From Anaerolineae bacterium (GTDB lineage Bacteria > Chloroflexota > Anaerolineae > Aggregatilineales > Phototrophicaceae), in assembly GCA_013360465.1 (NCBI GenBank), contig JABWBO010000019.1:1-57063 (forward strand): a stretch of 57,063 bases of DNA. The letters run 5' to 3'. The translations under genes were made by a program, and so were the position numbers. This document shows, one piece after another, positions 1 to 57,063 of the stretch. Every line of letters begins with the position of its first letter. Position 1 is the stretch's first letter. The notes below the pieces were generated by a model. The model was not told the origin of the DNA, searched no databases, and was given only the letters and a program-made list of their open reading frames with translations.

Positions 1-59
1 TCTGCCTGCTTCAGTGCCTCTACCGCTTCTTCGCTGAGGTGAAACTGTCGTGTCGTCAT
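1..59 (-). CDS. 5' end of a gene leaving the window, possibly an IS630-type transposase
   Basis: On the minus strand an ATG at 59 opens a frame that reads MTTRQFHLSEEAVEALKQA and runs off the window edge. N-termini of this style (short basic lead, then L-S-E-x-x-V-x-A-L) are familiar from helix-turn-helix proteins of IS630-type transposases, but 19 residues cannot prove it. It is divergent from the sensor kinase at 125, with 65 bases between the two starts. Confidence 0.3.
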   Translation of the reverse strand, partial: MTTRQFHLSEEAVEALKQA

Positions 60-124
60 CCTGTCAGCTTACCATGAATTCGCTAAATCGTTTCCCCATA
101 AGCTAAAAAGTACGGGGGATCGCA

Positions 125-2036
125 ATGCGCTGGTTCAAAGATTTATCCGTCGGATTCAAGATTCAGATCATCGTTCTGCTGGCAATCGCTGTTCCCGCCT
201 TGATCGTCCTGGCGCTGATTGTCATCAATTCGGACGCGACAGTTCGTGAACTTGGTCGATCCCGCATTGAGCAGGAAACCCTCCTCCTTCAGGAGAATCT
301 GGTCCACATACAAGAAGATATTATTGCCGCTGCCGATCTCTTCAAGAATACGCCAGGTCTGCAGGATGCTGTCATTGATCAAAATCTAGGAGCGCTGCGA
401 ACGCTGGCATACGCTGCAGCGGCGTCGCTCGAGGTCGACGACTTCGATATCTTTGACGCGCAAGGCATCCGCCTTCTCGACACGCTGGAATCCGGAATCG
501 ATGACGCTGAAAATGATCTCATCACGCAAACACTGATGGGTGTCCAGCGTTCGTCGGTGTACACGGAATTGCAGGAAGATGGTTTAGCGCTCCGCAACGT
601 CGTCACACGGATTCTGCGCGGACCAGATGGTGCCACCGTGGGTGGATTGCTGCTCACGCGTGACATCAGTAGTGAATTTCTCAATGAACTCAACTTCGGG
701 CGTGACGGTGTGGAACTAAGCGTGATATACGACGGTGAGCTTATGGTATCCAGCTTCGCACCGGGAATGGGCGGCTCTGCTCAAGCGATAAGCGTGGAGT
801 TTGCTAACCCACCAGAGTTTCTTGCCTCGGCGATGTCGGGTACTGCTGCAATCAATCCGGAAAACGTCTCTTCATCAAACGGAACCATCTACGCGGAGGG
901 ATACATCCCCATCCAGGGGTTGGACGACAACCGACCCAGCGCAGTACTGGCGGTGCGCGTCAACTTGCAGACTATCAGCGATTTCCAGCGTACGCTGGTC
1001 AACAGCACCGTAGTATTCATAATTCTCCTCACAGTGCTTTTCTTGAGTCTGACTCGTCTGCTGACGCGATGGTTCATCACACAGCCGATTTTCCGCCTGC
1101 AACGAAATGCTGCACGGCTCACAGAGGGGAACTACGCTGAACGGATAGCCATCAGTTCACGCGACGAGATCGGAAAGCTGGGAGAAGCGCTCAACCAACT
1201 TGCCGGTGCGGTTCAGCAGCGCGAAGGCGACCTCAAGCAGATCAATGAGACGCTGGAACGGCGCGTCCGCGAGCGCACCCGCGAGGCGGATGGCGCGCGG
1301 CGCCTCGCCGAAGAGAACAACCGGCTCAAGTCGGAATTCCTCGCCACCATGTCGCATGAACTGCGCACGCCTCTCAACGCCATCGAAGGCTTCACCAGCA
1401 TCATCCGCAACCGCATGGGCGGCGCAGACTTCAACGAAAAGACCGGGTGCTACATCGAACGCATCGAGGCGAACAGCAAACGCCTGCTCGGCTTGGTCAA
1501 CGACTTCCTGGACATCTCGCGCATCGAGTCCGGTCGCTTGCAGCTCGCCAGCCTGCCCTTCAGCCCTGCCGACGCCGCGCAAAAATGGGCGAGCCAGATC
1601 GGCGTGCTGGCGGACAAAAAAGGCATCGCCTTTGACCTCACCCTCGACCCGGCGCTGCCCGACCGAATCGTTGGCGATGAAGAAGCCGTCTCCAAGATGG
1701 CGCTCAACCTGCTCAGCAACGCCATCAAGTTCACCGAACAGGGCAAGGTCTCGCTCGACGTGCGCGCCACCGGCAGCGGCGGCTGGCAGATCACAGTGCG
1801 CGACACCGGCATCGGCATTCCGCCGCACGCCCGCGAGTACATCTTTGACGAATTCCGCCAGGCCGATCAAACTTCCAGCCGGAAGTACGGCGGCACCGGG
1901 CTGGGCTTGACGATTGTGCAGAAGCTGGCGCGCGATGGGCGGCTCGGTGGTGGTCGAAAGCGAAGTCGGGCAGGGCAGCACCTTCACGCTCACCCTCCCC
2001 TATGAGATCGAACAGTCCGAGGCGATTTCCGCCTGA
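125..2036 (+). CDS. Membrane sensor histidine kinase, frameshifted near the C-terminus
   Basis: Two-component sensor kinase that would autophosphorylate on histidine. Order of parts: TM helix about residues 13-33, an extracellular cache-like sensor, second TM about 293-315, HAMP, coiled coil, then HisKA with the H-box around His411 (MSHELRTPLNAI), N-box (LLSNAIKF), G1 (DTGIGIP) and G2 (GGTGLGLTIV). The open frame stops at 2005 with an arginine-rich nonsense tail. One added base near 1934-1935 would restore the normal ending MGGSVVVESEVGQG and a stop at 2034-2036. This is therefore a one-base deletion in a GCGCGCG run, either a sequencing error or a recent mutation. The missing part is the last ATP-lid/G3 strand, so the unshifted protein may be impaired. 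It heads an operon with two receivers. Confidence 0.88.
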
Positions 2037-2071
2037 TCATCCGACAATCCTCCATGAGGAGATGCAGACAC

Positions 2072-2497
2072 ATGAACCACATCCCCGATAATCTGCTGGA
2101 TGGGTGGGAGATCCTGATCGTCGATGACGAGCCGGACAGCCTGGAGGTCGCCTCGGTCATCCTGGACGCCTACGGCGCGACGGTACATGAGGCGGGCGAC
2201 GGCGCGGAAGCCCTGGCGCTGATGAAGCGAACGCGACCCATGCTGGTGATCAGCGATCTTTCCATGCCGGTCATGGATGGGTGGCGTTTTCTGAACGCCA
2301 TCAGGGACGACGTTGACCTGATGTATACTCCGGTGATCGCCCTCACCGCCCACGCCATGCCGGGCGACGCGCAGCGAGCGCTGGAAGCGGGGTTTAATAA
2401 CTATCTGACCAAACCGCTGACCGTCGAGACCTTTATGGAGAATCTCGTGCTGGTGCTGATGCAGATCCCCATACTGGCGGAGCATATCAACATCTAG
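2072..2497 (+). CDS. Single-domain response regulator (REC only)
   Basis: CheY-like receiver of 141 residues with no output domain. Visible are the acidic pair in ILIVDDEP, the phospho-acceptor Asp in VISDLSMP, the Thr in IALTAHA and the Lys in YLTKPL. The start at 2072 is chosen because AGGAG lies about 10 bases before it; an in-frame ATG at 2054 lacks this. It lies 35 bases after the restored kinase stop, so the kinase is the likely phosphodonor. With no DNA-binding part it presumably acts by protein contact or as a phosphorelay intermediate (inference). Confidence 0.9.
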   Translation: MNHIPDNLLDGWEILIVDDEPDSLEVASVILDAYGATVHEAGDGAEALALMKRTRPMLVISDLSMPVMDGWRFLNAIRDDVDLMYTPVIALTAHAMPGDAQRALEAGFNNYLTKPLTVETFMENLVLVLMQIPILAEHINI

Positions 2498-2550
2498 AGT
2501 GCATGTAGTGGCGCGTCTCTGCGCCGGCAACCCGCTGAGGAGTCAAAAAC

Positions 2551-2931
2551 ATGTCGAAAGAAGGAAGACTGCATCTGCTGGTGATTGAAGACGACCAGGA
2601 TGGGCAGGAGGTGATGGCGACCATCCTCGCTCACCTGCGGCTGAGCTTCGATGTCGCCGGCAGCGCTGCCGAAGCCGAGCATTTCCTCTACGATTCGGGC
2701 AGGCGTTACGATGCGGCGATCATCGACCTAGCGCTGCCCGACAAGGACGGTTGGCAAATCCTGGCGGACATCCGCGACAACCCGCAGATCGGCGAGCTGC
2801 CCTGCGTGGCGGTCACGGCTTTCCACACCTCGAAGCTGCGCGAAGAGGCGCTCCAGGCGGGCTTCAACGCCTATTTCTCGAAACCCGTCGAGACGACTTC
2901 CTTCGCTCGTTCGTTGGAAGCACTGCTGTGA
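2551..2931 (+). CDS. Single-domain response regulator (REC only)
   Basis: Second stand-alone receiver, 126 residues. It shows LLVIEDDQ, the acceptor Asp in AIIDLALPD, the Thr in VAVTAFH and the Lys in YFSKPVE. A clear GAGGAG precedes the ATG. It follows the first receiver in the same operon and overlaps the next gene by four bases (GTGA). The kinase, two receivers and STAS-like protein together suggest a branched signalling relay ending in protein-protein switching rather than direct transcription control (inference). Confidence 0.9.
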   Translation: MSKEGRLHLLVIEDDQDGQEVMATILAHLRLSFDVAGSAAEAEHFLYDSGRRYDAAIIDLALPDKDGWQILADIRDNPQIGELPCVAVTAFHTSKLREEALQAGFNAYFSKPVETTSFARSLEALL

Positions 2932-3344
2932 ACGCCATCGCCTGGGCGAGCGACCCATCTTCCGGCTTAATCCCGATTCAGCCCGCCGTGTCCTTGAACT
3001 GGACCGACGAAAATGCCATTCTGAGAATCACGCTGCGGGGCGATCTCTCCATTGAAGACGTCACCCGGCTGGACAGTCATGTCTACGAGGCGCTGGCAGC
3101 CGAGCCGAGGTGCAAGGCGGTAATCTTCGATGTCCAGAATGCGGGGCGAGTCTCACCGCACCTGATGCAGCTGCGCATGAAGCGCGGGTATCCTCGAAAT
3201 CACCGACTGGAATATATCTGCATCGCCGGGGAACATCGGCTGCTGCGGCTGATCCTGATCCTGACCTACACCAGCGCCGCCGCCAGCATTCAGTTCTTCA
3301 GGGATGCAGACGCGGCGGTGAGCTTCGTCAACAAGCCCTTATAG
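2928..3344 (+). CDS. STAS/SpoIIAA-like small protein
   Basis: 138 residues from a GTG start that overlaps the stop of the upstream receiver, so the two are translationally coupled. The pattern of a beta strand (AILRITLRGDLS), a helix, a central strand (KAVIFDVQNAG) and a second helix fits the STAS or SpoIIAA-like fold used in partner-switching regulation. I do not see the classic phosphorylatable Ser motif with confidence. A role as the effector of the preceding receivers is inferred from the operon. No further gene follows on this strand; the next gene converges. Confidence 0.6.
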   Translation: MNAIAWASDPSSGLIPIQPAVSLNWTDENAILRITLRGDLSIEDVTRLDSHVYEALAAEPRCKAVIFDVQNAGRVSPHLMQLRMKRGYPRNHRLEYICIAGEHRLLRLILILTYTSAAASIQFFRDADAAVSFVNKPL

Positions 3345-3361
3345 CCGGGTCTTCTGCCCCC

Positions 3362-4216
3362 TCAGCCGCCGATAGGCAGATCGTCCGGCGGAATCTGCGG
3401 CGGAGTGCGGTTGGCGCGCAGCCAGCCTACAGCGTAATCTACCAGTGGGCGCTGGCGCAGCAAACGCAGATCAGCGCGCCCCAGTTTTGCCGGCGTGTAG
3501 CGGATCGTCCGTTCGTAGTCCGCCCCCAAGGCGGCGAAGTCATGATCGCTGATCTCCAAACGCGGATATTCGACCCAGCGTCGTTCGCTGTCCACCTTCA
3601 TCGCACACCCCTGCACGTCGCGCCTCGCCCAGGGAAAATCCGCCCGATATTCCGCCAGATGCAGCGACGTGTTGTTGCCGTGATCCACGCCGATCAGCAT
3701 GACGTATCCATCGCGGTCATACAGCCGTGACAGCGGCGACCCTTCGCCCAGGTCAGCGGACAGGTGGTGATCTGCCGTGAGTTCGAAGGCGTGTCTTCCC
3801 CACGCCGCGAACGAAACGACCGGATGTTCGCTGCGGAGGACGCCGGGATACTTGCGGAAGGACTCGACCACCGCGCCCATGCCGCGCGTCGGCGTGGTCG
3901 CCGGATCATATGCCGGGGATTCATCGCGGATCACCTGCCACCAGGCTTCCGGGACCGGCGGGTTGACCCAGAAAGCGGGATCGCTGTTGTCGCCGGTGTG
4001 CGTCGGCATCATCAGCGTACCTTCCGACGTGAGGACGCGCATCAGCGCCTCGACGACGGCGACCGGTCCCCCCGCCACCCAGCCGACCTTGCTGAGCGAG
4101 GTGTGAACAAGGACGCTGTCGCCGGCTTGAAGCCCGGCGACGCGCAGCTCTGCCGTCAGCGACGTGACGGTGCAAGGAGCGGGGCGGTTGAAATCAATGG
4201 TGTCGGCTTCGGACAT
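3362..4216 (-). CDS. Aminoglycoside N(3)-acetyltransferase-like protein
   Basis: Antibiotic_NAT family, which uses acetyl-CoA to acetylate the 3-amino group of 2-deoxystreptamine drugs. The sequence follows the family pattern throughout: VHTSLSKVGWVAGGP, EGTLMMPTHT, the R-G-M-G-A-V-V-E-S-F-R block, a RSEHPVVSFAAWG block, then SPLSRLYDRDGYVMLIGV and NTSLHLAE. The length of about 284 residues is normal. The start at 4216 (MSEADT) is preferred to an ATG five codons upstream at 4231. It is a single gene without mobile flanks, so a chromosomal enzyme; many such relatives have unknown natural substrates. Confidence 0.85.
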   Translation of the reverse strand: MSEADTIDFNRPAPCTVTSLTAELRVAGLQAGDSVLVHTSLSKVGWVAGGPVAVVEALMRVLTSEGTLMMPTHTGDNSDPAFWVNPPVPEAWWQVIRDESPAYDPATTPTRGMGAVVESFRKYPGVLRSEHPVVSFAAWGRHAFELTADHHLSADLGEGSPLSRLYDRDGYVMLIGVDHGNNTSLHLAEYRADFPWARRDVQGCAMKVDSERRWVEYPRLEISDHDFAALGADYERTIRYTPAKLGRADLRLLRQRPLVDYAVGWLRANRTPPQIPPDDLPIGG

Positions 4217-4273
4217 GACACAAACTCTCATTTTCCCTCAGAGCGTGTCTGCAAAGCCGGTTTTCACACAACC

Positions 4274-5176
4274 TCACCCCAACCTCACCCCCTGCCCCTC
4301 TCCAATTGGAGAGGGGCGGTTGAGCGCAGCGAAACGGGCCGCGCTCAGGAGTACACCGCTTTCGACCAGATCCTTGAAGGTTTGGGCGAATCGCGCGGCA
4401 GGCGCGCCATCGATGATGCGATGATCGACCGTGATGGTCAGGCTCAGAAACTCACGCGGGACGATCTGCCCGTTCACGACGCCCGGTTTCTCGGCGATCC
4501 CACCAACCGTGATTGCCATCGGATGCAGAGGAGCGTATCCCACCCCCCAACCGCCGCCCCGCGCAAACATCCCCATCGAAGTCACGACGACCGTCCCTGC
4601 GAACCGTTTCAGCCAGTGCGGGTTCGCCATCAGCGCCTGGTAGAACGCCATGCGGATGAAACGCGGAGCGTGCGCCCCATAACGGACGAGCCATCCGGAT
4701 TCCTGCGCACTCGCCGCCGGTCTGGCTTGCATGGCGCGGATCTCGTCGTGAAGTTCGCGCACTCCCCGATGGTTGGCGCCGCGCAGGATGTGCGGAAACG
4801 CCGTCGCCCCTGGCTCAGGCTCGATCAGCACCACCACATCCACATCGTGAAACACGATGAGCCTGCTGCGCCAGTCGAGATGCGCCCCGACGATGGGATG
4901 CTGGGCAACTGCCTGCGCCAGACAGGCGCACAGATAGGCGGTGAACGACAGGGTCTCGCCCGTCCTCTGCTTATGATCGTGAATCAGCAGCCGCGGTTGG
5001 GTCACATCGAACTCGACCAAACCGTGTATCAACTGCCGTTGTGCTGCCAGCCGCCCGGCGTCGCTCACCATACGCCGCGCCGCTGGATAGGGCAGGGTTT
5101 CAAATTCCGCGGGCTGCGCTTTGAGCGCCTTGATTAAGCTGTCGTTTTCGTGCTTGTACGAGACAAAGCCCTGCAT
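4274..5176 (-). CDS. Orphan 2-oxoacid dehydrogenase E2-type acyltransferase
   Basis: Catalytic-domain-only member of the chloramphenicol acetyltransferase/E2 superfamily, 300 residues. The active-site motif HxxxDG is present (TVDHRIIDGAPAARF) near the C-terminus. There is no lipoyl domain, no peripheral-subunit-binding domain, and no E1 or E3 neighbour. It is therefore not a standard dehydrogenase core and may act on a free CoA ester (inference). The final residues, about RPSPIGEGQG onward, are translated from the palindromic repeat at 4294-4317, so the original stop has probably been displaced. Confidence 0.75.
   Translation of the reverse strand: MQGFVSYKHENDSLIKALKAQPAEFETLPYPAARRMVSDAGRLAAQRQLIHGLVEFDVTQPRLLIHDHKQRTGETLSFTAYLCACLAQAVAQHPIVGAHLDWRSRLIVFHDVDVVVLIEPEPGATAFPHILRGANHRGVRELHDEIRAMQARPAASAQESGWLVRYGAHAPRFIRMAFYQALMANPHWLKRFAGTVVVTSMGMFARGGGWGVGYAPLHPMAITVGGIAEKPGVVNGQIVPREFLSLTITVDHRIIDGAPAARFAQTFKDLVESGVLLSAARFAALNRPSPIGEGQGVRLG
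4294..4317. repeat. Perfect 24-bp palindrome, dispersed-repeat style
   Basis: A perfect inverted repeat centred on AATT (core CTCTCCAATTGGAGAG), flanked on the left by repeated CCTCACCCC units. Sequences of this kind recur as short dispersed elements in many genomes. It lies at the end of the E2-like gene and supplies that gene's last codons. It could also form a hairpin at the transcript end. Confidence 0.7.
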
Positions 5177-5337
5177 CGCGACTCCTAGGCTGCAATTGAA
5201 ACAGGTTTCGCCCTGCCCCTATCCTACGCCCATGCTCACCAACGCATTCGGGTTCAACATCATGCGCGCAAACGCTCGAACTCCGCCGGCGGCAGCACGC
5301 ATTCCCATTATAGCCCGGTTCGCCCCGCCGGGTCTGG

Positions 5338-5343
5338 TATAAT
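5338..5343 (+). promoter_or_regulatory. -10 box for the FemX pair, leaderless arrangement
   Basis: TATAAT preceded by TGG, ending seven bases before the ATG at 5351. A start of transcription six or seven bases downstream would fall on that ATG and give a leaderless mRNA. No convincing -35 hexamer was found. This argues against the in-frame ATG at 5342, which overlaps the box. Confidence 0.6.
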
Positions 5344-5350
5344 GCCGCCC

Positions 5351-6385
5351 ATGACGACCTCGATGATCCCTTCCCCGGCGCGGTGGGATACCTTCGTCCG
5401 CGCTCATCCAGACGGACACCTGCTCCAGCTTTCAACCTGGGGACAGCATAAACGCGCCTTCGGCTGGACGGATGCCCTGGTCGGCGTGGCGAACGCTTCC
5501 GGCGATCTGACGGGCGGGGCGCTGCTGCTGTTTCGCCCGCTGCCGCTGCGCCTGGGGACGATGGCGTATCTGCCGATGGGACCGCTGCTGACCGACTCTG
5601 CTGCCGAGCCGGCGCTGTGGGACGCCATCCATGTCGAAGCGCGGCGTCACGGCGCGGCGTTCCTTAAATGGGAACCGGGCATCCTCGACAAGCCGCCGCC
5701 GTTTGCGTCGCTCGGTTTCCGCGCCAGCGCCCAGACCATCCAACCGCCGCGCACTATGCTCCTCGACCTCGTCGGCGATGAAGAGGCGATCCTGGCGCGC
5801 ATGAACCAGGGAACGCGCCGCAAGATTCGCCAAAGCCTCAAGGGGGATGTGATCTACAGCGAAGACCAACGCGCCGATGTCGCCCGATTCAACGCCATCA
5901 TGCAGGCGACCGGGACGCGCAACGCCTTCGGCGTCCACGCGCCGGAATACTACGCGCTTGCCTATGACCTGTTCATCCCGCAGGATGGCGCGCTCATCCT
6001 CGCCGAACATGAGAGCGACATCCTCGCCGGGATCATGGTCTTCGCCGTCGGCAAAAGCGCCTGGTATCTCTACGGCGCATCGTCGGACGTGAAGCGTAAT
6101 CTGATGGCATCCTACGGCGTGCAGTGGAAAGCCATTCAATGGGCGCGGGCGCGCGGCTGCAAGCGGTATGACATGTGGGGCATTCCCGACGCCGAGCCGG
6201 AGGAACTCGAGACGGAATTCGAGCGGCGTTCCGACGGCTTATGGGGCGTCTACGGGTTCAAGCGCGGCTGGGGCGGCGAGGTGCTGCGCTCCCTGGGTGC
6301 ATGGGATCGAGTCTATAATCCGCTGGTCTACAGGGCATACGAAACGGCGGTGAAACTACGTGAGCGTCGAAATCACGCTGATTGA
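5351..6385 (+). CDS. FemX/FemAB-type peptidoglycan bridge aminoacyltransferase (first copy)
   Basis: FemABX family: transfers an amino acid from aminoacyl-tRNA to the stem peptide of a cell-wall precursor at the cytoplasmic face. It has two GNAT-like halves. Recognisable parts are LLQLSTWGQHKR, MAYLPMGPLL, the I-L-x-R-M-N-Q-G-T-R-R-K-I-R-Q block and KRYDMWGIPD. The start at 5351 follows from the -10 box at 5338. It overlaps the second copy by 26 bases. The protein being modified and the amino acid used cannot be read from sequence. Confidence 0.85.
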   Translation: MTTSMIPSPARWDTFVRAHPDGHLLQLSTWGQHKRAFGWTDALVGVANASGDLTGGALLLFRPLPLRLGTMAYLPMGPLLTDSAAEPALWDAIHVEARRHGAAFLKWEPGILDKPPPFASLGFRASAQTIQPPRTMLLDLVGDEEAILARMNQGTRRKIRQSLKGDVIYSEDQRADVARFNAIMQATGTRNAFGVHAPEYYALAYDLFIPQDGALILAEHESDILAGIMVFAVGKSAWYLYGASSDVKRNLMASYGVQWKAIQWARARGCKRYDMWGIPDAEPEELETEFERRSDGLWGVYGFKRGWGGEVLRSLGAWDRVYNPLVYRAYETAVKLRERRNHAD

Positions 6386-7463
6386 AGAACGCGATCGCTG
6401 GAACAACGAACTGCGCGCCCTGCCGGCAGCGCACATCCTGCAAAGCTGGGAATGGGGCGAATTCAAGCGCGCCACCACCGGGTGGAAGCCGATTCGCATC
6501 GCCTACCGGCGCGCGGGGCGCACGGTGGCGATGGCGAGCATCGGCGTGCGCCGCATCGGACCGCTGAACGTGGTTTACGTCCCGAAGGGTCCGGCGCTGG
6601 ATTACGGCGATCCCCTGCTCGCCGCCGAAGTGCTGGATCACTTGCAGCGTATCGCGCGGCACTACCGGGCGATCTGGCTGAAGATCGACCCCGATGTGGT
6701 CGCCGCCACCGGGCTGCCGACCGGCGAGGTCGATGATCGCACCGGCGAAGCCGTCGGGGAAACGCGCGACCCGGTGGGGATGCGCTTCATGGGCGATCTG
6801 CGCGACCGCGGCTGGCGCTTTTCGACCGATCAGGTGCAGTTTCGCAACACCATCGTCATCGACCTCGCCCGCGACCTGGAGACGATCCTGAGCGCGATGA
6901 ACCAGGGGACGCGCCGCAAAATGCGCATCGCCGAACGCGACGGGGTGATCATCCGCGCCGGCACGCTCGACGACCTGCCGCTGCTGTACGATCTCTACAA
7001 AGTGACCGGCGAACGCGACGACTTTCTGATTCGCCCGCGCGCCTACTATGAGCTGGCGTGGCAGCGCTTCATGGAAGCCGGGCTGGCGCACCCCTTGATC
7101 GCCGAGCTGGGCGGCAAGCCGATCGCCCACGTCATCCTGTTTCACTTCGGGCGCAAGTGCTGGTACTTCTACGGCGCGTCGTCCAACGAAGCGCGCGACT
7201 CCATGCCGAACTACCTCCTTCAGTGGGAGGCGATCCGCTGGGCGAAGGCGCAGGGTTATGCGCAGTACGACATGTGGGGCGCGCCGGATGTCTTCGACGA
7301 GAGCGACCGCCTGTGGGGGGTGTTCAGCTTCAAGCGCGGTTTCCGTGGGGTGGTGACGCGCCACATCGGGGCGTGGGATTATGTGCCCTATCCGCCGCTG
7401 TACATGGGCTACGAAGAGCTGATGCCGCGCGTCCGCGCCTGGCTGCGGCGAAAGCAGGTCTAG
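6360..7463 (+). CDS. FemX/FemAB-type peptidoglycan bridge aminoacyltransferase (second copy)
   Basis: Paralogue of the upstream gene, 367 residues, GTG start inside the upstream gene's end. The shared blocks are HILQSWEWGEFKR, VVYVPKGPAL, the S-A-M-N-Q-G-T-R-R-K-M-R block and YAQYDMWGAPD. It has an insert around residues 115-135 rich in Asp/Glu/Gly that the first copy lacks. Two consecutive Fem enzymes usually add successive residues of an interpeptide bridge (known for FemA/FemB); that reading here is inference. It supports an active peptidoglycan layer, consistent with the wall cluster 20 kb downstream. Confidence 0.87.
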   Translation: MSVEITLIEERDRWNNELRALPAAHILQSWEWGEFKRATTGWKPIRIAYRRAGRTVAMASIGVRRIGPLNVVYVPKGPALDYGDPLLAAEVLDHLQRIARHYRAIWLKIDPDVVAATGLPTGEVDDRTGEAVGETRDPVGMRFMGDLRDRGWRFSTDQVQFRNTIVIDLARDLETILSAMNQGTRRKMRIAERDGVIIRAGTLDDLPLLYDLYKVTGERDDFLIRPRAYYELAWQRFMEAGLAHPLIAELGGKPIAHVILFHFGRKCWYFYGASSNEARDSMPNYLLQWEAIRWAKAQGYAQYDMWGAPDVFDESDRLWGVFSFKRGFRGVVTRHIGAWDYVPYPPLYMGYEELMPRVRAWLRRKQV

Positions 7464-7517
7464 ACTCATCCGCGAAACACGGACTCGCGCTATACTGAGC
7501 GTCAACGCATCGTCTGC

Positions 7518-8408
7518 ATGGGACGTGACGCGCCGATGGCTCCTGAATCCGTTTCATTTGAAGACCATTTCGTGCAAACCAACGGCGTGACCCTTCACGT
7601 CGTCCAGGCGGGACCCCCGGATGGCGAGCTGGTCATTCTGCTGCACGGCTTCCCGGAATTCTGGTACGGCTGGCGGCGGCAGATCGACGCCCTGGCAAAA
7701 CAGGGTTTCCGCGTCTGGGCGCCGGACCAGCGCGGCTACAATCTGAGCGAGAAGCCGGACGGAATCCGCGCCTATCACCTCGATCTGCTGGCGAAGGATG
7801 TGATCGAGCTAATCGACGCCGCCGGACGCGAAAAAGCCTTTCTCGCCGGTCACGACTGGGGCGCGGGCGTGACCTGGCATACCGCGCTGTGGCACCCGGC
7901 GCGGCTGCACAGGATCGCCATCCTCAACGTGCCCCACCCCGCCATCATGTCCCGCACCCTGCGCAGCAGCGCCCGTCAAATGCTCAAGAGCTGGTACATG
8001 TTTTACTTCCAGATTCCCCGGCTGCCCGAATGGATGATGGCGGTTGGCGATTCGGCAGCGGCAGCGCGCCAGTTGCTCCGCAGCAGCCGACCGGGCACTT
8101 TCAGCGACGCCGACCTCACCCGCTATCTCGAAGCCTGGCGGCAGCCCGGCGCGTGGACGGCGATGATCAACTGGTACCGCTCGGTCTTCCAGAATGATCC
8201 GAAACTGCCCAGGGGCATCCGCGTCAAAGTGCCGACCCTGATGATCTGGGGAGCGCAGGACGCCTTTTTGAGCGAGACGATGGCGCAGCCGAGCATCGAC
8301 CTGTGCGACGACGGGCGGCTGGTCCGGTTCCCCGAAGCCACCCATTGGGTGCAGCACGAGGAGGCGCATCAGGTGAGCGCGCTGCTGGCGGAATGGTTCG
8401 GCGGCTGA
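7518..8408 (+). CDS. Alpha/beta hydrolase, epoxide-hydrolase-like
   Basis: 296 residues. It has the oxyanion motif HGFPE, the nucleophile Asp in GHDWGA, and the catalytic His in THWVQHE near the C-terminus; PDQRGYNLS is also typical of soluble epoxide hydrolases and haloalkane dehalogenases. An Asp nucleophile rather than Ser favours these two families over esterases. A second start at 7536 (MAPES) is equally possible. The following gene starts inside its end, so they are probably co-transcribed. Confidence 0.85.
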   Translation: MGRDAPMAPESVSFEDHFVQTNGVTLHVVQAGPPDGELVILLHGFPEFWYGWRRQIDALAKQGFRVWAPDQRGYNLSEKPDGIRAYHLDLLAKDVIELIDAAGREKAFLAGHDWGAGVTWHTALWHPARLHRIAILNVPHPAIMSRTLRSSARQMLKSWYMFYFQIPRLPEWMMAVGDSAAAARQLLRSSRPGTFSDADLTRYLEAWRQPGAWTAMINWYRSVFQNDPKLPRGIRVKVPTLMIWGAQDAFLSETMAQPSIDLCDDGRLVRFPEATHWVQHEEAHQVSALLAEWFGG

Positions 8409-9184
8409 AACGCCCGGCGGCGTTGATCGCCGCGCTGTACTTCGGCGCGCTGATGCTCGCGCCTGCCGACGCCCAGGTAGCGTGGACCGGCTCACAGCCG
8501 GGGTTGGAGACAGCGGTGATCATTCTGCCGAACAGCGGCGGCGTGCCGCTGCTCGTCTTGCGCATCGACCCGACCCACTTCGTCTTTCGCGTCCAGGCGC
8601 GCCCCGGCGCACTGCTGGACGGCGCGGCATGGACCCGCATCACTCCCGGCGCGGCAGCCTTCATCAACGCCAACTTCTACGATGCGGATCGCCGAGCAGT
8701 CGGCTTGCTAACGGCGGACGGGGTCCAGATCGCTCCCCCACTGGCAGGGCGCGGCGGCGTGTTCACCGTCGAGCGTGGCAGGATCGCTGTGCTGGCGATC
8801 CACGACGCGGGCGCGGTCGAGCGGTTGGAACAGGCGGCGCAGGGTTATCCGATGCTGGTGCGCGACGGCGTGGGGGTGTACGCCGCCGCGCGGGTGCTGG
8901 ACCCGACAGCGCGGCGCAGCGCCGCCGCCATCGACGCGGACGGGAATATCCTGCTGATCGGCACGATGGGCGTCGGAGTCAGCCTGTCGGACCTGTCACA
9001 AAATCTGCCTTTGACCGGTCTGGGGATCGTGAATGCGGTCAATCTGGACGGCGGAGGATCAGCACTGCTGGTGGTGAAGAGCAGCGGCGCGCCGGCGGGC
9101 GAAGAGGGATCGACGCCCGTCATCCTGGCGGTCTACCCAGCCCCCGATGGAACGCTCTGCCGAGCGCTGGGGAATCGCTGCTAA
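8393..9184 (+). CDS. Secreted phosphodiester glycosidase (NAGPA-domain) protein
   Basis: 263 residues with an N-terminal signal peptide (basic RRLKRP, hydrophobic stretch, APADAQ cleavage region). The body matches the NAGPA/DUF2233 family: FINANFYDADR, GRGGVFTVERG, YPMLVRDG, and a late block AVNLDGGGSALLVV, the family's glycine-rich active-site signature. Members remove N-acetylglucosamine from phosphodiester-linked glycans; the substrate here is unknown. The ATG at 8393 overlaps the hydrolase stop by 16 bases. Confidence 0.82.
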   Translation: MVRRLKRPAALIAALYFGALMLAPADAQVAWTGSQPGLETAVIILPNSGGVPLLVLRIDPTHFVFRVQARPGALLDGAAWTRITPGAAAFINANFYDADRRAVGLLTADGVQIAPPLAGRGGVFTVERGRIAVLAIHDAGAVERLEQAAQGYPMLVRDGVGVYAAARVLDPTARRSAAAIDADGNILLIGTMGVGVSLSDLSQNLPLTGLGIVNAVNLDGGGSALLVVKSSGAPAGEEGSTPVILAVYPAPDGTLCRALGNRC

Positions 9185-9732
9185 GGACGGGCACAGGGCG
9201 CGCCGTCGAGGACAGCAAGCGCTTCCAGAAGCGACGGGCTGTAGTTGATTTTGTTCAGGTGTTTCAAAGACTCGGTTCGAATGCGAGCGCTGAATTCCTG
9301 TTTCTTGACCTGACGAACAAACCTTTCAAGTCTCTCCTTGGCATTATCCCCATCGCTGTTCTGCGCTTTGATGCCCAACCATTCGCAGAATCCCTCGTTC
9401 CCCAGCAGCCACGCCTCAATGTGCTGAACTGCGATCACCCGTTTGACGCTGTATCTGCGGCAGATTTCGTCAACCTGCTGATAGAGATCGCGTCGGCTCT
9501 GGGTCAGCAAATCCTCGTCGCGGAGTACGGCAACGCAGTCTTTGCGACGGTCTGCGTCTGTTTGTGCCTGCTGAATTGAACGTTCCAGGAATTTGAGCAT
9601 GTCAGAGAGACCGCCCGTATGCTTCTGTGTCGCGCGCACGACGCGAATCGATGGATGAGCGACATGGATGATGGCGGCGGCGATCTCGACATCCTCGTCG
9701 CTTTCGGCGATCAGGTAGATCTTCCCGGTCAT
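9181..9732 (-). CDS. TOPRIM/DUF4276-like partner of the AAA ATPase
   Basis: 183 residues. It begins with a strand and an acidic residue (IYLIAESDEDVE), has an acidic DED motif in CVAVLRDEDLL and the segment VQHIEAWLLGNE. This set resembles DUF4276/RloB-type TOPRIM proteins, often nucleases. It overlaps the upstream ATPase by four bases (ATGA), so the two are translated together. Pairs of an ABC-type ATPase with a TOPRIM protein occur in phage-defence systems (for example PARIS and OLD-family pairs). The exact family here is not settled. It converges on the glycosidase gene with a 4-base overlap. Confidence 0.65.
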   Translation of the reverse strand: MTGKIYLIAESDEDVEIAAAIIHVAHPSIRVVRATQKHTGGLSDMLKFLERSIQQAQTDADRRKDCVAVLRDEDLLTQSRRDLYQQVDEICRRYSVKRVIAVQHIEAWLLGNEGFCEWLGIKAQNSDGDNAKERLERFVRQVKKQEFSARIRTESLKHLNKINYSPSLLEALAVLDGAPCARP

Positions 9733-10898
9733 TCCGCCGGCACTCCGAACGCGCCCATATCCCAGACTTCACCGAGGGCGTAGGTCCCGTCCTCCAGCCA
9801 GATTTTTCTCACCGATTCCGGCACGCGCTCTACATGCGTATGCCCCTGCGCATCGCGCGAGACGATGCGCACCTCATCGGGCGTGAAGTAGTTCAGGAAG
9901 GCAGGGTTGTGGGTGGTGAGGATGAACTGACGCGGTCGCCCTTCCCGACTGGTGTAACTGCGCAGCAGTTCGACCAGTTTGCCCAGAATGCCGGGGTTAA
10001 GCGAGGCATCAGGTTCATCGACGATGATCAAGCCCGGTTCTTGCGGGGCGCGCATATCCAGCGCGTGATATGCCGCCAGCAGGGCGACTATCCGCGCGGT
10101 TCCCAACGACATGGTTGGAGGAACATAAGGAGGAGCAGACTCCCAAAGCTTGTAGCGTTCCGTCACAGCAACCCGAAGCTGGCGATCAAAACGTTCGGGA
10201 TCGACCGAATCGACATGATTGAGAAGCCATCTCACATCCGCCCTGAACTCCTGGCTGGCTTCCTTGTAGCGATCTGCCATGAATTCGAGCAGGCTCGGCA
10301 GGTTTTGTGCATCCTTTTCGAGGAGGAACACATCATTAGACTCGGGGGCGAAACGATGAAAAGGTTCGATGCGGCTCACGTCAAGGATCTGCCAGCGATC
10401 TGCAATGAATGTCCAAAGATCGTGTAACTCATCCTGGTTGCCGCCGGAGATATTGCCTCCAGTCTGCGCCCATATTGGCAGCATCAGCGTCTCAGGACGA
10501 TTCACGAATAGAGATGGCTCGCGAACACGGGCAAGGTTATAGTCTTCTGCGATCTTCGTCCCCGCCTTGAATACCGACTCCCAAAAAATCGGCTCCTGCT
10601 CATCGAGCCGGAGTCGATACACAACGGACTCGCTGTTTACATCAGGTTTTGTTTCGACCTCGAACTCCAGGTCTTCGTGGGAACTTGAACCTAGCGTTCG
10701 CACGAAATCTCGCTGCGCCTTATACCACGCGGCTTCGGCAGTTCGCGCCGTAACGATGCGCCGCAGGAATTCGAACCCTTCCACAATGTTCGTCTTGCCC
10801 GACGAATTCGCGCCGATCAGCACCGTGATCAGTCCAAGGTCGTCCAGCACGACATCGTGCAGGCTGCGCCAGTTCTTGAAATGGACACGTGTGAGCAT
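9729..10898 (-). CDS. AAA15/OLD-like ABC-type ATPase
   Basis: 389 residues. Walker A GANSSGKTN near residue 29, a degenerate signature loop around PTMSLGTARIVALLAAY, Walker B GLIIVDEPDASLNP and an H-loop FILTTHNPAFLNYF: the layout of SMC/OLD-like ATPases (AAA15). No TOPRIM is fused, but the downstream overlapping gene supplies one. A -10-like TATAGA lies about 22 bases before the ATG. Together they form a candidate two-gene defence or genome-maintenance module. Confidence 0.82.
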   Translation of the reverse strand: MLTRVHFKNWRSLHDVVLDDLGLITVLIGANSSGKTNIVEGFEFLRRIVTARTAEAAWYKAQRDFVRTLGSSSHEDLEFEVETKPDVNSESVVYRLRLDEQEPIFWESVFKAGTKIAEDYNLARVREPSLFVNRPETLMLPIWAQTGGNISGGNQDELHDLWTFIADRWQILDVSRIEPFHRFAPESNDVFLLEKDAQNLPSLLEFMADRYKEASQEFRADVRWLLNHVDSVDPERFDRQLRVAVTERYKLWESAPPYVPPTMSLGTARIVALLAAYHALDMRAPQEPGLIIVDEPDASLNPGILGKLVELLRSYTSREGRPRQFILTTHNPAFLNYFTPDEVRIVSRDAQGHTHVERVPESVRKIWLEDGTYALGEVWDMGAFGVPAE

Positions 10899-10977
10899 CG
10901 CGATGCGCTTTCGTCAGTGTCTATAGAGAGCCGGGTCGGGTGCTGTTCACGGCAGAGGACTCACCCTTGCCTTCAGT

Positions 10978-11490
10978 CTACCACCAATAATCCATGCGCT
11001 TGCGCTGGGCGAAAGTGTAGGGGCTGACCTGCTTCCAGTAGGCGCGTTTGAGCAGGTCCGGCGGGCGCAGGCGTTTGGGCAGCGCATCCTTCGGATAACC
11101 GAGCGGCTCACCGTCCTGCCCGCGCAGCGGTAGGACTTTCGCGCGGCGAGCATGGCGCAGCGCGCGCAGCAGCGCCAGGGGATGCGTCACGAAGTACAAC
11201 AGCGCCGCTGGTAGGTCACGCAGGGTGCGCAGGTACAGCAGCGGCTCGATCTCCTGCTTGAGCAGCATCGCCGTGTTGTATTCCACCTCGGCGTCGTGCT
11301 GATGCGCCAGCGCCCGCTGCAAGCGCACCAGCGCCGCCCGCACATCGTCGTCGGGGGTTTCCCGTTCCGTCCACACCGACCAGCGCCACACCTCCAGCAG
11401 CGCAGCGATCTCCTCGTCGGTCAGCTCGTAGGCGTCCAGCACGCCGTAGCGGACGAAATCCTTCAGATCAGCTCGGAAATAGGTCTCCAT
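10978..11490 (-). CDS. Uncharacterised protein
   Basis: About 170 residues, not recognised. Mostly helical with an acidic N-terminal half (ELTDEEIAALLEVW), a hydrophobic stretch around LPAALLYFVTHPLALL that could be a single amphipathic or membrane helix, and a strongly basic, aromatic C-terminus ending YWW. The start at 11490 (METYF) is preferred because a TATACT box ends eight bases upstream, giving a leaderless mRNA; a GTG at 11496 abuts the box. It stands alone between two terminator-like or promoter regions. Confidence 0.65.
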   Translation of the reverse strand: METYFRADLKDFVRYGVLDAYELTDEEIAALLEVWRWSVWTERETPDDDVRAALVRLQRALAHQHDAEVEYNTAMLLKQEIEPLLYLRTLRDLPAALLYFVTHPLALLRALRHARRAKVLPLRGQDGEPLGYPKDALPKRLRPPDLLKRAYWKQVSPYTFAQRKRMDYWW

Positions 11491-11497
11491 AGACACA

Positions 11498-11503
11498 GTA
11501 TAC
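11498..11503 (-). promoter_or_regulatory. -10 box for the uncharacterised gene, leaderless arrangement
   Basis: TATACT on the minus strand, seven bases before the ATG at 11490. It resembles the arrangements at 5338 and 46691. No clear -35 was found. Confidence 0.5.
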
Positions 11504-11512
11504 GAGCAGAAA

Positions 11513-11544
11513 CAGAATGCCCGGTCAGAAACCGGGCAATTCTG
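11513..11544 (-). terminator. Hairpin terminator after the alpha-2-macroglobulin gene
   Basis: A 12-bp stem (CAGAATGCCCGG against CCGGGCAATTCTG, one bulge) with a 7-base loop, about 50 bases past the A2M stop. On the minus strand it is followed by TTTCTG, a weak U tract. It fits a Rho-independent terminator. Confidence 0.7.
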
Positions 11545-11591
11545 TGCAAGATGCTCAAAATGGCGGCGCGCGGACGGCGCGCCGCCCCGCT

Positions 11592-14500
11592 TTATCCGGC
11601 GGAGGTGATGGTGAAGGCGCTGCCCGCCCCGCGTCCGTAGACCTCCGGGAAGTAGAATTCCTGCGCCGTCGGCGGGATGACGTTGTAGACCCCCGGCAGA
11701 CCGGCGCGGATGGTGTAGACGAACTCGTATGTCCCGGCAGGCAGGTATTCAGCGCTCAGCACGACCTTCTCGTCGCGGAATTCGATGTTGCTGAAGTACC
11801 ACCATCCCCACCCCCAGCTGAGCGGGTCTTCGAGGTTCACTTCCGGCTGCGTGCCGATCTGCTGCGACGTGTTCAGCTCCGGGTTGACGGCGTCCGACCC
11901 CGCCGGGATCGGGTCCTCGACCAGGACGTAGTGCAGGTCATTCGGCGCGATGATCGTCAGCCGCACCTGAACGTTGTCGCCCACCTGCGCTGAATCGACC
12001 GTCTGATCGTTCAGCACGTAGCGGCGCGAGACGATGATGCCGTTATCCAGCGGTTCGACCTCTGGGACCGGCAGGTACGCCTTCAGGAACAGGCGGTAGT
12101 ACAGGCTGCCCGTCCCTTCGCCGCGCACGATCTGCACCTGGTTCATCTGGTCACGCAGGAAGTCGACGACATCGATCCGCAGCTGATCTCGCTGACGCGC
12201 CGATTCCGGCGCAGCCTCGCCATCGATCAGCGCCGCGCCGTTGAACGCCACGCCATAGCTGTACGCCGGCTGCAAGTCGTCCGAGGCGACCATATAATCG
12301 GTCAGCGCCATGATCGCCCACGCCGTCTCCTGCGTCGTCTCCCAGGCATCGGCGTTCCGCTGTGTGACCAGATAGCGCACGATATTGGGGATGAGATCGC
12401 TGGTCGGGTTGAGACGCACGAACGCCGCCAGAACAATCGCCGTCGTGCGCGTGTCGGTGTTCCAGTTCCAGTAGTCGCGCTCCGCCTCGGTCCAGTGGAC
12501 GCCGGTGGCGCTCAGGGCGGCGGCGTTGAGCAGGTCGCTGAGCAGCGTGTTGGCGCGGCTGTCCTCCGGCGCGGCTTCGGCAAAGGTCAGCGCCAGGAAC
12601 GCCCTGGCGTAGAAGCTGAGGCGCTCGCGCACCTCGAACAGATTGGCGGCGCGGGCAACATCCGGGTCGCCGGAACGCGCCAGGGCGTAGAGGATGAACG
12701 CCTGCCGGTTCAGCGCCCAGGTCCGGCTGTCGATACCCGGCGTGATGAAGTGGCTGCGCAGGAAATTGCGCGCATTCTGGATCACGCTCGGCGCGATGTC
12801 GTAGCCGTGATCGCGCGCTTCGCTCAGCCCGATCAGCGCATAGGCTGTCGTCAGCGGGCTGCTGGCGTCGCTGACATACCAGCCCCAGCCGCCATCGACC
12901 TTCTGCTGAGCATAAAGACGCTGCAAGGCGAAATTGACCGCCGCGTCCAGCGCGGCGCGCAGTTCAGGGTCCTCCAGTCCGGCGCTCTGCAGGGCGCGCA
13001 TGGTCATGATGTTGGGCAGGAAGCGGCTGACCGTCTGCTCGATGCACTGGTGCGGGAAGTTCTTCAGATAGTCGAGCGCATCGACGGTCGTCACCGCCAG
13101 CGAATAGTCCAGATCGATGCGCAGCTCTCCGCTGCTGATCGGGTATTCGGTCGGCAGGATCACGCCTTCCAGCCGAGCATCGGCTTCGCTGATCACGCCC
13201 GCCGTGCCCACCGTCTCCGGCACTTCGTACTGAATGACCGGGATGACGCCATCCTGCGCCAGCGGCGGGATGCTGGCGTCGTTATAGGCTCCGGCGATAT
13301 CCTGAGCGGCGAACAGCAGCGCCACGCCCTCCTGCTCTGCGCCGGCGTCGATGCGCACCGGGAATTCCACGCGGGCGCGCGCCCCCGCCGGGATGTTCAC
13401 CTGCTGGCTGCTGTCGGCTTCTTCCAGGAAGGTCACGCCCGCCTGGGCGTCCATCGTCACCCGCACATCGAGGTCGCTGCCGGTGTTGTTGTTGACAATC
13501 GCCGCCAGGGTCACTACATCGCCGGCGACGAAGAAGCGCGGCATCACCGGGCGGACCAGCAGCGGCTTGGTGCTGAGCAGGTCATGGGTCTCCTGACCAA
13601 CGCGCATCTCGCCCACCGCCGGCAGGGTGACGGCGCGGGCGTCCAGACGCCAGGTCGTCAGGTTGTCCGGCAGCGTGATTTCGACGCGCGCTTCGCCGTT
13701 GGCGTCGGTGGTCACCGACCCGTTCCAGTAGGCAGTATCGACGAAGTCTTCACGGATGTCGAAGATGCCGCCCTCGCCGAACCCGCCGCCGCCGCCCTTC
13801 ACGGTATCCAGGACGGTCTGCGTCAACTGATCGACGTTGATGGTCAGCAGCGAGGACGTACTCACGCCCAAGCCCTGTAAACCGAAGTAATAGTCCATCA
13901 GAGAGACCTGATTGGGATCGGCGATGCTGAGGCTGGCGACATCGGTGAGCGCCACGCCCAGCTCGGCTTGCACCGGCACACCGGCATAATCGGTGGTGCG
14001 CAGCGTATAGCCGACGGTATCGCCGGGTCCAGCCTGAGCGACATCGGGCGCGATCTCGACGTTCAGCGCGCGGCGCGTCGTCTCGACCTGCAAGCCGATC
14101 AGCCCCATGCGGAACGCCGCGACCGGGTTGGTTTCATCCACGCCTTTGACGATGAAGACGCTGACATAGATGTTGGGGGCATATTCCGGCAGGATGGGCA
14201 GACGGTAGACGTAGGAGTTGCTTTCCAGCGTCACCCGCTCGACATGCAGCGTATCGCCGCGTTCGACCGTGACCAACGCCTGAGCGACTCCCTGGAACGG
14301 CGAGGCGATCAGAATCTCGGCGGTTTCGCCGATAGTGTATTCCGGCTTATCGGCGATCAGGTCGATGCGGTTGCTGTTCTGCATCCGCCAGACGATGTAC
14401 TCACCGCTGCTGACCCAGGTGGTCGTCGCGCTGATGACCTCTCTCCCGGCAGTATCGCGCGCTGCCGCCTTCAGCTTGAAGATGCCGCCCGTCGGCGGGA

Positions 14501-17500
14501 CGAAATCCGCCGAGGCGCGCCCTTCGGCATCGGTCCTGACGGTCGTCTCGCCGGCCGGAATCTCCTCGACCTCATAGGTCCAAGTCGTGCGCCCGGCAGC
14601 ATCCTGCTCCTGAACGCTCGCCCAGCGGCGTTCCACGAATTCCAGATCGACCGTCTGATCGGCGACCGGTTCGCCCGTCCAATCGACGGCGATGATGTTG
14701 AAAGTGTTCGCCTCGCCCGCCGTGCCGACATATTCGTCCGGCGCGACGCCGATGTACACCGATCCCCGATGAACGATGACCTGGGCGCGCCCGCTGACCG
14801 CCTGACCGCTTTCGTCGGCGACCGTCGCCTCGATCATGAACTGCAAACTCTGCTGCGAATCGCCGAGGTCGGCGGGAATCTCGATAACCGCCCGCCCCTG
14901 CGAATCGGCGATCAGCTCGCCGCCGGTGATGAAACCGCCTGTCGGGCTGAACACGTCGCCCGGCGACCCGTCGGCGTCGTAATCGGTAAAGCTGTAGCGC
15001 CCCGGTCCCCGGTAGGCGTCGAAATAGTAGGCTTCGGCGATGACGCCGTATTGGACTGTCGCCCCGCTGACCGCCCCGCCAAAGTAGTAGCGGGCATCGA
15101 CCACCGCCGTGATGGTGTCGCCGGCGGCGACTTCAGCCTCCTGCGGCGTGACCGTGACCTCGAATTCCGGCAGGCGGTATTCGGCGACGCCGAAATTGAC
15201 CGCGCCCAGGTTGAACCAGTAGGCTTCCGGGTCTTCGCCGGGCAGCAGCGCGTCGATGCGATAGTAGCCGAGCGCCGCATCCGGGTCGATGTCGAACTGC
15301 CCGCTGAACGTCCCGGCGGCAGTCAGGGTGACGGTTGTCTCGCTGAGCAGGTTGTTTTCCGGGTCGAAGATCTGCACCGGCAGCGTGGTGAAATCAGGCG
15401 CGCTGTAGGTCACATCGTCCTTCAGGCGCACCACGCCGCGATAGTAGACCGGCTGACCGGGGCGATAGATCGGTCGATCTGTGTACAGGTAAGCACGGGT
15501 GCGCTCCGGCGAGTATTCCAGCGGCACGCCGAAGAAGTAGCCTTCGATGCCGCCGGACCATTCCCCCGCCGCAACGCCGAAGTGATCGCCATCGTTCAAC
15601 ATCGCCACGCTCACCGAGCGCCAGATGTCGTCGGCGCGCGGCGTGTCCGCCTGGAAAATGCCCTCGGCGTCCGTCTGACCGGCGGCGACTACCTTCATAT
15701 CCTGGTCGTAGACGGTGATCGGCGCGTCGGCGATGGGCTGACCGGTGTTCACATCCGTCGCCCAGATCACCACCGAATCCACGCTGTTCTTCAGCGTCAG
15801 GTTGGCATTGCCGACCAGCAGCACGTGCTGGCGGGGATAGGACACGCCATCCGCCCTGGCGTCCAGGAAGTACACCCCCGGTTCGAGCGGATGTCCCTCA
15901 TCGTCGGTCACATCGACGGGCGTCGATCCGGCAGGGATCGCGGCGTCGATGTAGTACTCGACGGCATCGCCTTCCGCCACCCAGCCGGCTCTGCCATCGC
16001 CCAGGTCGATGTACCACCAGGTGTAGTCCGCCTGACAGTTGGGACCGCCGGTGATGGTGGCGGTCGCGCCGCGCGACAGGTTGGCGACGATCTGCCCGGT
16101 CATCGGTTCGGAACGAAGCCGCAGCGGATCGGGCTGGGTGATGACTTCGATCACATCGCCGACATTCACCCGCGAGGGCGGCGCGCCGACACAGCGCTGG
16201 GTCGCCGTCACCCCCAGATCGAGGTACTCGTAGCGCCTCATGTTCAGCGGCGCGACCGACGGGATGGTCCAGGACTTGATGCGATTCTGCGAGGTCAGAT
16301 CGAAGTTGTCGGAGAACGCGCCAGAATGGCGACTGTCGCTGGTGAGATAGTTCAGCAGGCTTTCGGGGGTCAACCGGTACAGGTCGAGGTGGACGGCATC
16401 GACATTGCGATGCGTCAGGAAGAGGCGCGTCGCCGTGTTGCCGGCGTTATAGAACCCGAGATCGCCCGACGTTTCCAGGTACAGTTCGGGATCATACGCC
16501 GCAGTCGTATAGCGCACCTGCGTCTGCTCGGTGATCACGTTGCCGTAGATGTCGCGCATCCCCGGCATCAGCGTGATCGTATAGGCGGTGCTGGGTTCCG
16601 TCGGGAAGGACAGGGTATAGCTGTTGTCCCACTCGTTGTAGTAGTCGTCATAGTCGCGCCAGGGCTGCGGCTCGATAATCACCTTCCCCTTCAGCGACTC
16701 CAGGTCCATCCGCGAGGCGAAGTAGAGCGTGATCCCGCCGTAAGGGTAAACCTCCCGGTCGCCGTCCTGCGGATGGGTATTGATGATCCTGGGAAGCGGG
16801 ACCGTCCGGTACAGCGACTCGGTCGCGCCGACCAGCGGCGCGCCGCCGTTCACCCCTCTGGGCAGCCCATTGATCGTCGTGAACTGAATGGCGTAGACCG
16901 TATCGAGCGTCAGGTCATCCGTGGGGGTGAAGCGGAATCCGGCGCTGTCATCCGCCCACTCGAACGTGCCGGACACATCCTCCCCGCCGCCCTGGGCGCG
17001 CAGCCGGAAGCTGGCTTCGGTGCTGGCGCGATCCATCGGCTGGTTGAAGCGCACCTGCACCGGAGCATTGAGGGCGATCCGCTCTGAGCCGGTATAGGGT
17101 ACATATTCGATCACCTCCGGCGGGCTGGTCTTGAAAGTCCAGGCGAACGACTCCGCCTGCGTCGAACCGTCCAGAGCGGTCAGCGCCGGATCGACGGTGA
17201 CGGCGTAGTTCAGCCCGCCGCCCAGCGCCGTTTCGGGGCGAAAGAGGTATATACTCGTGTTGAGCCACTCCCCGACGCCCGCGACCGGCGGTTCAAACCG
17301 CAGAGGGTCGGGCAGGTCAAGCCCGCTGTCGGAAGCCAGACCGAGCGGGACGACCGGGCGATTGAAGATGACGGTGATCGTCGAATCGGTCGCGATATCG
17401 AGGCTGTCAGGGGCAGGCAGCACGTCAGCGACGCGCAGCTCACCCCCTTCTCCCTGTCCGCTCGCGCCGAAGACGCCGCCAAGGATCAAGGTGAGCATTG

Positions 17501-17546
17501 GAACCAGGAAAAAGACTATCCGCATTCTGCGCTGGCGCATGGTCAT
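11592..17546 (-). CDS. Bacterial alpha-2-macroglobulin with thioester and SH3 domain
   Basis: Secreted protease-trap protein, 1984 residues. Signal peptide at 1-30 (RIVFFLVPMLTLILGG) without a lipobox Cys; Ig-like and MG repeats follow. An SH3-like insert lies at about 450-530 (VNVGDVIEVITQP to GRAGWVAEGD), then more MG domains and a segment typical of the bait region. The thioester motif C-I-E-Q has its Cys at about residue 1501, within an alpha/alpha toroid domain; a receptor-binding-like C-terminal domain follows. The start at 17546 follows AAAGGATGG; ATG 17540 is the alternative. The frame stays open far upstream but that part is untranslated. No pbpC neighbour, the usual partner in Proteobacteria, is present. 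Confidence 0.93.
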   Translation of the reverse strand: MTMRQRRMRIVFFLVPMLTLILGGVFGASGQGEGGELRVADVLPAPDSLDIATDSTITVIFNRPVVPLGLASDSGLDLPDPLRFEPPVAGVGEWLNTSIYLFRPETALGGGLNYAVTVDPALTALDGSTQAESFAWTFKTSPPEVIEYVPYTGSERIALNAPVQVRFNQPMDRASTEASFRLRAQGGGEDVSGTFEWADDSAGFRFTPTDDLTLDTVYAIQFTTINGLPRGVNGGAPLVGATESLYRTVPLPRIINTHPQDGDREVYPYGGITLYFASRMDLESLKGKVIIEPQPWRDYDDYYNEWDNSYTLSFPTEPSTAYTITLMPGMRDIYGNVITEQTQVRYTTAAYDPELYLETSGDLGFYNAGNTATRLFLTHRNVDAVHLDLYRLTPESLLNYLTSDSRHSGAFSDNFDLTSQNRIKSWTIPSVAPLNMRRYEYLDLGVTATQRCVGAPPSRVNVGDVIEVITQPDPLRLRSEPMTGQIVANLSRGATATITGGPNCQADYTWWYIDLGDGRAGWVAEGDAVEYYIDAAIPAGSTPVDVTDDEGHPLEPGVYFLDARADGVSYPRQHVLLVGNANLTLKNSVDSVVIWATDVNTGQPIADAPITVYDQDMKVVAAGQTDAEGIFQADTPRADDIWRSVSVAMLNDGDHFGVAAGEWSGGIEGYFFGVPLEYSPERTRAYLYTDRPIYRPGQPVYYRGVVRLKDDVTYSAPDFTTLPVQIFDPENNLLSETTVTLTAAGTFSGQFDIDPDAALGYYRIDALLPGEDPEAYWFNLGAVNFGVAEYRLPEFEVTVTPQEAEVAAGDTITAVVDARYYFGGAVSGATVQYGVIAEAYYFDAYRGPGRYSFTDYDADGSPGDVFSPTGGFITGGELIADSQGRAVIEIPADLGDSQQSLQFMIEATVADESGQAVSGRAQVIVHRGSVYIGVAPDEYVGTAGEANTFNIIAVDWTGEPVADQTVDLEFVERRWASVQEQDAAGRTTWTYEVEEIPAGETTVRTDAEGRASADFVPPTGGIFKLKAAARDTAGREVISATTTWVSSGEYIVWRMQNSNRIDLIADKPEYTIGETAEILIASPFQGVAQALVTVERGDTLHVERVTLESNSYVYRLPILPEYAPNIYVSVFIVKGVDETNPVAAFRMGLIGLQVETTRRALNVEIAPDVAQAGPGDTVGYTLRTTDYAGVPVQAELGVALTDVASLSIADPNQVSLMDYYFGLQGLGVSTSSLLTINVDQLTQTVLDTVKGGGGGFGEGGIFDIREDFVDTAYWNGSVTTDANGEARVEITLPDNLTTWRLDARAVTLPAVGEMRVGQETHDLLSTKPLLVRPVMPRFFVAGDVVTLAAIVNNNTGSDLDVRVTMDAQAGVTFLEEADSSQQVNIPAGARARVEFPVRIDAGAEQEGVALLFAAQDIAGAYNDASIPPLAQDGVIPVIQYEVPETVGTAGVISEADARLEGVILPTEYPISSGELRIDLDYSLAVTTVDALDYLKNFPHQCIEQTVSRFLPNIMTMRALQSAGLEDPELRAALDAAVNFALQRLYAQQKVDGGWGWYVSDASSPLTTAYALIGLSEARDHGYDIAPSVIQNARNFLRSHFITPGIDSRTWALNRQAFILYALARSGDPDVARAANLFEVRERLSFYARAFLALTFAEAAPEDSRANTLLSDLLNAAALSATGVHWTEAERDYWNWNTDTRTTAIVLAAFVRLNPTSDLIPNIVRYLVTQRNADAWETTQETAWAIMALTDYMVASDDLQPAYSYGVAFNGAALIDGEAAPESARQRDQLRIDVVDFLRDQMNQVQIVRGEGTGSLYYRLFLKAYLPVPEVEPLDNGIIVSRRYVLNDQTVDSAQVGDNVQVRLTIIAPNDLHYVLVEDPIPAGSDAVNPELNTSQQIGTQPEVNLEDPLSWGWGWWYFSNIEFRDEKVVLSAEYLPAGTYEFVYTIRAGLPGVYNVIPPTAQEFYFPEVYGRGAGSAFTITSAG

Positions 17547-17570
17547 CCATCCTTTTACGTTACACTTTTC

Positions 17571-17601
17571 ATTATACCGATGGACAGTCAAAGGTTGACA
17601 A
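17571..17601 (-). promoter_or_regulatory. Promoter for the alpha-2-macroglobulin gene
   Basis: Minus-strand TATAAT at 17576-17571 with a possible -35 TTGTCA at 17601-17596, spacing 19. The leader to the ATG at 17546 would be about 18-20 bases and includes AAAGGA. Confidence 0.5.
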
Positions 17602-17755
17602 CAGGCGGCGAGGCGTATGTCGTCCGTAGGGGGAAATAGCAGAAGTTCGCCCGAATGGGGTGAAGATCTGACTTCGGAACGCGCGCGCTCCTGGCGCAGC
17701 ATGACGCAGCTTCCGCCCATCCTGGCATATCGGCTGATACCGCGACCCGCCTGAG

Positions 17756-17776
17756 CGGAAGGGCGATCCGCCCCTA
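17756..17776. repeat. Short GC-rich palindromic repeat
   Basis: GGGCGATCCGCCCC with flanking CTAC is an imperfect palindrome of the GTAGGGGCG type, related in style to the core of the 36164-36281 element. It overlaps the YdcF-like stop codon. Confidence 0.35.
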
Positions 17777-18475
17777 CACCCAGGGCACGAAGGTGAAAGG
17801 CAGCCCCAGGATCGTCTTGAACACCTGCCAGTGTACCGCGACCACTTCGCGGGCGAGGCTGTAAGCGTGATCGAACAGCCGGGGGAGAGCGCTCGCCGGC
17901 ACGGTGTAGGCTTCGACACCCTGCTCGGCGAATATCCAGCGGGCGCGCAGCAGATGATAGCCGTCGCTGACTACCAGCGCCGAAAGCCACCCCTGCGACT
18001 CCATGATCTCACGGCTGTAGACGGCATTTTCTTCGGTGGATCGGCTGTGTTCTTCCAGGAAGATGGCATCTTCCGGCACGCCGTTGGCGATCAGCACCTC
18101 GGCGCAGCCTTCGGCTTCGGAGCGGTCGGTATAGCGGGGGATGCCGCCGGCGCAGAGGAGGCGATCCGCGTAACCGGCATGGTAGAGAGCAGCGGCGGCT
18201 TCAGAGCGGCGGGTGAGGGCAGGTCCGGGTCTGCCGGAGCGGATCATGCCCGCGCCCAGCACGATGATCACGTCGGCGTCGCGGGCGTGGCTGACCGTCC
18301 CATAGCCGAGGACTACCAGGGCGATCACGACGCCGGCGATCAGCCAGACCAGCAGCGCGAAGATCAGGAGTCGCAGGAAGTCACGCCGCCGCGACGGCTG
18401 ACCTGTCGCTTTTCCGCGCCCCCCGGCTTCGGGTGAAACAGGGGGGCGTCGGGCGTCTCGTTTTCGCTTCAGCAC
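17774..18475 (-). CDS. YdcF/SanA-like DUF218 membrane protein
   Basis: 233 residues. A basic cytoplasmic N-terminus, one TM helix at about 33-57 (LLIFALLVWLIAGVVIALVV), then the DUF218 fold: DVIIVLGAGM, GRPGPALTRRSEAAAALYHAG, LLCAGG, EEHSRSTEENAVYS and VVSDGYHLLRARWIF. Relatives such as SanA affect envelope integrity; the enzymatic activity is unknown. The start overlaps the nrdJ end by 7 bases, so it is probably co-transcribed after nrdJ. Confidence 0.85.
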   Translation of the reverse strand: MLKRKRDARRPPVSPEAGGRGKATGQPSRRRDFLRLLIFALLVWLIAGVVIALVVLGYGTVSHARDADVIIVLGAGMIRSGRPGPALTRRSEAAAALYHAGYADRLLCAGGIPRYTDRSEAEGCAEVLIANGVPEDAIFLEEHSRSTEENAVYSREIMESQGWLSALVVSDGYHLLRARWIFAEQGVEAYTVPASALPRLFDHAYSLAREVVAVHWQVFKTILGLPFTFVPWV

Positions 18476-21400
18476 TCGCTGTAACCGCAGCGGATGCAGG
18501 TCTTGCAGCCTTCCGCGCGCAGCAGCGACACATTATGGCAGCTTGGACACATCTCCGCGCCGTCGATCTTGCCATTGTGCGCGTCCGCCAGCACCTCGGC
18601 TTTGGATTTGCGCGCTGCCGGGGCGGAATGCCCGTTGCGGGCAGCAGGAGCCGGCGGGTCCAGCTCCGGCGCGGGCGGCGCGGACGCTTCTTCTTCGGGC
18701 GGCGCATCAAACTGCGACTGGAAGAGGCTCAGTTGAAGCGCCTTATCTTCCGGGAAATAGTGATTCAGCAGCGCCGCCGCCACCGCATCGGGCAGCGACA
18801 TGATGCGGTTCGGTCCGAACCCGACCGAGCGCGAGCCGCCGATGCCCTGAAGCTGATCGACCACCAGCTTGAGCATCTGCATACGGTTTTCCGGGGCGGT
18901 GGTGCGCAGCTGCAGCGAGATCATGCGCCCCAAGCCCTCGGCGTCCGCCTGCAGGTCGCTGCCCGCCTTGCCCGGCGCGACGATGAAGACTTCAAACGGA
19001 TAGCCGTTCTCATCGCTGTTCATGGTGATGTACGCCGTGCCATACGGCGTCTTGGTATTGATGGTCACGCCGCGCAGCATGTTCGGGCGCGGGTAGACGC
19101 GGTACGGCGTGGCAACCTGCGCCACCGGGGCGGTCTCCGCCGCTTGGTCCGTCGTTTCGTCCTGCTCCTCTTCCTTCAAGATCAGGACCTGCTCGCTGCG
19201 GCTGCCATCGCGGTAGATCGTCCCCCCCTTGCAGCCGAGTTCGTACATGTATTCGTACAGCTGGCGAGTCTGTTCGACGGTGTAGCTGTTGGGCACGTTC
19301 GCCGTCTTGCTGATCGAGCTGTCCACCCAGCGCTGGATCGCCGCCTGCACGCGGACGTGTTCTTCCGGGGTTAGCTCCATCGCCGTGACGAAGTAGTCGG
19401 GCAGTTCCGTCGCGCCGGGGTTGGCATCATACCAATCCTGGACGATGCGGGCGTTCTCTTCGTGCATCCCCAGGCGGCTGCGGCGGTAGTATTTCCAGGA
19501 GAAGAACGGCTCGATGCCGGTGGAAGTATTCACCATCGTTCCGATCGTTCCGTTTGGTGCCTGGGTGAGGAGCGTCACATTGCGGATTCCATGCTTGCGC
19601 ACCTTCTCGCGAATGTCGCTGGGCATCGTCTCCATGAAGCCGCTTTGCAGGAATTTCTCGGCGTCGAACTGGAGGAACGCGCCGCGCTCCTGCGCCAGTT
19701 CGACCGAGGTCTCATAGCTGGCACGCGCGATGAAGGCGTAGAGCTTGTCGATGAAGTTCAGCGACTCTGCGCTCCCATAGCGGATGCCCAGCTTGATCAT
19801 CAGCTCCGCCAAGCCCATGTTGTTCAGCCCAACACGGCGCTCGCTCTTCTGCTGCTGCTCGTTCTCCTCGAAGAAGTACAGTGTCGAGTCGATGACGTTG
19901 TCGAGGAAGCGGGTGGCGTAGCGCACGCAGGTATCGAGCATCTTCCAATCGACGTCGCTGCGTTCCGCGTCGTAGAACTGCGCCAGGTTGATCGCGCCGA
20001 GGTTGCACACGCCGAAAGCCGGCAAGCCCTGCTCGCCGCACGGATTCGTGCTGATGATCGGCGCGAAATAGTGACTGTTGCTCATCTTGTTGTAGCGCTC
20101 GCGGAAGAACACCCCCGGTTCGGCGCTCGCCCAGGCGCTCTCGATGATGCGGTTCCACAGATCGCGCGCCCGGATGGTGCGGTAGTGGAGAGTGCTGTGC
20201 CCGGCAGCCTGCCAGGCTTCCAGGTCGCCATCCCAGGCATCGTCGTATGCCGGATCGCTGGTATCCGGGAACATCAGATCCCAGTCGCCATCCGCCTTGA
20301 CGGCGTCCATGAAGCGGTCGCTGACGCCGACGCTGATGTTGGCGTTGGTGATCTTGCCGGCTTCGCGCTTACTGTTGATGAATTCCTCGACATCCGGGTG
20401 CCAGTCGTTGAGGATGAGCATCAGCGCCCCGCGCCGGCTGCCGCCCTGCTCGATCAAGCCGGTGACGAAGCTGTAGAGCGCGCCCCACGAGACCGAGCCG
20501 CTGGAACGTCCGTTGACGCCCTTGACGTAGGCGTGACGCGGGCGCAGCGACGAGATGTTGATGCCAACGCCGCCGCCGCGCGACATGATCTCGGTCATCT
20601 GGGAGAGGGTCTTGATGATCCCCCCGCGCGAATCATTAGGAGAGGCGATGACATAGCAGTTGGACACCACCACCCCTGCTGAAACGAAGGAATGATCCTC
20701 ACCGACTTCGATATCCATGACGATGCCGCTGTAGTCTTCTGCGGCAATTTGCTCGATTCGAAGCCAGCGCTGCCCCTCATGTTCGATGTACAGCTTATAC
20801 GGAGTGCCTGCGACAGGCGGAGACGGCTTATCGAAGAATGCCATGAACAGCGGTCCACATTCGCTGGCGAAGGCGCTGACGCGATAGGCAGGCACGCGCC
20901 CCAGCCGGTGAGTGTTCTCCTTGATGGAGAACAGATAGCCCAGCCGCAGCAGCAGGCGGTGAACCTGCGCCGCCAGAGTGCGGTTCGACAGAACGATGCC
21001 GATCTGGTCGCCAGAGACATAGCCATCGGCGCTGAACAACCCTCGCAGCAGCGCCGTCGTCAGATGTGCAGGCAGGTGCATGAGTTCGGGGGGTATCCGC
21101 TTTCCATAGCTGTAAGCCCCCAGAAGTGCCTTGAAGAACTGACCGATGGGCATCGAATGGACCCAGAGATCGTACCAGCGCTCGGTGCTGCTGAGCTTTA
21201 GCGCCGGAGTAATGCCGAACTTCGCTTCGATAATGCCGGCGACGTACTCTGCTTCCGCTTTTTCGTCCAGCGCGAAGACGATCTTGATGCCCGACGGGAT
21301 GTCAGACTTGGTGCGATGGGTGACGCAGCCATCGCCCAACCAGCGTCCCAGCAGGTAGCAGAGGTCTTCATCGACCTCCAGCCGATCGGTGAGATCAAAG

Positions 21401-22320
21401 TGGGTTCCCCACTCCTTGACATATCCATGAGCGCCGCGTGTGGTTGGCTTGTGCAGCTTTCCATCGGTGGCGGTGTAGCCTTCGAGATAGTCCGAAATGC
21501 GCAGCGATTCAGGAGGGCATTCCTCCGCATCGTAGCCCACTGCCAGGTAGTCGCCGGGGTGAAGCTCGCGAGCGGGAATCCACTCAGGCTGGTGCGCCAG
21601 GCGAAGTCCCTCCGTCGCGGGCTTCTTGTTCACCCATTCCGCGCGGATCGCGTAGACCTTGTGTTCCCCGGTGACTCGCAGCGCATCATAGCCGATCTTC
21701 TTCACCTGAATGATGTAGACGGGTTCCTCGGTCTCGCGCTCGAATTTCGCCGTCACCGGGCGCAGGCGGTTCCTGTGCGTCACCACCAGATCGCCTACTT
21801 TGACTTCAGCAATCGGCTTGTAGCCGTCGCCTGTCAGGATTTCCTGTTCCGGCGGCATGCAGTTGTAAAACGTGAGTTCTTGATCTGTGCCGGCTGCCGC
21901 CAGGATGCGCCCGGCGGGCACGAACTTGAAATCGTCCAACAGCCAGCGGAAACGCTTCTCCCACTCTTTGCGCAGGCGGGCATTCTTTTCGACCGACGCG
22001 ATGCCCCGCGCCACCCGGTTCATCATCTGCCCCGGCTCAGTCTCCAGCGGTTTATCGACATGTTCGACATCCCGCTCGACATGTTCGCCATCCAGCAGCG
22101 CGATCTGAACCTTCGGCAGATCAATCGCCGTCACCCGCCCGATCTCGCGCTGACCGGTCTTGCTATCCACCACCACGATCACCAGATCGCCGACCGCCAG
22201 CGTCTCGCGCGTCATATCTTTCTGGGCGTAGCGGTCGAGGAAAATCTTGAAACCCAACTCATTCAGGGCGTTCTTGTCGGTCGTCGGCGTCTTACCCGTT
22301 TTTGTCTGCACCATTGGCAC
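18469..22320 (-). CDS. nrdJ: Class II (B12-dependent) ribonucleotide reductase with intein
   Basis: Reduces ribonucleotides to deoxyribonucleotides using adenosylcobalamin. The precursor has 1283 residues; removing the 401-residue intein leaves 882, normal for this class. Extein signs: FVPAGRILAAAGT, the redox Cys in NCYVIASP, SRGGGVGINISSLRP, the catalytic block STNPCGEQGLPAFGVCNLG, TQAPNGTIG, and a C-terminal zinc-ribbon CPSCHN to CIRCGYSEC. The first codon is GTG at 22320; ATG at 22314 is equally plausible. No cobalamin-riboswitch or NrdR-box pattern was recognised upstream. Because the intein sits directly before the redox cysteine, the enzyme needs splicing to be active. Confidence 0.96.
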   Translation of the reverse strand: MPMVQTKTGKTPTTDKNALNELGFKIFLDRYAQKDMTRETLAVGDLVIVVVDSKTGQREIGRVTAIDLPKVQIALLDGEHVERDVEHVDKPLETEPGQMMNRVARGIASVEKNARLRKEWEKRFRWLLDDFKFVPAGRILAAAGTDQELTFYNCMPPEQEILTGDGYKPIAEVKVGDLVVTHRNRLRPVTAKFERETEEPVYIIQVKKIGYDALRVTGEHKVYAIRAEWVNKKPATEGLRLAHQPEWIPARELHPGDYLAVGYDAEECPPESLRISDYLEGYTATDGKLHKPTTRGAHGYVKEWGTHFDLTDRLEVDEDLCYLLGRWLGDGCVTHRTKSDIPSGIKIVFALDEKAEAEYVAGIIEAKFGITPALKLSSTERWYDLWVHSMPIGQFFKALLGAYSYGKRIPPELMHLPAHLTTALLRGLFSADGYVSGDQIGIVLSNRTLAAQVHRLLLRLGYLFSIKENTHRLGRVPAYRVSAFASECGPLFMAFFDKPSPPVAGTPYKLYIEHEGQRWLRIEQIAAEDYSGIVMDIEVGEDHSFVSAGVVVSNCYVIASPNDSRGGIIKTLSQMTEIMSRGGGVGINISSLRPRHAYVKGVNGRSSGSVSWGALYSFVTGLIEQGGSRRGALMLILNDWHPDVEEFINSKREAGKITNANISVGVSDRFMDAVKADGDWDLMFPDTSDPAYDDAWDGDLEAWQAAGHSTLHYRTIRARDLWNRIIESAWASAEPGVFFRERYNKMSNSHYFAPIISTNPCGEQGLPAFGVCNLGAINLAQFYDAERSDVDWKMLDTCVRYATRFLDNVIDSTLYFFEENEQQQKSERRVGLNNMGLAELMIKLGIRYGSAESLNFIDKLYAFIARASYETSVELAQERGAFLQFDAEKFLQSGFMETMPSDIREKVRKHGIRNVTLLTQAPNGTIGTMVNTSTGIEPFFSWKYYRRSRLGMHEENARIVQDWYDANPGATELPDYFVTAMELTPEEHVRVQAAIQRWVDSSISKTANVPNSYTVEQTRQLYEYMYELGCKGGTIYRDGSRSEQVLILKEEEQDETTDQAAETAPVAQVATPYRVYPRPNMLRGVTINTKTPYGTAYITMNSDENGYPFEVFIVAPGKAGSDLQADAEGLGRMISLQLRTTAPENRMQMLKLVVDQLQGIGGSRSVGFGPNRIMSLPDAVAAALLNHYFPEDKALQLSLFQSQFDAPPEEEASAPPAPELDPPAPAARNGHSAPAARKSKAEVLADAHNGKIDGAEMCPSCHNVSLLRAEGCKTCIRCGYSEC
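20659..21861 (-). other. Intein in nrdJ with LAGLIDADG homing endonuclease
   Basis: Residues 154-554 of the precursor, in frame. It starts with Cys (CMPPEQEILTGDGYKPI, block A), block B carries TGEHKVYAI, and it ends with VMDIEVGEDHSFVSAGVVVSN (blocks F and G). The last residue is Asn and the next extein residue is Cys, as needed for class 1 splicing. The penultimate residue is Ser instead of the common His, which can slow Asn cyclisation but is tolerated in some inteins. Two dodecapeptide motifs (LLGRWLGDG and LLRGLFSADG) mark a DOD homing endonuclease. The insertion point is between the Asn and Cys of the conserved FYNCYVI. Confidence 0.95.
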
Positions 22321-22666
22321 ATTATCCCTGTATCAAACCGCCTACAGAACAACAGCCCCGGCATCAAGCGACGACAAAACAGACGCGCTGAACAGTAGCA
22401 AGGAGGATGATCCAGCCGCCAAACGAGGTGTCAGTTGTCGTGTTATGCCAGGAATTCTAACTTTATAGGGTCGGTTGATCGCTCAACTTTCCCCGTCTTG
22501 AAGGACTTTACGAATACGCCAAATTTAGCATAAATGTGCCAGCAAGTCCACTAGATTACCGCATGGGTTTGGTTAGAATGAGGTTTCACTTTGTAACGTA
22601 TTTCCCACCATTACCCACGAATCCCGCAGTATTACAACGCGCCAGATAGCGCGCCATCTGGCGGAC
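22321..22666. other. Non-coding gap upstream of nrdJ
   Basis: Together with the terminator that follows, about 390 bases separate ftsZ from nrdJ. No protein frame is convincing. Seen: an inverted repeat (CGCCAGAT at 22640-22647 against ATCTGGCG at 22656-22663), and an AT-richer stretch around 22440-22620 with a small inverted repeat (GTTGA/TCAAC near 22472-22488) beside a TATAAA-like box. This is the likely nrdJ promoter region, but no hexamer pair has good spacing. Confidence 0.5.
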
Positions 22667-22693
22667 GAGGAAGCGGCGGAAAACCGCCTCCTC
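22667..22693 (-). terminator. Hairpin after ftsZ
   Basis: GGCGG-AAAA-CCGCC stem-loop extended by GAGGA/TCCTC, 18 bases past the ftsZ stop. There is no U tract, so termination is inferred from position and stem strength. The 22640-22663 hairpin follows it. Confidence 0.5.
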
Positions 22694-22710
22694 TCCCCCT
22701 GATTGCATCT

Positions 22711-23934
22711 TTATTTGCGTTTCCGCAGGAACGTCGGAATGTCGATATTGTCTTCATCGTAGACCCGCGCGCTGAAGCTGTCCGGTTGGGACTGCTGCGG
22801 ACGCTGCTGAGGCGCCGGCGGAGGGGGTTCTGGCGGAGCAGCGGGGCGCTCCTGCGGCGGAGTCTGCGGGACAGGCGGCGCATACTGCTGCATCGGACGC
22901 GGCGGCGGCGGCGTCTGACGGCTGGGAGCAGGCTGCGTCCGCAGGATAGGCTGCTGCTGTTCCAGGCGGCGCCCGACGCGCGAGCTGTGTTCAAAGCCGG
23001 TGGCGATGACCGTGATGCGCACTTCGTCGCCCAGGTTCTCGTCGATCTGCGCGCCGAAGATCAGGTTGACCTCAGGATGCGCGCTTTCCTTGATGATGGC
23101 AGCCGCTTCGTTGACCTCGAACAGGCTGAGGTCCTTGCCGCCGGTGATATTGAACAGGATGCCGCGCGCGCCGTCGATGGTGACATCCAGCAGGGCGCTG
23201 CTGATCGCCGCCTCGGCTGCCTTGCGGGCGCGCTCGTCGCCATTTGCCCGCCCCACCGCCATGAGCGCCGCGCCGCCTTCCGACATAATCGTGCGCACAT
23301 CGGCGAAGTCCAGGTTGATCAGCGCAGGGACGGTGATCAGCTCGCTGATGCCCTGGATGCCCTGGCGCAGCACGTCGTCGGCGAGCGAGAATGCCTGCTG
23401 AAGGGTGGCATTTTTGCTGGCGATCTGAAGCAGGCGGTCGTTCGGGATGACGATCAGCGTATCCACCTGCGCCTTGAGCGCCTCGATGCCCGCTTCCGCC
23501 GACTGCGCGCGCTTCGAGCCCTCAAACGAGAATGGACGGGTGACGACGCCGATGGTCAGCGCGCCCAGCTCCTTGGCGATCTGCGCGACAATCGGCGAGG
23601 CTCCGGTGCCGGTCCCGCCGCCCATGCCGCAGGCGATGAAGACCATATCCGCCCCGCGCAGCACTTCCAGGAGTTCCTCCTGGCTTTCCTCGGCAGCCTT
23701 CTTGCCGATTTCCGGGTTGCCGCCCGCACCCAGACCGCGCGTGAGCTTGTCGCCGATGCGCACCCGCAGCTTGGAATGCGAAAGCTGGAGCGCCTGGTTA
23801 TCGGTATTGACGGTGATGAACTCGACACCGCCCAACCCTTCCTGGATCATCCGATTAACGGCGTTTCCCCCCGCGCCGCCCACACCGACCACTTTGATCT
23901 GTGCGAAATTCTCGCCCGGCGTAAGCATATCCAT
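22711..23934 (-). CDS. ftsZ: Cell division GTPase FtsZ
   Basis: Tubulin-like GTPase that forms the division ring. 407 residues: [15 protein letters not shown] at the N-terminus, the tubulin signature GGGTGTG at residues 105-111, TVDTDNQ-equivalent TVNTDNQ, T7-loop region [12 protein letters not shown] Pro/Gln-rich linker of about 70 residues (330-395) is followed by the C-terminal peptide [10 protein letters not shown] that binds FtsA. Strong ribosome site GGGGAAGGG. Its own promoter lies in the 137-base gap after ftsA. Confidence 0.98.
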
Positions 23935-23996
23935 ACAAAACCCTTCCCCACATCAAAAGTGTGCGAGCGATCACTCTGATTCTATGAATGGATCAT

Positions 23997-24024
23997 ATTG
24001 TAGCGATTGTGTAACAGCACGCAA
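23997..24024 (-). promoter_or_regulatory. Promoter upstream of ftsZ
   Basis: Minus-strand TTGCGT (24024-24019) and TACAAT (24002-23997) separated by 16 bases, giving a leader of about 55-60 bases before the ftsZ start. This allows ftsZ expression independent of ftsQ-ftsA. Confidence 0.5.
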
Positions 24025-24071
24025 ATCAGGATTATCGTCCCATAGCCAGCCCGAAAACGCGCCATCATCCC

Positions 24072-25310
24072 TCATTTTTCGTCGTCTGGAAGCAGACGCT
24101 TGAAGAACCCGCTGATCAGACTGCCGATGCGCAGCGGCATACCGTTGCTAGCGCTGCCGACGGCGATCGGAGCGCTGTCCATCTGCAAGCCGAGCCGCAG
24201 CAAGCCGACGCTGGTGCTGTAGGCGGGACTGCGCAGCGCGTCCGCCATGCCGGTGAGCTGCTCCGGCTTGGCGATCCGCACCGGGCAGTCCAGGATGTCC
24301 GCCGCCAGATCGCGAATCCCCGGCAGCAGGGCACAGCCGCCGGTCAGGACGACGCCCGCCCGCAGCAGCCCGGCATAGCCGCTGCGCTTCATCTCCGCCT
24401 GAACCATCTCGAAGATCTCGGAAGCGCGCGCCTCCGTGACCATCGCCAGCTCGCTCAGTTTGTACTCGGTCGGCAGCCCTTCGCCGAACGGCTGCACCAT
24501 GAAGGTCTCGTACTGGCTGACGATCTTCTCCTGGGCGCTGCTGTGCCGCAGCTTGACCTCTTCAGCCACTTCATAAGGGGCGTGCATCCAGTGGGTGATG
24601 TCGTTGGTGATCAGGTCGCCGCCAATCGCCAGCACCGCCGAATGCCAGACCGTGCCTTCGATGAAGATGGCGATATCCGTCGTGCCGCCGCCGATGTCCA
24701 CCAGCACCACGCCCATCTCGCGCTCCTGCGGCGTCAGCACGGCATCGCCGCTCGCCAGCGGGTTCAGGATGAAGCGGTCGGGGATCACCCCGGCGGCGCG
24801 CACCGCCTGTTCCAGGTTGGCGAGGCTCGTCGAAGCGGCGGTGATGATATGGACTTCGACCTCCAGGCGGAAGCCGTGCATGCCGATCGGGCTGCGGACG
24901 TTGTGATGATCGTCCAGGGCGTAGGTGCGCGGGATGACGTGCAGCACCTCGCGGTTATGCGGGATGGCGATGCTGCGCGCCTGTTCCAGCGCCTTATCCA
25001 GGTCCTCGTCGCGGACGCTGCGCGTCCCCGGAAGGCTGACCGTCCCCCGGCTGTTCATCGAGGCGATATGATTGCCCGCCACACTGACGAACGCCTGCTT
25101 GATCTCGTAACCGCTGGCGCGTTCGGCTTTGTGTACGGAGGCGGCGATGGACTGCGTCAGCGCGTTGATGTCGCTGACGATGCCTTTGCGCATGCCCCGG
25201 CTCGGATCAATTCCGACGCCGACGACGAAGATGTCGTCCGCGCGCACCTCGCCCACTATCGTGCAAACCTTCGTCGTTCCCACATCGATGCCGACGACCA
25301 GATCATTCAT
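24072..25310 (-). CDS. ftsA: Cell division protein FtsA
   Basis: Actin-like membrane tether for FtsZ, about 412 residues from the start at 25310 (MNDLVVGIDVGTTKVCTIVGEV). An ATG 16 codons upstream would overlap ftsQ and adds a non-conserved Arg-rich lead. It shows the phosphate-1 loop, the SHS2 insert (NALTQSIAASVHKAE), phosphate-2 VVLVDIGGGTTDIAIF and adenosine motif VVLTGGCALLPGI. The C-terminal amphipathic helix SLISGFFKRLLP is the membrane anchor. It lies directly before ftsZ and 10 bases after ftsQ. Confidence 0.96.
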   Translation of the reverse strand: MNDLVVGIDVGTTKVCTIVGEVRADDIFVVGVGIDPSRGMRKGIVSDINALTQSIAASVHKAERASGYEIKQAFVSVAGNHIASMNSRGTVSLPGTRSVRDEDLDKALEQARSIAIPHNREVLHVIPRTYALDDHHNVRSPIGMHGFRLEVEVHIITAASTSLANLEQAVRAAGVIPDRFILNPLASGDAVLTPQEREMGVVLVDIGGGTTDIAIFIEGTVWHSAVLAIGGDLITNDITHWMHAPYEVAEEVKLRHSSAQEKIVSQYETFMVQPFGEGLPTEYKLSELAMVTEARASEIFEMVQAEMKRSGYAGLLRAGVVLTGGCALLPGIRDLAADILDCPVRIAKPEQLTGMADALRSPAYSTSVGLLRLGLQMDSAPIAVGSASNGMPLRIGSLISGFFKRLLPDDEK

Positions 25311-25320
25311 GACGTTTTTG

Positions 25321-26184
25321 TTATTGTCCTCTTCGCAGCGTCGCCACATGCGGCGCATCGGGGTTGACCAGGCTGACTTCGAAGGCGCGAATGCCCCGCG
25401 CGTTCAGATCGGCAGCGATGGACTCCAGGATGCGCAGTTTTTCCGCCATGCCTGTCCCCGTCCCCAGCCAAACCAGCCAGCCACGCGAATCATTGTATCC
25501 CAGACCCCGATCGGGATGGTAGCGGAGCGTTATCCCCGTCGGCAGGAGAGTCTGAAGCTGAAGCGCGCCGGCGACGGTCTCTACCGTCACCTCCGCCTCG
25601 ACCGGCGATGTCAGCACCGCGTCCGCCTGCACACGCACCAGTTCCGGGCGATCTTCGCGCTGGCGCATTACCCGACCATTGACATCGATCCAGACCGCCT
25701 GCCCTCCCTGCTCCCACACCAGCGCCGGCTCACGCTCGGCGATCAGGATGGTCAGCAGTTCCGGGGGTCCGCCCACGATGATCTGCGCATCGGCGATGGT
25801 CGGACTGTTGAGCAGATCGCGCCGAACCGCCGCCGGGTCAATCCAGAAGGCATGAAGCCCGACCACGTTGGTCAGCGCGTAAATCTCATTCGCCGTCATG
25901 TAGCGCAGCCCGCCAACCGTGATGCTGTGGATGTAGAAGTCATCGCTGGCGAAGGCGAAGACGAGTATGCCGCTCAGAGCGATCACCAGCAGCGCGCTGA
26001 AGCCCCTCGCCTTCAGGCGTGCGCCGCCGCGCACCGCCTGCTGCACAGGGGTGCGTTCCGGCTTCTCTGCGCCTGGCTGCCAGATCGCAGGGGTGCGCTG
26101 GCGGGTGACCCGGCGTTCGTCACGCGATTTCGTCGTCATGGGGGGCTGTGTCGTCAACTGGGCGAATCGGTCAGTATCCCACAT
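25321..26184 (-). CDS. ftsQ: FtsQ/DivIB-like POTRA division protein
   Basis: 287 residues from 26184; a start at 26139 (MTTKSRDE) is also possible. Basic cytoplasmic N-terminus, one TM helix at about 62-80 (ALLVIALSGILVFAFA), then a POTRA domain (IHSITVGGLRYMTANEIYALTNVVGLHAFWID) and an FtsQ domain (LTILIAEREPALVWEQGGQAVWIDVNGRVM). Position immediately before ftsA-ftsZ confirms the role: linking the Z-ring to septal peptidoglycan synthases as part of FtsQLB. Confidence 0.92.
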   Translation of the reverse strand: MWDTDRFAQLTTQPPMTTKSRDERRVTRQRTPAIWQPGAEKPERTPVQQAVRGGARLKARGFSALLVIALSGILVFAFASDDFYIHSITVGGLRYMTANEIYALTNVVGLHAFWIDPAAVRRDLLNSPTIADAQIIVGGPPELLTILIAEREPALVWEQGGQAVWIDVNGRVMRQREDRPELVRVQADAVLTSPVEAEVTVETVAGALQLQTLLPTGITLRYHPDRGLGYNDSRGWLVWLGTGTGMAEKLRILESIAADLNARGIRAFEVSLVNPDAPHVATLRRGQ

Positions 26185-26274
26185 TTTATCACACGTTGTT
26201 CGTCAGCGCTTGACCCCGCTGGCGCGCCATCTGGTCCCCGATTCTTAGCCGGCGCTCAGCAAAGATCAGGTACA

Positions 26275-27678
26275 ATGCATGATCAAGATCGACTAGTTTT
26301 TCCAGGTGCAATGGACGCCATTGGCTTAGAAATCTTTCTGATCCTCCTCCTCACCCTGGCGAACGGTTTTTTCGCCGCTGCCGAAATCAGCATCGTCTCG
26401 TCAAAACGCGGACGTCTAGAAGCTCTGGCGGAAGAGGGCAGCGACGCCGCGCGGACGGCGCTCGCCCTTTCCGAATCGCCCGACCGCTTCCTGGCGACGG
26501 TGCAGGTCGGCATCACCCTGATCGGCACGTTCAGCGCAGCATTCGGCGGGGCACGGCTCTCCGCTGAGCTGGCGAAGCTCCTGCGGACTATCCCCGCCCT
26601 GGCGGAGGCTGCCGACACCCTGGCGCTCCTGCTGGTGGTCCTGGTGATCACCTACCTGTCGCTGGTCCTGGGCGAACTTGCCCCCAAGCGACTGGCGCTG
26701 CGCCGCGCCGAACAGATGGCGGTCCTTGCCGCGCCGATCATGCGCCGTATCGAGATCATCGCCCGCCCGGCGATCTGGCTGCTGACGGTTTCCGTCGCCA
26801 GCGTCGTGCGCCTATTCGGCAAGGACGACGACGCCGCCAATCTAGTCACCATCGACGATATCGTCTACATGGTGCGCGAGGGGCGCGAGACCGGCACGGT
26901 CGAACATGCCGAAGCGGAGATGATCACCCGTGTCTTCGAGATCACCGATCTGCCGATCCGGGCGATCATGACGCCACGGCCGGATATGCAGTCCATCCCG
27001 GTCAGCGCGACATTCGTCGAAGCCGCCGAAGCGATTCGCGCCACCGGCTTCACCCGGCTGCCGGTCTACGAAGGCAGCCCGGAGAACTTCGTCGGCGTCC
27101 TGAACGCCAAAGACCTCATCGCCGCCTTCGACACGGCAGGCGCGTTCAGCCTGCGGAAAGCCATGCGCCCGCCGGTCTTCGTGGTGGAATCCGCGCCGAT
27201 CAGCGAAGTCCTCAGCCAGTTCCGCCGTGACGGCACGCATATCGGGCTGGTGATCGGCGAGTACGGCGAGGTCAGCGGGCTGGTCACCCTGGAGGATATG
27301 CTGGAAGAACTCGTCGGCGAAATCCGCGACGAACACGACGAAGCATCAGAAGAAGCGTTCGTGCAGCGGGCAGACGGAAGCTGGCTGATCTCCGGCATGC
27401 AGCCCTACGAGCGAGTCGTCGAGCGTGTCGGGCTGCCCACGCCGGATGAGGACCATCCGCAGCGCTTCGTCACGCTGGCGGGGCTGATCCTGGACCGTCT
27501 GAGCCGCATCCCGAAGGTGGGCGATCTGGTGATCGAAGGCGAGTTCACGCTAGAAGTCGTCGATATGGATGAGCGGCGCGTGGACAAGGTGCTGATCAAC
27601 CGCCGTCCACCCCCACCCGCCGATGAAACCGGCGCGTGCCCGTCGGAGGACTCTTCTCCCAACCGCGAGGCGTCATAG
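26275..27678 (+). CDS. CNNM/CorC-HlyC family membrane protein
   Basis: About 467 residues (455 if ATG 26311 is used, which has a better spaced CAGG and follows a TACAAT box at 26271). DUF21 (CNNM) membrane domain with about four helices (IGLEIFLILLLTLANGFFAAAEIS first), then two CBS domains around IMTPRPDMQSIP and MRPPVFVVESAPI, then the CorC_HlyC domain (EEAFVQRADGSWLISGM). The family is linked to Mg2+ or other divalent cation export. It lies on the opposite strand between ftsQ and murB and so interrupts the dcw cluster. Confidence 0.92.
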   Translation: MHDQDRLVFPGAMDAIGLEIFLILLLTLANGFFAAAEISIVSSKRGRLEALAEEGSDAARTALALSESPDRFLATVQVGITLIGTFSAAFGGARLSAELAKLLRTIPALAEAADTLALLLVVLVITYLSLVLGELAPKRLALRRAEQMAVLAAPIMRRIEIIARPAIWLLTVSVASVVRLFGKDDDAANLVTIDDIVYMVREGRETGTVEHAEAEMITRVFEITDLPIRAIMTPRPDMQSIPVSATFVEAAEAIRATGFTRLPVYEGSPENFVGVLNAKDLIAAFDTAGAFSLRKAMRPPVFVVESAPISEVLSQFRRDGTHIGLVIGEYGEVSGLVTLEDMLEELVGEIRDEHDEASEEAFVQRADGSWLISGMQPYERVVERVGLPTPDEDHPQRFVTLAGLILDRLSRIPKVGDLVIEGEFTLEVVDMDERRVDKVLINRRPPPPADETGACPSEDSSPNREAS

Positions 27679-27773
27679 CTTCTCTGCGGAGCAGGCGACG
27701 CGCCGGGTTCAGCGAGTCGGCGGGTCGCCCGGCTGTCGAAGCCCTTCGAGACCCACCTTCGCAGCAGCGAGGG

Positions 27774-28673
27774 TCAGAACTCCCCCAACGTCTCGATTTC
27801 AGTCTCCAGATGCACGCCCGTGCGCTCCTGGACGACCTGCTGGGCATGGCGGATCAGAGCATAGTAGTCGCGGGCGGACGCCTTTCCGGTGTTGATGAAG
27901 AAATTGGCATGAACCGGCGAGATCATCGCGCCGCCGATAGCAAACCCTTTCAAGCCGCACGAATCGAGCAGTCGTCCGGCGAAATCGCCCGGCGGATTCT
28001 TGAAGATGCTGCCCAGGCTCGCGCCCGGCGGCTGAGTGCGCTTGCGATGAGCGATATTGGCGTCCGTCCGCGCGCTGATCGCCGTCGGGTCGTCGTGCTG
28101 AAGCTGAAGCGCCGCCCGCAGCACCAGGAAACGGCGGTCCGCCCGCCCTTTCAGTACGGAAGTCCTGTACCCATAAGCCAGATCGGCGTTGGACAGGATG
28201 CGCTCGCCTTCGACTTCGATCAGCGCCGCCCAGCGCAGGCTGCCCGCCATGTCGCCCCCGTGCGCGCCGGCGTTATTGACCACCGCCCCACCGAGCGTCC
28301 CCGGAATGCTGACCGCCCACTCCATCCCTGCCAGCGCGCGCGCCGCGCAGTGACGCGCCAGCACCACCAAGCCCATGCCGCTGCTCGCCGTCACCACCGC
28401 CCGCGCCTCGTCGATGTCGATCTCGCTCACGTGGTTGATCACCACCAAGCCGCGCACGCCAGAATCGCTCACCAGCACGTTGGCGCCGCCGCCCAGCACA
28501 CGGACAGGCAGCCCCGCCGCCCAGGCGCGGCGCACGACCGCCGCGAGTTCGTCCAGCGAGCGGCGGGCGACGTAGATGGCGTCGGCGGGTCCGCCCAGAC
28601 GGGCGGCGGTATATTTCGCCAGCGGCTCGTCTCGCAGCAGGGGCAGATCGTCAAGAGCGGCAAAATCGATCAT
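27774..28673 (-). CDS. murB: UDP-N-acetylenolpyruvoylglucosamine reductase MurB
   Basis: FAD-dependent reduction that completes UDP-MurNAc. About 299 residues from ATG 28673 (MIDFAALD), 19 bases after murC. It shows NTRxGG-like [12 protein letters not shown], the FAD signature [39 protein letters not shown], and the catalytic Ser in [19 protein letters not shown], plus a final acidic EIETLGEF. An in-frame ATG further up (28730) overlaps murC and is less likely. Confidence 0.96.
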
Positions 28674-28692
28674 GGTTTCGCCCGGTAGGGGA

Positions 28693-30105
28693 TCACGTCC
28701 CCAGGAACATCCAGCCGATGCGCGGCGCATCGCCGGCGCTGAGGATCATGATCACCGCCGGGGAACGCGCCTCGCGCAGCAGCAGCGCCGACGCCTGATC
28801 GAACGAGACGACATGACGGGCGTCGGGGTGACGGCGAGCAATCGCCTCCGCCATGCCCGCGCCGTCAATCCCGCTGATCGGCGACTCGCGCGCGGCGTAA
28901 ACCGGCGTGACCAGCACGTGATCGGCATCGCTGAAACAGTCGATGAAGTCGTCCCACAGCGCCTGCGTGCGGCTGAAGGTGTGCGGTTGCCAGACCGCCC
29001 ACAGGGCATGGCGTGGGTAGCGCGAACGCGCGGCTTCCAGCGCCGCCCGAATCTTCAGGGGATGATGTGCGTAGTCGTCCACGACGATCACGCCATCGCG
29101 CTCGCCCATGATCTCGAAGCGCCGCCCTGCGCCGCCGAAGGACGCCAGTGCCGCCGCCGCCCTGGGCATATCCAGGCGGTCGTCGAGCGCGGTGCGCACG
29201 GCGGTCAGCGCCGCCGCCGCGTTCAGGGCGTTGTGCCTTCCAGGCACGCTCAGGCGAATCGTCATTCGCGCCGCGCCGGTCGGCACATAGTCGAAGGCGG
29301 GGCTGCCCTCGATCACGCGCAGGTCCTCGATCAGAGCGCGGGAGTCGAACGACCCTGCCGCCTGGGGGTCGCCGCCATAGATGCCGACCCGCCGCCCGCC
29401 GCGCCGTTCGGTAAAGGTCCGGGCGAGGCGTAGCGCGCCGGCATCATCACCGCAGACGATCAACTGTCCCGCCGGTGTGATGCGCTCGCTGAACTGAACG
29501 AAGCTGTTCTCCATGTCCTGCGGCGTCGGGAAAAAATCCGGATGATCCCACACCAGGTTGGTGACGACGGCGACATCGGGCGACAAGCCCAGGAACATAT
29601 GATCATACTCGTCGGCTTCGATGACGAATTCGCCGCCCACGCCGGCGCGGCCGTTCAGCCCGGTCATCGGCAGCGTCCCGCCGACGATATAGGAGGGATC
29701 GCGCCCCAGGCTGATCAGCAAATGGGCGATCATCGCCGTCGTCGTCGTCTTGCCGGCTGTGCCGGCGATGGCGATGACCTTCTTGCCGCGCGTCAGATCG
29801 CCGACGATCTCCGACCGCTTGTAGACGGGGATGCCTGCCTCGCGCGCCGCCTGCACTTCGATGTGGTCTGCCGCCGCCGCCGAGGTGACGAGGACCGCCT
29901 GAGCGCCGGCGACGTTGACGGCGTCATGCCCGACGACCACCGCCGCCCCTTCGGCAACCAGCGCCGCCGCGAGGTCGCTGGCGATGCGGTCGCTTCCGGT
30001 CACACGATAGCCCTGACCGAGCAGCACGCGGGCGATGGCGCTCATGCCCGCGCCGCCGATGCCGATCAGATGGACGTGACTGCCTGGAGGAGGAAGGAGT
30101 GCCAA
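28693..30105 (-). CDS. murC: UDP-N-acetylmuramate--L-alanine ligase MurC
   Basis: Adds L-Ala to UDP-MurNAc. 470 residues. N-terminal Rossmann motif HLIGIGGAGMSAIARVL; ATP P-loop GTAGKTTTT at 115-123, where the family usually has GTHGKT, so His is replaced by Ala; EADEYDHMFL and NLVWDHPDFFP in the central domain; VVDDYAHHPLKIRAAL and WQPHTFSRTQAL in the C-terminal domain. It starts with TTG at 30105, preceded by AGGTG. Confidence 0.96.
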   Translation of the reverse strand: MALLPPPGSHVHLIGIGGAGMSAIARVLLGQGYRVTGSDRIASDLAAALVAEGAAVVVGHDAVNVAGAQAVLVTSAAAADHIEVQAAREAGIPVYKRSEIVGDLTRGKKVIAIAGTAGKTTTTAMIAHLLISLGRDPSYIVGGTLPMTGLNGRAGVGGEFVIEADEYDHMFLGLSPDVAVVTNLVWDHPDFFPTPQDMENSFVQFSERITPAGQLIVCGDDAGALRLARTFTERRGGRRVGIYGGDPQAAGSFDSRALIEDLRVIEGSPAFDYVPTGAARMTIRLSVPGRHNALNAAAALTAVRTALDDRLDMPRAAAALASFGGAGRRFEIMGERDGVIVVDDYAHHPLKIRAALEAARSRYPRHALWAVWQPHTFSRTQALWDDFIDCFSDADHVLVTPVYAARESPISGIDGAGMAEAIARRHPDARHVVSFDQASALLLREARSPAVIMILSAGDAPRIGWMFLGT

Positions 30106-30143
30106 ATGAACACCTGTATGGGGGACGAGGACATGGCGCAGGG

Positions 30144-30689
30144 TCAGATGATGATCAGGACGATCACGAACAGGACGATCACGGCGACCGCCAGCAGATC
30201 GCCGTTGCCGGCAGGTCCGCCGCCGAGCAGGACCAGCGGCAAGATGTTGCGCGCCTGATCGCTGGGCGAACCCGGCGACGGCGCGATCACCTGCGGCGCG
30301 AGCGGGTACTCGTTGATGTCGAGGAAATACCAGATCGACCCCCAGATCAGATAACCGTTGATGAAGCCGAGGATCGCACCCAGAATCTTGTTTTGCAGTT
30401 CATCGCGTCCTTCATCACGGCGGCGTCCGCCCCCACCTCCGATGATGGTGCGCTCCTGGTAAGCGAAGTAGACAATGAGGATGAAGAAGAGCGACTGCAC
30501 GAAGAACACCTGATCGCGCGGGACGTTCGACAGCAGGACGCCGCGCAGCAGCGTGTCGAACTGGAACAGCGCGAACAGCCCCAGCACGATCCCGGCGGTC
30601 GAGACCAGCTCGCGATTCCACCCGCGCAGATACCCGATCATGCCGAAGAACAACGCCATCGTCCACATCAGCGCCGAAAGCTGTATCAT
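30144..30689 (-). CDS. CvpA-like small integral membrane protein
   Basis: 181 residues with four predicted TM helices (about 7-27, 33-52, 64-82, 160-181) and a Gly/Arg/Asp-rich cytoplasmic loop at 85-100. The pattern GYLRGWNRELVSTAGIVLGLFALF resembles CvpA/colicin V production family N-termini. It sits between murG (6-base gap) and murC (38-base gap) in the same transcript, suggesting an envelope role. The exact function is unknown. Confidence 0.65.
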   Translation of the reverse strand: MIQLSALMWTMALFFGMIGYLRGWNRELVSTAGIVLGLFALFQFDTLLRGVLLSNVPRDQVFFVQSLFFILIVYFAYQERTIIGGGGGRRRDEGRDELQNKILGAILGFINGYLIWGSIWYFLDINEYPLAPQVIAPSPGSPSDQARNILPLVLLGGGPAGNGDLLAVAVIVLFVIVLIII

Positions 30690-30695
30690 CGCGCC

Positions 30696-31811
30696 CTACC
30701 GTTCCTTGTTCGCGAGCCGGATCAATTCCCGCGCCGCATTCGCCGCGCCCTGGGGCTGCGCCAGAGCGGCGGATGCCCGCCCCATCGCCCCACGCTGCAC
30801 ATCGTCCCGCATGATCTGCCGGATCGTCGGCAGCAGCGTCTCTGACATCCTGCCATCTTCAACCATGACCGCTGCCCCCTGCCGAACCAGATAATCGGCA
30901 TTCACCTTCTGGTAGCGCCAGGCATATGGATAGGGTACGAGAATGGAGGGCAGTCCGAAAAGGGTCAGTTCGCCCAGCACACTCGCCCCAGAGCGCGACA
31001 CCGCCAGATCAGCAGAGGCGAGCGCCAGCGCCATATCCTCATGTAGATAGGCGAAAGCTTTCACCCGCTCGCCGTCCGCCGTCAACCCCTGCTGCTTCAG
31101 GATGCCGACAACCTCGTCCCAATCCACCTTACCGGTTACCCAGAGCAGCTGCACGCCGTCCGCCAGCAGTTCGGGCAGGATGGCGGCGACGGCACGGTTG
31201 ATGCTGCGCGCGCCCCGGCTGCCGCCGAAGACCAGCAGCGTCCGGCGCGCCGGATCAAGACCGAAGTGCGCTATGCCCGCCGCCCGCGTCGCCGTGAGCA
31301 ATGCCTGGCGCAGCGGGTATCCGGTGACGACCGCCTGACCGGCGCGAAAGTAGCGCAGCGAATCCGGCGCAGTGACGGCGACGCGCGTCGCCAGATGGCG
31401 AAGCGCCTTGATGGTCAGCGCCGGTTCGATGTCGGGCAGGGAGATCATCGACGGGACGCGCAGCATCCAGGCGGCGATCCCGCCCGGCACGCACACCCAC
31501 CCGCCGGTGAGCAGCAGGGCGTCCGGTCGATGGCGCAGCATGAACACGAGCGCCTGCGCCGTTCCGATGCCAAGCTTAACGAGGCTGACGCCGGCGCGCA
31601 ATATGCCGACGCCGTTGATCGGTCCCGACTGAACCTCGATGTACTGCGCGAATTTCACCGGTGAAGCCTCGACCAGGGGACGTTCAAACCCGCCGACGCT
31701 GCCGATGAAGGTCAGGCGGGCATCTGGCTCAAGACCGGCGAGCGCTTCGGCTATGGCTGTCGCCGGATAGACGTGTCCACCGGTTCCGCCAGCCGCGATC
31801 GAGATTTGCAC
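30696..31811 (-). CDS. murG: Lipid II synthase MurG
   Basis: GT28 glycosyltransferase that adds GlcNAc to lipid I at the inner face of the membrane. 371 residues: AAGGTGGHVYPATAIAEAL at the N-terminus, LLVFGGSRGARSINRAV between the two Rossmann domains, AVSRSGASVLGELTLFGLPSILVPYPY for UDP-GlcNAc binding. The start lies 83 bases inside the ftsW end, so translation is coupled. Confidence 0.96.
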   Translation of the reverse strand: MQISIAAGGTGGHVYPATAIAEALAGLEPDARLTFIGSVGGFERPLVEASPVKFAQYIEVQSGPINGVGILRAGVSLVKLGIGTAQALVFMLRHRPDALLLTGGWVCVPGGIAAWMLRVPSMISLPDIEPALTIKALRHLATRVAVTAPDSLRYFRAGQAVVTGYPLRQALLTATRAAGIAHFGLDPARRTLLVFGGSRGARSINRAVAAILPELLADGVQLLWVTGKVDWDEVVGILKQQGLTADGERVKAFAYLHEDMALALASADLAVSRSGASVLGELTLFGLPSILVPYPYAWRYQKVNADYLVRQGAAVMVEDGRMSETLLPTIRQIMRDDVQRGAMGRASAALAQPQGAANAARELIRLANKER

Positions 31812-33042
31812 GGCTGCCCCCCCTTTCCGGCGAAGTTTCGACTGCCGTCGTGCGCGCGACGCTCAGGAGCAAGCCAACGCCGGCGAGCATGGTCACCAGC
31901 GAGGAACCGCCATAGCTGATGAACGGCAGGGCGACGCCGGTCGAGGGCAGAAGATTGAGCATGACGGCGATATTCAGCATCGCTTTGGTCACGATCAGCA
32001 GCGTGACGCCGACCGCCAGCAGCGCGCCGAACGGATCGCGTGCGCGGCGGGCAATGTGAAAGCCGCGCATCGCCAGCAGCACGTACAGGAAAATGACGAA
32101 GACCGCGCCGACCAGACCCAGTTCTTCGCCGATGACGGCGAAGATGCTGTCGGTGTGGGCGGTCGGCAGGTTGCCGAACTTTTGCAGCCCCTGCCCCAAG
32201 CCGCGCCCGGTCATGCCCCCGTTGAGGAAGGCGATGATCGCCTGCTGAGCGTGATAATTGGTCTGCGTCAGGTCGGTCAGCCCGGCGATATACGATGAGA
32301 CGCGCCCCTGAGCATAGCTGAAGTTCTGGCTCAGGATATAGCCCGCCACGCCCAGAAAGCCGCCGACCGAGACGAGATGCATGATGTTCGCGCCGGAAAG
32401 AAAGTACATCAGGGTGGCGACGATCAGGATGGTCACGGCGGTGCTGAGATCGGGCTGAAGCAGGACCAGCACGCCCGCGCCGCCGACCAGGATGGTGAAG
32501 GGAATCAGCCCGAAGGCGATGCTGGCGACCTTGGTCTGCTTTGAGCCGAGCCACGCCGCCAGATAGACGACGATGACCAGTTCCGCCAGCTCACCGGGCT
32601 GGTAGGAGCCTTGCAGAAAGGCGCGCCGCGCGCCAAAGGTGGCGTCGGAAAAGATCAGCACGGCAATCAACCCGGCGATGGTCGCCAGCAGCAGCACGAC
32701 CGAAATCCGCTTCCAGAAGCGATAGGGGACGACGATCAGCGTCGTGAGAAGCCCGACGCCGATCAGCAGATTGCGGACGTGTACCATAAAGATGGCGGTG
32801 TCGCTGCCGAATTCCTGGTAGCTCCAGTCGAAAGTGGTGCTGTAGATCATCAGGCTGCCGATGGCGACCAGCAGCAGCACGACGACCAGCATCGGTAGGT
32901 CAATGGTGGACAGCAGCGTCCGACCGCGTTCGTGCGGACGGGTGAGCGGCGGGGCTGCCGTCGAACGCGGCGGAGCCTTGTAGATCGGCGGCGCTGCGGC
33001 GGCGTCATCGACAAACTGCGGCGCAGTTGTGCGGTCGGTCAT
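31729..33042 (-). CDS. ftsW: SEDS peptidoglycan polymerase FtsW
   Basis: 437 residues. Cytoplasmic Pro-rich N-terminus of about 45 residues, then ten TM helices with the SEDS landmarks: FGARRAFLQGSYQPGELAELV, LQPDLSTAV (catalytic Asp region), GLGQGLQKFGNLPTAHTDSIFAVIGEELG and GVALPFISYGGSSLV. It polymerises lipid II with the partner PBP encoded by ftsI. The C-terminal Arg/Ser-rich tail overlaps murG by 83 bases, longer than usual, so part of it may be non-conserved read-through. Confidence 0.95.
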   Translation of the reverse strand: MTDRTTAPQFVDDAAAAPPIYKAPPRSTAAPPLTRPHERGRTLLSTIDLPMLVVVLLLVAIGSLMIYSTTFDWSYQEFGSDTAIFMVHVRNLLIGVGLLTTLIVVPYRFWKRISVVLLLATIAGLIAVLIFSDATFGARRAFLQGSYQPGELAELVIVVYLAAWLGSKQTKVASIAFGLIPFTILVGGAGVLVLLQPDLSTAVTILIVATLMYFLSGANIMHLVSVGGFLGVAGYILSQNFSYAQGRVSSYIAGLTDLTQTNYHAQQAIIAFLNGGMTGRGLGQGLQKFGNLPTAHTDSIFAVIGEELGLVGAVFVIFLYVLLAMRGFHIARRARDPFGALLAVGVTLLIVTKAMLNIAVMLNLLPSTGVALPFISYGGSSLVTMLAGVGLLLSVARTTAVETSPERGGSRANLDRGWRNRWTRLSGDSHSRSARRS

Positions 33043-33111
33043 GGCAGAATCGGTTCACTCGGCTAACGATACTGCCTCTATTAAACCCTGAAACGCGCCC
33101 AGACGCAAAGA

Positions 33112-33158
33112 GACCTCACCCCAGTCTTGGAAATGGGTTTCGCACGCGGGGTGAGGTC
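33112..33158 (-). terminator. Hairpin after the flotillin gene
   Basis: 11-bp inverted repeat GACCTCACCCC (33112-33122) and GGGGTGAGGTC (33148-33158) with a 25-base loop, between the flotillin stop and the ftsW start. It contains the CCTCACCCC unit also seen next to the 4294 palindrome, so it may be a dispersed repeat serving as a terminator. No U tract. Confidence 0.45.
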
Positions 33159-33181
33159 AAAGAGGAGCGCCTGACTGGGTT

Positions 33182-34735
33182 TCAGCCTGCGGAATCCTGA
33201 GGCTGCTCCGGCGGTGCGGCGCTCGGCGCGGCGCCGGTGCGCAGCGTGCCCAACAGCCGCCCGACGCGCGCGAAGGTGCTTTCCAGATCGTCACCGCTGA
33301 GCGCCTCAACCTTGGCGCGGAACATCTCCGCCACTTCCGGGATGTTCATCAGCATGTCCATGAAGGTGCTGCCGCCGCTTGATCCAGCGCCCGCGCCGCC
33401 GCCGAACTGCACGACACGCACATTGCCGCCCAGCCCTGCCATCGCCTCGGAAATTGCCTGAACCTTGGCGATGTCCGCCTTGACGATCTCCTGGATCAAA
33501 TACTGGCGCAGGTTGATCTCATCTTCGGCGGCGGTAGCGGCAGCCAGTTCGCGCCGACCTTCCGCCTCGGCGAGCAGACGGGCTTTCTCGCCGTCCGCCT
33601 CCGCCATGCGCTTCGCCTTGTCGCCCTCGGCTTCGGCGAGCAGTTTCGCCTTCTCGCCTTCCGCTTCGGCAACCTTACGCGCCTGCACCGCTTCCGCCTC
33701 GGCTTTCGCGCCGGCGGCTTCCGCTTCCTTCAAGGCGCGCAGCGCGGCGGCATCCGCCCGCCCCTTCTGCTCGACGGCGTTGGCATCCGCCTCCGCCTGG
33801 GTGCGAATCGCGGCGGCGGCGGCTTCCGCCGAAATCGTCACACGGCGGCGCTCCGCCTCGGCTTCGATCTCGGTCGCCTCACGTTTGGCGCGAGCGGGGA
33901 CCAGCACATCGGCTTCCTGCTGCTGCGCCACCGCCAGGGCTTTCTGCTTCTGCACTTCCTGCTCCGATGACGCCCGCGCCAGCCCGACCTGCTGTTCGAC
34001 CTGCACCTCGCGAATCGACAGCGCCTCGCGCTGCTGAAGCAGCTCGCGCTGCGCGTCCAGTTCCGCCTGTTCCGCATCGCGCCGGGCAGCCGCCGCCTTG
34101 ACGCGGGCTTCGCGCTCGGCTTCCGCCTGGGCAATCGCCGCGTCGCGCTTGATGGCGGCGATCTGCGGCGCTGCCATCGCCTGCAAATAGCCCTGCCCGT
34201 CGGTGATCTCCTCGATACCCATGCTGATCACCTTGACGCCCATCGCCGCCACATCGTCGCGGGCGAGGTCCTGCACCTTCTGCACGAAGGAGTCGCGGTC
34301 GCGGTGGATTTCCTCAACGCTCATCTGCCCGACGATGGCGCGGAAGTTGGCGCTCAGAGTCTCGTTGATGATGCCGCGTATCTCTTCAGCCTTCTTTTCC
34401 AGGAAGGCGCGCGCCGCCGTGCGCAGCATCGCTTCATCGCTGTCGATCTGCACCTGCGCCACCCAGTCGAGCTGGATCGGCACGCCGCTGACCGTATAGA
34501 CTTCGTCTTTTTCCTGCTTGATGGTCATGATGCGCAGATCAAGCTGCTTGAAGGTTTCCAGCAGCGGCAGCACGAACACGCCGCCGTTGGTGATCATCCG
34601 GGCGTCGCCGCGCCCATAGACGACCATCACTTCGCTCGGCGGAACACGGTGATACTGATTCATCACGAACACGATGATCGCCACCACCAGCACCGCCAGG
34701 ACCGCGACTACGATCAACAAGCCGCCGCCATCCAT
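33182..34735 (-). CDS. Flotillin-family SPFH membrane scaffold protein
   Basis: 517 residues. N-terminal TM helix (LLIVVAVLAVLVVAIIVFVM), SPFH domain (SEVMVVYGRGDARMITNGG to about residue 190), then a long Ala/Glu/Lys-rich coiled coil (190-410) typical of flotillins. The C-terminal oligomerisation part is GGNVRVVQFGGG with a final disordered Pro/Ala tail. Flotillins organise membrane microdomains and affect cell-wall synthesis. The upstream nfeD gene is the classic partner. Strong ribosome site GGGGGTGAGGG. Confidence 0.93.
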   Translation of the reverse strand: MDGGGLLIVVAVLAVLVVAIIVFVMNQYHRVPPSEVMVVYGRGDARMITNGGVFVLPLLETFKQLDLRIMTIKQEKDEVYTVSGVPIQLDWVAQVQIDSDEAMLRTAARAFLEKKAEEIRGIINETLSANFRAIVGQMSVEEIHRDRDSFVQKVQDLARDDVAAMGVKVISMGIEEITDGQGYLQAMAAPQIAAIKRDAAIAQAEAEREARVKAAAARRDAEQAELDAQRELLQQREALSIREVQVEQQVGLARASSEQEVQKQKALAVAQQQEADVLVPARAKREATEIEAEAERRRVTISAEAAAAAIRTQAEADANAVEQKGRADAAALRALKEAEAAGAKAEAEAVQARKVAEAEGEKAKLLAEAEGDKAKRMAEADGEKARLLAEAEGRRELAAATAAEDEINLRQYLIQEIVKADIAKVQAISEAMAGLGGNVRVVQFGGGAGAGSSGGSTFMDMLMNIPEVAEMFRAKVEALSGDDLESTFARVGRLLGTLRTGAAPSAAPPEQPQDSAG

Positions 34736-34770
34736 ACCCTCACCCCCTTCTAGTGCATCCGATCAGATCA

Positions 34771-35289
34771 TCAGGCATCTTTGCGTCTGACGTAGAAGAT
34801 GCCGCCCTGGATTTCGACGACGACCACCTGTTCGCCCTGCTGTAGCGCTCCGCCATCGACCGCCCGCACAGAACGCTTGGCGATGGTCTCCTCCTCGAAG
34901 ATCGCCTCGCCGGTCTTGCCCGCCGGCGTATTGATCGTCACCCGCCCGGTGAGTCCGACCCAATCGCGCGGGCGAATCGGTTCGCTCTGCTGCGTCTTCA
35001 TGAAACGGAACAGGCGCATCGTCAGGCGACCGACCAGCGCGCCGGTCAGCCCGCCCGCCAGCAGCGTGACCACCGCGTTCCAGCCCGAAAGCGACCCCAG
35101 CAGCCCAACGCCGCCGAAGACCGCCAGGAACGCCGCGACGACCATGCAGCCGAAACCACTCTCGCCGTCGATGAAGTCGAGGTCGATGCTGTCGAACAGA
35201 TCGAAGTCGCCTCCGCTGAGCATGGAGAGCAGAAAATACCCCACCCCCACCAGAGTGATGACGCCGAAGAACAGCGTCAGCGCATCCAT
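34771..35289 (-). CDS. NfeD-like membrane protein (flotillin partner)
   Basis: 172 residues. TM helices near the N-terminus (FGVITLVGVGYFLLSML) and two more at about 50-90, then a soluble OB-fold (LTGRVTINTPAGKTGEAIF to VVVEIQGGIFYVRRK) typical of NfeD/YuaF. Encoded 35 bases upstream of flotillin, as in other bacteria where the pair works together in membrane microdomains. Confidence 0.85.
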   Translation of the reverse strand: MDALTLFFGVITLVGVGYFLLSMLSGGDFDLFDSIDLDFIDGESGFGCMVVAAFLAVFGGVGLLGSLSGWNAVVTLLAGGLTGALVGRLTMRLFRFMKTQQSEPIRPRDWVGLTGRVTINTPAGKTGEAIFEEETIAKRSVRAVDGGALQQGEQVVVVEIQGGIFYVRRKDA

Positions 35290-35483
35290 ATCTCAAGACC
35301 GTCCTTCACTGCCACAGCGCACAGATCAGCCTGTGTCCGACAGTTGAACACCATGATAATGGCAAACCGTCCCGTGCTTCCCCCACAATTTCTGGGGGGC
35401 GCTCTGACCTGCTGAGGAAACGATGGACCTTCGCCTGTATTATGAAAGGTAGTCCTGAAATATGAAAGTCGTGGAAACCAGCG
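35290..35483. promoter_or_regulatory. Divergent promoter region between nfeD and dedA
   Basis: 194 bases with no gene. For dedA there is a TATTAT box near 35439. A short hairpin of CCCCC/GGGGG lies near 35382-35400. For nfeD no box stands out. Confidence 0.35.
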
Positions 35484-36164
35484 ATGGATCTCATCGAGCT
35501 GATCAAAACCGTCGGCTACATCGGGCTGTTCGGCATCATCTTCGCAGAATCGGGCTTATTCGTCGGTTTCTTCCTGCCAGGGGACAGCCTGCTGTTCACA
35601 GCGGGCTTTCTGAGTTCGGTCCCGACCGAAACCGGCGGGATGGTCCTCTCGCTCCCATTGGTCATCATCGGCTGCGCTGTCGCCGCCGTCACCGGCGACA
35701 ACGTGGGCTATGCCTTTGGGCGGCGGGTGGGCGAGCGCTTCTTCCAGAAGGACGATTCGCTGCTGTTCAAGAAGAAGTACGTCCTGAAGGCGCAGGCGTT
35801 CTACGACAAGCACGGCGGCAAGACGATTGTCCTGGCGCGCTTCATGCCCATCGTGCGCACCTTCGCGCCGATTGTCGCCGGCATTGGTGAGATGGAATAT
35901 CGCCGCTTCTTCACCTTCAATATCATTGGCGGGGTTCTGTGGGCGGTCGGGCTGCCTCTGGCGGGCTACTTCCTGGGCAACCTGATCCCGGATGTCGACA
36001 AGTACCTGCTGCCCATCGTCGTCCTGATCGTCCTCCTCTCGGTCGCGCCGACCGCCCTGCATGTCCTGCGCGACGCCGAAATGCGCGAGGGACTCCTCAA
36101 CGCCCTCAAAAGCCTGTTGGGACGCAGAGGGACCGCCGGAACCGAACCGAAATCGGGGGGGTAA
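35484..36164 (+). CDS. DedA-family membrane protein, candidate undecaprenyl-phosphate transporter
   Basis: 226 residues, several membrane segments including re-entrant ones, with the DedA signatures ESGLFVGFFLPGDSLLFTAGF, GDNVGYAFGRRVGERF and ARFMPIVRTFAPIVAGIGEM. DedA member UptA was reported to return undecaprenyl phosphate across the membrane; other DedA proteins may move other lipids. Location inside the wall cluster and next to a DUF368 gene supports the C55-P reading (inference). The stop codon TAA coincides with the left edge of a small inverted-repeat element. Confidence 0.9.
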   Translation: MDLIELIKTVGYIGLFGIIFAESGLFVGFFLPGDSLLFTAGFLSSVPTETGGMVLSLPLVIIGCAVAAVTGDNVGYAFGRRVGERFFQKDDSLLFKKKYVLKAQAFYDKHGGKTIVLARFMPIVRTFAPIVAGIGEMEYRRFFTFNIIGGVLWAVGLPLAGYFLGNLIPDVDKYLLPIVVLIVLLSVAPTALHVLRDAEMREGLLNALKSLLGRRGTAGTEPKSGG

Positions 36165-36281
36165 GGCTGTTCCAGACAAAAGACGCGCCAGCGGTTGCAG
36201 GGGCGAACCCACGTGTTCGCCCGTGAACGGCGGGCGGAGACACAGCTCCGCCCCTGCTCGATTATTTTCTTGGAACAGCCT
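36164..36281. mobile_element. MITE-like 118-bp inverted-repeat element
   Basis: Ends AGGCTGTTCCA (36164-36174) and TGGAACAGCCT (36271-36281) are perfect inverted repeats, flanked by TAA on both sides as a possible target duplication. The inside holds a large hairpin (GCAGGGGCGAAC to GCTCCGCCCCTGC) with two smaller ones. No coding capacity. A TA-type duplication would fit IS630/Tc1-mariner mobilisation. Confidence 0.6.
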
Positions 36282-36358
36282 AAGAGTCAGTTCAGTCAAA
36301 ATGCAAAACGGACGCGCGCGGCGTCCGTTTTTTGTTTCCGAATCCGGGGCACAACGGC

Positions 36359-37294
36359 TTACGCCGGCACGACCTTGCGCCCGCGCCAGAAGAGGGCGAA
36401 CAGCGGATTGGACCCCGACTGAAGGTGATCGACAAAGCTGATGAACACGAAGCCGAAGATGAGCAGGGCGATGGCGATGATCCAGGTACTCGCGTCCATC
36501 GGCTGCACCGTCGCAGCGCCGATCTCCGCCTCGATGTAAACGCGGCGCAGCGAACCGATCATGAAGCCGACCAGCGCTGCCACCGTCACCTGCTCATAGC
36601 GCGTCAGCAGCCAGCTCAGCACGCGCGAGAAGCCGATGATGCCAACCGCGCAGCCCGCAGCGACAGCGATCAGGCTGAGGATGTCGAGCGAGCGCACCGC
36701 GCCCAGGATGAAGCGGTACTGTCCCAGAATCAGCAGGATGAACGACCCGGAGATGCCGGGCAGGATCATCGCCATAATCGCCACCGCGCCGCTGGCAAAC
36801 AGCATTGGCAGGCTGTGTTCAGAAGTCTGAAGCTCTTCCAACCCCACCAGCCAGAAAGCGAAGACGGCGGTCACGATCAAGGCGACCAGGGTCAGCGCCG
36901 ACCACTTCACCTTCAGCCCGACGCTGACGATGGAGGCGAGTACCAGCCCGCCAAAGAAGGCAAACACGTAGACCGGCTGATTTTCCATCGCATGACCGAG
37001 CAGGTTCGAGAGGCTGAAGATCGCCGCCAGGATGCCCAGCCCCAGGGCGATCAGAAAGGCAAATGGGATGTGCTGAAGCAGTTCCCGAAACTTGAACCCC
37101 AGCGCCAGGCGCAGCGCCTGAAGATTGAAGGACTTGATGGCGTTGAGCAGCGTGTCATAGATGCCGGCGATGAAGGCGATGGTCCCTCCGGAAACGCCCG
37201 GCACGATGTCGGCGGCGCCCATCGTGAAGCCGGTGAGAAACAGACGGGCATACTGTCGCGGTGTGCGCGGGCGGCTGAGGTCGAGATGTTCCAT
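36359..37294 (-). CDS. DUF368 polyprenyl-phosphate transporter-like protein
   Basis: About 311 residues from ATG 37294 (MEHLDL); a longer frame to 37375 is less likely. About nine TM helices with the family hallmark GFTMGAADIVPGVSGGTIAFIAGIYD near the N-terminus and a matching MILPGISGSFILLILGQY in the second half, an internal repeat. DUF368 member PopT was reported as an undecaprenyl-phosphate translocase. It converges on the DedA gene and lies downstream of murD. Confidence 0.92.
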   Translation of the reverse strand: MEHLDLSRPRTPRQYARLFLTGFTMGAADIVPGVSGGTIAFIAGIYDTLLNAIKSFNLQALRLALGFKFRELLQHIPFAFLIALGLGILAAIFSLSNLLGHAMENQPVYVFAFFGGLVLASIVSVGLKVKWSALTLVALIVTAVFAFWLVGLEELQTSEHSLPMLFASGAVAIMAMILPGISGSFILLILGQYRFILGAVRSLDILSLIAVAAGCAVGIIGFSRVLSWLLTRYEQVTVAALVGFMIGSLRRVYIEAEIGAATVQPMDASTWIIAIALLIFGFVFISFVDHLQSGSNPLFALFWRGRKVVPA

Positions 37295-37394
37295 ATCGAG
37301 TGATGTCTCCAAGCTTCTGGTTGATCTTGATGGCATTATACAGGAGGCGTCCGCCAGTTTCCTCAGGCGAGGCAAAAAATCTGTGAATTCGCCG

Positions 37395-38762
37395 CTACAG
37401 CACCTCTACCAGCGCCCGAAAATGGTCGCCCCGCGCCGCGAAGTCGGTATAGGCGTCGTAGCTGGTGCAGCCCGGTGAGAGCAGCACCACATCGCCCGCC
37501 TGGGCGATCTTCGCCGCCTGCTGGACCGCCTCACCCAACCCGGCGACTCGCGTGATCGGCTCGTCGCTGCCGCACACCCGTTTGACCGCCTCGACGATGC
37601 CGTCGCCGAACTCGCCGAAGGCGATCAGATGACGGCACTTGCCGAGCGCCAGCAGGAGCATCTGCTCCCAGGGCAGTTTCTTGTCCCGTCCGCCCAGCAG
37701 CAGCACCAGCGGCTCGTTGAACGACCTGAGCGCTGCGATTACCCGCTCCGGCGCGGTGGCGATGCTGTCGTTGATGTAAGTCACGCCGTCTCTGACGCGG
37801 ACGATTTGCAGGCGGTGCGCCACCCCGCGAAAGTCGCGGATCGCCGCCGCCATCGCCTCGACCGGGACGCCGCCCGCTCCAGCGGTGGCGCAGGCTGCCA
37901 GCGCATTGCTGACGTTGTGTTCACCGCGCACCTGCAAGGCGCTTCGGTCGCAGACGATCTTCGGCTCGCCTTCCGGGCTGGATACGCCGCTGACCGCCAG
38001 CCGCTCGCCAATCAGAAATGCGCCGTCGGGGACCATCTCGTAGAGCGAAAACCAGGCGACGGAGCCGGGAGCCGCGCTTTCCAGCGACCTGCTGCCCTCG
38101 TCATCCCTGCCCAGCACGGCGACATCCCGTTCACCCTGAAAGGCGACGATACGCGCCTTTGCCGCCGCGTATACCTCCATCGTGCCGTGCCGATCCAGAT
38201 GGTTAGGGGTGATGTTCAGCACCGTGCTGACCGCCGGGCTGATCGCCATGATCTCTAACTGAAAGCTGGACAGCTCCATCACCACCCGGTCCTGCCGGCT
38301 GATGATCGGCAGGACGTTGAGCAGCACGTCGCCGATGTTGCCGCCGACCCAGGTGCGGTAGCCCGCCTTCTTGAACATCTCGCCGACGAGCGTCGTGGTG
38401 GTCGTTTTGCCGGCGCTGCCGGTGATGCCGATCACCGGCGCGGTACAGCGCTCCAGGAAGAGCTGGGCGTCGTTGCTCAGCGGGACCCGGTAGCGGCGCG
38501 CCATCTGGACGATCTCCAGTTCGAGCGGCACGCCTCCGCTGATGCAGAGCAGGTCACAGCCTTCCAGCAGCGTGATCGGATGCCCGCCCAGGACGAATTC
38601 GACGCCGGGGTATTCCGCCGGATTTAGTTTCAGCTGCTCGGCGCTGCGCATATCGCTGACGACGACGCGCGCGCCGATGGAGGGCAGCCAGCGCGCCAGC
38701 GCTTTGCCCTGCCGGGCGAACCCCAGGACGACGACGTTTCTACCCTGTAGTGGATCACGCAT
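37395..38762 (-). CDS. murD: UDP-N-acetylmuramoylalanine--D-glutamate ligase MurD
   Basis: 455 residues. N-terminal UDP-binding Rossmann (VVVLGFARQGKALARWL), P-loop VIGITGSAGKTTTTTLVGEMF, LNITPNHLDRHGTMEVYAAAKARI in the central domain, YINDSIATAPERVIAALRSF and VLLSPGCTSYDAYTDFAARGDHF at the C-terminus. Usual length. It sits 35 bases after mraY; the next wall genes (murE, murF) are missing from the cluster. Confidence 0.96.
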   Translation of the reverse strand: MRDPLQGRNVVVLGFARQGKALARWLPSIGARVVVSDMRSAEQLKLNPAEYPGVEFVLGGHPITLLEGCDLLCISGGVPLELEIVQMARRYRVPLSNDAQLFLERCTAPVIGITGSAGKTTTTTLVGEMFKKAGYRTWVGGNIGDVLLNVLPIISRQDRVVMELSSFQLEIMAISPAVSTVLNITPNHLDRHGTMEVYAAAKARIVAFQGERDVAVLGRDDEGSRSLESAAPGSVAWFSLYEMVPDGAFLIGERLAVSGVSSPEGEPKIVCDRSALQVRGEHNVSNALAACATAGAGGVPVEAMAAAIRDFRGVAHRLQIVRVRDGVTYINDSIATAPERVIAALRSFNEPLVLLLGGRDKKLPWEQMLLLALGKCRHLIAFGEFGDGIVEAVKRVCGSDEPITRVAGLGEAVQQAAKIAQAGDVVLLSPGCTSYDAYTDFAARGDHFRALVEVL

Positions 38763-38797
38763 GATTCATCTCACCAGATGGTTTGCAGTGGGTATGT

Positions 38798-39814
38798 CTA
38801 TAACAGCGCCAGCGCCACGCCGATCATCGCCGAAAGCAGCCCGACCAGCCAGAAGCGCTGCACGATCTGCGTTTCGCTCCAGCCGACCAGCTCGAAATGA
38901 TGATGCAGCGGCGACATTTTGAAGAGGCGCTGCCCCTTCGTGGCTTTGAAATAGACGATTTGCAGGACGACGCTGACGGCTTCGGCGACCGGCACGACGG
39001 CGATGATCGGCAACAGAAGCCACTGCCCGGTCATGATCGCCACCGTCGCCAAAGTCGAACCCAACGCCATCGAGCCGATGTCGCCCATGAACATCTGCGC
39101 CGGATGCGCGTTGTACCACAGGAAGGCGAAGCACGCCCCGACCAGGATGAAACACAGTTGGACCAGGAAGATCTGCCCCTGAAGGTAGGCGATAATGCCA
39201 TAGGCGGCGAAGGCGCTGGCGGTGATGATCCCGGCGAGTCCATCCAGCCCATCGGTGAAATTGACGGCGTTGGACATGGCGACGATCAGGAACACCATGA
39301 TCGGCACGAACAGGAACGGTGAAATAGGAATCTGCGCGTTGATCAGCGGCAGGACGATGACGTTGGCGAACTGGAAACCGCCTTCGTAGAACGCGAATAC
39401 GACCGCGACGACGCCGGCGATGAGAATCTGCCCGATCATCTTCTGACGCGGGGTCAGCCCTTCGCCCTGACGCGCCGTGCCGCGCGCCCGTCGAAAGCCC
39501 TGCCAGTCATCGACCGCCCCCAGCGCGGCGAAGCCGATCATCACCACCAGCGGCAGCAGGATCGACGCGCCGGTGACGGTGCGAATGACGTTGACCAGGT
39601 TGAGCGCGGCGGTGATCGCCAGAGTCGGCAGCAGGATCAGGATGCCGCCCATCGTCGGCGTCCCGGCTTTGTGTTCGTGCTGTTTCAGCCCTTCACGAAT
39701 CTGTTTGCCGGCGCGCAGGCGGCGCAGAATCTCCACCAGCGGTCCGCCCCAGATCACGCCGAGCAGGAACGCCAGCGCGCCGACCGTCAATGCGAATGGC
39801 AGTCCATTGCTCAT
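38798..39814 (-). CDS. mraY: Phospho-MurNAc-pentapeptide transferase MraY
   Basis: 338 residues, about ten TM helices. Signatures: EHKAGTPTMGGILIL, the acidic pair in ALGAVDDWQGFRR, NAVNFTDGLDGLAG, and the HHHFELVGW histidine cluster near the C-terminus. It makes lipid I from UDP-MurNAc-pentapeptide and undecaprenyl phosphate. It follows ftsI by 26 bases. Confidence 0.97.
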   Translation of the reverse strand: MSNGLPFALTVGALAFLLGVIWGGPLVEILRRLRAGKQIREGLKQHEHKAGTPTMGGILILLPTLAITAALNLVNVIRTVTGASILLPLVVMIGFAALGAVDDWQGFRRARGTARQGEGLTPRQKMIGQILIAGVVAVVFAFYEGGFQFANVIVLPLINAQIPISPFLFVPIMVFLIVAMSNAVNFTDGLDGLAGIITASAFAAYGIIAYLQGQIFLVQLCFILVGACFAFLWYNAHPAQMFMGDIGSMALGSTLATVAIMTGQWLLLPIIAVVPVAEAVSVVLQIVYFKATKGQRLFKMSPLHHHFELVGWSETQIVQRFWLVGLLSAMIGVALALL

Positions 39815-39840
39815 AAACCCGTTGTCCTCGTCGTAAACCG

Positions 39841-41589
39841 TCAGCGCCGGATATGATTGACCGAACCGCCCTGCGCCTGAAGCGCCAGACGCACATCGTC
39901 CGTCGGTATTTCCAGCAGGATCACCAGCCGTTCCGCCAGCTGGCGGAAGGTCGGCGCGGCGGTCTGCGAACCCCAGTATTCCGCCGGACGGTCGAGCTTG
40001 ACCAGGATCGACACCTGCGGATCATCCGCCGGGAAAAAGCCGACGAAGGAGGCGATGGATGTCCCCTGCTCGTAGCCGATCGGCGTAGGAATTTCCGCCG
40101 TCCCGGTTTTGCCGGCAATCGAGTAGCCGGACAGCGACGCCGCGCCGTCCAAGCCATCATCCACCACCGCGACCATCATATCGGTGACGATGCCCGCCGT
40201 CTCGGTGGAGATCGGGCGTCCCAGGTTCGCCGTCCGCGCCGGAATCGCCTCGTCGCCGTCGAGGATTTGAAAGACGACGCGCGGCTGCATCATCAGCCCG
40301 CCGTTGGCGATGGCGTTGACGGCAGTCAGCATTTGCAGCGGCGTGACCGCGACTCCCTGCCCGAAGCTGTTAGTACACAGATTCTTCTCGTTCCAGATCG
40401 GGTCGCCCGGCGTGGGCAGCTGCCCCGCCTGCTCGCCTTCGAGATCGACCCCGGTCAGGCGTCCGATGCCGAACTTGCCCATCATCGAATAGAAGTCGGT
40501 CGCCCCCATGCGCGTGCTGATCGTCGCCGTCCCCACATTGAGAGACTGCACCAGGATTTGCGTGACATCGACGACGCCGCGCGCCCCGCCATCCCAGTTG
40601 CGGATGCCCTCGCACGCCCCGCCCAGGCTGCCCTGATCGTTGTAGGTGAAGTCCGGCGTGACCGCGCCGGTCTCCAGCCCAGAGGCGACCGTCAGCACCT
40701 TGAAGATCGACCCCGGTTCGAACTGCTGTCCAATCGCCGGGCTGGTCAACACACGCGCATCCGCCGTGTCATAGGTGTTCGGATCGAACGACGGAAAGGA
40801 AGCCATCGCCAGGATGTCGCCGTTGCGCGGGTTCATCACGATGATCGTCCCGCCGGTGGCATCGTAGCGGTCGATGGCGCTGATCAGCTCGCTTTCGACC
40901 ACGAACTGCACATCGCGATCTATCGTCAGCAGGATGTCCTTGCCGCGATCCTGTTCAAAGTCGATGAGCGGAACCTCAAAAGGGATATTGCTCACCCGGC
41001 GCGTGCGCACTTCGCCGGCAAGCTGGCTGTTGTAGTGCCCTTCGACGCCGAAATAGCCGCGCAGGTCGCCGGCGACGAAGCCGATCACCTGGGCGGCAAC
41101 CGGTCCCTGGGGGTAACTGCGGCGGGGAACCGTGTCGAGCGTGATTTCATCCAGGTTGAGCGCACGCAGTCCCGCCGCCTGATCGGCGCTGACATTCGCC
41201 GCCACCTGCACCCAGGGCACATCCTGGTTCATGAGGTCGAACAATTCCAGCTCGCTCACGTTGATGATCGCCGCCATCTGCGTGGCGGTCTCGCGCGGGT
41301 CGCTGATCAGCGCCGGGCTGATGCCGACGCGATATTCCAGTGTGTTGACCGCCATCGCCTCGCCGTGCCGGTCATAGATGTTGCCGCGCGCCGTCGCCAG
41401 CTGAAGCGTGCGCGAGTAGCCGCTGTCGCGCAGGTTGTTGAGATAGGTCTGCGTTTCGGCATCGAGCGGAAACTGGAAGGACAGCAGACGAAACGCCAGG
41501 ACCAGACTGGCGGCGATCAAGCCGAGGACGACGATGGGCAGCCGCTGTCGCAGGGTTTGCTGCTGCGGAAAGGTCGCGCTGGTCGCCAT
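39841..41589 (-). CDS. ftsI: Septal class B penicillin-binding protein FtsI
   Basis: 582 residues. TM helix at 17-37, dimerisation/pedestal domain (ATARGNIYDRHGEAMAVN), transpeptidase domain with SxxK at Ser294-Ile-Phe-Lys297 (Ile where Thr is common), SxN at Ser349-Leu-Asn351 and KTG at 494-496. No PASTA domains. It cross-links septal peptidoglycan with FtsW. Five bases separate it from the ftsL-like gene upstream. Confidence 0.95.
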   Translation of the reverse strand: MATSATFPQQQTLRQRLPIVVLGLIAASLVLAFRLLSFQFPLDAETQTYLNNLRDSGYSRTLQLATARGNIYDRHGEAMAVNTLEYRVGISPALISDPRETATQMAAIINVSELELFDLMNQDVPWVQVAANVSADQAAGLRALNLDEITLDTVPRRSYPQGPVAAQVIGFVAGDLRGYFGVEGHYNSQLAGEVRTRRVSNIPFEVPLIDFEQDRGKDILLTIDRDVQFVVESELISAIDRYDATGGTIIVMNPRNGDILAMASFPSFDPNTYDTADARVLTSPAIGQQFEPGSIFKVLTVASGLETGAVTPDFTYNDQGSLGGACEGIRNWDGGARGVVDVTQILVQSLNVGTATISTRMGATDFYSMMGKFGIGRLTGVDLEGEQAGQLPTPGDPIWNEKNLCTNSFGQGVAVTPLQMLTAVNAIANGGLMMQPRVVFQILDGDEAIPARTANLGRPISTETAGIVTDMMVAVVDDGLDGAASLSGYSIAGKTGTAEIPTPIGYEQGTSIASFVGFFPADDPQVSILVKLDRPAEYWGSQTAAPTFRQLAERLVILLEIPTDDVRLALQAQGGSVNHIRR

Positions 41590-41594
41590 GTGCC

Positions 41595-42071
41595 TTACTG
41601 CGCCTCTTGACCGAACGATTCGAGCTGCCGGCGGATGTCGTCGAAGAGCATGTTGAGCCAGCCGCCGAAGTCCTCATTATAGTCCGGCAGCGCACCGGAA
41701 TCAGAATCCAGCGGGACGATCTGAATCTCGCGTTCGGGATCGTAGCCATCGACCACGATATAGACGATCTGGTCGGCGTCTGCCGGGATGAAGCCCATCG
41801 CTTCAGCGCGCGCCTGCAAGCGGGGCATACTCTGCAGGATGGCGATCTCGCCGCGAAGCTGTTCGACCGACTGTTCCAGCGTATTGCGCGCGGAAATCAT
41901 GTCGTTCAGCTGACGCCCCAGCGCCGACATGTGCGCCGACTGCGACAGATACAGTGCGCCCATGATCACCGCGACGAACAACCCCAGCGTCGCCAGCGCT
42001 ACCGCCTGACGCTGGGGTCGCCAGCGAGCGCGGTCGAGGACGTGTCCAAACCAATCACCGCGTGCCTGCAT
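41595..42071 (-). CDS. FtsL/DivIC-like small division protein
   Basis: 158 residues. Basic N-terminus, one TM helix (VALATLGLFVAVIMGALYL), then a heptad-rich coiled coil (HMSALGRQLNDMISARNTLEQSVEQLRGEIA). The terminal part is acidic. Topology, size and position between rsmH and ftsI match FtsL, which forms a complex with FtsQ. FtsL sequences are poorly conserved, so the call rests on context. It overlaps rsmH by 17 bases. Confidence 0.75.
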   Translation of the reverse strand: MQARGDWFGHVLDRARWRPQRQAVALATLGLFVAVIMGALYLSQSAHMSALGRQLNDMISARNTLEQSVEQLRGEIAILQSMPRLQARAEAMGFIPADADQIVYIVVDGYDPEREIQIVPLDSDSGALPDYNEDFGGWLNMLFDDIRRQLESFGQEAQ

Positions 42072-42975
42072 CGCGTTTCCTGACTACGCGCAGTTTTGCG
42101 CTTCTGCTGCGTGCATTATGCGTGATTTCAGCCTCATCCGCCACTATCGGCTTGCGCGTGAGCAGCTCGACGCTCGCCCGATGCCCGCACACGCAGACCG
42201 GGATCTTCGGCGGGCAGATGCAGTCGGTCGCCGCCCGCCTGAAGGCGTCTTTGACTAAGCGATCTTCCAGGCTGTGGAAGCTGATCACGGCAAGGCGTCC
42301 CCCCGGGCGCAGCAGATCTATCGCCTGCGGCAGGGCGCGCTCGACGACGCCCAGTTCATCGTTGACCGCGATGCGCAGCGCCTGGAAGGTCCGTGTCGCC
42401 GGATGGATGGCATCTCCATGACGGGGGAGCGCGCGTTCGATGACCGCCGCGAGCGCGGCGGTGGTCGTCAGAGGGCGGGCGCGGAGGATGGCGCGGGCGA
42501 TTCGGCGGCTCTCCCGCTCCTCGCCGTAGCGAAAGATCAGGTCGGCGAGGTCATCCTGATCCAGCGTGTTGATCAGGTCGGCGGCGCTGCGCCCGCCAGC
42601 GTCGGGGTCAAAGCGCATGTCCAGCGGCGCGTCGGCACGAAATGAGAAACCGCGTTCCGGGGTATCGAACTGCATGGAAGAGACACCGAGGTCGAGGAGG
42701 ATGGCGTCCACGCCGTCGGACCAGCCGATCCGCTCCGCCTCGAGCCGCATGTCGGCGTAGCTGGCGTGGACGATGTGCGCCCGGTCGCCAAAAGGCGCGA
42801 GACGGTCGGTCGCCAGACGGATGGCGGTCGGGTCCAGGTCGAAGCCCAGCAGCACCCCGGCTCCGCCTTGCAGCAGCGCGGCGCTGTGCCCCCCTGCCCC
42901 GACGGTTCCATCGATGACTCGCGCCGCCGGCAGCAGATGATCGAGGATCGGTTGGAGCAAAACCGGGATGTGCAT
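42055..42975 (-). CDS. rsmH: 16S rRNA m4C1402 methyltransferase RsmH
   Basis: 306 residues. It starts MHIPVLLQPILDHL, has the SAM motif DGTVGAGGHSAALL, ILLDLGVSSMQFDTPERGFSFR, TFQALRIAVNDELG and VISFHSLEDRLVK, all diagnostic. In most bacteria mraZ precedes it; here 156 bases without mraZ separate it from rimO. First gene of the rsmH-ftsL-ftsI-mraY-murD run. Confidence 0.97.
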   Translation of the reverse strand: MHIPVLLQPILDHLLPAARVIDGTVGAGGHSAALLQGGAGVLLGFDLDPTAIRLATDRLAPFGDRAHIVHASYADMRLEAERIGWSDGVDAILLDLGVSSMQFDTPERGFSFRADAPLDMRFDPDAGGRSAADLINTLDQDDLADLIFRYGEERESRRIARAILRARPLTTTAALAAVIERALPRHGDAIHPATRTFQALRIAVNDELGVVERALPQAIDLLRPGGRLAVISFHSLEDRLVKDAFRRAATDCICPPKIPVCVCGHRASVELLTRKPIVADEAEITHNARSRSAKLRVVRKRDAGTR

Positions 42976-43131
42976 AAGATAGGGGTTTCCCCGCGCCGGA
43001 GAACTATAAGCCGATGGGATGGGATAGCAGGTAAAGCTGTCGTACTGCTCTCCGCAGATGCCCCGCCTCGTGTAGATCGGCGCTGTCGCTGAACTGATCG
43101 ACGCTGCCGATGCGCCCGCGAGAGGCGATGC

Positions 43132-44577
43132 CTACTGCGGGGCGCGGCGCTCCGGCAGCATGCCCGCGCTGTAGATCTTGCCCGGCTCGATGATGATCGG
43201 CGCGCCAGTATCGACGGCGGCGAACAGGTCGTAGGTGGTCGCCCCGGTGATGCGCACCGGCACGATTTCGCCGACCGGCAGCTCGCCCTCGACGATGACG
43301 TAGCCGTCGATCTCCGGGGCGTCGCGATAGCTGCGCCCCAGGCTGAGCCTGGTATCGAGCAGGTTGCCGTCTTCGTCTTCGGCGTCACCGTAACCATCGA
43401 CCAACACCGACAGCGTTTTGCCGACGTAGGACTGGTTCTTCTTCAGGCTGATCGCCTGCTGCATCTCCATCAGGGCGTTCCAGCGGGCTTCCTTCACCTC
43501 GTCGGGGACCTGGTCCGGCAGCAGCGCGCTGGGCGTGCCGATCTCATAGCTGTACTTGAACGCGCCGACCCGGTCGAATTCCAGGTCGCGCACAAACTGA
43601 AGGAGCGTGTTGAATTCTTCGTCCGTCTCGCCCGGATAGCCAACGATGAAGGTCGTCCGCACCGTCAAGTCGGGCATGGCGGCGCGCATCGACGCCAGCG
43701 TCTCGTAAACCCATTCAACCTTCGCCGGGCGTTTCATGCGCTTGAGGGTTTCGCGGTGTCCGTGCTGAAGCGGCATATCCAGGTAGCGCAGGATCTGCGG
43801 GTGCTTCGCCATCGTCTCGATCAGCGGCGGCGTGACGTAGCCCGGATAGGCGTACATGACGCGAATCCAGGGGATTTCCGGCGCTTCGCTGACGATGGCG
43901 TCCAGCAGGTACGCCAGACCATCCTTCAACCCCAGGTCATAGCCGTAGTCGGTGGTGTCCTGGGCGATCAGGATCAGCTCCTTCACACCCGCCGCCTGAA
44001 GCGCCTTCGCCTCGGCGATGATGCTGGCGATGGGGCGGCTGACCGCCGTACCCTTGATCTTGGGGATGGCGCAGAACGCGCAGGGGCGGCGGCAGCCATC
44101 GGCGATCTTCAGATAGGCGCTCGCCCCCTGCTGCGCGACGCGCAGGACCTGTCCTTCGTCGCGCCCGACGGTCTCGGCGTCGGTCGGCAGATGGTAGAGC
44201 GGTTCCGGGTGTTTGCGCTGGCGCAGCCGCGTGACCAGATCGAAGATGTCCATCCAGCGGCGCGTGCCGATCACACCATCCAGCCCCGGCAGCTCTTCTA
44301 CCAGATCGGACCCGTAGCGCTGCGACAGGCAGCCGGCGGCGACGACGTACTGTCCCTTGCGCCGTCCTTCGATCAGCTCGCGCAGCGTGTCGATTGATTC
44401 CTGCTTGGCGGCGTCGATGAACCCGCAGGTGTTGACGATGATCACTTCCGCCTGCTGCGGCGCGCCAACGGCTGTCATGCCCTGGCGGTTCAGGACCTGC
44501 GCCATGCTCTCGCTGTCCACCGTATTCTTGGCGCAGCCCAGGCTGACGAGGCAGTATTTGTCTTTTCTGGATGCCAT
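43132..44577 (-). CDS. rimO: Ribosomal protein uS12 methylthiotransferase RimO
   Basis: 481 residues, radical-SAM enzyme that thiomethylates an Asp of uS12. N-terminal UPF0004 domain with three cluster Cys (CLVSLGCAKNTVDSE, NTCGFID, AAGCLSQRY), radical-SAM motif CRRPCAFC, C-terminal TRAM domain (GKTLSVLVDGYGDAEDEDG). The SLGCAKNTVDSE start separates RimO from MiaB. It follows the rodZ-like gene by 13 bases. Confidence 0.96.
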   Translation of the reverse strand: MASRKDKYCLVSLGCAKNTVDSESMAQVLNRQGMTAVGAPQQAEVIIVNTCGFIDAAKQESIDTLRELIEGRRKGQYVVAAGCLSQRYGSDLVEELPGLDGVIGTRRWMDIFDLVTRLRQRKHPEPLYHLPTDAETVGRDEGQVLRVAQQGASAYLKIADGCRRPCAFCAIPKIKGTAVSRPIASIIAEAKALQAAGVKELILIAQDTTDYGYDLGLKDGLAYLLDAIVSEAPEIPWIRVMYAYPGYVTPPLIETMAKHPQILRYLDMPLQHGHRETLKRMKRPAKVEWVYETLASMRAAMPDLTVRTTFIVGYPGETDEEFNTLLQFVRDLEFDRVGAFKYSYEIGTPSALLPDQVPDEVKEARWNALMEMQQAISLKKNQSYVGKTLSVLVDGYGDAEDEDGNLLDTRLSLGRSYRDAPEIDGYVIVEGELPVGEIVPVRITGATTYDLFAAVDTGAPIIIEPGKIYSAGMLPERRAPQ

Positions 44578-44590
44578 TCTCTCGTATGTC

Positions 44591-45844
44591 CTACGTAACT
44601 TTCGTCGGGGTTGCTCCGGGCGCGGGTTCGCGCGGCGGCAGGATCGCCGTCGGCGAAGGCGTCAGGGTGTGGGTCGGAACCGGCGTCTCGGTCGGGATCG
44701 GCGTGATCGTCGGCGTTGCGGTCGGCGGCGGCGTCAGTGAAGGCGTCAGCGTGATCGTCGGCGTGCTGGTCGGCACGGGCGTATCGCTCGGCGTCGGCGT
44801 GATCGTCGGCGTGTTGGTGATGGTCGGCGTATCGCTCGGCGTCGGGCTGGGACCTGGGGTATTGGTCGGCGTCAGCAGCTCGACCAGCGCGCCGCTGTCC
44901 GAGGTCGGCGGCGGCGGCTGAGTCGGCGGCGTCTCCGGCGTCGGATCGAAACCGGGACCGGTCTGCACCTCGACGCCCGCCGGCGTGAAGGTCAGGAAGA
45001 CCGCCTGCCCCCGGTCCCCAAAGACCGGCTGACGCTGTCCGTTATAGACGATGCGCAGCGCCTCGGCGTTGCTGGCGGCGATTTCAACCTGGCTGTTCGC
45101 CGGCACTTCCAGCACATCGCCGCGCCGCGCCAACCCCTGGTACTGGCTGACTCCGTCGGCGCTCAGACGAAGATAGCTGCGCTGGGTCATCTCAATCGTC
45201 ACCAGCACGCCGTCACCGCTGAAATTCGTCTGTAGCGGCAGCGCCACCGTCGGCGTCGCCGGTATGGGCGGAAGCGGCGTGAAGGTCGCCGGGGCGGGCG
45301 GCACGCCGATCACCGTCGCGTTCGGATCGGATACGACTTCCGGCGGCAGGCTGTCCACGTTGCTGCTGCGCAGGAGTTCCGCCGCCACGAAGACGATCAC
45401 GCCGATCGCCGCCAGCGCCGCGACGATTCGCAGGAGCGCCGCCCCCAATCCGCCGCGCCGCCGGTCGCGCAGACCGGTAGTCGCGCCTGACGCCATGCTG
45501 GGCGCAGCCGGGATGACCGGCTGCGTATCGGTGACAGAACGGGCGGCGGTGCGCGGCGCGCTGCCGTTTTTGCGGCGGCGTCGATTCCGGGCGTTAGTGG
45601 CTTCCAGCAGGGCTTCTTCGTAGAGGACCAGCACACGGTCTTCATCAAGACCCAGAAAGCGGGCGTAATTGCGCACAAAGCCGCGAATCTGAATCGGCGC
45701 GAATTCCGGCAGCGTGAACTCGCCCACCTCGAAGGCTTCGAGGATGCGCCGGCGGATGCGGAGCGCGCGCTCCGCTTCATCCAGCGTGAGTTCTTTCGCT
45801 TCGCGGGTCTGGCGCAGAAAGCGCCCCAGTGCTTGCGGGTCCAT
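44591..45844 (-). CDS. RodZ-like helix-turn-helix membrane protein with Pro/Thr-rich tail
   Basis: 417 residues. HTH_25 domain at the N-terminus (MDPQALGRFLRQTREAKELTLDEAERALRI), TM helix at about 140-162 (IVAALAAIGVIVFVAAELL), an extracellular DUF4115 domain (VLVTIEMTQRSYLRLSADG). The last 90 or so residues are a low-complexity T-P/S-P array (TPTPSDTPVPTSTPT style). RodZ links MreB to the elongation machinery, but no mreB is in the window. The tail resembles extracellular spacers common in Chloroflexota. Confidence 0.85.
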   Translation of the reverse strand: MDPQALGRFLRQTREAKELTLDEAERALRIRRRILEAFEVGEFTLPEFAPIQIRGFVRNYARFLGLDEDRVLVLYEEALLEATNARNRRRRKNGSAPRTAARSVTDTQPVIPAAPSMASGATTGLRDRRRGGLGAALLRIVAALAAIGVIVFVAAELLRSSNVDSLPPEVVSDPNATVIGVPPAPATFTPLPPIPATPTVALPLQTNFSGDGVLVTIEMTQRSYLRLSADGVSQYQGLARRGDVLEVPANSQVEIAASNAEALRIVYNGQRQPVFGDRGQAVFLTFTPAGVEVQTGPGFDPTPETPPTQPPPPTSDSGALVELLTPTNTPGPSPTPSDTPTITNTPTITPTPSDTPVPTSTPTITLTPSLTPPPTATPTITPIPTETPVPTHTLTPSPTAILPPREPAPGATPTKVT

Positions 45845-45863
45845 GCCTCAGCCTGAACAATAA

Positions 45864-45886
45864 AGGGCATGGCGCTGCCATGCCCT
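45864..45886 (-). terminator. Rho-independent terminator after rplI
   Basis: Perfect 10-bp stem AGGGCATGGC/GCCATGCCCT with a 3-base loop, 41 bases after the rplI stop. On the minus strand it is followed by TTATTGTT. It separates rplI from the rodZ-led transcript. Confidence 0.85.
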
Positions 45887-45927
45887 CAAGGTCGCCCGAT
45901 CGGCTGGAGCGAGCAGAAACAGCCGCG

Positions 45928-46530
45928 CTACTGCGCTGCGCTGTCCTGCTGCGGTGCGCCCGGATCGTCGTCCATCATGACCACCGAGTCGCCTTCGTCG
46001 CCGCTCGGGGGCGCGTCCGGCGGTTCGTCGCCGGCGGAAGCCGCCTGAGCGGTGAGCGCGCGCGCCGCCATGAAGTCGTTGAACTGCTCTTCGCGCACGA
46101 TGACCACCTTGATATGCGGCGATGTTTCGCTGCCCAGGCGAATCGGCACGTTGTGAGTGCCCACTTCGCGCAGCGCGGTCTGACTGATGCGGCGGCGGTT
46201 GATGTCGATGCCGGTGACGCGGTTCAGCTCCGCGGCGATCTCACCGGTTGTGACCGAGCCAAACAGCTTGCCGGTCGGCGAAGCGCGGCGGGCGAAGAAC
46301 AGCTCGGTACCGTCGATCAGGCGGGCAAGTTCATTGAGGCGTTCTTCCAGCGCCGCCTTGCGGGCAGCCGCCTGCGAGCGCAGATTATCCAGCTCGCGCA
46401 GCGCGCCGGGGTTCGCCTTCTTCGCCAACCCCTGAGGCAGAAGCCAGTTGCGGGCGAAGCCATCGGCAACGCTGATGATCTCGCCTGCGACGCCGTGCTT
46501 GTAAACGTCAGACGTGAGGATGACTTTCAT
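45928..46530 (-). CDS. rplI: Large-subunit ribosomal protein bL9
   Basis: 200 residues against the usual ~150. The N-terminal domain is canonical (MKVILTSDVYKHGVAGEI, FARNWLLPQGLA), followed by the long connecting helix (LRSQAAARKAALEERLNELARL) and the C-terminal RNA-binding domain (GKLFGSVTTGEIAAEL, HNVPIRLG). An additional 45-50 residue tail is acidic and Pro/Asp-rich (DEPPDAPPSGDEGD). Start with AAAGGAAGTG. Own promoter and terminator. Confidence 0.97.
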   Translation of the reverse strand: MKVILTSDVYKHGVAGEIISVADGFARNWLLPQGLAKKANPGALRELDNLRSQAAARKAALEERLNELARLIDGTELFFARRASPTGKLFGSVTTGEIAAELNRVTGIDINRRRISQTALREVGTHNVPIRLGSETSPHIKVVIVREEQFNDFMAARALTAQAASAGDEPPDAPPSGDEGDSVVMMDDDPGAPQQDSAAQ

Positions 46531-46600
46531 GAAAACACTTCCTTTGCAGCCGACGCGGCGGCGCGGGCTGAGTCTTTAGCGATGGTCGAAATGTTTGCGG

Positions 46601-46629
46601 ATTATAAGGAGTTGACCGTCCGTCCTCAA
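46601..46629 (-). promoter_or_regulatory. Sigma-70 type promoter for rplI
   Basis: Minus-strand TTGAGG (46629-46624), 17-base spacer, TATAAT (46606-46601): the best hexamer pair in the window. The leader of about 64 bases to the rplI ATG leaves room for autogenous control. Confidence 0.75.
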
Positions 46630-46690
46630 GTGGCAATCATCGCATCTGCCAACCCGCCCGGCAGAATGACGAAAAAAACGCGGTTCGATC

Positions 46691-46696
46691 TACAAT
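46691..46696 (+). promoter_or_regulatory. -10 box for the FGGY kinase, leaderless arrangement
   Basis: TACAAT seven bases before the ATG at 46704, with no ribosome site, so transcription would start at or next to the ATG. Same layout as 5338 and 11498. Confidence 0.5.
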
Positions 46697-46703
46697 TTAA
46701 GGT

Positions 46704-47312
46704 ATGGACGAACAACAGCGAACCCTTCTTGTCCTCGACATCGGCAGTTCATCGGTGCGCGCCGCTCTCTACGACGGGCGAGCGCAGCCCATCTTCGGCG
46801 CGTCGATCAGCCGCGAACACAGCCTGGATTATTCCGAACCCGGAGCCGCCACCGCCGACGCCCGCACGCTGCGCGGGTTGATCGAAACCTGTATTGACGA
46901 CCTGCTCACCCACCCCCACGCCGGTGCGATCACGGCAGTCTGCGCGGCGGCGTTTGCCGATTCGCTGGTCGGTCTGGACGAACGCGGCACGCCGATCACG
47001 CCGGTCTACACCTATGCTGATACGCGCTCGGCGGGCGTCCTGGGCGATCTTCAGGGGCGCTTCGACGCTGAAGCTGTACACCAGCGCACCGGCTGTGTTC
47101 TGCACCCGGCGCACCGCCCCGCCAAACTGACCTGGCTGCGGCAGATCAACCCGGCGCTTTTCAAGCAGGTCGCTGAATGGGTCGATTTCCCTGCCTACCT
47201 GTACCGGGCATGGCTGGGCGAAGCGCACAGCAGCTTCTCGCTAAGCGCCTGGAGCGGGCTGCTGGACCGCCATCATCTGACGTGGGATAAGCCCCTGCTC
47301 GACGCAAGGTAG
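46704..47312 (+). pseudogene. FGGY-family sugar kinase, truncated by an IS element
   Basis: N-terminal FGGY ATPase domain (LVLDIGSSSVRAALYDGRAQ, AAFADSLVGLDERGTPITPVYTYADTRS, GCVLHPAHRPAKLTWL), most like gluconokinase/xylulokinase relatives of about 500 residues. Only 202 codons remain. The last two residues and the stop come from the IS end at 47308. The C-terminal half, with the ATP-binding domain, is not found after the IS, so the gene is dead and the flanking chromosome has been lost or displaced. Confidence 0.9.
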
Positions 47313-48498
47313 TTGGGTGAGATTATCTCCACAAGGGGAGGGAGAGGCGGATAGAATGTGATTCATGCAAAAGAAAACACTTCCCCCTACCCGACCCTCA
47401 CTGGACACTTTAGCGTGTGTGAACGCAGAGTGCAAGGACTATGCACAGCCAGGGCTGAACAACCTGACGGTGCGCAAGACGTATGGGCAAGACCAGATTC
47501 GGTATCTGCGCTGTCGCACCTGTCAGCAGGAATTCAGCGAGCGTAAAGGAAGCGCGCTGTGGAACACGAAGGTGAGCGAGGAAAAAGCGGTGTCGGTGGC
47601 GGCACATCTGGCGGAAGGGTGTTCCATGAGCGCCACGCGGCGGTTGTCCGGGGTGGACAAGAGCGTGGTGGTGCGGCTGAACCGTCGCTTAGGCAAACAC
47701 GGAGAGGCATTCCACGATGCGCGTGTGCAGGATGTGCAGGTTGAGGCGTTGGAAGCGGACGAGCGGCACGGCTATGCCCAGGACAAACGGTCGCCGTGCT
47801 GGGAAGCGGAGATCATCGACCCGGTGAGCAAGTTCGTGCTGTCGCATGAGCAGGGAGCGCGAGACGCGACCCTCATTGAGCGGTTGCTGCGCGACGGCGC
47901 GGCACGACTGCACAACCGTCATGCCCTGCTGCTGCTGACCGATGGCGAACCCAGCTATGCCAGCCTGTTCCCGGAAATCTTTGGTGTCCCCTACCAGCCC
48001 GCGCGTCAGGGGACACGCGGACGGATGCCCAAGGTGCGCTACCGCATCCCGCGCACGCTGGCGCATGTGCAGATCGTCAAACAGCGTCAAGGCGCGCGCG
48101 TCGTCAAAGTCGACGTGCGCTTCGCGCATGGTTCCCAGAAATGCGCCCACGCCGGGCTGGAACGCCTCGGCTATGCCAGGTTCAACACCTCCGCCATTGA
48201 GCGACGCAACGGCACCGCCCGTCGCATGGTCGCCTACCAGGTGCGGCGCTCGTCCGCCTTTGCCCATCGTCCTGAGACGAAAAAGGCGCTTGGCTGGTGG
48301 GCGCTGACCGTCTACAACTGGTCGCGTCCCCATGCTGCCCTGCCGTTGCCGTTGCCCTGTCCACTGGGTAAAAAAAGCGCATTCAGCGTACCCCTGCGAT
48401 GGCGCTCGGTCTGACCCACTGTGCTTATTCCATCCGTAACCTGCTGCTCACTCCCTTGTATCCCACCCCCCTGCGGAGATAATCTCACCGAACTACCC
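47308..48498 (+). mobile_element. IS1-like insertion sequence, 1191 bp
   Basis: Terminal inverted repeats of 23 bp (47308-47330 and 48476-48498) with one mismatch, core GGTGAGATTATCTCC; partial identity continues about 10 bp inward. One transposase gene inside. The flanks CGACGCAA and CAAAAGCC do not match, so there is no target-site duplication; this points to rearrangement after insertion, or an assembly join at a repeated element. Confidence 0.9.
47365..48414 (+). CDS. IS1-like DDE transposase with N-terminal zinc ribbon
   Basis: 349 residues as one frame, without the frameshift of classical IS1. The N-terminal zinc ribbon has Cys pairs (CVNAEC and CRTCQQEF), followed by an HTH (AAHLAEGCSMSATRRLSGVDKSVVVRL). 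Catalytic residues appear as D in ALEADERHGY, D in LLTDGEPSY and E in AIERRNGTARR, the last resembling the IS1 E-R-x-N pattern. Complete, apparently intact. Confidence 0.8.
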   Translation: MQKKTLPPTRPSLDTLACVNAECKDYAQPGLNNLTVRKTYGQDQIRYLRCRTCQQEFSERKGSALWNTKVSEEKAVSVAAHLAEGCSMSATRRLSGVDKSVVVRLNRRLGKHGEAFHDARVQDVQVEALEADERHGYAQDKRSPCWEAEIIDPVSKFVLSHEQGARDATLIERLLRDGAARLHNRHALLLLTDGEPSYASLFPEIFGVPYQPARQGTRGRMPKVRYRIPRTLAHVQIVKQRQGARVVKVDVRFAHGSQKCAHAGLERLGYARFNTSAIERRNGTARRMVAYQVRRSSAFAHRPETKKALGWWALTVYNWSRPHAALPLPLPCPLGKKSAFSVPLRWRSV

Positions 48499-48527
48499 AA
48501 AAGCCTGTTTCGCGGTCATCGGAGCAC
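48499..48527. other. Junction between the IS and the tns operon
   Basis: Only 29 bases separate the IS right end from the tniQ stop. No Tn7-type end (TGTG with CCAAYGTAAC sites) and no cargo is present, although the left part of the transposon should follow tniQ. A 10-bp palindrome CTCAATTGAG overlaps the tniQ stop. Confidence 0.6.
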
Positions 48528-50687
48528 TCAATTGAGCAAAGGGTGACAGCGTGAAGCGACAGCATTGACTGCTGCCTTTGCCCGACGGTAATAACGAAGG
48601 GTGTTGGGCGACATGCCAACTATGGCACAAATTGCGGTTTGTGTGAGGGGCTGGTTGGCTGCGGACAACTGCTGCACCGCCTGTTCAATGCGGTTCAAAA
48701 GCTGTGCTTCATAAGCACACCGCTGTTCTGCTCGTGCCTGACGAACCATTTCTACAACCTCCGGGTAATCACGTAAGTTCGCCAGTGACCTGCCGACAAG
48801 TTGACTCACCGCAGGCATGGTGACTTTTCTTCCTTCTTGGGTCAGGCGCGCCACCACCTCAGTGACACGCTGCAAAAACTGCTGACGCAGTTGTGTCTGC
48901 TGCGCTTCCAGCAGCGGTGTTATCAGCGCCATAAGTTCTGGATGTTGACGTGCAGCACTTTCGCAGAGTCCTGCTTGGTTGCAGATAACTGCCTGAGTCA
49001 GAATGGGGATGTGGCTTTGTGTTTGCAGCGTGTCAAGTGCTCGTACCACTTTGTCCGTCCGCGCGCTTTTCTGGCGTGCAAATTCCTCGTCACACACGGT
49101 TTTGAGGTAGGCACTGACCTGAGGGTAACGACTGAGTGTACTTACATGGACACCCAAGCAGTGTGCCACCGCTTTTCGGGACACGATTTGGTGTTCCGTA
49201 TAGAGTTGTTGGACGGCTGTTTCTGCTTTTGCCAGCAGCAGGCGGTCCATTTGCGCTGCTTGAAGCACACGGGACTGCTTGAGCAGTGTCATGACACTGG
49301 GGTAAGTACGCTCAAGATGAACTAAGCTGAATCCAAGTGCCGCAGCGACACGCTCTTGTGTGACAGGCTGTCCTGCCTCCAACAACGCTTGCAGGATGTG
49401 CTGCGCCTGCGCCAGCAAGGTTTGCTCACAGCGGAGCATCCGCGTCGGTTTCCGGTTGGTTGCGCGACGGTTAAGGGTGTACAGGCGGTCACGAATACGC
49501 GGATAAGCCTTCAGGGTACGCTCACCTACGCCGACGCTTCGGTAGATTTCGCTCCGGTAGGCTGGTTTTCCTTGCGCTTGCTGCAAGCGAATGACCGTTT
49601 CAACGTGCTCCAACAGCCCGGTTTCTTGGTTGTCGCGGGCTGCGGTTTCCAGACGAGAAAGCACCGCGTGGGTCGCAGGATGGCGGTGCAGGGTCTTCAC
49701 GCACAATCCCGTCCAGATACGCAGCGTTGGGTCGTCAATGGGCTGACCGGTGGACTGAAGATGGGCAACTACATGGGTAAGTTGGGCTTCAAGCCGTTGT
49801 TCGCGGGTGAAGGTCTCTGGAAACGAGGCATAATGTGCCAACCCATCCGTAAACATTTGTTCCAGTGACACGCCCAGATAATCTGCGTAGCGGACATAGC
49901 GCATGAACTGTGCCCCCGGAAGTCCGACGTTGCCTCGCTCTATGGCGCGAATGCCCGCGCTCAGGATGCCAATGTGTGCTGCCACCTGGTTCGCACTCTG
50001 CCCGGTTTGTCGTCGTGCGCGCTCAAACGCGGTTCCCGCAGCGAGTACCGCTTCCAGTGCCCCATCTCTTTCCCAACGTTGAGGCAGCAGCAGAAATTCG
50101 AGGTCACGCCACCGTCGCTGCGCGAGTACATGCGCTTCTGGAGACAGAGATGGAGGCATGAAGGTGCGAAGATCTGCCCGACAATGCGGGCAAACACCCA
50201 CTCGAAACGGTGTACTCAAGAGGCGAATGGCATGACCACACGCGGGGCAGCAGTCGAGCAGTTTACAACCATGAACCGGACAGCCTTCCAAAGTGAGCAA
50301 CCGCCAAGGCAGTAAGTAACAGCCCTGTTCCGCGACACACAAGGGGCAGAAACGCAGATGAACAGATAACCCCCGCACCATGAGGAGACTCAGATGGCGC
50401 GACTGAGGAACTCGCCCAAATTTACGGGCAAGATGGAAAAACGTGGTGGACTGCAAGTCGGTTTCGGAGCACAGGGCTTCCTCCGCTACGCGACCGAAAG
50501 ATGCAGGGGTGTAGTCGGTCAGTTCCCGAACTTTGAGAGGATGGGTTTGAGGAAACAAGCGCGCTGCGAGGTCACTATAACGGGTCAGACCGTTACTTTC
50601 TGCCAGACGGGTCACGTAACTGGTGTAGGATTCCAGAGGCAGCGGGGCAGGATGCACAGGCAGTACGTCAAACGCATAAGGGGTCAT
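48528..50687 (-). CDS. tniQ: TniQ/TnsD-type target selector with a seven-unit HTH array
   Basis: 719 residues from ATG 50687, which has GGGGAG eight bases before it and lies four bases after tnsC; a longer frame to 50828 overlaps tnsC and is unlikely. Residues 1-175 are a TniQ domain with Cys/His zinc sites (CPLC, CPVHGC, CCPACGH, CPHC). At about 222-280 is an XRE-like HTH (QTGQSANQVAAHIG, IERGN). From about 300 to the end are seven similar units starting near 300, 361, 424, 485, 544, 605 and 664. Each reads helix, about L-x-x-x-G-Q-P, an HTH with a Gly in its turn, then a tyrosine-proline-like R-Y-P. TniQ proteins pick the target and recruit TnsC. The array probably reads a long DNA sequence (inference). 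Lower GC than the chromosome around it. Confidence 0.9.
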   Translation of the reverse strand: MTPYAFDVLPVHPAPLPLESYTSYVTRLAESNGLTRYSDLAARLFPQTHPLKVRELTDYTPASFGRVAEEALCSETDLQSTTFFHLARKFGRVPQSRHLSLLMVRGLSVHLRFCPLCVAEQGCYLLPWRLLTLEGCPVHGCKLLDCCPACGHAIRLLSTPFRVGVCPHCRADLRTFMPPSLSPEAHVLAQRRWRDLEFLLLPQRWERDGALEAVLAAGTAFERARRQTGQSANQVAAHIGILSAGIRAIERGNVGLPGAQFMRYVRYADYLGVSLEQMFTDGLAHYASFPETFTREQRLEAQLTHVVAHLQSTGQPIDDPTLRIWTGLCVKTLHRHPATHAVLSRLETAARDNQETGLLEHVETVIRLQQAQGKPAYRSEIYRSVGVGERTLKAYPRIRDRLYTLNRRATNRKPTRMLRCEQTLLAQAQHILQALLEAGQPVTQERVAAALGFSLVHLERTYPSVMTLLKQSRVLQAAQMDRLLLAKAETAVQQLYTEHQIVSRKAVAHCLGVHVSTLSRYPQVSAYLKTVCDEEFARQKSARTDKVVRALDTLQTQSHIPILTQAVICNQAGLCESAARQHPELMALITPLLEAQQTQLRQQFLQRVTEVVARLTQEGRKVTMPAVSQLVGRSLANLRDYPEVVEMVRQARAEQRCAYEAQLLNRIEQAVQQLSAANQPLTQTAICAIVGMSPNTLRYYRRAKAAVNAVASRCHPLLN

Positions 50688-50691
50688 AGCT

Positions 50692-51861
50692 TCATCTCCC
50701 CGTCCGCTGCTGCTCAAGAATTTGGAGAAAGTCCGTGACCTGACGGGTCTGAATGGCGTGCCAGCTTTCTTCGAGCAATCCGGGCGATAATGCAGGGAGG
50801 TCGCGCTGGATGGCGCGGGTGCTGGCATCCATGATTAACATCATGATGTCACGCAGAATCCCGCCTGTCCAGCGCTCAATGAGCACAGCAGGACCTGCGA
50901 CGGTTTGCCCCGCTTTGCCTGCTGGAACTTGGTACAGCGCCAATGAGGACGGTTGGCTGAACGGGAGCAGCAGCTCAATGAACGCCAGTAACTGCTGCAA
51001 ACGGTTGCCCGTATATTGTTGAAGCTCAAAATAATCGTTCCAACGCCCCGCGACTTCCGCATCGCCCTCCGTCCAGCGCAAGGGATGGCAAGAGGCACAC
51101 ACCATGGGAATACCATGCGTCAGGTTGGAAATTTCGAGAAACCGTCGACGGATGGCGGAGCGGGTAATGTGCTCAATTTCATCCACAATGAGCAGTTCCG
51201 TCCTGCAGCGATGCAGAAACAAGACCAGTTTCATGAGGAGTTCTTCTTCATTGTCATGGCGGGAGTAGGTCATCCCACATTCAAGGATGAGGCGCTGAAA
51301 CAACGGTTTGGGACTTTTGTTGCTGACGGGCGCGTCAATCTTTATGACCGGAACGTGGGTCACTGTCGTTTGTATCTGCGGGAGATGATGAAAAGCGAAC
51401 CAATCCAGATAGGTCGACTTCCCCATTCCCGACGGTCCACCGAGCAGGAAATTGCGCTGCTGCCCAAACGAACGGTAGGCGCGCACCTGCGCCATTTTGT
51501 CGTTCAGGCGACGGAGGTCTGGGGTCATGAGAAACAGAAAATTGTGCAGCCACAAGCGTCGCTGGTCACGGGTGAGCAGGGCGAACTGAGATGCCAACTG
51601 CTGGCGAATGGCTTCGAAACCCGCCTGCTGTACCGCCTGTACGTCAATTTCGAGCGGGTAACGGACGAGCTTCAGGCGCAAGCGCTGCTGAATACGCACA
51701 ATTTGTTCGCCACGCTGGATGTCGACGGACGTGTCCGGGTCAAGTTGGGCGAGGCGGTGGTTGAGCAGGTCATTTTCACGCTGCCACTCCTGCTGCCATG
51801 CTTTCATCTGGCACAAGCGGGCTGCAACATCCAAGTGGGAATTCACCGGGGTCGTGTTCAT
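50692..51861 (-). CDS. tnsC: TnsC/TniB-type AAA+ transposition regulator
   Basis: 389 residues. Walker A GGPSGMGKST at 141-150, Walker B ELLIVDEIEH at 212-221, followed by sensor-type segments (MVCASCHPL). TnsC forms an ATP-dependent filament on target DNA, linking TniQ to the TnsAB transposase. N-terminal helical region of about 100 residues before the ATPase core. Its ATG overlaps the tnsB stop (ATGA). Confidence 0.93.
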   Translation of the reverse strand: MNTTPVNSHLDVAARLCQMKAWQQEWQRENDLLNHRLAQLDPDTSVDIQRGEQIVRIQQRLRLKLVRYPLEIDVQAVQQAGFEAIRQQLASQFALLTRDQRRLWLHNFLFLMTPDLRRLNDKMAQVRAYRSFGQQRNFLLGGPSGMGKSTYLDWFAFHHLPQIQTTVTHVPVIKIDAPVSNKSPKPLFQRLILECGMTYSRHDNEEELLMKLVLFLHRCRTELLIVDEIEHITRSAIRRRFLEISNLTHGIPMVCASCHPLRWTEGDAEVAGRWNDYFELQQYTGNRLQQLLAFIELLLPFSQPSSLALYQVPAGKAGQTVAGPAVLIERWTGGILRDIMMLIMDASTRAIQRDLPALSPGLLEESWHAIQTRQVTDFLQILEQQRTGR

Positions 51862-53984
51862 GGGGCTTCCTTTTCAGACAGAGTGCCATCTCCGAGGAAA
51901 CCCACCAGCAGGTCGGTGTATTGCGCGTAGACTGCCTCATGGGACAGTGCGCGAAGATTGGTTTCCGTCGTGCGTGGATCCACCGGTATCCGTTTGGCAA
52001 GGGGGATTGCGCGACGAGTTTGGCGACGCTCCTTTTGGCGCTGCTGCACCAGCGTATCCAATTCATGCAGATAATGCAGCCAGTCACGGGAAGAATTGCC
52101 CGCCTCACGCGACATGCGCTGTGCCATCTCCCGTTCTGCGAGACTCAAGGTCATCCATGCTCCGTCGGGCTGACGCAGGGGATGGGCGTAGACATCTCCC
52201 ACCCAATGTCCGTCCCGAAACAACGCCAGACAGCCAATATTGGCAGGGTCATACCGAAAAGCATACTGCACACGCTTGCCTTGGCGGTCATAACGCGCTG
52301 CTTGTCCCAATTCAGGGGACCCGTAGGTCATACCAAATGCTGAGATTCCCTTGCTGGTCACGACTCGCGTTTGCGGATGCAGTCGCCAGAACGCGCGCAG
52401 CATCTCCGGGGTTTGCGGTGGGACGAGCGGGAGTCCCATCTGCATCCCTTCCAGCCACTTTTCGTGCGGGGTCATCCCTTGAAGCTCACCATGAACCGTG
52501 TGCTGGTAATGCAGAATTGTTTGGTGAATAAAACGGTTGACATCCTGGTACAACAAACAAGCATCCCGCACTGCGTGGCGAAGATGCTGAGGTTGAGAAG
52601 ATTGCAGTGCTCCGGGCAGGAGCGACCGGATTTGTCCAGCGAGATTTCCAAAAAAGCGTTCGACCAACGCACCATAACGCCCGCGGTAAGGCGGGCGAAA
52701 CACAAGGTCAATGCTGGAATACTTTCCACTCTGGCTGACCAGACGGGCAAGGTCTTCCAGACTGTGCGAATGATGTGCCCACGCATTATCCAGTGAGAGC
52801 TGTTGTGGAATTCCGTAACATACCCAGTCTTCGGAGAGTCCGAGCGCCAAGTGAGAAGTTTTGGGCCACAGCGCGTGCTGTAATGCAGTTTGGATAGACA
52901 TGATGCTCGGTGCTTCATACAGCAGAGCGATTCCCAGAATGCTGCGCGAGTAAGCGTCAATGAGCACCGTCAGCCACAAGCGGTCGCGTTCGGTGCGGGT
53001 CGTTTCATCCACGATGAATACGTCCAACAGGTAATGGTCGGCAAACACGTATTCCAAAGGCAGTGCTGCATGGTGGACGAATGTGTCGAACACCTCATAG
53101 GTCTGTTCCCACTGCTGTACGCCACTCCGGGTCGTTACCAGCGCTTTCCCTTGTTCAGGCTGCTGCTCGAACCAGCGCAAATAGGTGTAGAACCAACTGC
53201 GCGACGGGAGTTGAATCCGTGTCAGAAAAGGGGACTTCTCGGGATTATTCAGCACGGAGTCTATGGGGAGTGTGGGGTCGAGCAGTTCGTCGACCAACAC
53301 AACGGGAAGTGAAGACGGACACCGGGCTGGATTGAGCCAGTAACCTCCCGTCCGTTTGAGAACGGATTGGGCGAGGCGGTAGAGAGTTTGCGGTCGCAGG
53401 GGTGGAATGCGGTTGTAATAGCGCAGAATGAGGGTATCCAGAAAATGGAGTTCCGCTTGGTTCATGCGTGTCTGCTGCCAACTCGACCGCCTCAACGAGG
53501 CTGCCAGTGCGGATTCGCTGCCCCCACATTCACGGGAAAGGCGTTGGTATTTGTAGAACGTCGCCAATGCCAAAGGCGGATCCAACTGTGCCAGCACTTG
53601 CTTGAGCACTGGGGTGCGCTGAAACGGTCGGTCGTGCAAGCGTGCTTGACGTTCTGCTTGCGCGACTTGCGCTTCCACTGTTTCAACCGTTGTGAGCATA
53701 GAGCGAGCACGAGTGAGCAAAGATACGGGCAGCGTGTGCGCGTCAAAAAGTTCTAAGGGGGGTGCGGTCTGTTGCAGTGCTGCCAGTGAGGGGGCAAACC
53801 GCAGTGTTTCTGGTTGGGTTGTTAGCAAAGTCGCCAGATGCAGCACCACTTCTTCCTGTGTCACTTGGTTGACAACGGTCAGTGTCATGCTCTCAGGGGA
53901 AACAGCGGTGATTTGGTAGATTTCCCCGCACGATGACAGATATCCTCCGGGGCGCAGTGACCGTTCCAGCGATGGCGTGGTCAT
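51858..53984 (-). CDS. tnsB: TnsB DDE transposase
   Basis: 708 residues from ATG 53984, which overlaps the tnsA stop as ATGA; a start at 54092 would add 36 residues inside tnsA. N-terminal DNA-binding HTH domains (about 1-250), then an RNase-H fold with the catalytic triad Asp316 (FADHYLLDVFIVD), Asp399 (LSLDNAWAH) and Glu442 (ALVERFFGN). Then a beta barrel (YDRQGKRVQYAFRYDPANIG) and a basic C-terminal tail that would contact TnsC. TnsB binds the repeats in the ends and joins the 3' ends to the target. Confidence 0.95.
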   Translation of the reverse strand: MTTPSLERSLRPGGYLSSCGEIYQITAVSPESMTLTVVNQVTQEEVVLHLATLLTTQPETLRFAPSLAALQQTAPPLELFDAHTLPVSLLTRARSMLTTVETVEAQVAQAERQARLHDRPFQRTPVLKQVLAQLDPPLALATFYKYQRLSRECGGSESALAASLRRSSWQQTRMNQAELHFLDTLILRYYNRIPPLRPQTLYRLAQSVLKRTGGYWLNPARCPSSLPVVLVDELLDPTLPIDSVLNNPEKSPFLTRIQLPSRSWFYTYLRWFEQQPEQGKALVTTRSGVQQWEQTYEVFDTFVHHAALPLEYVFADHYLLDVFIVDETTRTERDRLWLTVLIDAYSRSILGIALLYEAPSIMSIQTALQHALWPKTSHLALGLSEDWVCYGIPQQLSLDNAWAHHSHSLEDLARLVSQSGKYSSIDLVFRPPYRGRYGALVERFFGNLAGQIRSLLPGALQSSQPQHLRHAVRDACLLYQDVNRFIHQTILHYQHTVHGELQGMTPHEKWLEGMQMGLPLVPPQTPEMLRAFWRLHPQTRVVTSKGISAFGMTYGSPELGQAARYDRQGKRVQYAFRYDPANIGCLALFRDGHWVGDVYAHPLRQPDGAWMTLSLAEREMAQRMSREAGNSSRDWLHYLHELDTLVQQRQKERRQTRRAIPLAKRIPVDPRTTETNLRALSHEAVYAQYTDLLVGFLGDGTLSEKEAP

Positions 53985-54670
53985 GAGCACACTCCGTTCT
54001 CGATATTCGCAAGCCAAATCTGTGCCTGAGGCGTGAAGCTCGCTTGCAAGAGGATGGGCTGCTGCCAGTTGGTCATGAAGTATGTGTGCCATAGCGCATG
54101 GCAGAGACTCGCAGCGACTTGCGGTTGGGGCAAACCCGTCTGGCTGACCATCTCTCTCGTCAGCACCGATAATGCCATTTTCCTTTCGCCCAACAGACAG
54201 ATTGCAGTTTCCTCAAGCTGCTCTACCCGATACACGCTCGGACGATACCGCACCAGACTCAACAGGTTGGATAGTTCATATCCTTGCGGCAAGTCTGTTT
54301 CTGTATGCACGACGTAGCGCCATCCCCTCGTTTGGCAAATGGTGCTGGCAAGTTGCTCACGGGCTTGGTGACCCGCACGTTTCCGTCGTTCAGTCCGGGT
54401 GACTTCGTGAATTTCTACGCAACCATCCTGTTTCCACACGAGGAAATCCGGTGTGTAACGCGGAACTTCTTCACTGTGAAAGGTTTCTGGTTGGCTGGCG
54501 TAGTCTCGAACCGTATGGTCGCGCTCTAAACGGAGCAGCAGGCTGCGCTCGGCAAACGACTCGAACTGCACAATACGTCCGGCTTTGTTGGTGAGAGTTC
54601 CGCGTAAGTTACTGCCCATGGCTGCAACACGGCGGACATTCCCGGCGGGTGGTTTTCGTTTCAGGCTCAT
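53981..54670 (-). CDS. tnsA: TnsA-type endonuclease of the Tn7-like element
   Basis: 229 residues. N-terminal nuclease domain with Glu41 (FESFAERS), Asp75 (RYTPDFLV) and the E-V motif at 89-90 (VEIHEVTR); the third position is Thr91 where TnsA and other PD-(D/E)xK enzymes have Lys. C-terminal winged-helix-like part (LTREMVSQTGLPQPQVAASL) that would contact TnsC. TnsA cleaves the 5' strands so the element leaves by cut-and-paste rather than copy-in. Start preceded by AGGAG nine bases upstream. First gene of tnsABC-tniQ. If Thr91 disables cleavage, co-integrates would be expected. Confidence 0.88.
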   Translation of the reverse strand: MSLKRKPPAGNVRRVAAMGSNLRGTLTNKAGRIVQFESFAERSLLLRLERDHTVRDYASQPETFHSEEVPRYTPDFLVWKQDGCVEIHEVTRTERRKRAGHQAREQLASTICQTRGWRYVVHTETDLPQGYELSNLLSLVRYRPSVYRVEQLEETAICLLGERKMALSVLTREMVSQTGLPQPQVAASLCHALWHTYFMTNWQQPILLQASFTPQAQIWLANIENGVCS

Positions 54671-54760
54671 CTGGTTTTTCTCCTGCTGAATGAAGAAAGG
54701 AGGTGCATCCCCGATGGTGACCTAAACGGCATACCGATGTCCAACACGGACTTCCTTTTT

Positions 54761-54891
54761 CTACGGTTACATTGGAATCTCGGTGTTTTTCTTCACTTAC
54801 GTTGGATTTTTCTACGGAGGGAAAGATGCAAAAGACAGCAAGTCTCTCGTATTCACCGTTTTTCTATTCTACGGTTACGTTGGAATCCACA
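54761..54891. repeat. Tn7-type transposon end next to tnsA (right end)
   Basis: Three repeats of the form TTTTTCTnnnGTTACRTTGG at about 54756-54778, 54788-54810 and 54860-54886. The outermost continues GTTACGTTGGAATCCACA to 54891, so the terminus is CACA-3' (TGTG read inward), as in Tn7. These are candidate TnsB sites; spacing is tight, then wide. The neighbouring five bases are GGAGC. The tnsA promoter must lie here, so TnsB binding could repress its own operon (inference). Confidence 0.8.
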
Positions 54892-54903
54892 GGAGCGAAC
54901 CTA

Positions 54904-55143
54904 ATGCTCCACTGCAAACGCCAGAATTATCATCGCTCCAACCTGCCGCCGCCCGGCGCAGTCGGGCACATCGTTGGGCTGAGTACGATCAATCCGCGCC
55001 GCAAGTGCATCGTGAGCCATTACCCGTTGTGCGACAGTGCGGATTATCGCTACAGCATCGGCATTCACACAATCTGGGTGCGCTTCCTCGATAACGGCGA
55101 GATTGCGCGCTTCAGCGGCATCTGGTTCGAGGAGCAGCTATGA
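54904..55143 (+). CDS. Small uncharacterised protein
   Basis: 79 residues, not recognised. ATG 54904 with GGAG directly upstream, the GGAG beginning right at the transposon terminus (54892), so its promoter has been cut off or replaced. The C-terminal half reads like strands (YSIGIHTIWVRFLDNGEIARFSGIWFEEQL); a Cys/His pattern (C-V-S-H-Y-P-L-C) is present. The stop overlaps the next gene's start (ATGA), so it belongs to a three-gene cassette. Confidence 0.65.
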   Translation: MLHCKRQNYHRSNLPPPGAVGHIVGLSTINPRRKCIVSHYPLCDSADYRYSIGIHTIWVRFLDNGEIARFSGIWFEEQL

Positions 55144-55547
55144 CCACGCTTACCCACCTCAACTGGCAGCCCGTTATCATGCTTAAAGTGGTTCGGCTGC
55201 CGTTCGCTGATCTCGGCGGACTATCGCTGAAATGCGCCTATCTTGCACATGATAACGGACGCATCCTGTATGCGGATTGGACACTCGATGCCGCCGAGCG
55301 CGCGGAACCGCTCGTCTTCGCCACCGGGTGGACATTCACATACATGCCGATGCTGCCATTCCGTTTGCAGGGCGACGGCGCAAAACGTGTCCCGACAGGC
55401 ACTTGGGTGCTGCCTTACAAGGACAGCCTGTATACGCTTTACAGTTCTGCAAGTGCAGTTCTCGCGCATCTTCTCCACCAGATCGACCAGCGCCCGACCG
55501 ATCCAACCACCATTACCACCCTCATTCGTCTCACTGAATCTCTCTAA
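55140..55547 (+). CDS. Uncharacterised protein
   Basis: 135 residues, not recognised. Alternating strands in the first half (LGGLSLKCAYLAHDNGRILYADWTL), then FATGWTFTYMPMLPF and a helical end. No signal peptide and no TM helix. Translationally coupled to the preceding gene by ATGA overlap and followed 15 bases later by the third gene. Confidence 0.65.
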   Translation: MTTLTHLNWQPVIMLKVVRLPFADLGGLSLKCAYLAHDNGRILYADWTLDAAERAEPLVFATGWTFTYMPMLPFRLQGDGAKRVPTGTWVLPYKDSLYTLYSSASAVLAHLLHQIDQRPTDPTTITTLIRLTESL

Positions 55548-55562
55548 CCAAAGGACAATCTC

Positions 55563-56180
55563 ATGACTCACGATCCGAAAGCCGCCGCGATGCAGCGGTA
55601 TCATGACCGCTTTGATTCTGCCCAGTACAACGCCATCGGCGAGTTCCTCGCCTCCAACCTGAACGCGGACCGCGATGAGTCGCGCGTTGTGGACATCTTG
55701 GTCGCCTTGCAAAACACGGCATTCGGTCTCTGCGACCATCCCGATTTCGCTACGGCATGGCATCCGCTGGCGGTGCAGTGCGGACAGAACTTCCTCTCGT
55801 TCCACACCGTCGATGCGATGCGCGATTTCTTGCGCCGCTTCGCTCCCGAAGACATGCGTATCGATGACTTCGAGGCGACCGCCAAAGGGATGCTGCGCGC
55901 CTACAGCGGGTTGGATGATCTCCAGACGGCGACCGCCCACGCCAACGGTGTTCATTCGTGGCAGGGACGGATGGCATACGAACTGCTCGCCGCCGTCGAT
56001 TACCTGACCCAGACCGCCATCCAGATGCTTGCTCACGGTGATGAGAACTACGCCCGCGAGAAGCTGCACAACGGCTTGAACCGCATCAGCGGCGCACTGT
56101 ACGAGGGTATCCGCCACAGCGACCAGCCCGCGCTCTACAACTTCAAATCGACGTACTTCCCCGACGAGTTCGACCGCTGA
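55563..56180 (+). CDS. Uncharacterised helical protein
   Basis: 205 residues, not recognised. Almost entirely helical and acidic, without membrane segments: AMQRYHDRFDSAQYNAIGEFLASNL, YELLAAVDYLTQTAIQMLAHG, EKLHNGLNRISGALYEGIRH. The start has AAAGGA upstream. With the two preceding genes and ssb it resembles a plasmid- or conjugative-element-type accessory cassette (inference). Confidence 0.65.
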   Translation: MTHDPKAAAMQRYHDRFDSAQYNAIGEFLASNLNADRDESRVVDILVALQNTAFGLCDHPDFATAWHPLAVQCGQNFLSFHTVDAMRDFLRRFAPEDMRIDDFEATAKGMLRAYSGLDDLQTATAHANGVHSWQGRMAYELLAAVDYLTQTAIQMLAHGDENYAREKLHNGLNRISGALYEGIRHSDQPALYNFKSTYFPDEFDR

Positions 56181-56739
56181 GCCTCACCCGCCGGATCGTT
56201 CTCCTCGCTGACCGAACCGTTCTCCAGCGCGTGCAGTACGGGCGGCATCGATCTGGCTCGATTGGCGTGCAGTTCCGTCCGCACAGACGCAAACCGCCGT
56301 CTTCTCCAGCTTGTGTGGACATGCCGCTGCTGCCGCCGTTTCCAGCGCCGCAGTCCATCCTTCCATTTCGCCCCGCATCCTGCTGATCTCCCAAGAGCCG
56401 CGATTGCTCACCACTGGCACACGGTTCTGCCTTGGTGCGGTCACACATTCGCCCGCCGCGCCCAACCGTCTCCTTCGGCGCGGCACTTCGTCCATCCGAC
56501 CTGAAAACGTGCCGATTTGTCGCTGACCATCCTAGCAGGCGCGCCGCCCATCAAAGTCCTACGGACTTCGCTTAACCTGATTGCTCCGGGCTTGTGCCAG
56601 CCGCAGCTTCGCTGCGCCTTCATCGCAATCGGGTAGCGCCCTTTGGGTGATGGTCGGCGTGATCGCCTGCTCTTGTCCGGTCAGAAATCGACACAGGGTC
56701 GATGAACAGCGAAAGCGCACAAGCGCGAGGAGACAAATC
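56181..56739. other. 559-base gap with small hairpins, no convincing gene
   Basis: Several short open frames exist on both strands but are Arg/Ser/Pro-rich, as expected from random GC-rich reading. Small hairpins occur around 56551-56563 (AGTCC/GGACT) and near 56602-56616 (GCAGC/GCTGC). No CRISPR-like repeats. The last 100 bases contain the ssb promoter region, in which no clear boxes stand out. Confidence 0.5.
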
Positions 56740-57015
56740 ATGGGCAGCTCGTTGAATATGCAGGTGACCGGGTACGTCGGCAGTGATCCGCAGGTGCGGC
56801 AGGTGGGTGAGCAGACGGTCGCGTCGTTCTCGGTGGCGGTCAGCCGCAAGAACCGCGCAGGCGAAAAACAGACCGTTTGGGTGCGTGTGTCGTGCTGGAA
56901 TAAATTGGCGGACATCGCGGTCAAGTACGTCCACAAAGGTTCGCTGATCCAAGCGACTGCCGATTGTGAATTCCAACGTAACTTGAGAATCGCCAAAAAA
57001 TCCAATGTAACTTGA
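56740..57015 (+). pseudogene. ssb: Single-stranded DNA-binding protein, interrupted by a transposon end
   Basis: The first ~75 codons are a normal SSB OB-fold: MQVTGYVGSDPQVRQVGEQT, ASFSVAVSRKN, TVWVRVSCWNKLADIAVKYVHKGSLIQATAD. At 56965 a Tn7-type end begins in the middle of the fold; reading runs 17 codons into it and stops at 57015. Start at 56740 with GAGGAG. The remaining half is not in the window. Host ssb is essential, so this is probably a second, element-borne copy. Confidence 0.85.
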
Positions 57016-57063
57016 GAAAAATTCCAGCGACTCTCAAACGTCGGTATCACGTGACAACAGACG
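56965..57063. repeat. Tn7-type transposon end facing the first one (left-end type)
   Basis: TGTGAATTCCAACGTAAC begins at 56965 inside ssb. A second copy CCAATGTAACTTGAGAA starts at 57002 and a degenerate one (ATTCCAGCGACTCTC) near 57021. Same motif family as the end at 54761-54891 but reversed, with CTTGAGAA in place of the CCGTAGAA that follows the motif there; so it looks like the other end type. The transposon it belongs to extends beyond the window. The five bases before it are CCGAT. Confidence 0.75.

Follow-up and report, generated by a model that had tools for sequence, protein, structure and literature searches.

The tniQ gene, its operon and the repeated C-terminal half

The window, a stretch of 57,063 nucleotides from an Anaerolineae bacterium, carries on its minus strand a tniQ/tnsD-like target-selector gene at 48528..50687, where an open reading frame spans exactly these coordinates and the start was taken from homologues. 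We preferred the 719-aa form, which begins at the ATG at 50687, over a 766-aa form because the N-termini of two homologues (G057 and G506) agree with it. The initial annotation had described a TniQ domain followed by an XRE-like helix-turn-helix (HTH), and Pfam indeed places them at residues 10-143 (50259..50660, minus strand; PF06527, E 4.6e-17, 63.4 bits against a cut-off of 27; PDB TniQ 7u5d, E 4e-6) and at residues 218-276 (49860..50036, minus strand; HTH_31, E 3.7e-8). PF15978, the TnsD family of Tn7 type, was absent among the 24 Pfam families matched by the product at E <= 1.

The gene is the last of four on the minus strand, in the order tnsA-tnsB-tnsC-tniQ, and all four reading frames are open. 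A TniB-like AAA+ protein is encoded by tnsC (50692..51861, minus strand; Pfam TniB 5.6e-15, AAA_22 2.8e-13). The DDE transposase gene tnsB (51858..54092, minus strand) owes its name partly to its place in the operon, its Mu-transpos_C match (3.8e-4, 20.8 bits) being below the gathering score of 21.7. The tnsA endonuclease gene (53981..54670, minus strand) matched Tn7_TnsA-like_N at 1.2e-6 and also NCBIfam TnsA_like at 3.5e-21, under that model's cut-off. Together, tnsA/B/C and tniQ occupy 48528-54670, with ~220 bp left to the right end, and among the gene calls there was no tnsE, no cas gene and no second tniQ.

An IS1-like insertion sequence (47308..48497, plus strand), with 31-bp inverted repeats and a transposase at 47365-48414, occupies the place in the window at which the tniQ element would be expected to have its left end. 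The genomes are draft assemblies, and the IS junction in the window copy may be a misassembly. A second IS copy and the missing half of a kinase were sought to separate rearrangement from misassembly; FGGY_C gave ten matches in the source genome, and one of these ten loci was read in the hunt for the kinase half. In a related copy from a Chloroflexi MAG (L002), the left end lies 96 bp past tniQ. Counted from 54891 to the tniQ stop plus these 96 bp, the element without cargo measures ~6.46 kb, a composite of two copies whose contents were pieced from separate incomplete sequences. This is short compared with the medians of 14-29 kb given by Benler et al. Judged by gene content, it is a small Tn7-like transposon, in which the TniQ, with the array described below, is the only target selector found.

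Residues 297-716 of the TniQ product are seven homologous units of ~60 residues, with a start-to-start spacing of 59-66. All lie on the minus strand: unit 1 (residues 297-355, 49623..49799), unit 2 (356-414, 49446..49622), unit 3 (422-481, 49245..49424), unit 4 (482-540, 49068..49244), unit 5 (541-601, 48885..49067), which is the most divergent, unit 6 (602-660, 48708..48884) and unit 7 (661-716, 48540..48707). Scored against a profile of the other six, they reached 24.2, 16.7, 29.8, 37.6, 15.6, 28.5 and 33.3 bits, respectively. Over this range of 15.6-37.6 bits, the best shuffle never exceeded 8.7, and all seven units outscored every one of their 183-198 scored shuffles. The self-similarity of residues 291-719 peaked at lag 59 with a value of 0.02, above the maxima of all 200 shuffles (best -0.18), and residues 1-290 had no peak beyond the shuffles. 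Pairwise comparison was less uniform, with 12 of the 21 unit pairs above the 99th percentile of shuffles and nine not, unit 5 being the weakest. The seven-unit repeat proposed from inspection of the C-terminal half is thus borne out by both the leave-one-out profile and the lag self-similarity. Its earlier unit starts (300, 361, 424, 485, 544, 605 and 664) fall within a few residues of the profile-defined ones (297, 356, 422, 482, 541, 602 and 661), which come from a profile trained on those same units and so define the bounds rather than test them. A later unit profile was trained on the units of the window, L002 and G057, and its scores on those three are circular. The proposed R-Y-P type of HTH ending stood in part: a P follows Y or H in six of the seven units, while unit 7 has YYR.

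Single units matched only generic HTH families in Pfam, at low significance, and AlphaFold2 (AF2) agrees with their HTH character. In the AF2 models, built with 7 and 3 sequences, each unit is predicted to hold a long helix of ~35 residues, a short helix and an HTH helix, and in most units the long helix continues from the preceding one. A helix and an HTH in every unit is what the initial annotation had anticipated. Modelled whole, the protein had a mean pLDDT of 67.7, compared with 78.0 when the array was modelled by itself; the pTM was low (0.28 and 0.33, respectively), so the models do not fix the relative placement of the units or the path of the array.

Fold comparison pointed weakly to one known protein. 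With the whole model, Foldseek ranked 8v32 first in the PDB (E 1.9e-3, with none at E <= 0.001); we take this entry to be the TnsD of the Peltigera membranacea cyanobiont type I-B CAST. For the array alone, 8v32 was absent among the best 50 matches listed. VIA-align laid residues 125-247 of the array model onto residues 342-462 of 8v32 (rmsd 5.9 over 117), so that the last ~120 residues of 8v32 match two array units, with a Z of 6.0 that was tied with unrelated rows. The unit profile was unspecific against the PDB, where Ada, kinesin light chain and others scored above TnsD 8v32 (E 0.066), and a fold search of BFVD gave nothing at E <= 0.001. Given the ~35-residue inter-unit helices and the weak matches to dynein tail-type scaffolds, which were level with TnsD 8v32, the array could serve as a scaffold that binds TnsC or some other protein, or that drives oligomerisation, leaving the DNA to be read by the core and the XRE-like HTH. 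We regard this as improbable, because the units carry an HTH pattern with generic HTH family matches, because they resemble the C-terminal HTHs of the DNA-bound TnsD 8v32, and because arrays are built differently in elements at different sites. We infer instead that the array is the DNA-binding part, with several units on one long site.

Element ends and a fixed insertion position at thiF

From direct and inverted repeats we derived a pattern for TnsB-like sites, TTCTACGGTTACGTTGGAATC with CACA at its end. The right end of the window element (54759..54891, plus strand) has three of these 21-bp sites, at 54759, 54789 and 54867, and closes with the terminus ...CCACA at 54891, which is common to contig C29 of the source genome (G000:C29) and to G042. 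The left end of L002 has two such sites, closely spaced. Both TGT...ACA termini are present in C29, where the strict TnsB-site pattern was not found in the left end.

In the source genome, the end pattern with up to two mismatches allowed occurred at eight places, against none for the reversed control. A search of the 151 genomes gave 18 places in 10 genomes, against one for the reversed control. Classed by eye, these 18 comprise four at the thiF site described below, seven in ssb, three real-looking ends at unrelated places (L042, L048 and L051) and four chance matches. The latter (L043, L044, L045 and L047) fall in conserved coding sequence; L043 and L044, which show no second TnsB-like site, lie in one coding sequence common to two genomes. 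An end at C29:30642, with two mismatches, had no identified flank.

The terminus GGAATCCACA is found at five places in the 151 genomes, three of which (the window, C29 and G042) precede a gene that we call 'MLHC', with 12, 14 and 15 bp, respectively, between terminus and gene start; the other two are the chance matches L043 and L044. Empty-site comparison resolves the right flank of the window element (54892..55143, plus strand) into 12 bp, made up of GGAGC as the expected 5-bp target duplicate and the end of thiF, and the 'MLHC' gene, which encodes 79 aa from 54904. Two further island genes of 135 and 205 aa (55140..56180, plus strand) have no family match. On the other side, the left ends of L002 and C29, which are both of the left flanks examined, abut the last codons of thiF. 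The thiF genes of these flanks match PRTRC_ThiF at E 1.3e-40 and 6.4e-38, slightly below the curated cut-off.

The 'MLHC' gene also allowed occupied and empty sites to be compared. It occurs in 20 of the 98 family genomes, at 40 places, and among the 29 distinct loci examined of these 40, three are occupied, ten are empty with thiF (called by a thiF motif) directly upstream, and 16 have something else upstream. Aligned by eye with the ten empty sites through their flanks, the insertions of the window, L002, C29 and G042 all fall at one nucleotide position, and the 5-bp duplicate lies 9-13 bases away from where a Tyr codon close to the end of thiF begins. Both insertion flanks are seen in C29, and one flank each in the window, L002 and G042; the window copy is missing its own thiF flank, its left end having been replaced by the IS. 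As the only thiF-site locus with both flanks, C29 has AAGGG/AGGGG, with one mismatch. The fixed insertion position of the thiF-site element is thereby shown. Together with the operon neighbours, it supports a site-specific element in which a TniQ core stands beside TnsABC. We infer that insertion at thiF is caused by the array-bearing TniQ.

The copy in C29 consists of a 283-bp end pair only (L036 6947-7229) and is therefore a non-autonomous copy in the source genome, which indicates that the machinery was once active at the thiF site. This bears on whether the repeat is merely the relic of a decaying gene in an immobile element, as the replacement of the left end by an IS and the broken tniQ genes of the related elements G430 and G057 might suggest. 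We find such decay quite improbable, since tniQ, tnsA, tnsB and tnsC of the window are open, the array is kept in L002 at 74% identity, and a copy reduced to its ends occupies this very site in the source genome.

Regarding the side on which the attachment (att) site is read, we favour the left, that is, the 3' end of thiF, since tRNA-SeC lies to the left of the elements in G699 and G506 and since the left-end sites of L002 are closely spaced. Closely spaced end sites correlate with the att side, according to the available text of a 2024 review (PMC11406308). Reading of the right side is possible. Sequence comparison does not settle the recognised side: third codon positions along the 'MLHC' gene (26 distinct sequences, after duplicates and the divergent L078 and L091 were dropped) showed no sharp conserved block right of the insertion. 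Over all positions, the first ~140 bp of the gene were conserved at 0.80-0.85, compared with ~0.56-0.60 for the rest, which protein conservation can explain. We found no report of thiF or ssb as a Tn7-like att site in the largely open-access literature searched.

Array variation among related elements at ssb and tRNA-SeC

The array has a homologue in L002, whose protein is 74% identical, has lost its N-terminus at a contig start and keeps all seven units. Each L002 unit best matches the window unit of equal rank, so the two seven-unit arrays are collinear. Beyond this pair, arrays are rare and uneven. TniQ matches were found in eight of the 151 genomes searched around the source, with units detected in two of these eight (the source and G057). 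The tniQ of G057 has five unit stretches, four at i-E <= 0.0043 and the fifth at 0.28 by an independent profile, and no units rose above the threshold in the other TniQ loci examined (L004-L009 and L012). Of 396 genomes sampled from the class, five matched the TniQ protein at E <= 1e-8; one of them, G430, has a broken tniQ with three clear unit stretches, and the other three new matches were without detected units. The array profile matched three of 400 genomes of the phylum, namely the source, G699 and G733. In G699, an open 533-aa frame that lies near a contig start and begins after the zinc region shows six unit stretches. The seven stretches of G733 fall in two frames; one scores 0.15 and two are, by position, halves of a single unit, which amounts to ~six units in a broken or cut gene. 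In G506, whose TnsC is 48% identical, the tniQ frame is broken and no more than one weak unit (i-E 0.17) is seen. Array length thus varies among TniQ homologues, from seven collinear units in L002 to five in G057, six in G699, which is of another class, and 0-1 detected in others. Outside these genomes, the tniQ protein had no match in phages and three pattern stretches in viral contigs, none of which was confirmed; the array alone had no match in plasmids, and the whole protein matched nine plasmid records in the core only, at 25-36%.

Relatives of the element occupy other sites. Already in the window, the 5' part of an ssb gene (56740..56964, plus strand; Pfam SSB 5.7e-14) is interrupted by the left end of a second related element (56965..57063, minus strand), which has sites at 56969-56989 and 56998-57018 and is ended by the contig end. 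Ends in ssb were likewise found on contigs C49, C127 and C150 of the source genome, besides the window at 56965, and on C91 of G004; the source contigs stop 88-99 bp inside the ssb copies. By eye, five of the seven ssb insertions are at one codon position, with an AGAGC or AGAAT junction, and the two others lie ~33 bp before it (window copy) and ~20 bp after it (G004). The G057 element in ssb is flanked by a perfect AGAAT/AGAAT duplicate; the five-unit tniQ piece adjoins its left end, and tnsA lies toward its right end. A further IS seems to have divided the tniQ of this element over two contigs, and the stretch from tnsA to the right end holds an ssb-like gene that belongs to the element itself. 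The G430 element also has a perfect duplicate, GTTGA/GTTGA. At tRNA-SeC, the left end lies ~20 bp from the 3' end of the tRNA gene in G699 (terminus placed by eye) and ~24 bp in G506. Because G506 is found there although its tniQ frame is broken and shows no more than one weak unit, the array may be non-essential at tRNA-SeC.

The five-unit array of G057 and the six-unit array of G699, both at other sites, are not collinear with the window units, and the G699 units resemble one another as much as, or more than, they resemble units of other arrays. On the strength of these two observations, made on short sequences, arrays appear to have grown, shrunk and been rebuilt from one related element to another, at thiF, ssb and tRNA-SeC.

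The thiF and ssb host islands look conjugative, as VirD4-type proteins are encoded on the same contigs. On C29, the gene for a coupling protein of VirD4/TraG type (E 2e-35) lies ~21 kb away from the insertion; the contig also has a topoisomerase and a weak ParB-like match below the cut-off. Further VirD4-type proteins are on C150 and G011:C20, the ORFs scanned on these three contigs having been picked for looking alike, and two ORFs scanned on C49 had no Pfam match.

Proposed target selection by the array and its relation to known systems

In the TniQ/TnsD family, contact with TnsC falls to the TniQ core and contact with att DNA to the tail (PMC12585508; PMC11406308). Most likely, the present protein follows Tn7 and the cyanobacterial TnsD in this division of labour. 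We consider it probable that the protein is an enlarged selector of this kind, whose array tail would bind DNA at the 3' end of thiF so that TnsABC insert at a fixed position. In this proposal, the zinc-binding TniQ core would recruit TnsC, as its family membership suggests; contacts with the target DNA, at the 3' end of a PRTRC-type thiF in a conjugation-type island, would come from the XRE-like HTH and the array of seven units; and TnsC with TnsAB would then insert the element, left end toward thiF, a few codons before the thiF stop and with a 5-bp duplication.

How many of the units would read sequence is a separate matter. The chances are close to even that the protein works as an ordinary TnsD, with one or two HTH units and the XRE-like HTH being specific and the rest serving as spacers or non-specific DNA clamps, without module-wise reading. 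Tn7 TnsD reads a 36-bp site, from +23 to +58 (PMC2918618, available part), and several features of the array point the same way: unit 5 is divergent, unit 7 lacks the P, and G506 sits at tRNA-SeC with at most one weak unit. Moreover, identity between the window and L002 is only moderately higher in the HTHs (121/154) than in the linkers (171/259), gap cells being counted as differences, which lowers the linker value. On the other hand, L002, at 74% identity, retains the full set of units in unchanged order, whereas dispensable spacers need not keep their identity. More ambitiously, the array might be a natural repeat-based reader whose units contact successive segments of the site, and in which gain, loss or reshuffling of units retargets the element to thiF, ssb or tRNA-SeC without TnsE or CRISPR. 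We hold this to be rather unlikely. For the enlarged selector as such, insertion sites have now been located for seven-, five- and six-unit arrays, so that target change by TnsD has become testable.

In the initial annotation, the protein would read a long site module by module, a mode of target selection not known there to be described. The novelty of this mode is right only in part, since TnsD tails with several HTHs have been published. Faure et al. 2023 (PMC10293859, available part) report C-terminal regions of TnsD 'folding into multiple HTH domains'. In the 2024 review (PMC11406308), TniQ proteins appear as modular adaptors that mostly carry DNA-binding domains at the C-terminus. The CAST I-B, I-D and Tn7017 TnsD proteins have long, diverse tails that are predicted to be multi-HTH and thought to be att readers; however, the available part of that account (PMC10293859) has no regular homologous repeat, no variable copy number and no thiF or ssb targets. 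The class, TnsD with a multi-HTH tail, is therefore known, and what looks new is a regular, long and remodelled array of variable unit number.

Comparison with individual systems sharpens this picture. Tn7 shares with the array-TniQ element TnsABC with a TnsD-type protein, TGT/ACA ends and a target inside or beside the 3' end of a conserved gene, but it also carries TnsE as another selector and uses a safe site in the chromosome, at glmS (PMC2918618, available part), whereas no second selector was seen here and the site is in an island. The Tn5053 family likewise has a single TniQ aimed at mobile DNA; unlike the present element, which has tnsA, it lacks tnsA, uses a site-specific recombinase and targets plasmid res sites (PMC11406308, available part). 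A second feature that looks new is the apparent protein-guided homing to genes of conjugation-type islands without TnsE or CRISPR. It addresses a point left open in the available text of Benler et al. by offering a concrete lone-TniQ candidate at thiF, with a relative in ssb. If the units proved separable, they could be parts for protein-guided insertion of large DNA.

The Peltigera membranacea cyanobiont TnsD (8v32/9bw1) resembles the array TniQ in having a zinc core and HTH units, at residues 342-462. It recognises a fixed att site (meeting abstract PMC12585508), and the array-TniQ element is at a fixed position. It differs in size and layout, with 462 aa and two aligned unit-like HTHs as against 719 aa and seven regular repeats, and its element has CRISPR targeting too, while none was called in the array-TniQ element. 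Another TniQ type in our set, L006, is nearer to 8v32 (E 6.2e-36, last HTHs included), and a profile comparison connects this type weakly with the array units (probability 17%, E 0.0014).

Element copies in the source genome

At the thiF site, the fixed insertion position in the last codons of a PRTRC-type thiF gene, the source genome carries a 283-bp element that consists of two ends and nothing else (locus L036, 6947-7229, contig C29), and this element is a non-autonomous copy. Four other contigs of the same genome (C49, C127, C150 and C171) all stop 88-99 bp into an element end. Therefore, several related element copies probably collapsed during the assembly.

The insertion sequence beside tniQ

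In the window, an IS1-like insertion sequence with 31-bp inverted repeats (47308-48497) is present as a single full copy within the assembly, and truncates an FGGY (gluconokinase-like) gene (46704-47307). Comparison of its flanks, the 5' part of the kinase gene and the tniQ terminator, revealed no obvious duplicate in common. The 3' half of the kinase gene was not identified in the source genome at the one FGGY_C match locus read out of ten.

Additional genes and a second TniQ type

In the ssb-inserted element of G057, tnsA is separated from the right end by an ssb-like gene that belongs to the element (L041, 5102-5656, contig C4), possibly a replacement for the ssb disrupted by the insertion. 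In G506, the element adjoining tRNA-SeC encodes an additional 219-aa protein between tnsC and tniQ (L096, 7109-7768, contig C42), for which a Pfam scan gave no match; it looks GIY-YIG-like. A second type of TniQ, 584-591 aa long, is encoded by genomes of the family to which the source genome belongs (L004 in G042, L006 in G001 and L008 in G008). It is closely related to the cyanobacterial TnsD of PDB entry 8v32, and several divergent HTH-like units are visible in it by eye.
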